Below, piece by piece: positions 1 to 33,027 of a DNA stretch of 33,027 nt. The stretch comes from Lachnospiraceae bacterium. Lineage in GTDB: Bacteria; Bacillota; Clostridia; Lachnospirales; Lachnospiraceae. The position numbers and the translations under genes are program-made. The notes beneath the pieces are model-generated. The model was given only the letters and a program-made list of their open reading frames with translations, had not been told where the DNA came from and made no database searches. The stretch covers positions 1 through 33,027 of the forward strand of contig JAILPR010000204.1 in the NCBI GenBank assembly GCA_024699355.1, given 5' to 3'. The number at the start of each line of letters is the position of its first letter. Positions within the stretch are counted from its first letter, which is position 1.

Positions 1-1
1 A

Positions 2-139
2 GCCAACCGCATCATGGAGTTTTTGCCGGACGGCACGCTCATCGATAAGATGACGACCTACGATGAGTATCTCGAATCCGATGAAATGGCCCGTAAGAGA
101 ACCATCTATACAAGTACCGCAACGGATGATGAAGATTGA
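2..139 (+). CDS. ABC-F family ATP-binding protein, C-terminal fragment (5' truncated by window edge)
   Basis: Frame 2 reads ANRIMEFLPDGTLIDKMTTYDEYLESDEMARKRTIYTSTATDDED*, typical of an ABC-F ATPase C-terminus. Not in the ORF track because it lacks a start. Confidence 0.7.
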   Translation, partial: ANRIMEFLPDGTLIDKMTTYDEYLESDEMARKRTIYTSTATDDED

Positions 140-226
140 TCTGTGGCGGCAAATACGAACGCAGAAATTCCAAAGGCTCATAGCATTCTATGAGCCTTTC
201 TTACATCTTCGCAGAAAGGAGATCTC

Positions 227-1069
227 ATGATCGATCTTCACACACATTCGAATAAATCCGACGGCTCCTTAACACCGACCGAATTGATCGGCAGAGCGCT
301 GGAGAAAAAAATCAGCGCCATCGCGCTGACCGACCACGATACGGTAGACGGTGTCCCTGAGGCGCTTGAAGCCGGCAAGGGACAGCCCATCGAAGTCATC
401 CCCGGCATCGAGCTGTCCACCGAATATCACGGCCGCGAAGTGCATGTCGTCGGTCTCTATATCGATTACCGGAACGAAGCGTTCCTTGCGCAATGCAATG
501 AATTCAAAGAATCCCGCACCACGCGCAATCACAGGATGTGTGACAAACTCCGTACCGAAGCCGGCATGGACATTACCTTCGAAAAACTCCAGGCCGCCTA
601 CCCGGAATCTGTCATCACACGTGCGCACTACGCCCGGTATATGCTGGCCAAAGGATATATCAAAAGCCTGCCGGAAGCCTTTGACCGCTACATCGGTGAA
701 GGTCGTCCCTACTTTATCCCGCGTGCCAAGATCACCCCGATGGAGGCGGTTGAGATCATCCTGTCCGTCGGCGGGATCCCCATCCTGGCCCATCCGATCC
801 TTTATCACATGTCGGATGAGATGCTCGAGACCCTGACCCGTGAAATGAAAGAGGTCGGCCTGATCGGGATCGAAGCGATCTACTCCACCTACAGTGCCGG
901 AGAGGAGCGCGAGATCCGCGCTCTTGCCAAAAAACTGGACCTGGCGATCAGTGGCGGCTCGGATTTTCACGGTGCTGCCAAGCCCAAGCTCGACCTCGGG
1001 ACAGGCTTTGGCAAACTCTACGTACCGGAGGAAGTCCTGGTCCACTTAAAAGAACGCGCCGGAAGGTAA
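227..1069 (+). CDS. PHP domain-containing phosphoesterase (TrpH/YciV-like)
   Basis: N-terminal MIDLHTHSNKSDGSLTPTELI, ALTDHDTVDG, and C-terminal GGSDFHG PHP metal-binding motifs. RBS aaaggag upstream. Confidence 0.9.
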   Translation: MIDLHTHSNKSDGSLTPTELIGRALEKKISAIALTDHDTVDGVPEALEAGKGQPIEVIPGIELSTEYHGREVHVVGLYIDYRNEAFLAQCNEFKESRTTRNHRMCDKLRTEAGMDITFEKLQAAYPESVITRAHYARYMLAKGYIKSLPEAFDRYIGEGRPYFIPRAKITPMEAVEIILSVGGIPILAHPILYHMSDEMLETLTREMKEVGLIGIEAIYSTYSAGEEREIRALAKKLDLAISGGSDFHGAAKPKLDLGTGFGKLYVPEEVLVHLKERAGR

Positions 1070-1120
1070 GATCCCCATACCAAAGGTAAGATCCCCATAC
1101 AGAGCGTAAGATCATCATAC
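1061..1120 (+). repeat. Three tandem copies of a 20-bp unit (…GTAAGATCCCCATAC…)
   Basis: Read directly: ggaaggtaagatccccatac / caaaggtaagatccccatac / agagcgtaagatcatcatac. The first copy overlaps the PHP stop codon. Confidence 0.9.
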
Positions 1121-1135
1121 AGTTAGGAAGAATAT

Positions 1136-1942
1136 ATGAAGTTATTTTTTACAGATTTAGACGGAACCTTATTAAACCGTGACGGCATCGTCACGAAAGA
1201 AACCCTGGAAGCCATCCACGCCTTTACTGCAGCCGGCAACAAATTCATCATCAGCTCCGGCCGCTCCTTAAGCAGTATCGAAGGCGTCGTTGCCCGTGCC
1301 GGTCTGCCGCTGGAAAAGCTGACCGTTATCTCCTACAACGGCTCCTATGTCTACGATTATCCTTCCCGGAAGGCCCTGATCGAATACCGCATCCCGATGG
1401 CGGATGTGCAGCATTTCATTGACGAGTGCGATGCGCACGGCCAGTATTGCCATGCTTATACCGATACGACCTTTGTCGCAAGAAAAGAGACCAAAGAAAG
1501 CCTCTTCTATGCAGACAGTGTCCGGATCCCGGCGCAGTACAGCAAACAGATCACCGCAGCGCTTACAAAAGAGCCGTTTAAACTGCTTGCGATCAATCTG
1601 GAGGAAAAAGGCCCGCTTGAGCAGTTGCAGAAAGACCTGCAGGTCTGGATCAAAGACCGCTATGCGACCCTCTTCTCCTGCGACCAGCTCCTGGAGTTTA
1701 TCGATATCCGCTCCGGCAAAGGCAATGCGGTGCGGACCGTCTGCGAAATCTACGGTATCGATCCGCAGGATGCGTATGCCGCGGGCGATGCCGGCAATGA
1801 CCTCTCCATGCTGCAGGCCGTCGGACACAGTATCGCCATGGCAAATGCCACGGATGAGATCAAAGCCATCGCTTCCATGATCACAGCAAAAGATCACGAT
1901 CATGACGGCCTCTCGCCGATCCTGAGAGAATTATCCGCGTAG
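1136..1942 (+). CDS. Cof-type HAD-IIB family hydrolase
   Basis: MKLFFTDLDGTLLNRDG (HAD motif I), ISSGRS, GKGNAVRTVCEIYGI, AAGDAGNDLSML (motif IV). Confidence 0.92.
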   Translation: MKLFFTDLDGTLLNRDGIVTKETLEAIHAFTAAGNKFIISSGRSLSSIEGVVARAGLPLEKLTVISYNGSYVYDYPSRKALIEYRIPMADVQHFIDECDAHGQYCHAYTDTTFVARKETKESLFYADSVRIPAQYSKQITAALTKEPFKLLAINLEEKGPLEQLQKDLQVWIKDRYATLFSCDQLLEFIDIRSGKGNAVRTVCEIYGIDPQDAYAAGDAGNDLSMLQAVGHSIAMANATDEIKAIASMITAKDHDHDGLSPILRELSA

Positions 1943-1975
1943 AGATCACCCCCCGTCTTCTTGTGATCTCTGTTT
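1941..1975 (+). terminator. Probable terminator of the HAD gene
   Basis: Perfect 9-bp inverted repeat AGAGATCAC…GTGATCTCT followed by a short T-containing tract, immediately after the stop codon. Confidence 0.5.
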
Positions 1976-2029
1976 GCGCCGTACCGGTTCTACTAAAACA
2001 GGGAGCCCGAAGGACAATGTCATCTACAT

Positions 2030-2089
2030 CAAAAAAGGAGCCCTTGGACAATGTCATCTAAACTACGTGACTTTGCCCAAGGGCTCCCT
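2030..2089 (-). terminator. Terminator downstream of the lipoprotein gene, possibly bidirectional
   Basis: Perfect 11-bp arms ggagcccttgg (2037-2047) / ccaagggctcc (2077-2087), with TTTTTT following on the minus strand. Confidence 0.7.
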
Positions 2090-2164
2090 TTCTATTCTGC
2101 CTGTTGCAGATCGTTCTCTTTTATTAGATTTCTATGAGATTCGTTAGATTCATCCGTCTTTGGA

Positions 2165-3292
2165 TCAGTCCATCTTTTCGAATACGAAATCGGTATCTAC
2201 ACCATCCAGACCCGGCATGGTCATGGTCAGTGTGCCATCATTTAACACACCGTCTGCTTCATCACCATCATCGCTGGTCAGTACCATCTCTGTACCGTCT
2301 TCACTGACAGCCCAGGTACCTGTAGTGGTGTAATCCTCTGCAGTGCCAAGGCTTCCTGCGATCTCATCAGCCAGCTGTACTTCCAGATCTGCCTTTAACG
2401 CTTCATAAGATTCATATCCGCTATTCTGTGCGATCAGCTCCAGTTCTTCTTCCGTTGCGCTCTCAATACCTGCAATGTTAAGAATGATCGCATCGATATT
2501 GTTGACAACATCTTCCTGGAATTCCATTGCCCAGCTCTCTACATCCGCAGTCATCACGAAGGTCTCATCATCGTTGATGTCCAGCGTATACTGCAGATAA
2601 TAAGACTCTTCTCTCCCAATGGAAAAGCCCATCATATACTCCAGCGCTCCCGGCGTGATCTCATAAGCGCCTGTATAGGTACCTTCCACGTTACCGGAGA
2701 TCAGGCTTGCACCAATGCTCTCTACGTTCTCTTTGATCACTGCCGCAAAGTCTTCCAGCCAGTCTTCTTCCAGATCACCGCTGAAGGTCATCGCATCCTT
2801 GTTGGAACGATCCAGGGTAAAGTCACCGCTGAAATCATCGGAAGTAAAGCTTACGGTGTGATCCTTTGCTTCATAAGTACCTTCGTACTCTTCATCTTCC
2901 TGTGCATCGATGTACTCTTTTAATACGGTCTTTAATTCGCTCTTCAGTTCCTCCTGATAAGCATCGAAATCTGCATAATCCGCTGCAGCGATCTCATTTG
3001 CTTCCAGAACCGCAGTTGCCGGAACTTCGATCTGATCCAGGACCAGATCCATCATCTCTTCCAGTGCTTCGGTCTTTTCTACGGTATAAGTAGCGTTCTT
3101 CTCTTCACCAAGCTCTAACGATGCATTTACGGTAAATGCAGCATCCTCGAATGCATAGCCTGTTTCGTCAGCCAGAAAACTATCGAACGAAAGCTCTTCG
3201 GTATAGTCGCCCGCTACGGAACCGCAACCTGACAGCATGGAAACTGCAAGTGTTGCAACAGTGAAAATTACAGCCAGTTTCTGTTTCTTCAT
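2165..3292 (-). CDS. Secreted acidic lipoprotein of unknown function
   Basis: Start placed at MKKQKLAVIFTVATLAVSMLSGCGS (signal peptide plus lipobox LSGC) with RBS AAGGAGGAG 7 nt upstream. The ORF track extends it 25 codons too far. Mature protein very rich in D/E. Confidence 0.85.
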   Translation of the reverse strand: MKKQKLAVIFTVATLAVSMLSGCGSVAGDYTEELSFDSFLADETGYAFEDAAFTVNASLELGEEKNATYTVEKTEALEEMMDLVLDQIEVPATAVLEANEIAAADYADFDAYQEELKSELKTVLKEYIDAQEDEEYEGTYEAKDHTVSFTSDDFSGDFTLDRSNKDAMTFSGDLEEDWLEDFAAVIKENVESIGASLISGNVEGTYTGAYEITPGALEYMMGFSIGREESYYLQYTLDINDDETFVMTADVESWAMEFQEDVVNNIDAIILNIAGIESATEEELELIAQNSGYESYEALKADLEVQLADEIAGSLGTAEDYTTTGTWAVSEDGTEMVLTSDDGDEADGVLNDGTLTMTMPGLDGVDTDFVFEKMD

Positions 3293-3296
3293 AAAA

Positions 3297-3343
3297 AAAC
3301 TCCTCCTTATATGATGTCTGTTTTGACACACAAGGAGGAGTTT
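3297..3343 (-). promoter_or_regulatory. Perfect 12-bp inverted repeat overlapping the lipoprotein Shine-Dalgarno (candidate RBS-sequestering hairpin)
   Basis: Minus strand: AAACTCCTCCTT-(23 nt)-AAGGAGGAGTTT followed by TTTTATG. Arms at 3332-3343 and 3297-3308. Confidence 0.6.
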
Positions 3344-3384
3344 AAAATACTTAGAAAAAAATGTCAAGTTTTTTAAGTATTTTA
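3343..3384 (-). terminator. AT-rich inverted repeat at the end of fba (weak terminator or operator)
   Basis: TAAAATACTTA (3343-3353) / TAAGTATTTTA (3374-3384); overlaps the fba stop codon. Encloses a TTGACA-like -35 on the minus strand. Confidence 0.4.
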
Positions 3385-4230
3385 CGCTTTACCATCACAG
3401 CCGCAAACTTTCATTCTGCCCATCACCAGCTGCTTTACGGCTTCCATACCGACTTTGCCGAGTGCCTTGGGATCAAAGGTCTCCGGCTTTTCTTTTAACA
3501 GTGCCTTGCCTGCATCCGTGTAAGCCACACGCAGCTCGGTTGCAAAATTGACTTTGCTGATGCCGCGGGAGACACAGTCTGCCACATCACTGTCGCTGAT
3601 GCCGGAAGCACCGTGCAGTACCAGGGGGATCGATACTTTTGCCGCGATCTCGGAGAGTCTCTGCTTATCGAGTACCGGAGTACCTACATAAAAGCCGTGT
3701 GCGGTACCGATCGCCACTGCCAGAAAATCAACGCCGGTCTTTTCCACGAATTCCACCGCTTCACCGACATCGGTATGCGTATCCATATCGTCGGTCACAT
3801 CATCTTCTTTTCCGCCGACGCGACCAAGCTCTGCCTCTACCGGAAGGTTCTTTCCATGACAATACTCTACGACCTTTTTGGAAACAGCGATGTTTTCTTC
3901 AAACGGAAGCTTTGAACCATCGATCATAATGGAGGTATACCCATTCTCCACGCACTCCACAGCCAGCTCATAGCTGCTGCCATGGTCTAAATGAAGTGCT
4001 ACCGGAACGCTTGCCTTCTGCGCCTCTGCCTTGACGATCGCCGCATAGGTTGCGGAATTGCCGTATTTAATGGTACTCGGTGTCGTCTGGATCATGACCG
4101 GTGCCTTCAATTCCTCTGCCGCCGCAATGATCGCCTTGACCATTTCCATGTTTTCCGCGTTAAATGCGCCAACCGCATATCCGCCTGCTCTTGCATCTGT
4201 TAACATCTTTTTCGAATCAACTAATGGCAT
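3382..4230 (-). CDS. fba: Class II fructose-1,6-bisphosphate aldolase
   Basis: MPLVDSKKMLTDARAGGYAVGAFNAENMEMVKAIIAAAEE, PVALHLDHGSS, TGVDFLAVAIGTAHGFY, LVLHGASGI. Start set at MPLVDS (RBS gaggagg), not the upstream ORF start. Confidence 0.95.
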   Translation of the reverse strand: MPLVDSKKMLTDARAGGYAVGAFNAENMEMVKAIIAAAEELKAPVMIQTTPSTIKYGNSATYAAIVKAEAQKASVPVALHLDHGSSYELAVECVENGYTSIMIDGSKLPFEENIAVSKKVVEYCHGKNLPVEAELGRVGGKEDDVTDDMDTHTDVGEAVEFVEKTGVDFLAVAIGTAHGFYVGTPVLDKQRLSEIAAKVSIPLVLHGASGISDSDVADCVSRGISKVNFATELRVAYTDAGKALLKEKPETFDPKALGKVGMEAVKQLVMGRMKVCGCDGKA

Positions 4231-4346
4231 AGTAAACCTCCTCTTGTCTTCAAAGCGAACCGTTTCGCTCATCTTGTACCTTTATTATACTGTATCTTTT
4301 CAAAAATGTAACCCCTCTTTGACATTTTTTTCACACAAAACGATCT

Positions 4347-4379
4347 AAAAAAACGTTGCGCACCGTTTGGTACGCAACG
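4347..4379 (-). terminator. Rho-independent terminator of the HD-GYP/FapA operon
   Basis: Minus strand CGTTGCG-loop-CGCAACG followed by TTTTTTT. Confidence 0.75.
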
Positions 4380-4392
4380 CTTAGAATTGATT

Positions 4393-5466
4393 TTAGATCA
4401 GTTCTGCCGTCAGACGCTCGAAATCTTCTCTGACCAGTCTGAAGCAATTGATCAGCTTTGGATTAAAGACGCCGCACTCGCCGTTTAAGATCATGCGATA
4501 GGCTTCATCCGACGTATAAGCGCCTTTGTAGACACGTTCGCTGACCAGCGCATCATAGACATCCGCAATGGATACGACCTGCGCCGACAACGGGATCTGA
4601 TCGCCGACCAGACCGTCCGGATAGCCTTTTCCGTCATAACGCTCATGATGACTGCGCGCGATCTCTAAGGAATAGCGCATATAGTCATTGCTGTCTTCTT
4701 CGCTTAAGACATGCTCGATGATCTCTGCGCCGTGCAACGTATGTGATTGCATCACCTGACGCTCTTCATCGGTCAGACGCGCCGGCTTTAAGAGGATCTT
4801 GTCCGGGATCGCGATCTTTCCGATATCATGCATTGCAGAAGCATAACTGATATTATCGATGTCCTCATCGGTCAGGCCAAACTCCGGATAACACATCGCC
4901 ACGGTTTTGATCAGCACCTTGGTAAGCTCCCGCACACGCAGGATGTGATTGCTCGATTCGAGATTACGGAACTCCACAACCGTACCCAGGGTGTCGATGA
5001 TGTGATAGTTCATCTCCTTGATCCTGCGGTTCTGCTCCTGGATCTTTTTGGTCTGCTGATCGACCAGATCTTCGAGCTGGTTCTTATGCGCCCACAGTTC
5101 GATCAGATTCCGGATCCTCTTGCGGATGACAAACGGATCATACGGCTTATCCACAACATCGCTTGCCCCCAGGGAAAATGCTTTTTCCTTGGTCTCCATC
5201 GCCGTATCTCCGGTGATCATGACAACCGGCATCTCTTCCATATAGTCATACCGGATCATATACTCCATCACCCCGAAGCCGTCGACCTTCGGCATGATGA
5301 TGTCCAGCAGCACTGCCGAGATCTCATCCCGGTGTTCCTCCAGCTGGTGGATCGCCTCTTCGCCATCGACTGCCTCAAGGACCTCATATTCATCCTGAAA
5401 CAGTCTGCACAGCAGCTTTCTGTTCGTATCCTGATCTTCTACAATTAATATCGTACCGTTTTTCAT
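4393..5466 (-). CDS. Response regulator: REC domain plus HD-GYP domain (putative c-di-GMP phosphodiesterase)
   Basis: REC: ILIVEDQ, LLDIIMPKVDG, VVMITGD, DKPYD. HD-GYP: MHDIGKIAIPD and HHERYDGKGYPDGL. True start MKNGTILIVEDQ at 5466; ORF track start is upstream. Confidence 0.92.
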   Translation of the reverse strand: MKNGTILIVEDQDTNRKLLCRLFQDEYEVLEAVDGEEAIHQLEEHRDEISAVLLDIIMPKVDGFGVMEYMIRYDYMEEMPVVMITGDTAMETKEKAFSLGASDVVDKPYDPFVIRKRIRNLIELWAHKNQLEDLVDQQTKKIQEQNRRIKEMNYHIIDTLGTVVEFRNLESSNHILRVRELTKVLIKTVAMCYPEFGLTDEDIDNISYASAMHDIGKIAIPDKILLKPARLTDEERQVMQSHTLHGAEIIEHVLSEEDSNDYMRYSLEIARSHHERYDGKGYPDGLVGDQIPLSAQVVSIADVYDALVSERVYKGAYTSDEAYRMILNGECGVFNPKLINCFRLVREDFERLTAELI

Positions 5467-5498
5467 AAGTTTACCTCGCTTGTCTGCATCTATTCCGC

Positions 5499-6842
5499 TT
5501 AATTCTGGTAGATGGCGATGATATTTTCGCTCCTTCTGAAGGTGACCATGGAGCGTTGTGTTGTCATCAGTGTCTTCGCAGAGTCGATCCGTACGCTGAC
5601 TCTGGGGAATACATCCTTCTTCACTTTGACATACGCATTTTTGGATTGTTCGAGCAGTTCTTCGAGCGCTTCGATCTGCTTGGAGCAGCTGAGACGATCG
5701 TTCACCTTCATGCACATGGCCGTCACGATCTTCTCATGATTGTCTCCCGGCACACGGAGGTTTCTCTGGAACACATCGATCTCAGCATTTAACTTATCCA
5801 TATCCCGCTTTAACAAGCTAAGTTTTCTGGTGTATGCATCATCGATCCCGACCTTGATCCTGGTCAGGATCTCCGATTCATTCCCAATGGAATTGGCTTC
5901 GATAAAACTTAGTGATTCCGTTGTCCCCCCCAGGATAACGCTTAGATGTCCGGAGACATCCACTCCCTTCAAACCAACGATGTTAGAATTGAGCAGGTAA
6001 TTACAGGTGACCTTCCCCTCTGCATGTACGTTGGCATTTTCTACAAACTTGGCAAAGAAATCGCCCACCGAAGTGATCGAACACTCGCCGTTTCCGACGA
6101 CACCGCCACGGATGATCACATCACCTTTGGCTGAGATCTCCGCAGATTCCACGATACCGCCGATGGTCACAGAGCCGCCGGAGATGATACGCATACCGGA
6201 GCGTACCGCGCCTCTGACTTCGACATCGCCGTCGAATTCAATATTTCCTACCTTATGATCCAAGTCGCCGGATACGGTAAAGAGATTCGATATCCGGATC
6301 TGTCCGTTGGCAAATTCGATCTTGCCGTCGGCGTCCGCATAATATTCCATCAGATCTTCCGAAATGTGGAATCCTTTTCCTCGAAGCGCAGGTTTTTCCT
6401 TGCCCTTCTTCGGCATCACGATACCGCCCTTGACGGTGTACCCCATTGCTCCGCCGGTCGACTTATGATACTTCGCAATCAGCTGATCCTTCATGACTCG
6501 TTCGAACAGGTCGATATTCAGATAATCGACACTGCCGTCTTCGAGCACCTTCGGAACCGTAGGAAGCTTGGTACGGAAAAACATTTCAAACGAACCGTCT
6601 TCTCCGTCGACTGCCGGCTTTCCTTTTGCGACCGTGACCATCTGATCGTAAATCCCGTGATCGATGATATCCTGCAACACATCATTCAAGATGCCATGCT
6701 TGACGCCTGCCGCAAACAATAGATCCTGCAGTTCCTCCATCGTATAGTTCGTCCCGTTGGGCTTTCGACGGAGGTACATCATAGCTTCCATATTGTCGTC
6801 GCTGATGCTTATAAGGTTGTTGTAAGCATCAGTAAATTGCAT
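5499..6842 (-). CDS. FapA / DUF342 family protein
   Basis: Glycine-rich beta-helix stretch GDLDHKVGNIEFDGDVEVRGAVRSGMRIISGGSVTIGGIVESAEISAKGDVIIRGGVVG, followed by a coiled-coil region, as in FapA-family proteins. Confidence 0.85.
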   Translation of the reverse strand: MQFTDAYNNLISISDDNMEAMMYLRRKPNGTNYTMEELQDLLFAAGVKHGILNDVLQDIIDHGIYDQMVTVAKGKPAVDGEDGSFEMFFRTKLPTVPKVLEDGSVDYLNIDLFERVMKDQLIAKYHKSTGGAMGYTVKGGIVMPKKGKEKPALRGKGFHISEDLMEYYADADGKIEFANGQIRISNLFTVSGDLDHKVGNIEFDGDVEVRGAVRSGMRIISGGSVTIGGIVESAEISAKGDVIIRGGVVGNGECSITSVGDFFAKFVENANVHAEGKVTCNYLLNSNIVGLKGVDVSGHLSVILGGTTESLSFIEANSIGNESEILTRIKVGIDDAYTRKLSLLKRDMDKLNAEIDVFQRNLRVPGDNHEKIVTAMCMKVNDRLSCSKQIEALEELLEQSKNAYVKVKKDVFPRVSVRIDSAKTLMTTQRSMVTFRRSENIIAIYQN

Positions 6843-6844
6843 GT

Positions 6845-8032
6845 TTAGTTGTCCCCGTCTTTCTCAGTGCGTTCTTTGATCAGTCGAAGTCTGATCTCAC
6901 GCATCTGCTCTGCCGAAAGTTCCTTCTTTGCATAAGCATCGGTATCAACCCCGGCTTCGATCCCGAGGATGATCTCCTGTGACTGTTCCTCTGTAAAATC
7001 TTCAATCTCACGCTGCGATAATTCCTGCTGTTGCTCCTGGATCAACTGACGCATCAGCGCCAGTGTATTACCGACCTTCGCGATCTCATCAATGTTCAGA
7101 TCATCTTCCATGGCCATACGGATCTCCTGCATCTCACGCCAGCTGAAGTACTCGCTGGCATATCTGGAGGCATCGAGATGTTCCTCGAGGCCGAGGCGGA
7201 TCTCACGCATCTGGAACCAGTTATAATCCGGTGTCGCATACATCTGATAATCGATCTTACTCTCCATGCCCAGACGGATCTGCTTCATCTGCTGACCGTA
7301 AAGTTCATGTAAGAAATACGGTTCCATCGGCAGCTGATGCTCGATCGCATAGCCGATCTCGTGCAGCTGATCGGCATCAAACCCTTCTGCCGCATACTTC
7401 GAGATATCCACATTCCTGACGAAATATTCAAAGAGTTCTTCCAGTACATGCCCGTTATAACCCATCTTTGCATAGGACAGGATATCAACGTTATTCTCCA
7501 TGCCTTTCCGGATCAGACGCATGACCAGCGAGTCAAACTCAACCAGCGCATATTCTCGTACATTCAGGTTCTTGCGGATACCGCAGAGGATCTCCTCCAT
7601 CTGGTACCAGTCCAATGCCGGATTTAAATATGCACTGACATCAAGGCCTTCCTTTAAGCCCTCACGGATGATCTGCATCTGCGGTGCCAAAAATTCCGGC
7701 TTTAAGTACACGGAGATATCCACATGCTCCTCAAAGCCCAGACGGATCTCCCGGATCTGCATCCAGTCAAAGCGCTCCGCATATGTACGCATATCCAGTC
7801 CCATCATACTTCCCAGGCGGATTTCTTCCATCTCAAACCATGAATAGCCCGGATTCATATACATATGAATGTCCAGACCATCCTCCAGCCCCAGATTGAT
7901 CTGCCGAAGTTGCTCTGCATCATAGTGCGCGTCTTTCAGCTCTTTTTCCTTCAGCCCGTGATCCAGACACTTCTGGAACTCCTCCTGATAGGTTCTGTCC
8001 TGATATTGTTTTAAAGCGTGTCTACTTTCCAT
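6845..8032 (-). CDS. Uncharacterised protein made of about 12-13 tandem 24-26-aa helical repeats
   Basis: Repeat visible in translation, e.g. WFQMREIRLGLEEHLDASRYASEYFS, WMQIREIRLGFEEHVDISVYLKPEFL, QQMKQIRLGMESKIDYQMYATPDYN. Start at MESRHALKQ. Confidence 0.85.
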   Translation of the reverse strand: MESRHALKQYQDRTYQEEFQKCLDHGLKEKELKDAHYDAEQLRQINLGLEDGLDIHMYMNPGYSWFEMEEIRLGSMMGLDMRTYAERFDWMQIREIRLGFEEHVDISVYLKPEFLAPQMQIIREGLKEGLDVSAYLNPALDWYQMEEILCGIRKNLNVREYALVEFDSLVMRLIRKGMENNVDILSYAKMGYNGHVLEELFEYFVRNVDISKYAAEGFDADQLHEIGYAIEHQLPMEPYFLHELYGQQMKQIRLGMESKIDYQMYATPDYNWFQMREIRLGLEEHLDASRYASEYFSWREMQEIRMAMEDDLNIDEIAKVGNTLALMRQLIQEQQQELSQREIEDFTEEQSQEIILGIEAGVDTDAYAKKELSAEQMREIRLRLIKERTEKDGDN

Positions 8033-8034
8033 CT

Positions 8035-9018
8035 TTACATCCCATACATCACTACGATACAAACCAGCCCCAGAATGATGCCAAACAGATTACTCCACAT
8101 CCTTAACGGATGCTCGTGATAATGCGGTTCGTTATACATTGGTACATGTTCTGCATACGGAATCTGCATCGCATCGATCTGTGCCAGAAATTCCGCCGCA
8201 CGTTTGCTCATATGCTCGCGGATCCTGAAACTGACCGCCTGCGCAAACCAGTGCTTGGCCACATTGAAATTGGCGAGTGCAAATTCCACGCGACCCATAA
8301 AATAACAGTATCTTAAAAATTCATACTTACTCTCCAGGCTGCCCGAACGATAGACCTTACTCAGATATTCTTTGGCCTGGATATTTTTGCCCTGGAACAT
8401 CATCTCCCGAAACTCCAGCTCCTGCTGTAGCATCGTCGCGTTTCGAAGACTTCTCCTCGAGACGTTTCTGCCGCGCAGCCAGCGGTTTCGAAAGTATTCC
8501 AGACAAAGTTCAAAATTGTGAAAGTCCTCCAGCTCCGCATAGAACCTGCACCAGTAGTAATCATAGACAAGTTCTGTCGCCGGTGCGAAATTCGGCTTTT
8601 CATCACGGATCTCCATCAGCCTGCGATAAGCTTCATCAAAATCACCGCGGATCAGAAACGCATCGATGCTGTTGACTTTTTGGCGGCAGATCGCCGCCCT
8701 GCCGATATTAAAATGTTCCAGGAACTCCATACACGATTGGTATGCATCGAAATCACACAATTCCAGCGCCAATCGCTGTAAATGTAAATTGCGAAGTACC
8801 GTTAAGACAAAATAAGAATAGTAATACCACAATCCGAGAAGGATCGTGGCAAAAATCCGGTAGAGGGAAACTCCCGGCGCAAAAAAAGACGCACCGATCA
8901 AGAGTGCCGGTACCAAAAGTGGTAGCACCACCATTCGAAACGTATGCAATACCTTGACCGATAATGTCTCTCTGCCTACCGCTGTCTGCCTCATACTGCC
9001 CCTCATAAGACATGTCAA
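8035..9018 (-). CDS. Membrane protein with TPR-like helical region, unknown function
   Basis: Hydrophobic N-terminal segment VVLPLLVPALLIGASFF…LLGLWYYYSYFVL, helical A/L/Y-rich middle, C-terminal TM NLFGIILGLVCIVVMYGM. An alternative start MRQTAVGRE at 8994 has a better RBS (AGGGG). Confidence 0.7.
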   Translation of the reverse strand: MTCLMRGSMRQTAVGRETLSVKVLHTFRMVVLPLLVPALLIGASFFAPGVSLYRIFATILLGLWYYYSYFVLTVLRNLHLQRLALELCDFDAYQSCMEFLEHFNIGRAAICRQKVNSIDAFLIRGDFDEAYRRLMEIRDEKPNFAPATELVYDYYWCRFYAELEDFHNFELCLEYFRNRWLRGRNVSRRSLRNATMLQQELEFREMMFQGKNIQAKEYLSKVYRSGSLESKYEFLRYCYFMGRVEFALANFNVAKHWFAQAVSFRIREHMSKRAAEFLAQIDAMQIPYAEHVPMYNEPHYHEHPLRMWSNLFGIILGLVCIVVMYGM

Positions 9019-9032
9019 TCAGGATTAGTCGC

Positions 9033-9299
9033 CTAACCCTCTACAATCAGGTATCTGCCATCCCCTACGTCAAATACCTCTGCCTGCTCGAGGATCTCCT
9101 CTTCGCCGGCGCCTTCAGTATCAATCCCCTCTTCCTCGAAATACCGCAGAACCTCTGCGGGAGAATCTACGACAACTGCCATACAATCCTCCAGAAAGGC
9201 TTCTGCTTCCTCTGCACTTTCAGCAATGTTTTCCGAGAACAGTTGCCGTTGGTTGTCAAGAAAACACTGCAATACAGCTTCATCATATTCATCCGTCAT
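9033..9299 (-). CDS. Small acidic conserved-looking protein, unknown function (88 aa)
   Basis: ORF MTDEYDEAVLQCFLDNQRQLFSENIAESAEEAEAFLEDCMAVVVDSPAEVLRYFEEEGID… with RBS-like ggaag before ATG. Fills the gap between neighbours. Confidence 0.65.
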   Translation of the reverse strand: MTDEYDEAVLQCFLDNQRQLFSENIAESAEEAEAFLEDCMAVVVDSPAEVLRYFEEEGIDTEGAGEEEILEQAEVFDVGDGRYLIVEG

Positions 9300-9405
9300 A
9301 TTGCGCTACTTCCTTTCCTATATATTCCTAAGAATAGCATATACAAAACAACCTGTATCACGCAATACCGCAAACCCTAAAAAAACTATGAAATGTCTGT
9401 AAACA

Positions 9406-11538
9406 TCACATTTGCGGCGCCTGTTCCGGGAGAAATACCCGGCTTTGCGTCAACTCCGGAGATGCATCCTTTGCCGCTTTGTCGGATAATTCCACAAAAT
9501 AGCGCTGTGCGGTAAAACTCTCTGCGCCGCGTCTGTTGACTTTTTCGTAGGTTCCCTTCGGCTGCAGGATGTGCGCCTTGGTATTGTCTTTCAGCTGACT
9601 TTCGAGGATGTGAATGGCTGCACTCCTGATCTCCGGATCATCCAGCGGGAACATCAATTCCACGCGGCGATCGAGATTACGCGGCATCCAGTCCGCGCTG
9701 GCACAGTATACCTCTGCCTGTCCGTCGTTTGCGAAATAAAAGATTCTGGCGTGCTCCAGGAAATTGCCGACGATCGAGCGCACCGAAATGTGCTCGCTGA
9801 CGCCCGGAATCCCGACCTTCAGACAGCAAATGCCACGCACGATCAGATCGATCTTAACGCCGCTTACGGAGGCTTCATAAAGAGCCTCAATGATGTCCGG
9901 ATCGCACAGGGAATTCATTTTCGCAATGATCTGTGCCGGCAGGCCCTGTTTTGCATGCTCGCTTTCTCTGGAGATCAGCTGCAAAAAGCGCTTTTTCAGC
10001 CACAATGGTGCCATTGCCAGGCAATTCCAGTTTCGCGGCTCCGAATAGCCGGACAACATATTAAACACGGCCGTTGCATCCTCGCCGATCTTCTCGGCGC
10101 AGGTCATCAGTCCCACATCCGAATACAGTTTTGCCGTCGAATCATTGTAATTACCGGTGCCCAAATGCACATATCTGCGGATGCCGTCCTCTTCACGGCG
10201 CACCACCAGCGTGATCTTGCAATGGGTCTTTAAGCCCACCAGACCGTAGATGACATGGCAACCCGCCTGCTCCAAACGTCTGGCCCAGATGATATTATGC
10301 TCTTCGTCGAATCTGGCCTTTAATTCCACCAGTACCGTGACCTGCTTGCCGTTCTCCGCCGCCTGCTCCAGCGCTGCGATGATCGGCGAATTACCACTGA
10401 CGCGGTACAGTGTCTGTTTGATTGCCAGTACTTCCGGATCCACGGCTGCCTGTCTGATAAAATTCACCACCGGCAGAAAGCTCTGGTACGGATGATGTAA
10501 AAAGACATCGCCTCTGCGGATGACTGTAAAGACATCCTCTCCATCGCTGAATTCCGGAACCGGTGCCGGCTCATGCGACGGCTCTTTGAGTGCCTCAAAT
10601 CCACCAAGGCCGTATACCTTCATCAAAACCGTCAGATCCAACGGTCCTTTGATCCGGTAGATCTCCTCTTCGCCCAGGTGCAGCTCCCTCTGCAGTACTT
10701 CGAGCAGTTCCTTGTCCATCTTGTCTTCGATCTCGAGACGGATGGCTTCGCCACGCTGCCGTTTCTTTAACTGCTTCTCGATCTCTTTTAAGAGATCTTC
10801 CGCCTCATCTTCATCAATGGAAAAGTCCGCATTACGCATGATCCGAAACGGGCTGACCGCCACGATATCATAGTTCAAAAACAGTTTGTCGATATTACGC
10901 TCAATGATCTCCTCCAAGAAGATGATGGTCTTTTGGTCTTCCTCTTCCGATGGGATCTCGATCACGCGGGATAACACCCCCGGCACCTGTACCGTTGCAA
11001 ATTCCAGCGCATCGCCGCCGCTTTTCCTGCGCACCAGCGCACCGAGGTTCAGCGTCTTGTTGCGGATCAGCGGGAACGGTCTTGAGGAATCCACAGCCAT
11101 CGGCGTCAGTACCGGATAGACGTTCTCCATAAAGAAACGATCCACAAACATCCCCTGTGCCTCGCTTAAATCCTCATGCCGGGCCACGATGCGAAGCCCG
11201 TGCTTTTTCAGTTCCGAAAGGAACTGCTTATTGTAAACATTGTACTGTTCCCGCACCAGCTCGTGCGTCACTTTGGTCACCGCACTCAGCTGCTCTTTGG
11301 CAGTCATGCCCGCGATGTCCTTCTTGGTATAGCCGGCATTGATCATGTCCTTTAAGGAGGCGACACGCACCATAAAGAACTCATCCAGATTCGATGCCGT
11401 GATGCTCAAAAATTTCAGCCGCTCAAACAACGGCACCTTCGCATCTTTGGCTTCGCCCAGAATGCGCTCATCAAACATTAACCAGCTTAACTCTCTGTTG
11501 GTATAGTATTCAGGATTTCGAAAATTTACTGTTGCCAT
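9406..11538 (-). CDS. ppk1: Polyphosphate kinase 1
   Basis: YYTNRELSWLMFDERIL, SNLDEFFMVRVA, FDEEHNIIWARRLEQAGCHVIYG, KTHCKI, YVHLGTGNYNDSTAKLYSDVGLMT: PPK1 N-, middle and catalytic histidine-region motifs. Confidence 0.96.
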   Translation of the reverse strand: MATVNFRNPEYYTNRELSWLMFDERILGEAKDAKVPLFERLKFLSITASNLDEFFMVRVASLKDMINAGYTKKDIAGMTAKEQLSAVTKVTHELVREQYNVYNKQFLSELKKHGLRIVARHEDLSEAQGMFVDRFFMENVYPVLTPMAVDSSRPFPLIRNKTLNLGALVRRKSGGDALEFATVQVPGVLSRVIEIPSEEEDQKTIIFLEEIIERNIDKLFLNYDIVAVSPFRIMRNADFSIDEDEAEDLLKEIEKQLKKRQRGEAIRLEIEDKMDKELLEVLQRELHLGEEEIYRIKGPLDLTVLMKVYGLGGFEALKEPSHEPAPVPEFSDGEDVFTVIRRGDVFLHHPYQSFLPVVNFIRQAAVDPEVLAIKQTLYRVSGNSPIIAALEQAAENGKQVTVLVELKARFDEEHNIIWARRLEQAGCHVIYGLVGLKTHCKITLVVRREEDGIRRYVHLGTGNYNDSTAKLYSDVGLMTCAEKIGEDATAVFNMLSGYSEPRNWNCLAMAPLWLKKRFLQLISRESEHAKQGLPAQIIAKMNSLCDPDIIEALYEASVSGVKIDLIVRGICCLKVGIPGVSEHISVRSIVGNFLEHARIFYFANDGQAEVYCASADWMPRNLDRRVELMFPLDDPEIRSAAIHILESQLKDNTKAHILQPKGTYEKVNRRGAESFTAQRYFVELSDKAAKDASPELTQSRVFLPEQAPQM

Positions 11539-11546
11539 GTCCCACC

Positions 11547-13088
11547 TCAGAATATACGTTTCTGCCGGATCACCGGGCGGATCGCAAAGATTTCCTCAAA
11601 GAAATCGGCCCGTGCCCGAAAGAGTCCTTTTTCCAGCGTGATATCCTCTCCGGTCTCCACAATGACCTCCAGGCGATCTTCCTTCAACTGCGTCTTGACG
11701 TTTTTGAATTTCTGCTTATGACTACGGTCCAACCCGTTGGCGATGCGCAGGATCGCGGTCAGTTTGGCGATCGTCAGTTCCGTCTCACGATCCAGGCCGC
11801 TGCTGCTCTCATCCAGGGCATCATAGTCAAACGGCATATGATTGTACTTCACCACATTGGCGATGATCTCACGCTCTCTGTGCGAGAGGCCGATGATCTC
11901 GGTCGACATCACGATGTTGTAGGAGCACTCTGCCAGATTGATCATGGAAATATATTTGCCGCAGTCGTGCAGGATCGCGGAAAGCTGCAAAAGGAGCCGC
12001 TCTCGCCTGCCGAGACCGTGGACCTTCTTCATGCTGTCAAATACCGTCAGCGTGATCTGTTCGAGAGTCTCGCCGCGCTTCCTGCTGCCCATATAGCGGC
12101 GTCTGATATTCATCGCGCTCGATAAGATATCCGCTTCAAAATCATGTTCGCTGCGGATCAGTTTGTTTTTATCCGCATATTCATAGACGATACCGTCGCA
12201 CAGTGTAACACCCGGTGCCCAGATCATCTGCGTATCCATCATTGCCACGACGTGCCGCAGCAGACAGCAGCTGATCAGCAAAAGTCTCGCATTTTCTTCC
12301 GGGATGTCAAGCTGCTCTGCCACCTGATTGGTGGACTGTGCCATCATGTTTCCGGTAAAGCGTTCAAATACTTTGGTCCGCACATAACCGGCCTTTAGGC
12401 CCGGTTCCGTCCGCTGCTTGCAAATGGCGGAAAAATAGTCGTCCACCACGATCAGGTTGCGGATCTTACGTTCTTTTAAATAGAGTTTGCGAAAGACATC
12501 GAGCTGGCTCATGACGATCTCTTCAATGATCTGCTCCATCCGGTAGGAGCCTGCATCGAGTCTGGAAAGTGCTTCGTTTAAGCGAAGAACGCCGAGGCGC
12601 ATGTTTTGCGTGGCCGTCAGTTTGCCGTCCTCGAATAACGAGAGCTGCACACCGTCACCGCCGATGTCCAGGATCGCGCCATCCTGCGTCAGTTCATGGA
12701 ACTCCTCGGTTTTGGATGCCACAGATTTATAATCCAGGAAACGCTGCTCGGAGTTACTGAGTACATCGATATGGATCCCCGTACGCTGCTCGATCTGGTC
12801 GATCAGGATCTGCGTCCCCCGCATCTCGCGGATCGCACTGGTGCCGTAGGCTCGATAGTCATCCACGCGATAGGTCTTCATCGTCTGCGCAAAACTCTTG
12901 AGGATCTTACACAGTTCCTCAACCTTTTGCACGGAGAGCTTGCCTGTCTCGTAGGTCTCGGACCCAAGGTCCAGGCGATGCCGCAGATCATCGATCTGCT
13001 TCATGCCTTTTTTGTTGGAGATCTCAAAGATTTTCATCTCGATCTCGAAGGATCCCACGTCGATTGCCGCAAATGTTTTACCAGCCAT
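11547..13088 (-). CDS. Ppx/GppA family phosphatase with C-terminal HD domain (divergent)
   Basis: ASKHA-like KTFAAIDVGSFEIEMKIFEIS, YGTSAIREM, AILDIGGDGVQLSLFEDGKL; HD motif AILHDCGKYI. Start set at MAGKTFAAID (GAGGG RBS). Confidence 0.85.
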   Translation of the reverse strand: MAGKTFAAIDVGSFEIEMKIFEISNKKGMKQIDDLRHRLDLGSETYETGKLSVQKVEELCKILKSFAQTMKTYRVDDYRAYGTSAIREMRGTQILIDQIEQRTGIHIDVLSNSEQRFLDYKSVASKTEEFHELTQDGAILDIGGDGVQLSLFEDGKLTATQNMRLGVLRLNEALSRLDAGSYRMEQIIEEIVMSQLDVFRKLYLKERKIRNLIVVDDYFSAICKQRTEPGLKAGYVRTKVFERFTGNMMAQSTNQVAEQLDIPEENARLLLISCCLLRHVVAMMDTQMIWAPGVTLCDGIVYEYADKNKLIRSEHDFEADILSSAMNIRRRYMGSRKRGETLEQITLTVFDSMKKVHGLGRRERLLLQLSAILHDCGKYISMINLAECSYNIVMSTEIIGLSHREREIIANVVKYNHMPFDYDALDESSSGLDRETELTIAKLTAILRIANGLDRSHKQKFKNVKTQLKEDRLEVIVETGEDITLEKGLFRARADFFEEIFAIRPVIRQKRIF

Positions 13089-13128
13089 CTTTCCCTCATT
13101 TCCCGCTGCGGTGCACTGCCGCGCCGTC

Positions 13129-13211
13129 GCCATTTTGCTGCCGCGCCACCGGCCATTTTGCTGCCGCGCGCTGCGCGGCTGTCGGTTATGCTCCGGCGCT
13201 GCGCGCGCCGG
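13129..13211. repeat. GC-rich intergenic repeat and hairpin
   Basis: gccattttgctgccgcgc at 13129-13146 and 13152-13169 (23-bp period), followed by hairpin ccggcgc-(5 nt)-gcgccgg (13193-13211). Confidence 0.75.
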
Positions 13212-13214
13212 CTC

Positions 13215-14510
13215 TTACACTTTTCCCAGCAGATAGTCTACGAATTGTTGTGCCGTACGTCCCGAAATACCGCCGTGCGATAACTCCCACCGATTGGCTT
13301 CCAGAAGGAGTGTCTCTTTGGACATGGTGATATGGTGCCGCTCCGCCAGTGTCGTAACGATCTCCTGGAACTCCTTCGGTGTCGGCTTGCCATAATAAAT
13401 GGTCACGCCGAAGCGATATGCCAGCGATAATTTTTCCTGTACCGTATCATTGGTGTGCAGATCTTCATCGCGATCAAGCTTGTCGGATGCGGTCTCGCGT
13501 ACCAGATGTCTGCGGTTGGAGGTCGCATAGATCAGGACATTGGACGGTTTCTTTTCCAGTCCGCCCTCGATCACGGCCTTTAAGTATTTATAGTCGGTCT
13601 CAAATTCTTCAAAACTGAGATCATCCATATAAATGATGAACTTATAGTTCCGGTTCTTGATCTGTGCGATCACATCATTGAGCATCCGAAACTGATGCTT
13701 GTAGATCTCGATGATCCGCAGTCCCTTATCGAAATATTCGTTCGTAATGGCTTTGATGCTGGAGGATTTGCCGGTACCGGCATCTCCGAACAGTAAGCAG
13801 TTGTTTGCTTTCTTTCCGGAGACAAACGCCTCGGTGTTATCGATCAGTTTCTTCTTTTGCAGTTCATAGCCGACCAGGTCATCCAGATGGACATGTGCGA
13901 TGTTGGTGATCGGTACGATCTGCGTTCCGTGTGCATCTTCCTCCACGCGAAACGCTTTATGTAAACCAAATTTTCCAACACCGAACTCCTGATAAAACTG
14001 TGTCACCAGGTTCTTGACCTGTGCCGCATCCTTTACCTCCCGAAACTGCTTTGCCAGATCGCAGATCCGCTTCTGGATGCGTTTGTTGTAGACCTTACTC
14101 TTTTCGTTGCTGGCCTGATAATCCGTCAGAAGTGCATAGGTCGTGGCATCCATCTTTTGCGCCAGCGGTGCAAAATCATACCGGATCCACTCCAGAAAGA
14201 TGTCCATATCATGCATGACCGCCTGATTGATGCTGCCATCGATCGGTCCGACGACCTCACAGGCTTTGGAGTAGGCATTCTCATCATTGACGATGATCTC
14301 TGCCAGAAAACAGTGCCAGAGGTTACCATAAAATCCGTTCTGTGCCGCCATCTCCAGCAAGGCGTTTACGCTCCGGCAAAAGATATCGGCGTAGTCTTCA
14401 CTGTCGACCGTTTCCGAGGAGACATGCTCCATCAGAAATACCATATCCGTCAGGAGCTGCTGATTCTGCTCCGAACGGTTCCGAAATATAAAAAGTTGTT
14501 GTTCTTTCAT
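13215..14510 (-). CDS. DUF815-family AAA+ ATP-binding protein
   Basis: Walker A NNCLLFGDAGTGKSSSIKAI, Walker B-like FIIYMDDLSFEE, LIYATSNRRHLVRE. Start MKEQQLFIFRNRSEQ. Confidence 0.88.
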   Translation of the reverse strand: MKEQQLFIFRNRSEQNQQLLTDMVFLMEHVSSETVDSEDYADIFCRSVNALLEMAAQNGFYGNLWHCFLAEIIVNDENAYSKACEVVGPIDGSINQAVMHDMDIFLEWIRYDFAPLAQKMDATTYALLTDYQASNEKSKVYNKRIQKRICDLAKQFREVKDAAQVKNLVTQFYQEFGVGKFGLHKAFRVEEDAHGTQIVPITNIAHVHLDDLVGYELQKKKLIDNTEAFVSGKKANNCLLFGDAGTGKSSSIKAITNEYFDKGLRIIEIYKHQFRMLNDVIAQIKNRNYKFIIYMDDLSFEEFETDYKYLKAVIEGGLEKKPSNVLIYATSNRRHLVRETASDKLDRDEDLHTNDTVQEKLSLAYRFGVTIYYGKPTPKEFQEIVTTLAERHHITMSKETLLLEANRWELSHGGISGRTAQQFVDYLLGKV

Positions 14511-14525
14511 GTCTGTTCCTATCTG

Positions 14526-14594
14526 CGCCGCCTGCAGGGCAGCCGCCGTCACTGCAGCGCTCCGAACGGTCGCCGTCACGCCGCCTGCAGGCGG
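14526..14594. repeat. GC-rich intergenic direct repeat and palindrome
   Basis: cgccgcctgcagg at 14526-14538 and 14579-14591; cgccgtcac at 14544-14552 and 14571-14579; perfect palindrome ccgcctgcaggcgg 14581-14594. Confidence 0.75.
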
Positions 14595-14601
14595 ACGTGC
14601 G

Positions 14602-15726
14602 TTAATAATTGCCGAGGATCTTCATGTTCCGCGCTTCCTCGCGCAGTCCGCGCAGGGCGTTCTTGACCGCGGCATCATTTAAATTGCCTTCAAAGTCGAT
14701 GAAGAAGCGATATTCCCAACTGCGGTCTTCGATCGGACGGCTTTCGATCTTGGTCATGTTTAAGTTGTTATAGATAAAGTGTGAGAGCATCTGATACAGC
14801 GATCCGCTCTCGTGCGGCACTTCAAAGCAGATGCTGATCTTGGACGCATCTTTCCGGAAGATCTTCTGGTTGGTGACGATGATAAACCGTGTCGAATTAT
14901 TCGATGCCTGGTTCACGCCACGCTCCAGGATCTCCAGACCGTAAGTCTCCGCCGCATAGGCGCTGGCGATCGCCGCTTTGCTGTGGTCCTGATCATCCCG
15001 GATCTTTCTGGCTGCAAAAGCATTGTTTTTCATACTGATCTGCTCCCAGGAATGCTCCTGTAAAAAGCGGGCGCTCTGCATCAGGGACTGCGGATGGGAG
15101 TAGACGGTCCTGATCTCATCCATCGTTGTCCCGGGCAGTGCCATCAGGCAGTGCTCGATCCGGATGATCTGTTCTCCGACGATATAGTTTTCAAATTCCA
15201 CGAGCAGGTCGTAGATCTCGCTGACGATCCCGGCTGTCGAATTTTCGATCGGCAGTACGGCAAAATCCGCCGCCCCCTCTTCGATGGCTTCCATCGCATC
15301 ACGGAACGACTCGACATGATAACTGGAAATGGCATCGCCAAAGTAGCTCTTCATCGCCGCTTGCGAATACGATCCCTCGGCTCCCTGGAAGACGACGCGG
15401 ACATTCTCTTTGCCCAGCTCTTCCACCCCGATAAACGGGAGCTTGCCAAGGGCGCCGCTTTCTGTCAGCAGCTGATACTGGAGTTTGCGGCTCATCGACA
15501 TAATTTGCGAAAAAAGCTCCTCGATCCCGCGCCGGTTAAAATCATTGGCGGCAAGACCTCGCAGCTTTTCTATCTTTTCTTCTTCACGGGCGCGGTCATA
15601 GACCTTGCGGCCGTTCTCTATCTTATATTCTGCGACCTGTTTGGAGATGTTCATCCTCTGTTGGTACAGGTCCACCATCTGCTGATCGATCGCATCGATC
15701 TGTGTCCGAAGTTCTGATAAATCCAT
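14602..15726 (-). CDS. pheA: Bifunctional chorismate mutase/prephenate dehydratase
   Basis: N-terminal chorismate mutase MDLSELRTQIDAIDQQMVDLYQQRM; PDT FQGAEGSYSQAAMKSYFG, LPIENSTAGIV, NNSTRFIIV; ACT-domain ESRPIEDRSWEYRFFIDFEG. Confidence 0.95.
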   Translation of the reverse strand: MDLSELRTQIDAIDQQMVDLYQQRMNISKQVAEYKIENGRKVYDRAREEEKIEKLRGLAANDFNRRGIEELFSQIMSMSRKLQYQLLTESGALGKLPFIGVEELGKENVRVVFQGAEGSYSQAAMKSYFGDAISSYHVESFRDAMEAIEEGAADFAVLPIENSTAGIVSEIYDLLVEFENYIVGEQIIRIEHCLMALPGTTMDEIRTVYSHPQSLMQSARFLQEHSWEQISMKNNAFAARKIRDDQDHSKAAIASAYAAETYGLEILERGVNQASNNSTRFIIVTNQKIFRKDASKISICFEVPHESGSLYQMLSHFIYNNLNMTKIESRPIEDRSWEYRFFIDFEGNLNDAAVKNALRGLREEARNMKILGNY

Positions 15727-15778
15727 TGAAACTGTTGTGCTCCTCTCTGACGCTTTGGTAAGCGTTTCCTCAACTAAA

Positions 15779-15807
15779 AGTATAATGAATTTAGGGCGCT
15801 ATCGCAA
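15779..15807 (-). promoter_or_regulatory. Candidate sigma-A promoter for pheA
   Basis: Minus strand TTGCGA-17 nt-TATACT. Confidence 0.5.
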
Positions 15808-15813
15808 GTTCGG

Positions 15814-15843
15814 TTGACCTGAAAATCCCGTAGGCTGTATAAT
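15814..15843 (+). promoter_or_regulatory. Candidate sigma-A promoter for the DUF5050-like gene
   Basis: TTGACC-18 nt-TATAAT just upstream of RBS aggagg and ATG. Confidence 0.6.
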
Positions 15844-15861
15844 TCTTTCAGGAGGAGTGCT

Positions 15862-16896
15862 ATGAAACGACCGATTCTTACGACCATCATTACAGTGCTC
15901 GTACTTGCAGCCCTGACGGCAATCGTCATCTACTCCAGAGCCGACCATTATAAAGCTCTGCCGGATGAGGTCGTCGGCAACAGCGCCGGCAATATGCGCG
16001 GCGACGGACTGTTTTGTGAATATGACGGAAAAGTCTATTTTTCCAATGCTTACGATGGCGGCGCGTTATATGTGATGAACGCGGACGGCACCGAAATCAC
16101 CCGTCTCTCCTCTGCTGCCGCAAAATGGATCTGCGTCGGCGGCGATTACATCTACTATTATCTTCAGACGTCCGGCAACGGCACGGGCCTTGGTTATGTC
16201 CGTACCATCTCCGGCATCTATCGTTGTCTCTTAAACGGCAAGAAAACGGTCTGCCTCCACGAGGATGCGGCCACCTCTCTACAACTTGTCGGCAATCAGC
16301 TCTTTTACGAACATTATGATAACAAGACCTTTTCCACCTTCCGCACCATGACCGGAAACGGCGAAGAGGAACAGACGATCAGCGCTCTTGAGATTGATCC
16401 GTCCTGCGCCGCAAACGGCGTCATCTACTACGGTGGTCTCGGCAAAGATCATTATCTGCATGCGTTAAATGCAAAGACGCTCAACGATTCCATCCTCTGG
16501 GCCGGCAATCTCTGCTATCCGACCGTGGTCGGGGACTATGTCTACTATATGGATATCGATCATGATTATCGTCTCTGCCGCTATTCCATGAGTCGCAACG
16601 AGATCGAGATCCTGTGCGAGGAGCGTCTGGATTTTTACAATCTCTATGGCATGGTGATCTACTATCAGGTATCGGATGCCGACAATCCGCGCCTCATGCG
16701 TATGAATGTCGACGGTTCCAATCAGGAGCTTGTGGCGGAAGGTGTCTACAACCGGATCAACACCACATCGACCTATACCTATTTTTATCCGTATGATGTG
16801 GATGGTGTCTGCTATCGCACGCCGACCGCCGGCGCGATCCGTGTCGAGCCGTTTACCGCAGCACAGGAAGCTGCAAGCGAATATCATTCCAAGTGA
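15862..16896 (+). CDS. Membrane-anchored DUF5050-like beta-propeller protein
   Basis: N-terminal TM LTTIITVLVLAALTAIVIYS, then repeats such as DGKVYFSNAYDGGALYVMNADGTEITRL and VGDYVYYMDIDHDYRLCRYSM. Confidence 0.8.
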   Translation: MKRPILTTIITVLVLAALTAIVIYSRADHYKALPDEVVGNSAGNMRGDGLFCEYDGKVYFSNAYDGGALYVMNADGTEITRLSSAAAKWICVGGDYIYYYLQTSGNGTGLGYVRTISGIYRCLLNGKKTVCLHEDAATSLQLVGNQLFYEHYDNKTFSTFRTMTGNGEEEQTISALEIDPSCAANGVIYYGGLGKDHYLHALNAKTLNDSILWAGNLCYPTVVGDYVYYMDIDHDYRLCRYSMSRNEIEILCEERLDFYNLYGMVIYYQVSDADNPRLMRMNVDGSNQELVAEGVYNRINTTSTYTYFYPYDVDGVCYRTPTAGAIRVEPFTAAQEAASEYHSK

Positions 16897-16981
16897 TCTC
16901 TTGTAATTTAGGATTGCATCAGGCCCTAAAATAGGTTACATTAAACAATTGAAAATTGATTGATTTTAAAGGAGTACCTAC

Positions 16982-17896
16982 ATGCGACATCTTATGAATC
17001 CACTGGATTTCTCCGTGGAAGAGCTCGATCGTCTCTTTGATCTGGCAAACGACATCGAGAAGCATCCGGAGAACTATGCACACAAGTGTGACGGGCGAAA
17101 ACTTGCAACACTGTTTTATGAGCCCAGCACCCGTACCAGACTCAGTTTTGAAACCGCGATGTTAAATCTCGGCGGCAACGTCATCGGTTTTGCGGACGCG
17201 ACCAGTTCCTCCGCAGCCAAAGGCGAAAGTGTTGCGGATACGATCCGCGTCATTTCCTGCTTTGCCGATATCGCAGCGATGCGTCATCCCAAAGAAGGTG
17301 CCGCAATGGTTGCTTCCCAGTTTTCTTCGATTCCCGTCATCAATGCCGGCGACGGCGGACATCAGCATCCGACACAGACCCTGACCGATCTGTTGACCAT
17401 CCGTTCCTTAAAAGGACGCCTCGATCACTTTACCATCGGCCTGTGCGGTGACTTAAAGTTCGGTCGTACCGTTCATTCTCTGATCAACGCGCTCTCCCGT
17501 TATCCGGAGGTACATTTCATCTTTATCTCCCCCGAAGAGCTTCGCGTTCCCGATTACATCATCGATATGTTAAAAGAGAAACAGATTTCCTATGAGGAAG
17601 TCATCAAGCTGGAAGATCGCATCGCCGATCTGGATCTTCTGTACATGACCCGTGTTCAGAGAGAGCGTTTCTTCAACGAGGAAGACTATGTCCGTTTGAA
17701 AGATTTTTATATCCTCGATGCCGCCAAGATGGGAATGGCCAAACCGGATATGCTGGTACTGCACCCCCTGCCGCGTGTCAATGAGATCTCGGTGGATGTC
17801 GATGCCGATCCGCGTGCAGTCTATTTCAAGCAGGTACAGTACGGCGTCTACGTGCGTATGGCGCTGATCTTGACGCTTTTGGGATTGGAGGAATAA
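16982..17896 (+). CDS. pyrB: Aspartate carbamoyltransferase catalytic subunit
   Basis: [69 protein letters not shown]. Confidence 0.97.
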
Positions 17897-17899
17897 GAG

Positions 17900-18346
17900 A
17901 TGTTAAATGTAGGACAGATTGAAGAAGGATTTGTACTGGATCATATCAAGGCCGGCAAGAGCATGGAGATCTATCACTATTTAGGTCTCGGCGATCTGGA
18001 CTGTACCGTGGCGATCATCAAAAACGCCCGCAGCAACAAAATGGGGCGCAAGGACATTCTGAAAGTGGAATGCGACATCGACACCTTAAACCTCGATGTT
18101 CTCGGGTTTGTCGATCACAACATCACCGTCAACGTCATTAAGAATGCCACGATCGTGGAGAAGCGGATCTTAAAACTGCCGCGGGAGCTCCGTAATATTT
18201 TAAAATGTCACAACCCCCGCTGTATCACCTCGATCGAGCAGGGTCTGCCGCACATCTTTGTCCTGGCGGATGAAGAAAAAGAAGTTTACCGCTGCAAATA
18301 TTGTGAAGAAAAATATGCACCGTCAAGCAATCTGGATATGAGATAA
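17900..18346 (+). CDS. pyrI: Aspartate carbamoyltransferase regulatory subunit
   Basis: GTVLDHI-like start EEGFVLDHIKAG; C-terminal zinc motif CHNPRCITS…YRCKYCEEKY. Confidence 0.96.
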   Translation: MLNVGQIEEGFVLDHIKAGKSMEIYHYLGLGDLDCTVAIIKNARSNKMGRKDILKVECDIDTLNLDVLGFVDHNITVNVIKNATIVEKRILKLPRELRNILKCHNPRCITSIEQGLPHIFVLADEEKEVYRCKYCEEKYAPSSNLDMR

Positions 18347-18360
18347 GCAGTTCCAATTCG

Positions 18361-18397
18361 CCCCGTAGGTTGCCGAAACAACCTATGGGGTATTTTT
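18361..18397 (+). terminator. Rho-independent terminator after pyrBI
   Basis: ccccgtaggttg-ccgaaa-caacctatgggg followed by tattttt. Confidence 0.85.
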
Positions 18398-18416
18398 ACA
18401 TCATGGAGGAAATATC

Positions 18417-19379
18417 ATGGCTACGAAGCTTACGCTACCTCAAACCATCGCTCAGGTAGATGCGTTAAAAGAAAACCTGCAGAAAGTCATCGTCGGCAAA
18501 TCCGAGACGATCGATCTGATCCTGATCTCGCTGATCGCCGGGGGACATGTCCTGCTCGAAGATGTCCCGGGTACCGGAAAGACGGTCCTGGCCAAGGCTC
18601 TGGCGGCCTCCCTGTCCGCAGACTACCAGCGAATCCAGTTCACACCGGATTTATTGCCCAGTGATGTCACCGGCTTAAATATCTATAACCAGGCTGCCGG
18701 CGAATTTCAGTTTAAGCAGGGGCCGGTCTTTACCAACATCCTGCTGGCAGATGAGATCAACCGCGCCACACCGCGTACGCAGGCCGGTCTTCTCGAGTGT
18801 ATGGAGGAGCATCAGGTCACGATCGACGGACATACCTATCCGCTTGGCGCACCGTTCTTTGTCATCGCCACGCAGAACCCGCTGGAGACCTCCGGTACGT
18901 TCCCGCTGCCGGAAGCACAGCTGGACCGTTTCCTGATGAAGCTGTCCATGGGGCTGCCGGGCAAGGAGGAAGAAGTCGCGATTTTAAAGCGGTTCCAGCA
19001 TGAAGAAGTCCTGCCGACACTGACCGCCGTCTGCTCTCCGGAAGCGATCCTTTCGCTGCAGGCAGAAGCCAGAAACATCACTCTGCACGATGATCTGCTG
19101 CAGTATCTGGCAGAGCTGATCCTGCGCACCCGCACCCGGAGCGATATCTATTCCGGCGTCAGTCCCAGAGGATCTCTGGCACTGATGAAGTGCGCCCAGG
19201 TCTGCGCGCTGCTTCATAACCGCACCTACTGTGTGCCGGAAGATCTGAAATTCGTCGCACCGTCTGTCCTCTCCCACCGCCTGATCCTCGGCCGTGGCAT
19301 GCAGACGTCCTCAGATGCCCGTAGTATCATCCTGCAGATCCTGCAGGAGGTTCCGGTTCCGACGGAGGCACTTTCCTGA
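18417..19379 (+). CDS. MoxR family AAA+ ATPase
   Basis: GGHVLLEDVPGTGKTVLAKALA (Walker A), LLADEINRATPRTQAGLLECMEE, FVIATQNPLETSGTFPLPEAQLDRFLMK. Confidence 0.95.
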   Translation: MATKLTLPQTIAQVDALKENLQKVIVGKSETIDLILISLIAGGHVLLEDVPGTGKTVLAKALAASLSADYQRIQFTPDLLPSDVTGLNIYNQAAGEFQFKQGPVFTNILLADEINRATPRTQAGLLECMEEHQVTIDGHTYPLGAPFFVIATQNPLETSGTFPLPEAQLDRFLMKLSMGLPGKEEEVAILKRFQHEEVLPTLTAVCSPEAILSLQAEARNITLHDDLLQYLAELILRTRTRSDIYSGVSPRGSLALMKCAQVCALLHNRTYCVPEDLKFVAPSVLSHRLILGRGMQTSSDARSIILQILQEVPVPTEALS

Positions 19380-19380
19380 T

Positions 19381-20505
19381 ATGCAGATTCTATGGATCCC
19401 GCTCCTGCTCCTTGCGCTCTTTGGGCTGGAGCTCTACCTCTACCAAACCAACTGGAGTTCGCATCTGCGCGTAACCCTGCACTTTCCAGGGCAGGCCGTG
19501 ACAGAGGGCGAGACTTCGATCCTCACCGAAGAGATCACCAACCGCAACTTCCTGCCCTTTCCACTCCTGCAGGTGCATTATCAGTTGCGGCTCGGCCTGA
19601 CCTTTTCCCCGCAGATCAAATCCGTCCATACGGATCGTACCACGCTGACGGACATCTTTTCCTTAGGCTTTTACGAGAAGCGGACACGTGATGTGGAGAT
19701 CATCGACACGAAGCGTGGCTACTACACGATTTTAGATGCCCAGATCAACACCGATGATCTGTTTCATTTGCGCCACTTTCTGATGGACACTGCGCAGGAT
19801 ACTGCCATGTATGTCTATCCGAAATGCCTTGACGGTGAGCAGATCGAGGTGACCTTTCAGCATATCCTCGGCGATGTCTTAAGCAGGCGCTTCCTGTATG
19901 AAGATCCGTTCACGTTTCGCGGGATCCGCGAGTATCGCGCCGGTGATCCGGAACGGAGCGTCAACTGGAAGGCCTCTGCCAGAAGCACCTCGCTTCAGGT
20001 CAATGTCCATGATCATACCGCAGGACAGCAGGTGATGCTTCTCTTAAATTTAGAAGCACCGGCGATCCTGTATTCCTCGGAGCTGTTGGAAAACGGCATC
20101 CGCCTGGCACGAACCTATGCAGAACTGTTGATGGAGCAGCAGATCCCGACCGGATTATCCACCAACGGCATGGACGTGCTGTTACATTCCCGGATCCGCC
20201 TCGAACCCGGCAGCACAGGCGCACACCGCATCGCCTTTGCGCAGGCCCTTGCCCGCATCGACCTGTTGCAAAACTGCGTGCCTTTTGCGACCTGCCTTCG
20301 CGAGGTTTCTGCAGAAGCAGGCGATGCCACGCAGATGACCTACGTTCTGATCTCCTCTGCAACGGGCGATGCGCTCTGCAGAGAAGCTGCCCGCCTCTCA
20401 TCTACTGCAGGCGGTCTGTTGTGGATCTGTCCGCTGACGGCAGGCCTGCATCAGGCAGAAGTGAACATCCCCGGCGTGACCTTCCTGCCGGTCCTGTTTC
20501 ATTAA
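19381..20505 (+). CDS. DUF58 domain-containing protein
   Basis: Two hydrophobic N-terminal residues stretch WIPLLLLALFGLELYLY; FRGIREYRAGDPERSVNWKASARSTSLQVNVHD is the DUF58 signature. ATG overlaps the end of MoxR closely. Confidence 0.9.
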   Translation: MQILWIPLLLLALFGLELYLYQTNWSSHLRVTLHFPGQAVTEGETSILTEEITNRNFLPFPLLQVHYQLRLGLTFSPQIKSVHTDRTTLTDIFSLGFYEKRTRDVEIIDTKRGYYTILDAQINTDDLFHLRHFLMDTAQDTAMYVYPKCLDGEQIEVTFQHILGDVLSRRFLYEDPFTFRGIREYRAGDPERSVNWKASARSTSLQVNVHDHTAGQQVMLLLNLEAPAILYSSELLENGIRLARTYAELLMEQQIPTGLSTNGMDVLLHSRIRLEPGSTGAHRIAFAQALARIDLLQNCVPFATCLREVSAEAGDATQMTYVLISSATGDALCREAARLSSTAGGLLWICPLTAGLHQAEVNIPGVTFLPVLFH

Positions 20506-20538
20506 TATGGCGCCCGATTGTGCGTTTAAGGAGTTCTC

Positions 20539-21807
20539 ATGAACAGATATGAAGAATTTCTCCAACGGGAGAGTCGACAGGCAACTGTCAAAATGCAACT
20601 ACTGCGGCTGATCAACTACGGCCTGCTCTTTTATACGTTTGGCATCCTGCCGCTGTTTTTTGGATCCAACCTGCGGCTGTATTTCGGTGCGCTGATCTTT
20701 GTCGCTGCGCTCTGCACTTCGGAAGCGGTGCGCTATCGTAAGGTATCCTTCCTGCTCTACTGTCTGATCCATGCCGTGCTGTGCGGTCTGATCGTTCTTG
20801 TCGGCATCGCCTGCCATGTGCGGCTCTACTACCTTGCCCTGGCGATCCTCCTTACGATCTGTGCCTTCTACGCGCACATCCGGGATATCGATCCGGCAGA
20901 GCCTCATCCGGGCTTTCTGGCGCCTTACATGATCCTGTTTCTGGTCGCACTGTATGTCGGCCATACGCCGCTGTTACGCTTTTCTTATCTGGCAGAAGGG
21001 ATCTGTGCGATCGTATATCTCTTATATCGCAACGAAGATCAGCTGGAGGAGCATCTCTACCGGTTGCAGGAAGATACTGCGGTTCCGGTAGAAAAGATTC
21101 GTCGCACCAACAGTTTTATGGCACTGCTCCTTGCGATCGGCATGGCGATCCTCATCGCCCTGTTTCGCCTGGTGGATTATTCCGAAGAGTTGGCCGTGAT
21201 CTTTCGAAAGATCGTTCATCAGATCCTGCTCTTTCTCTTATCCATCACCAGGCTGTTGTTCCGGAATAACGACGAGGCCTTTGAAGAAGAAGCCCTTGGC
21301 GGCGCGACTTTAGCACCGATGTTGCCGGGCGGGATGTCGGAGCCGAGTCCGTTCATGGAACTGCTCTTTGAGATCATCTTCCGGATCTTTACTCTGGCAA
21401 CGATCATTTTGATCGTCACCGTCGTCTTAAAACTGCTGATTGCGCTCTACCGCGCCTACCTCTCCGGCGGCCGCAAAGCCGATGCAGACAGGATCGAATA
21501 TCTAAAGCCGCATGAACGCAGGGAACATGCCCCACGGAGCGCGTCCGTATCTAAGAGCGAAGGGTTCTTTAGCCCCAGGACGCAGCTTCGACGCGCCTAT
21601 CGCAAATGGCTTTTAAAGAGTCCTAAGGCTGCGGCACTGCAGCCTTCCATGACCCCGGCCGAGCTGGAAGCGACCGCATATCCTTCACATCCTGATTGTG
21701 ACAACGAGACCCTGCACCGGATCTACGAGCAGGCTCGTTACAGTGACAAACCGCTCCAAAGCAGCGATGTCCGTGCATTTCACGATGCCCTCCGTGCGCA
21801 GCGTTAG
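20539..21807 (+). CDS. Multi-pass membrane protein with DUF4129-like C-terminus
   Basis: Several N-terminal TM segments, one TM at IFTLATIILIVTVVLKLLIALY, C-terminal LRRAYRKWLLKSPKAAALQPSMTPAELEATA resembling DUF4129; follows MoxR and DUF58. Confidence 0.7.
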   Translation: MNRYEEFLQRESRQATVKMQLLRLINYGLLFYTFGILPLFFGSNLRLYFGALIFVAALCTSEAVRYRKVSFLLYCLIHAVLCGLIVLVGIACHVRLYYLALAILLTICAFYAHIRDIDPAEPHPGFLAPYMILFLVALYVGHTPLLRFSYLAEGICAIVYLLYRNEDQLEEHLYRLQEDTAVPVEKIRRTNSFMALLLAIGMAILIALFRLVDYSEELAVIFRKIVHQILLFLLSITRLLFRNNDEAFEEEALGGATLAPMLPGGMSEPSPFMELLFEIIFRIFTLATIILIVTVVLKLLIALYRAYLSGGRKADADRIEYLKPHERREHAPRSASVSKSEGFFSPRTQLRRAYRKWLLKSPKAAALQPSMTPAELEATAYPSHPDCDNETLHRIYEQARYSDKPLQSSDVRAFHDALRAQR

Positions 21808-21861
21808 CGCTCGCAGGTACTGATCCCGTCACGCATCGCTGCCGCAACATCAAGATCATCC

Positions 21862-21921
21862 AAACAGCAAAACAGCCCGAAACACGTTCCTTACCGCATC
21901 GTGTTTCGGGCTTTGCTGTTT
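21862..21921. terminator. Long bidirectional terminator between convergent genes
   Basis: aaacagcaaaacagcccgaaacacg / cgtgtttcgggctttgctgttt, 22 paired bases with a 3-nt bulge. Confidence 0.8.
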
Positions 21922-21929
21922 GTGAATTC

Positions 21930-22733
21930 TTATTTGGATAATAAAATGCGATCGTTGTCGAGTCGCTCGCCGGCACGGATCTTAAACTGCTCGAGCAGAT
22001 CATCCACCGTCATATGCGCTCTCTCCTCTCCCTGTACATCCAGAATGATATCTCCGCCATCCATCATCAGGGTACGATTGCCAAGTTCTAACGCCTGGTG
22101 CATGTTGTGAGTGACCATCAGACAGGTGATCTGTCGATCTGCCACGATCTTTTTGGTCAGCTCCAGCACCTTTTGTGCCGTCGCCGGATCCAGTGCTGCC
22201 GTATGCTCATCAAGCAGCAGGATCTTCGGAGTGACCATCGTCGCCATCAGCAGGGTGAGTGCCTGACGCTGCCCTCCGGATAAGAGGCCGACCGGATTTT
22301 TCATACGATCTTCCAGACCCATATCCAGCTGCGATAACTGCTCGCGAAAGAGCTTCTTTTCCGCTTTCGTAATGCGCGAGAAGAGCTGTCCTTTGCTCTT
22401 ATTGGCACGCAGATACGCCAGTGCCATGTTTTCCTCGATCGTCATATGCGGTGCCGTTCCCATCAGCGGGTCCTGAAAGAGGTGCCCGATGTCACGGCTT
22501 CGGAGGTGTTCTGCTTTATAGGTGATGTCTTCGTGATCGAGGATCACGCGTCCCTCATCGACATAGAAGGCTCCTGTAATGGCATTAAAGAGTGTCGATT
22601 TGCCGGCACCGTTGCTGCCGATGATCGTGGCGAAATCACCCGGTTTTAAGTGAAGCGATACCTTACGCAGGGCGACTTTTTCATTGATCGTGCCGGGATG
22701 AAATGTTTTACTGATCTGTTGTAATTCCAGCAT
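21930..22733 (-). CDS. ABC transporter ATP-binding protein (putative tryptophan/aromatic amino acid importer)
   Basis: IIGSNGAGKSTLFNAITG (Walker A), GLLSGGQRQALTLLMA (signature), KILLLDEHTAALDP (Walker B). Confidence 0.92.
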   Translation of the reverse strand: MLELQQISKTFHPGTINEKVALRKVSLHLKPGDFATIIGSNGAGKSTLFNAITGAFYVDEGRVILDHEDITYKAEHLRSRDIGHLFQDPLMGTAPHMTIEENMALAYLRANKSKGQLFSRITKAEKKLFREQLSQLDMGLEDRMKNPVGLLSGGQRQALTLLMATMVTPKILLLDEHTAALDPATAQKVLELTKKIVADRQITCLMVTHNMHQALELGNRTLMMDGGDIILDVQGEERAHMTVDDLLEQFKIRAGERLDNDRILLSK

Positions 22734-22734
22734 C

Positions 22735-23670
22735 CTACTGCCCTGCCTTTCTGCCCCGCTCTGTCAGGCGTCTCTTATAAAAGTCCATATTCCCTTTGAA
22801 ATACGGTACAAAGATCGCAACCGTAACGATCACCGCACTGGCCAGTTTCAGTGCTTCCGCCGGTAAGTTAAACCGCAGCGCGATCGCAACGATGATACGA
22901 TACAGGCAACTGCCCAGGACCACGCCGATCGCCCGCCTGAAGATGCTTCCGCGGCGGATCAGAGTCTCTCCGATCATGAGAGATGCCAGTGCGATCGTCA
23001 CCTGGCCGGTACCGAAGTTGATATCGCAGGATTTTTGATACTGTGCAAGGATCGCACCCGAAAGTGCGGTCAATGAACCGGAAACGCAAAGACCGACTGT
23101 AATGGTAAAGGCCGGATTGATGCTGGAGGCTTTGACCATGTGCTCGTTATCGCCCGTTGCACGGATGCTCAGTCCCAGCGTGGTATTTAAGAACCAGTGC
23201 AAAATCAGGCAGATCACCAGCACGATGACCAGTGCGATCACCAGTTTATACAATGTCTTGTATGTTTCCGCTTCACTGACTTCTTTGGCCAGAGAAAAGA
23301 TCGTGTCCACGCCAAAAATATTGACGTTGGAAGATCTTCCCATGACCAGAAAGTTGATGGTATAGAGTCCGGTATTGACAATAATGCCGGCCAGAATGGA
23401 CTGGATGCCCATTCTGGTCTGCAAAAATGCGGTGATAAAACCGGAGAGCACGCCGACCAGCATAGCTGCCGGCAGTGCCAGGAAGGGATGTCCCATCGTC
23501 GTCACGACTGCACCTGTCGCACAGCCTAAAGTAAAACAGCCGTCCGTCGACAGATCTGCAATATTCAAAATGGAAAAGGAAATGTACAACGCCAGTGCGA
23601 CCAGCGCATAAATACAACCCAGTTCCAATGCGGTCACAATGACCGATGTACTAAAAATCGATGCCAACAT
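22735..23670 (-). CDS. ABC transporter permease (BPD_transp_2 type)
   Basis: MLASIFSTSVIVTALELGCIYALVALALYISFSILNIADLSTDGCFTLGCA…; start at 23670 with RBS ggagg. Confidence 0.9.
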   Translation of the reverse strand: MLASIFSTSVIVTALELGCIYALVALALYISFSILNIADLSTDGCFTLGCATGAVVTTMGHPFLALPAAMLVGVLSGFITAFLQTRMGIQSILAGIIVNTGLYTINFLVMGRSSNVNIFGVDTIFSLAKEVSEAETYKTLYKLVIALVIVLVICLILHWFLNTTLGLSIRATGDNEHMVKASSINPAFTITVGLCVSGSLTALSGAILAQYQKSCDINFGTGQVTIALASLMIGETLIRRGSIFRRAIGVVLGSCLYRIIVAIALRFNLPAEALKLASAVIVTVAIFVPYFKGNMDFYKRRLTERGRKAGQ

Positions 23671-23726
23671 CTCATCCTCCGTCCCAAATCGTTCCAAAGC
23701 CGCCATCGGCTTTGCCTGTCTGTTTC

Positions 23727-24845
23727 TTATTCAAACTCTTCTGCGGTGATGGTTTCTTTTAACTCGGAAGCCATCTCCTCAAACATACTATACTCCAAAT
23801 GGATCGCTTCTGCAGTCTCTGTGTTGACGGTAACGATACCGTTGTCCATCAGGCGTACCGGACAGGTCGCCGGATCGGCACCGTTGACCAGGATCTCTAC
23901 GACCATATCCGCGGTAACCACACCAAGATCCGCATAGTTAACACCATAGCCGACAAAGGCACCGTTTAAGGCAAAGGAATCAGCGCCTGCATAGTGCGGG
24001 ATGCCTGCTTCGATGAATTTCTCATAGATGGAAAGTTCTGCGGTCATGATCGTATTGTCGGTCGGGGTAAATACGGCTTCCACACCGTCTGCAACCAGTG
24101 CATCCGCTGCCAGGGCAACTTCATCCACGGTGGTACCGGTCTTCTCGATCACTTCCACACCCTTCTCTTCGCAATATGCTTTAGCATCCGCTACCGGAAC
24201 CTTGGAAGCATCTTCACTGCTGTTGTATAACAGGCCGACCTTTGTGATGTCCGGATTTGCTGCAAACATCAGATCCATAACAACTTTGGTATTTAATGCA
24301 TCGGAAGTACCTGTGACATTGCTGCCCGGTGCATCAAGACTCTCTACCAGACCTGCGGTGACCGGATCGGATACTGCGGAAAATACGACCGGGATCTGAT
24401 TGTCCTCGGTTGCCGCCTGCATGATGACTGCAGTCGGAGTTGCGATCGGAACGATCACGTCCACTTCATCCGCAACCAGCTCTGCTGCGATCTGATTTAA
24501 GGTCGTCGCATCTGCCTGTCCGTTAAAGGTATAGTCTGCATAATCAAAGGTCACACCAAGCTCTGCGCCCTTGGCATCGAGCTCTGCTTCGATGTTCTGT
24601 TCGATCTGATTTAAGGATGCGTCATCGACATACTGTACGATACCGACTTTGTATACCGCACCTGCTTCTGCGGCTACGCTCTCGCCGGTTTCCTCCGCAG
24701 CGCTCTCTGCTGCCTCACTGCTCTCTGCCGCCTCAGCACTTTCTGCCGGTGCGGATGCTGCACTGTCAGCACTTTCGCCGCAGCCTGCCATCAGGCTCAT
24801 TGCCATCATCAGACTCATGATACTTGCTACTGCTCTTTTTTTCAT
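23727..24845 (-). CDS. ABC transporter substrate-binding lipoprotein (ABC_sub_bind/TrpX-like)
   Basis: MKKRAVASIMSLMMAMSLMAGCGES signal and lipobox; VYKVGIVQYVDDASLNQIEQNIEAEL…, IPVVFSAVSDPVTAGLVESLDAPGSNVTGTSD. Start corrected to 24845 (RBS aggagga). Confidence 0.9.
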   Translation of the reverse strand: MKKRAVASIMSLMMAMSLMAGCGESADSAASAPAESAEAAESSEAAESAAEETGESVAAEAGAVYKVGIVQYVDDASLNQIEQNIEAELDAKGAELGVTFDYADYTFNGQADATTLNQIAAELVADEVDVIVPIATPTAVIMQAATEDNQIPVVFSAVSDPVTAGLVESLDAPGSNVTGTSDALNTKVVMDLMFAANPDITKVGLLYNSSEDASKVPVADAKAYCEEKGVEVIEKTGTTVDEVALAADALVADGVEAVFTPTDNTIMTAELSIYEKFIEAGIPHYAGADSFALNGAFVGYGVNYADLGVVTADMVVEILVNGADPATCPVRLMDNGIVTVNTETAEAIHLEYSMFEEMASELKETITAEEFE

Positions 24846-24882
24846 AATGTTTCCTCCTGCTCTTTGTTTCTTGTAACCATAT

Positions 24883-25175
24883 AAAAACGCCTCAATCGAC
24901 ATTGCTATCGATTGAGGCGATCTATAACATAACCGCGGTACCACTCAACTTGGTGTAACACCCACTGAATTCACGTACTATCATACATGCCACGCTGGTA
25001 ACGGGTGTGGTCCCCGTCGGAGCCTACTTTTACTTCGGTCCGCCCTCGAAAGGCCATTCCATATCTTTCTCCGCATCGCAATCCCACCGCCTGCGACTCT
25101 CTGTCCGGTTCCCGATATGTACTCCTCTTTCTCATCGGTTTCATCCATATGATTGATGATCACTCATCTGTTCTT
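24883..25175 (-). ncRNA. T-box riboswitch leader with terminator; likely Trp (UGG) specifier
   Basis: Minus strand contains GAGAAAGAGGAGTA, AGAGAG, GGTGGG, GAA-TGG-CCTTTCGAGGGC, T-box AGTTGAGTGGTACCGCG (about 24933-24951), then terminator CGCCTCAATCGA-TAGCAATG-TCGATTGAGGCG-TTTTT. Confidence 0.9.
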
Positions 25176-25176
25176 T

Positions 25177-25205
25177 ACTTTAAAACGCATCTTTACAAAA
25201 GTCAA
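25177..25205 (-). promoter_or_regulatory. Candidate promoter for the T-box/ABC operon
   Basis: Minus strand TTGACT-17 nt-TAAAGT. Confidence 0.5.
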
Positions 25206-25221
25206 GAAAGAAATCTATAAT
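25192..25221 (+). promoter_or_regulatory. Candidate promoter for the methyltransferase gene
   Basis: TTTACA-18 nt-TATAAT. Confidence 0.45.
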
Positions 25222-25291
25222 ATGCTTTGTTGGTTATCTATAACTAACCATTGTGTTCAACTAAAATTTTAATCAAAGGAGTGCCAGACAA

Positions 25292-25921
25292 ATGGGAGTA
25301 TTGAAAAAAATTTTTGGAAATGCCAGAAAGCCGCAGGGCGTCATCGGAAAGATGATGGCAAAAGGAATGAATCGCGGGCCTCACGAGAAACTTGCCAATT
25401 GGGGGTTTACGCACCTGATGCTAAACGGAGATGAAACAGCGATCGACTTAGGATGCGGCGGCGGTGCCAATGTCGCAAAGCTTCTGACGAAGCTGCCAAA
25501 CGGCAAAGTCAGCGGACTGGACTACTCCGAAGTATCGGTCGAAACCTCTAAAGAAACCAACCGCCGGGAAATCTCCGCAGGACGTTGCAACATCCTGCAG
25601 GGAAATGTTATGAATCTGCCGCTGAAAGAGCAGAGCTTTGATGTAGTCACGGCCTTTGAGACCATCTACTTCTGGCCGGACTTAAGCCAAAGTTTTTCCG
25701 AGGTTTATCGGATCTTAAAGCAGGGTGGCCGTTTTATGATCACCAATGAATCCGATGGAAAGCATGAAGCTTCCTTAAAGTGGAAGGACCTGGTCGATGG
25801 CATGAACGTCTATACCGCGGAAGAATTGGAAACGCTCCTGACCGGGGTCGGATTTACGATCGGAACGATCGATGAAGACAGTGCACACGATCGCCTCTGC
25901 GTGGTTGCCTGCAAAGCATAA
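25292..25921 (+). CDS. Class I SAM-dependent methyltransferase
   Basis: AIDLGCGGGANVAKLL, VSGLDYSEVSVETSKE, NVMNLPLKEQSFDVVTAFETIYFWPDL, EVYRILKQGGRFMI. Confidence 0.92.
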   Translation: MGVLKKIFGNARKPQGVIGKMMAKGMNRGPHEKLANWGFTHLMLNGDETAIDLGCGGGANVAKLLTKLPNGKVSGLDYSEVSVETSKETNRREISAGRCNILQGNVMNLPLKEQSFDVVTAFETIYFWPDLSQSFSEVYRILKQGGRFMITNESDGKHEASLKWKDLVDGMNVYTAEELETLLTGVGFTIGTIDEDSAHDRLCVVACKA

Positions 25922-25946
25922 CCGTATTTCCGGAGCCTGTGCTGTA

Positions 25947-27317
25947 CTATTTGATAAACATCAGCAGCATGATCATCGCAAACCCGGTGACAAAAGCAAA
26001 TGCCGCGCTGTCATTGTCTTTTTCTCCCACCATCATCGGCAACTCTTCGATCGTCGTATAGATCATCGCGCCGCCGGCCATGACCATGATATACGGGAGG
26101 GATGCCGGAACGAGGATGATCACCAACAGGATAAAGACGGCGACAAGCGGCACCGAAATACCGGAAACCACGCCCATAAAAAAGGCTTTTCCTTTGCCGG
26201 TTCCCTGTTCCATCACCGGCATTGATACAAACAAAGCTTCCGGAAAATTCTGAATGGCGATCGCAAGTGCCAGGAAAAAAGCGGTAGAGGCAGGAATATA
26301 AGCTGTCTGCATAAAATGTCCCGCATAGATCGCGCCTAAAGCAATCCCTTCCGGCACATGATGGATCAGCTCTGCCAGCATCATTTTGGTCTCCGGATTC
26401 AGACTGCTCCTTAGGCCTTCCGTGATCTCCACAAACGCATGCGTATGCGGCACCAGACTATCCAGCACATACTGGATCGCGATGCCTGCGCCAAAGCAGA
26501 CCGCAAGGGATAAGATCGCCTGTTTCCCTTCCACGGAAAATCCGCTTGCTGCCGGCTCGATCATGCCCCAAACGGACACCGAAAACATGATGCCGGCACT
26601 GGCTCCTGCCATGAGCACACGCACTTTTTGCGACAGTTTCTGCTGCTTGGCATAGACAAATGCCGCGCCGAGCACGGTACCGATCAGCGGGATCAGCATT
26701 CCGAACAGTGTATCCGAATCGCTCATCGCTCCGTTGGTATCCAAAAATTCGATCAGTGTCTTCAGTCCGATAAAGATCAGGATCGTACCGCCCATCACTT
26801 CGGAACCGGACTTATACCGTATGCCGAACAGGTTCCCGATCTTCACGCCGATCCCCGAGATCAGGAACGTCACCACGGCGATGACTGCAACGCCAAATAG
26901 GGTATTCTGTAGTTTACCGGCATCCAGTACCTCGATCGGCACCGCCACAAATGTAATGCCGACCGCCAGTGCATCAATGCTGGTAGCCACTGCCATCATG
27001 AACATCGTTTTGATCCCGAAGTCGTCCTTTTCCTCTTCTTCATCTTCGGAAAGTGCTTCACGGATCATATTGGCACCGATCAACGTTAATAACACAAACG
27101 CCACCCACGGTGCAACGATCCGGATCCACCGTTCAAATCCGGAGCCGACAAGATATCCGACAAGTGGCATGATCCCCTGAAAGGCACCAAACCAGATCCC
27201 ACAGATCAGACTTTCTCTGATCGTCAGTTTTTTGACTGCAAGCCCTTTACAAATGGATACCGCAAATGCATCCATGGAAAGTCCCACAGCAAGCAACAAC
27301 AGTTCAAATATTCCCAT
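25947..27317 (-). CDS. Putative fusion transporter: N-terminal MntP-like (DUF204) domain plus C-terminal ZIP-family domain
   Basis: Residues 1-190: LLLAVGLSMDAFAVSICKGL … AVATSIDALAVGITF (two MntP halves with Asp). Residues about 200-456: MLIPLIGTVLGAAFVY, LIHHVPEGIALGAIYAG, AIQNFPEALFVSMP, MIYTTIEELPMM (ZIP). One uninterrupted 456-codon ORF. Confidence 0.85.
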   Translation of the reverse strand: MGIFELLLLAVGLSMDAFAVSICKGLAVKKLTIRESLICGIWFGAFQGIMPLVGYLVGSGFERWIRIVAPWVAFVLLTLIGANMIREALSEDEEEEKDDFGIKTMFMMAVATSIDALAVGITFVAVPIEVLDAGKLQNTLFGVAVIAVVTFLISGIGVKIGNLFGIRYKSGSEVMGGTILIFIGLKTLIEFLDTNGAMSDSDTLFGMLIPLIGTVLGAAFVYAKQQKLSQKVRVLMAGASAGIMFSVSVWGMIEPAASGFSVEGKQAILSLAVCFGAGIAIQYVLDSLVPHTHAFVEITEGLRSSLNPETKMMLAELIHHVPEGIALGAIYAGHFMQTAYIPASTAFFLALAIAIQNFPEALFVSMPVMEQGTGKGKAFFMGVVSGISVPLVAVFILLVIILVPASLPYIMVMAGGAMIYTTIEELPMMVGEKDNDSAAFAFVTGFAMIMLLMFIK

Positions 27318-27365
27318 CTCGTTTCCTTCGCATATCTAAACAATCTCAAAGTTTCTCATTGCCGC

Positions 27366-27404
27366 AAAAAAGCAGCATATAATTGTAACATTATACACTG
27401 CTTT
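27366..27404 (-). terminator. Terminator of the aldo/keto reductase gene
   Basis: Minus strand AAAGCAGTGTATAAT-GTTAC-AATTATATGCTGCTTTTTT, about 15-bp stem with two G-U pairs, then T run. Confidence 0.75.
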
Positions 27405-27422
27405 CCCACAAACTTATAGTCT

Positions 27423-28397
27423 TTATGCGTCTTCTATGGTGGTCAGATTTTGAAAATCCTCCCTCTTCCAGGCAATTTCCAATGTCTTCATCGACTCCGT
27501 GATCCGCTCCGGTTTCCCCGGTCCGATCAGTGCCACACACGGGAATTCCCGGTTCAGGACGTATGCTAACACGATCTGCGTCACACCGGTCTCATACTGC
27601 GCAGCCAGTGCTTTGATCTTTTCAGCCACAGCGAGATTGCCCGGCGTAGCGTAGTTACTCTCCGGCACCTCTCCCTTTTCGATCAGCCGCTGGAAAAATC
27701 CTCCGGCCGTACTGCTGTAGGCCATCGCCAGGTTATGGCTCTGCTCCTTGTGATAGGCCAGAATATCATCCTTCAGGGACGTTAAGGTATCATCCGACAT
27801 CGGCTTCATGTGCACCATCCCGACATTCAGCAACGTCTGATCTGCCACAAATCCGCGGTATCCCTTTTCCCTGCAATAGGCATCCGCCTGCCGCATACGG
27901 TCCGCAGACCAGTTCGAGCAGGCATAATACCGGATCTTTCCTTCCCGCACAAAGTTTTCCATCGTCTCGATCTCTTCTTCGATCGACTGGCGTTCGTTAT
28001 CGCGATGATAAAAATAAATGTCGATCACGTCCGTCTGAAGTGCGCGCAGCGACAGCTCCAGATCATAACGCATATCCGCATCGGACATTCTGGAAAGATG
28101 CAGATCATCCTGCGGTCCGGTAAATTTCGGATGGCCGCCTTTGGTCATTAAAATGATCTCATTTCGCTTGCCGGATCGTTTGATCCAGTCTCCCACCGCT
28201 CTCTCGCTGCGGCCGATCTCTCCCGGCACCCAGTCCTGATAGATCCTGGCGGTATCCACCAGATTGCCGCCCAGCTCCAGATATGTTGCAAACATCGTAT
28301 CCGCTTCTTTGCCGTCCCACTTAAGACCTGCACCGATTGCGCCCATGCCGATCGGGCAAAGTGATAGCTCAGTATCCGGTATGGTGATTCTGTTCAT
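27423..28397 (-). CDS. Aldo/keto reductase
   Basis: MNRITIPDTELSLCPIGMGAIGAGLKW, NLVDTARIYQDW, DVIDIYFYHRDN, VALIGPGKPERI. Start at 28397 with RBS aggggag. Confidence 0.92.
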   Translation of the reverse strand: MNRITIPDTELSLCPIGMGAIGAGLKWDGKEADTMFATYLELGGNLVDTARIYQDWVPGEIGRSERAVGDWIKRSGKRNEIILMTKGGHPKFTGPQDDLHLSRMSDADMRYDLELSLRALQTDVIDIYFYHRDNERQSIEEEIETMENFVREGKIRYYACSNWSADRMRQADAYCREKGYRGFVADQTLLNVGMVHMKPMSDDTLTSLKDDILAYHKEQSHNLAMAYSSTAGGFFQRLIEKGEVPESNYATPGNLAVAEKIKALAAQYETGVTQIVLAYVLNREFPCVALIGPGKPERITESMKTLEIAWKREDFQNLTTIEDA

Positions 28398-28470
28398 GCT
28401 TCTCCCCTGTTTCTTTCTGATGTTGCGATCCGTTTTCAAATCCGCTGTTGCTCTGTTTCCTGCACTGTTC

Positions 28471-29949
28471 TTAACGAAGCTTGTTTAACTCTTCCGCATG
28501 GCGGTTCATCTCATCAACGATGCCCTGTACTTCCGTTACGATCTCCTGATTCTGCTCGGTCGCTTCACACGTGTTGACCGAATGAGCGGAAACCTCTTCG
28601 GTCACCGCAGAGATCGTCTGGATGCTCTCCACGATCTCCTGATTGGTCGCAGACAATGCTCTGACAACGTTGGATAATTCCTCGGAATTGTCATCGATCT
28701 CATGAATGGAGTCGATGATCTTCTCAAAGCTTTCTCCCGTCACCACTGCAGATTCGTTCTGCAACTGATTGCTCTCTACCAGCGAATCGATCGCGCCGGT
28801 CACTTCTTCCATCGCTCTGACGATGCTGCCGATCAGATCATTGATATTGCCGGTTGCCGTCTGCGTCTGACTCGCCAGATTGGAAATCTCTGTGGCAACC
28901 ACTGCAAAACCACGTCCCGCTTCTCCTGCTCTGGCCGCCTCGATCGAAGCATTTAACGCTAGCATACTGGTCTGCGATGCGACGCTCTGGATCAGTTCGA
29001 CGATCGACTGCATCTTCGTAGTCGAGCTCTTTAAGCTCTCTACTTCGTTCACGACTTCGCTACCGGCTTTCTCCGAAACTTTTGCCTGCTCGATGAGCTT
29101 GCCGATGTTGCTGCGTCCTTCACTGCAGGCATCGCTCGTCACGGAAATGCTGTTGCCGATATTACCGGCAGCCCCGGTCACCTTTTCGATCAGTTCCTGG
29201 ATCTCCTCGGTCTTATGGAGCTGTGTCTGCACGGACTCTGCACAGTCGCTCGTCCCCGTCTGGATCTCCTGCATGGACGCCAGGGTCTCCTGACTGGATG
29301 CTGCCAGCAGCGTCATCTTATCGGATACCGCTTCCACTTCCGAGATCATATCCCCGGATAACTCCATGACCGCGTTTAACATCGCATTCGTCTTATCTCC
29401 CGCTTCATGGATCTCCGTTACCTTACGCTCATTGAGCATGACGATGATTTTGTTGATCAAAATGGAAAATACCGCCACCAGGATCATGACCGCAATCTCA
29501 ATCTCCATCGCGGCAACCGCCTCATGCGTAAACTGATTGTTCGCTGCGAAATAAACCGCATGCGCGATCGAAATGATCGCCACACCGACAGAAATAGTGA
29601 CAGAGAACCGGAAGTCGTTAAAGAGCATGACGACCAGAAGCATCGGGATCGCATACACATAAACCTGCTGCTCCGTACTGGTGATACAGGTGAGCAGATA
29701 AAAAATTCCATAGCCGATTCCCATGATATGACGGATCAGTACAGAATCCGGTGTTCCCTTTTTGACCACGTGACAGGCGATCATCGGGCCTAAATCTGCC
29801 AGCATCAGTAAAGCAAAGACGCCAAGCGTTCTCGAGCCTTGTAAGTACTGCGCCAGATACGCGACTGCCAGAACGCAGGTCACGACCGTATACATGACAC
29901 ATGCATGTTTGTTGATATATGCTTTTTCCTGATCAAATACTTGCTCCAT
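28471..29949 (-). CDS. Methyl-accepting chemotaxis protein with multi-TM N-terminal region
   Basis: Hydrophobic N-terminal half ([42 protein letters not shown]…), then MCP hairpin tip [47 protein letters not shown]. Confidence 0.92.
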
Positions 29950-30112
29950 CGGTAATTCTCCCTCCACATTGTTTGTGATGTAGTTTCTGTAGACATATCT
30001 ATTAAAATTTTATCATATTTAAACACGCCTGTTCTTATTTTCAGATTTTTTTTATATTTTGAATCTCATTGTATGCAATTATGTTGTGTTGTCTGCACAA
30101 AAACTGCAATCG

Positions 30113-30141
30113 AAAAAGGGCGCTGTTCAACAACGCCCTTT
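30113..30141 (-). terminator. Terminator of the flavodiiron/rubrerythrin operon
   Basis: Minus strand AAAGGGCG-loop-CGCCCTTTTT. Confidence 0.8.
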
Positions 30142-30148
30142 GATCTGC

Positions 30149-31309
30149 TTACAATGCCGCAAGTTCCTTCGCAAGTTCCTTGATCGCTTCTTTGGTCTCC
30201 GGTTTTACCGTAGAGATCATTTTAACTTCTGTTTCAAGTACGGTGATATTCTTCATCGCACCCAGATACTCTTTCATGACACGGGAAGCCGTCGGTGCCC
30301 AGGAACCGTTCTCAATGATCGCTACCGTGCGGTTCTGATAGGTCTTTGCACGCAGATGCATCAAAAACTCTTCCATCGGCGGGAATACACCGCCGTCATA
30401 GCTTGCCGCCGCAAGGACCATACGGTCATAACGAAACGCATCTTCCACCGCTTCCGCCTGATCATCGCGACTCAGATCGGTGATCGCCACCTTCTTAACG
30501 CCCGCCTCTTTCAGTTCCTTCGCCATCAGCTTTGCAGCCTCCGCGGTATTGCCATGGATGGAAGCATAGGCTACCAGTACGCCGTGATCCTCCGGTGCAT
30601 AGCTGCTCCAGGTATTGTATTTTTCGATATAATACGACAGATTCTCATCCAGTACCGGACCGTGCAGCGGCAGGATCTTTTGGATCGTCAGTCCTGCTGC
30701 CTTCTTTAACAGGGTCTGTACCGGCATGCCGTATTTCCCGACGATATTAAAGTAGTAACGTCTCGCTTCGCAGGCCCAGTCTTCTTCGATATCCAGTGTC
30801 CCGAATTTGCCGAAACCATCTGCCGTAAACAGTAGCTGCTCCGACTGCTCATAGGTCACCATGACCTCCGGCCAGTGCACCATGGGCGCCATGAAAAACT
30901 GCAGCGTGTGTGCACCGAGTGATACGCACTCACCTTCTTTGACCGTTACCTGCTCCTGCGAAGATTCCAGGAAATTCGGCAGCATCTGAAATGTCTTGGC
31001 ATTGCCGATCAGCGTCAGTTTCGGATAAACGTTCAGCAACGCTTTGATCGATCCGGAATGATCCGGCTCCAAATGAGAGATGACCAGATACGTCGGCACC
31101 TTTTCCCCGAGCACTTCCTTCAGGTTTGAGAGCCACTCTTCTGTTTTATGCGCATCCACGGTATCCATAATGGTGATCTTATCATCCAGGATCACATAGG
31201 AATTATAGGATACCCCGTTTGGTACCTCATACTGGCTTTCGAACAGATCGATCTCATGATCGTCGACGCCGACATACTTCACTGCTTCCGAAATTTCCAC
31301 CTTATTCAC
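30149..31309 (-). CDS. FprA-family A-type flavoprotein (flavodiiron protein)
   Basis: Beta-lactamase-like diiron domain (ISHLEPDHSGSIKALL, MVHWPEVMVTYEQSEQLLFTADGFGKFG) plus flavodoxin domain (VAYASIHGNTAEAAKLM). Confidence 0.94.
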   Translation of the reverse strand: MNKVEISEAVKYVGVDDHEIDLFESQYEVPNGVSYNSYVILDDKITIMDTVDAHKTEEWLSNLKEVLGEKVPTYLVISHLEPDHSGSIKALLNVYPKLTLIGNAKTFQMLPNFLESSQEQVTVKEGECVSLGAHTLQFFMAPMVHWPEVMVTYEQSEQLLFTADGFGKFGTLDIEEDWACEARRYYFNIVGKYGMPVQTLLKKAAGLTIQKILPLHGPVLDENLSYYIEKYNTWSSYAPEDHGVLVAYASIHGNTAEAAKLMAKELKEAGVKKVAITDLSRDDQAEAVEDAFRYDRMVLAAASYDGGVFPPMEEFLMHLRAKTYQNRTVAIIENGSWAPTASRVMKEYLGAMKNITVLETEVKMISTVKPETKEAIKELAKELAAL

Positions 31310-31345
31310 GTTACGCTTTCCTCCTTGTCAGTTACGGTACATAGA

Positions 31346-31885
31346 TTAATAGTTTTCTTCGTGTACCTCGAAGAATGCCTGCGGATGCAGGCAAACCGGA
31401 CAAACCTCCGGTGCCTTGGTGCCGACAATGATATGGCCGCAGTTTCTGCACTCCCATACCTTGACTTCGCTCTTTTCAAATACCTGCGCGGTCTCCACAT
31501 TCTTGAGCAGCGCACGATATCTCTCTTCATGATGTTTCTCGATGGCAGCAACCATGCGGAATTTGGCAGCCAGTGCCTTAAAGCCTTCCTCTTCCGCGGT
31601 CTTTGCAAAGCCTTCATACATATCGGTCCACTCGTAATTTTCACCTTCCGCTGCTGCCTTCAGGTTTTCTGCGGTGTTGCCGATCCCGCCAAGTTCCTTG
31701 AACCAAAGCTTTGCGTGCTCTTTTTCATTGTCCGCGGTTTTCTGGAATAACGCAGAGATCTGCTCATATCCCTCTTTTTTTGCTACCGATGCAAAATAGG
31801 TATACTTATTACGTGCCTGAGATTCACCTGCAAAAGCGGCCTCCAAATTCTTCTCGGTCTGTGTTCCTGCATACTGATTACCCAT
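31346..31885 (-). CDS. rbr: Rubrerythrin
   Basis: [33 protein letters not shown]-type EKHHEERY, C-terminal rubredoxin-like [27 protein letters not shown]. Start corrected to [13 protein letters not shown]. Confidence 0.96.
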
Positions 31886-32136
31886 CGTAATTCTCCTTTC
31901 ATCTTCCTGAATTGTTTGTGATCTTCCCCTGTCACATCCAAAAAAGTGCACTGCGTCATGCACAGCGTTTTTGCGATAGAATAAAGCAAAACCGCTATAT
32001 TGACCTTACCTTATGGGAGCATTTTTTGCAATATTTGGCTCATTAAAAGTGTATTAAATTATTGCACAGTTCGATAGGATAAACTTAAGAATACACGCAA
32101 CTTACAACGTGTCATATTGCAAAAGGGAGGGCCGAT

Positions 32137-33027
32137 TATGCAGGCTGTTTTTGAAGCGATCAACAATATCTTTGGCTTTGTCATTCCGATTTCCGATTTT
32201 TTCTGGGAGTTCCCGACCAACTTTGACTGGTACGCAAACATTCCCATCCTCGGAAATTTCTCACTCGCGATCATTCTTCTGGTCGGATCCGGCATCTATT
32301 TTTCCATCCGCCTGGGATTCATCCAGATCACCCATTTCAAAGAGGGCTGCAGGTTACTTGCCCGTAAAAAAAGTGAAGAGATCGGTATTTCTTCGCTTGG
32401 CGCCTTCTTCTTAAGCTCCGCCATGAGGATCGGCCCCGGGAACATTCTCGGCGTCACCGGTGCGATCTCGATCGGCGGTCCGGGTGCCCTCTTCTGGATG
32501 TGGGTCTCCGCCTTCTTCGGCATGTCCACAGCCTATACCGAAGCAACCCTGGCACAGCTCTTTAAGGAACGCAAAGATGATGAATTTGTCGGCGGTCTCC
32601 CTTATTACGGAAAGAAGCTCCTGGGCAATAAGGCCTGGCCGGGCATCCTGCTCTCCGTCATGTTTATCATCTATGCGATGTGCTGCCTGCCGGCACAGGG
32701 CTTTAACGTCGTCAGCTCGATCGGTCAGATCGGTGAACTGATCACCGGCGCTACCATCAGCACGACCTCCCCGTTATATGTCATTACTGCGATCCTGCTG
32801 ATCGTCCTGACCGCATACATCGCATTCGGCGGCACCAAAAAAGTTGCCAAAGTTGCCGATACCGCAGTTCCCGTGATGGCGGTCATCTACATCGTTACCG
32901 TCCTTGCACTGATCCTGATCAATATCACCTCGATCCCGTACTTCTTCGGCGCAGTCTTCGGCGGCGCCTTTACACCGGAAGCCATCTTCGGCGGTGCCTT
33001 CGGTACCTGCCTTGCACAGGGCATCAA
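32137..33027 (+). CDS. Sodium:alanine symporter family (AGCS) protein, 3' truncated by window edge
   Basis: Frame reading from ATG 32137 after RBS gggaggg: MQAVFEAINNIFGFVIPISDFFWEFPTNFDWYANIPILGNFSLAIILLVGSGIYFSIRLGFIQ…AMRIGPGNILGVTGAISIGGPGALFWMWVSAFFGMSTAYTEATLAQLF. Open to the window end, hence absent from the ORF track. Confidence 0.92.

Follow-up and report, generated by a model that had tools for sequence, protein, structure and literature searches.

Metal balance in bacteria is normally described in terms of separate importers and exporters that are separately controlled. On the export side, the described system closest to the locus analysed here is the Mn(II) exporter MntP, family PF02659 (TC 2.A.107) of the LysE superfamily. 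Escherichia coli cells that have lost MntP contain more Mn and are depleted of loose iron (PMC4361602), and PMC9603457 reports that mntP and alx of E. coli are up-regulated under Mn shock through their riboswitches. The other closest system is the ZIP transporter BbZIP, for which the roles of the sites M1 (transport), M2 and M3 (release) have been described; its residues I174 and V215 block M2 from the cytoplasm, I174 being a hydrophobic plug below M2, and disruption of M2 lowers transport only modestly (PMC11549095). At the pore entrance, S106 of BbZIP is equivalent to the selectivity-filter residue Q180 of ZIP8 (PMC10372143).

The window, that is the whole stretch of 33,027 nucleotides that was analysed, carries a gene in which these two families meet. 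The first-pass annotation had read a continuous 456-codon ORF as an MntP-type exporter joined to a ZIP-family transporter. This ORF proved to be real but coded on the minus strand, with its codons running from 27317 to 25950 and its stop at 25949-25947; the plus-strand frame over 25947-27317 is riddled with stops. The features of the locus are as follows.

25947..27317, minus strand: coding sequence of the fused MntP-ZIP protein, 456 aa, conserved at full length in about 75 other loci
26742..27317, minus strand: MntP half, residues 1-192, six predicted TM helices, predicted N-out/C-out (Pfam Mntp, 138 bits; helices of the model)
27272-27270 and 26975-26973, minus strand: codons of D16 and D115 in the MntP half, both invariant in the fused proteins
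26718..26741, minus strand: junction, residues 193-200 (DTNGAMSD), predicted extracytoplasmic
25950..26717, minus strand: ZIP half, residues 201-456, eight predicted TM helices (profile and fold matches)
26358..26372, minus strand: ZIP TM4 site E316-L-I-H319-H320, where H319 corresponds to BbZIP H177 (M1), H320 to N178 (M2) and E316 to I174
26151..26153, minus strand: V389, at the position of the M2 ligand E240 of BbZIP, which is lost in derived fusions
27370..27405, minus strand: perfect hairpin with a T run after it, seen on folding the gap that separates the fusion gene from the aldo/keto reductase gene upstream; probably the terminator of the latter

On the window protein, the Pfam model Mntp (PF02659) gave 138.1 bits (E 2.7e-40, residues 30-187), passing its curated score of 24.4. 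The MntP repeat motifs with the transmembrane Asp residues (GLxMDAFAV and TSIDALAVG) are invariant in all fused members, and in the AlphaFold2 models this half has six TM helices in about 190 aa, as in the MntP family; no credible match to it was found among solved structures. All the sequence tests made place it in the MntP family, and export of Mn(II) is predicted. The C-terminal half is a divergent ZIP. The Pfam model Zip (PF02535) scored 26.2 bits against a gathering score of 35.1 on the window protein, and several fusion orthologues reach the curated score, either by themselves or when every stretch of the frame is counted; NCBIfam ZupT scored 80.3 bits (E 1.3e-22, residues 212-451), below its equivalog cut-off of 252. 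The profile of the fusion family matched the BbZIP structures with an E of about 1e-29, and the AlphaFold2 model of the whole protein (mean pLDDT 81), whose helices split into 6 + 8 TM spans, fitted the best of the BbZIP crystal structures with TMt of 0.85-0.89. Both family assignments of the first-pass annotation were thus borne out, and the motifs that it had quoted (D16, D115, H319-H320-V-P-E-G, Q356-N-F-P-E and E424/E425) sit at the residues given for them. In the model, both termini of the MntP half and of the ZIP half would lie on the outside, so that end-to-end joining would be possible without an extra helix.

A scan of GTDB species genomes found about 70 full-length relatives of the fusion (47-77% identity), all or nearly all of them in Lachnospiraceae. 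Many of these relatives come from the rumen, and the isolates with the fusion include Lachnobacterium bovis DSM 14045, Butyrivibrio spp. and Eubacterium ruminantium. None of the 74 aligned relatives, isolates included, has an indel in the junction stretch (residues 186-206), which is of constant length, and about 75 other loci have the whole fusion as a single ORF. An assembly artefact or frameshift is therefore ruled out, and the two-transporter fusion first seen on one contig is genuine. Because indels are rare over the whole fused protein in the 74 aligned sequences, the constant length of the junction is weak evidence of coupling between the halves. Among the sampled genomes, 10 of 299 Lachnospiraceae carry the fusion, and no full-length fusion was found among about 395 genomes from the rest of the phylum. 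Presence varies within the genus of the window genome: the genome G236 has a standalone MntP, and no fusion was detected in it. A second fusion candidate, in the genome G498 (locus L183), was rejected, since the long frame around its ZIP is a chimeric frame through masked bases.

The neighbouring genes differ between fusion loci, with no conserved operon context. In three loci a canonical standalone ZIP gene directly adjoins the fusion gene (L032:6863-7648, L035:6864-7649 and L049:1019-1816). In the window, genes of oxygen and peroxide defence lie near the fusion gene (a flavodiiron-type protein and an adjoining rubrerythrin, together at 30149-31963, minus strand), and a T-box leader (RF00230, 110 bits) at 24910-25144, minus strand, is directly upstream of genes for a TrpX-like substrate-binding protein, an ABC permease and an ATPase (21930-24944), an ordinary amino-acid importer under T-box control whose substrate is probably tryptophan.

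In a tree with 51 standalone ZIPs, the fused ZIP halves group together as a single separate, long-branched clade (99% SH-aLRT). The fused MntP halves also form one clade, with support 99/97, which includes two MntP-only proteins nested within it (L099:5001-5615 and L100:1517-2131); a topology in which only the fusions make up the clade was not rejected (p-AU 0.138). From this nesting it appears that the ZIP half can be lost, and it suggests that the two MntP-only proteins probably lost theirs later. One fusion event within Lachnospiraceae is apparently the simplest account. Adjacent mntP and zip genes were considered as its source and were not seen beside any standalone MntP locus examined.

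The dN/dS values were 0.02-0.09 for both halves in nearly all close pairs tested, with one ZIP value of 0.23; strong purifying selection acts on both. The fusion usually replaces the standalone MntP: no other strong MntP was found in nine of the ten fusion genomes, and 238 of the 289 non-fusion genomes have a strong standalone one (Fisher p 2.7e-6, or 2.9e-4 with high-quality genomes). Being the only strong MntP in nine genomes out of ten, it appears to do the job of MntP. On the other hand, a separate standalone ZIP is present in all ten (the copy in the window genome is partial, at a contig end), so that the cell has another ZIP and the fused one is an additional, altered paralogue.

To compare the metal sites, residues were mapped to BbZIP from an alignment with the fusion profile and counted over 80 fused and 50 standalone ZIPs. 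The M1 ligands M244, H319, E323, Q356 and E360 (BbZIP M99, H177, E181, Q207 and E211) and the M3 ligands D286, H291 and H293 (BbZIP D144, H149 and H151) are kept in 80/80 fused proteins, and E425 (BbZIP E276) in 79/80. The M2 ligand set (N178, D208 and E240) is not present in the fused ZIP. At the N178 position (H320) all 80 fused proteins have His and all 50 standalone ZIPs have Asn; D208 aligns with N357; and the E240 position is Ile, Val or Thr in 75 fused proteins and Glu in five basal fusions, as in 49/49 standalone ZIPs with a residue there. The plug position I174 (E316) is Glu in 79/80 fused proteins and Val or Ile in the standalone ones, and BbZIP M140 in TM3 aligns with Gln282 (79/80 fused), which is Leu in the standalone ones. 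The pore-entrance position S106 is Gly in 75/80 fused proteins and Ser in 50/50 standalone ZIPs, with a new Glu254 nearby. Two oddities for which the window protein had been called atypical are therefore features of the family: the Asn of HNxPEG is replaced by His (80/80 fused, 0/50 standalone), and the Gly that follows the TM5 Glu is replaced by Ala (76/80 fused, 0/50 standalone).

Intact M1 and M3 sites are not what a dead domain would show, and the pattern points to a domain that was remodelled rather than decayed, for which a changed substrate or gate would be an explanation. As M2 disruption in BbZIP has only the modest effect mentioned above, the loss of M2 does not imply a loss of transport. 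Because evolution rewrote M2 while M1 and M3 stayed intact, the fused ZIPs are a natural test of the disputed role of M2 in ZIP transporters, with the basal members as intermediates.

No riboswitch was found upstream of the window fusion gene, either by Rfam or by the family covariance model with filters off (best 3.9 bits), and a loose match to the riboswitch pattern near 28407 (minus strand) was discarded because it falls where the aldo/keto reductase gene has its start region. The earlier remark that no yybP-ykoY element precedes the gene is thus right for the window but not for the family. In the genomes of nine relatives, whole-genome Rfam searches placed an RF00080 match immediately before the fusion gene and on its strand, at 20-33 bits and so below the Rfam gathering score of 45 bits. 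These leaders carry the exact GGGGAGUAG (L1) and GUCAACAUAC loops, with AACAUAC as the L3 loop, within a paired core. With a family covariance model built from the leaders of fusion genes and standalone MntP genes, a yybP-ykoY element was found upstream on the same strand at 22/76 fusion loci, 15/22 standalone MntP loci and 0/27 standalone ZIP loci; an element of this type also precedes both MntP-only relatives. Compensatory changes are present in 14/27 pairs, and most leaders inspected have a terminator-like stem and T run between the aptamer and the start codon. This points to MntP-type Mn control of the fusion gene in many relatives. The element spans fusion members from the basal L092 to derived ones and is absent from the window gene and its closest relatives; it appears to be ancestral to the fusion and to have been lost in the window lineage.

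Such short elements, scoring 20-33 against a threshold of 45 bits, are missed by annotation pipelines. They are also common before the standalone mntP genes of Lachnospiraceae and neighbouring families (e.g. L023:1351-1461, L019:1254-1369 and L159:1319-1429), and of these three leaders the whole-genome Rfam search of the family found only that of L023 (28 bits against 45), so Rfam probably under-counts the class in Lachnospiraceae. Two loci have a second strong match (91 bits) to the Mn riboswitch model, at L066:1058-1163 and L054:1312-1417. In L066, some 4 kb upstream of the fusion gene, the match is followed directly by an ABC exporter-like pair, an ATPase (1162-1956) and a large permease (1950-4658), which is possibly an Mn-controlled ABC system.

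We propose, with a probability of about 0.45, that the fused protein is an Mn-inducible dual transporter, whose MntP half would export Mn(II) and whose ZIP half would import a different metal. One polypeptide of 14 helices would then amount to two transporters. The MntP half (6 TM) would export Mn(II); the ZIP half (8 TM, of the elevator type), with its substrate-binding M1 and cytoplasmic M3 release site kept and its M2 and pore entrance rebuilt, would most likely import a divalent metal other than Mn. Under the Mn riboswitch, ancestrally and still in many relatives, both activities would appear at high cytosolic Mn and jointly raise the Fe (or Zn):Mn ratio. A gene that high Mn switches on would not be expected to bring in more of it, and taken with the intact transport sites and the altered selectivity sites, this makes a different imported metal the most economical account. 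It is a tentative further step, somewhat short of even odds, to see in the protein a single-chain device for Mn out and another metal in, with a new metal path in which His and Glu stand for the M2 Asn and the hydrophobic gate. As to the imported metal, Fe(II) is our first guess and Zn(II) our second, both resting on physiology: iron would be favoured because Mn excess in the E. coli mntP deletion mutant depletes loose iron. Transport by both halves, its directions and metals, and any mechanical coupling are what we infer from sequence and models. The metal-exchange reading offered in the first-pass annotation has become more plausible through the riboswitch upstream of 22 relatives, its direction and metal staying at the level of inference. 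Pointing the other way are the two MntP-only proteins, the riboswitch-free window gene and the genome G236, which has a standalone MntP and in which no fusion was detected.

The substitutions at M2 and at the pore entrance would fit a ZIP half that binds metal without moving it just as well. It would then be a regulatory domain, with metal at M1/M3 and no useful transport, that switches or stabilises the MntP half, a reading which we consider unlikely but which deserves serious weight. It fits the dismantled M2 site, the change of the entrance S106 to Gly in most members, the constant junction length and the existence of MntP-only relatives; PMC10256678, too, describes an inhibited inward-facing state of BbZIP and an intracellular autoregulation of zinc uptake. 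The sensor role suggested at first is nevertheless weakened, since all M1 and M3 ligands, E323 and E360 among them, are kept in essentially every member, and loss of M2 in BbZIP leaves most transport in place (PMC11549095).

It is distinctly improbable that the ZIP half imports Mn(II) itself and forms with the MntP half a two-way Mn valve balanced by affinity or gating. No Nramp Mn importer was found in the ten fusion genomes, so that another importer is needed, and Mn transporters exist in the ZIP family, e.g. ZIP8 (PMC10372143); but these genomes have an ordinary separate ZIP, and the riboswitch type of the relatives raises expression at high Mn, a condition under which taking in Mn would do harm and the cycle would be futile. 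A shade more doubtful still is a ZIP half turned exporter, working in the same direction as MntP and widening the range of exported metals. The gene is regulated like an efflux gene, and the altered gate (Glu at I174) and M2 site could change the direction of transport; the M3 release site kept on the cytoplasmic side suits import instead. To our knowledge a ZIP-type exporter has no bacterial precedent. We give the least credit to a neutral joining of two independent transporters with nothing new beyond co-expression. No result points to coupling between the halves, and with indels rare throughout, the constant junction proves little. This account is at odds with a fused ZIP that differs from standalone ZIPs at fixed sites in or near the metal path and forms a long-branched, separate clade, from which it follows that it has changed after its split from the common ZIP stock.

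If the dual-transporter reading is true, two metal pools would be coordinated by one gene. A conserved fusion, often behind an Mn riboswitch, suggests that some rumen or gut Lachnospiraceae may answer Mn excess by exchanging metals and not by export alone. Our literature search, with most subscription journals outside its coverage, found no published description of an MntP-ZIP fusion, and a survey of the LysE superfamily does not mention fusions; the combination is a new arrangement of known families, though the architecture may have been noticed before.

Compared with the standalone MntP proteins of Lachnospiraceae, the MntP half is 55-66% identical and in many relatives has the same Mn riboswitch type upstream; it differs in running on into a ZIP domain and in a fused-specific G171, where 24/24 standalone proteins have Lys or Arg. 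The riboswitch of the relatives shares with yybP-ykoY (RF00080) the two exact loops, a covarying paired core and an intrinsic terminator before the gene, in an element that is shorter and scores 20-33 bits. With the ZIPs of the GufA/ZupT/BbZIP type (PF02535) the second half has in common the eight helices, the BbZIP fold and all M1 and M3 ligands. It departs from them in N178 to His, E240 to Ile/Val/Thr, I174 to Glu, Leu to Gln282, the entrance S106 to Gly and the new Glu254, as well as in being joined to MntP and, in 22 relatives, in standing behind an Mn riboswitch. By fold and M1/M3 ligands, and not by M2, it is a ZIP, for which import into the cytosol is predicted. BbZIP (5TSA/5TSB/8J1M and others), the best structural match to the model with TMt up to 0.89, is, unlike the fused protein, a single-domain homodimer whose binuclear M1/M2 centre is intact.
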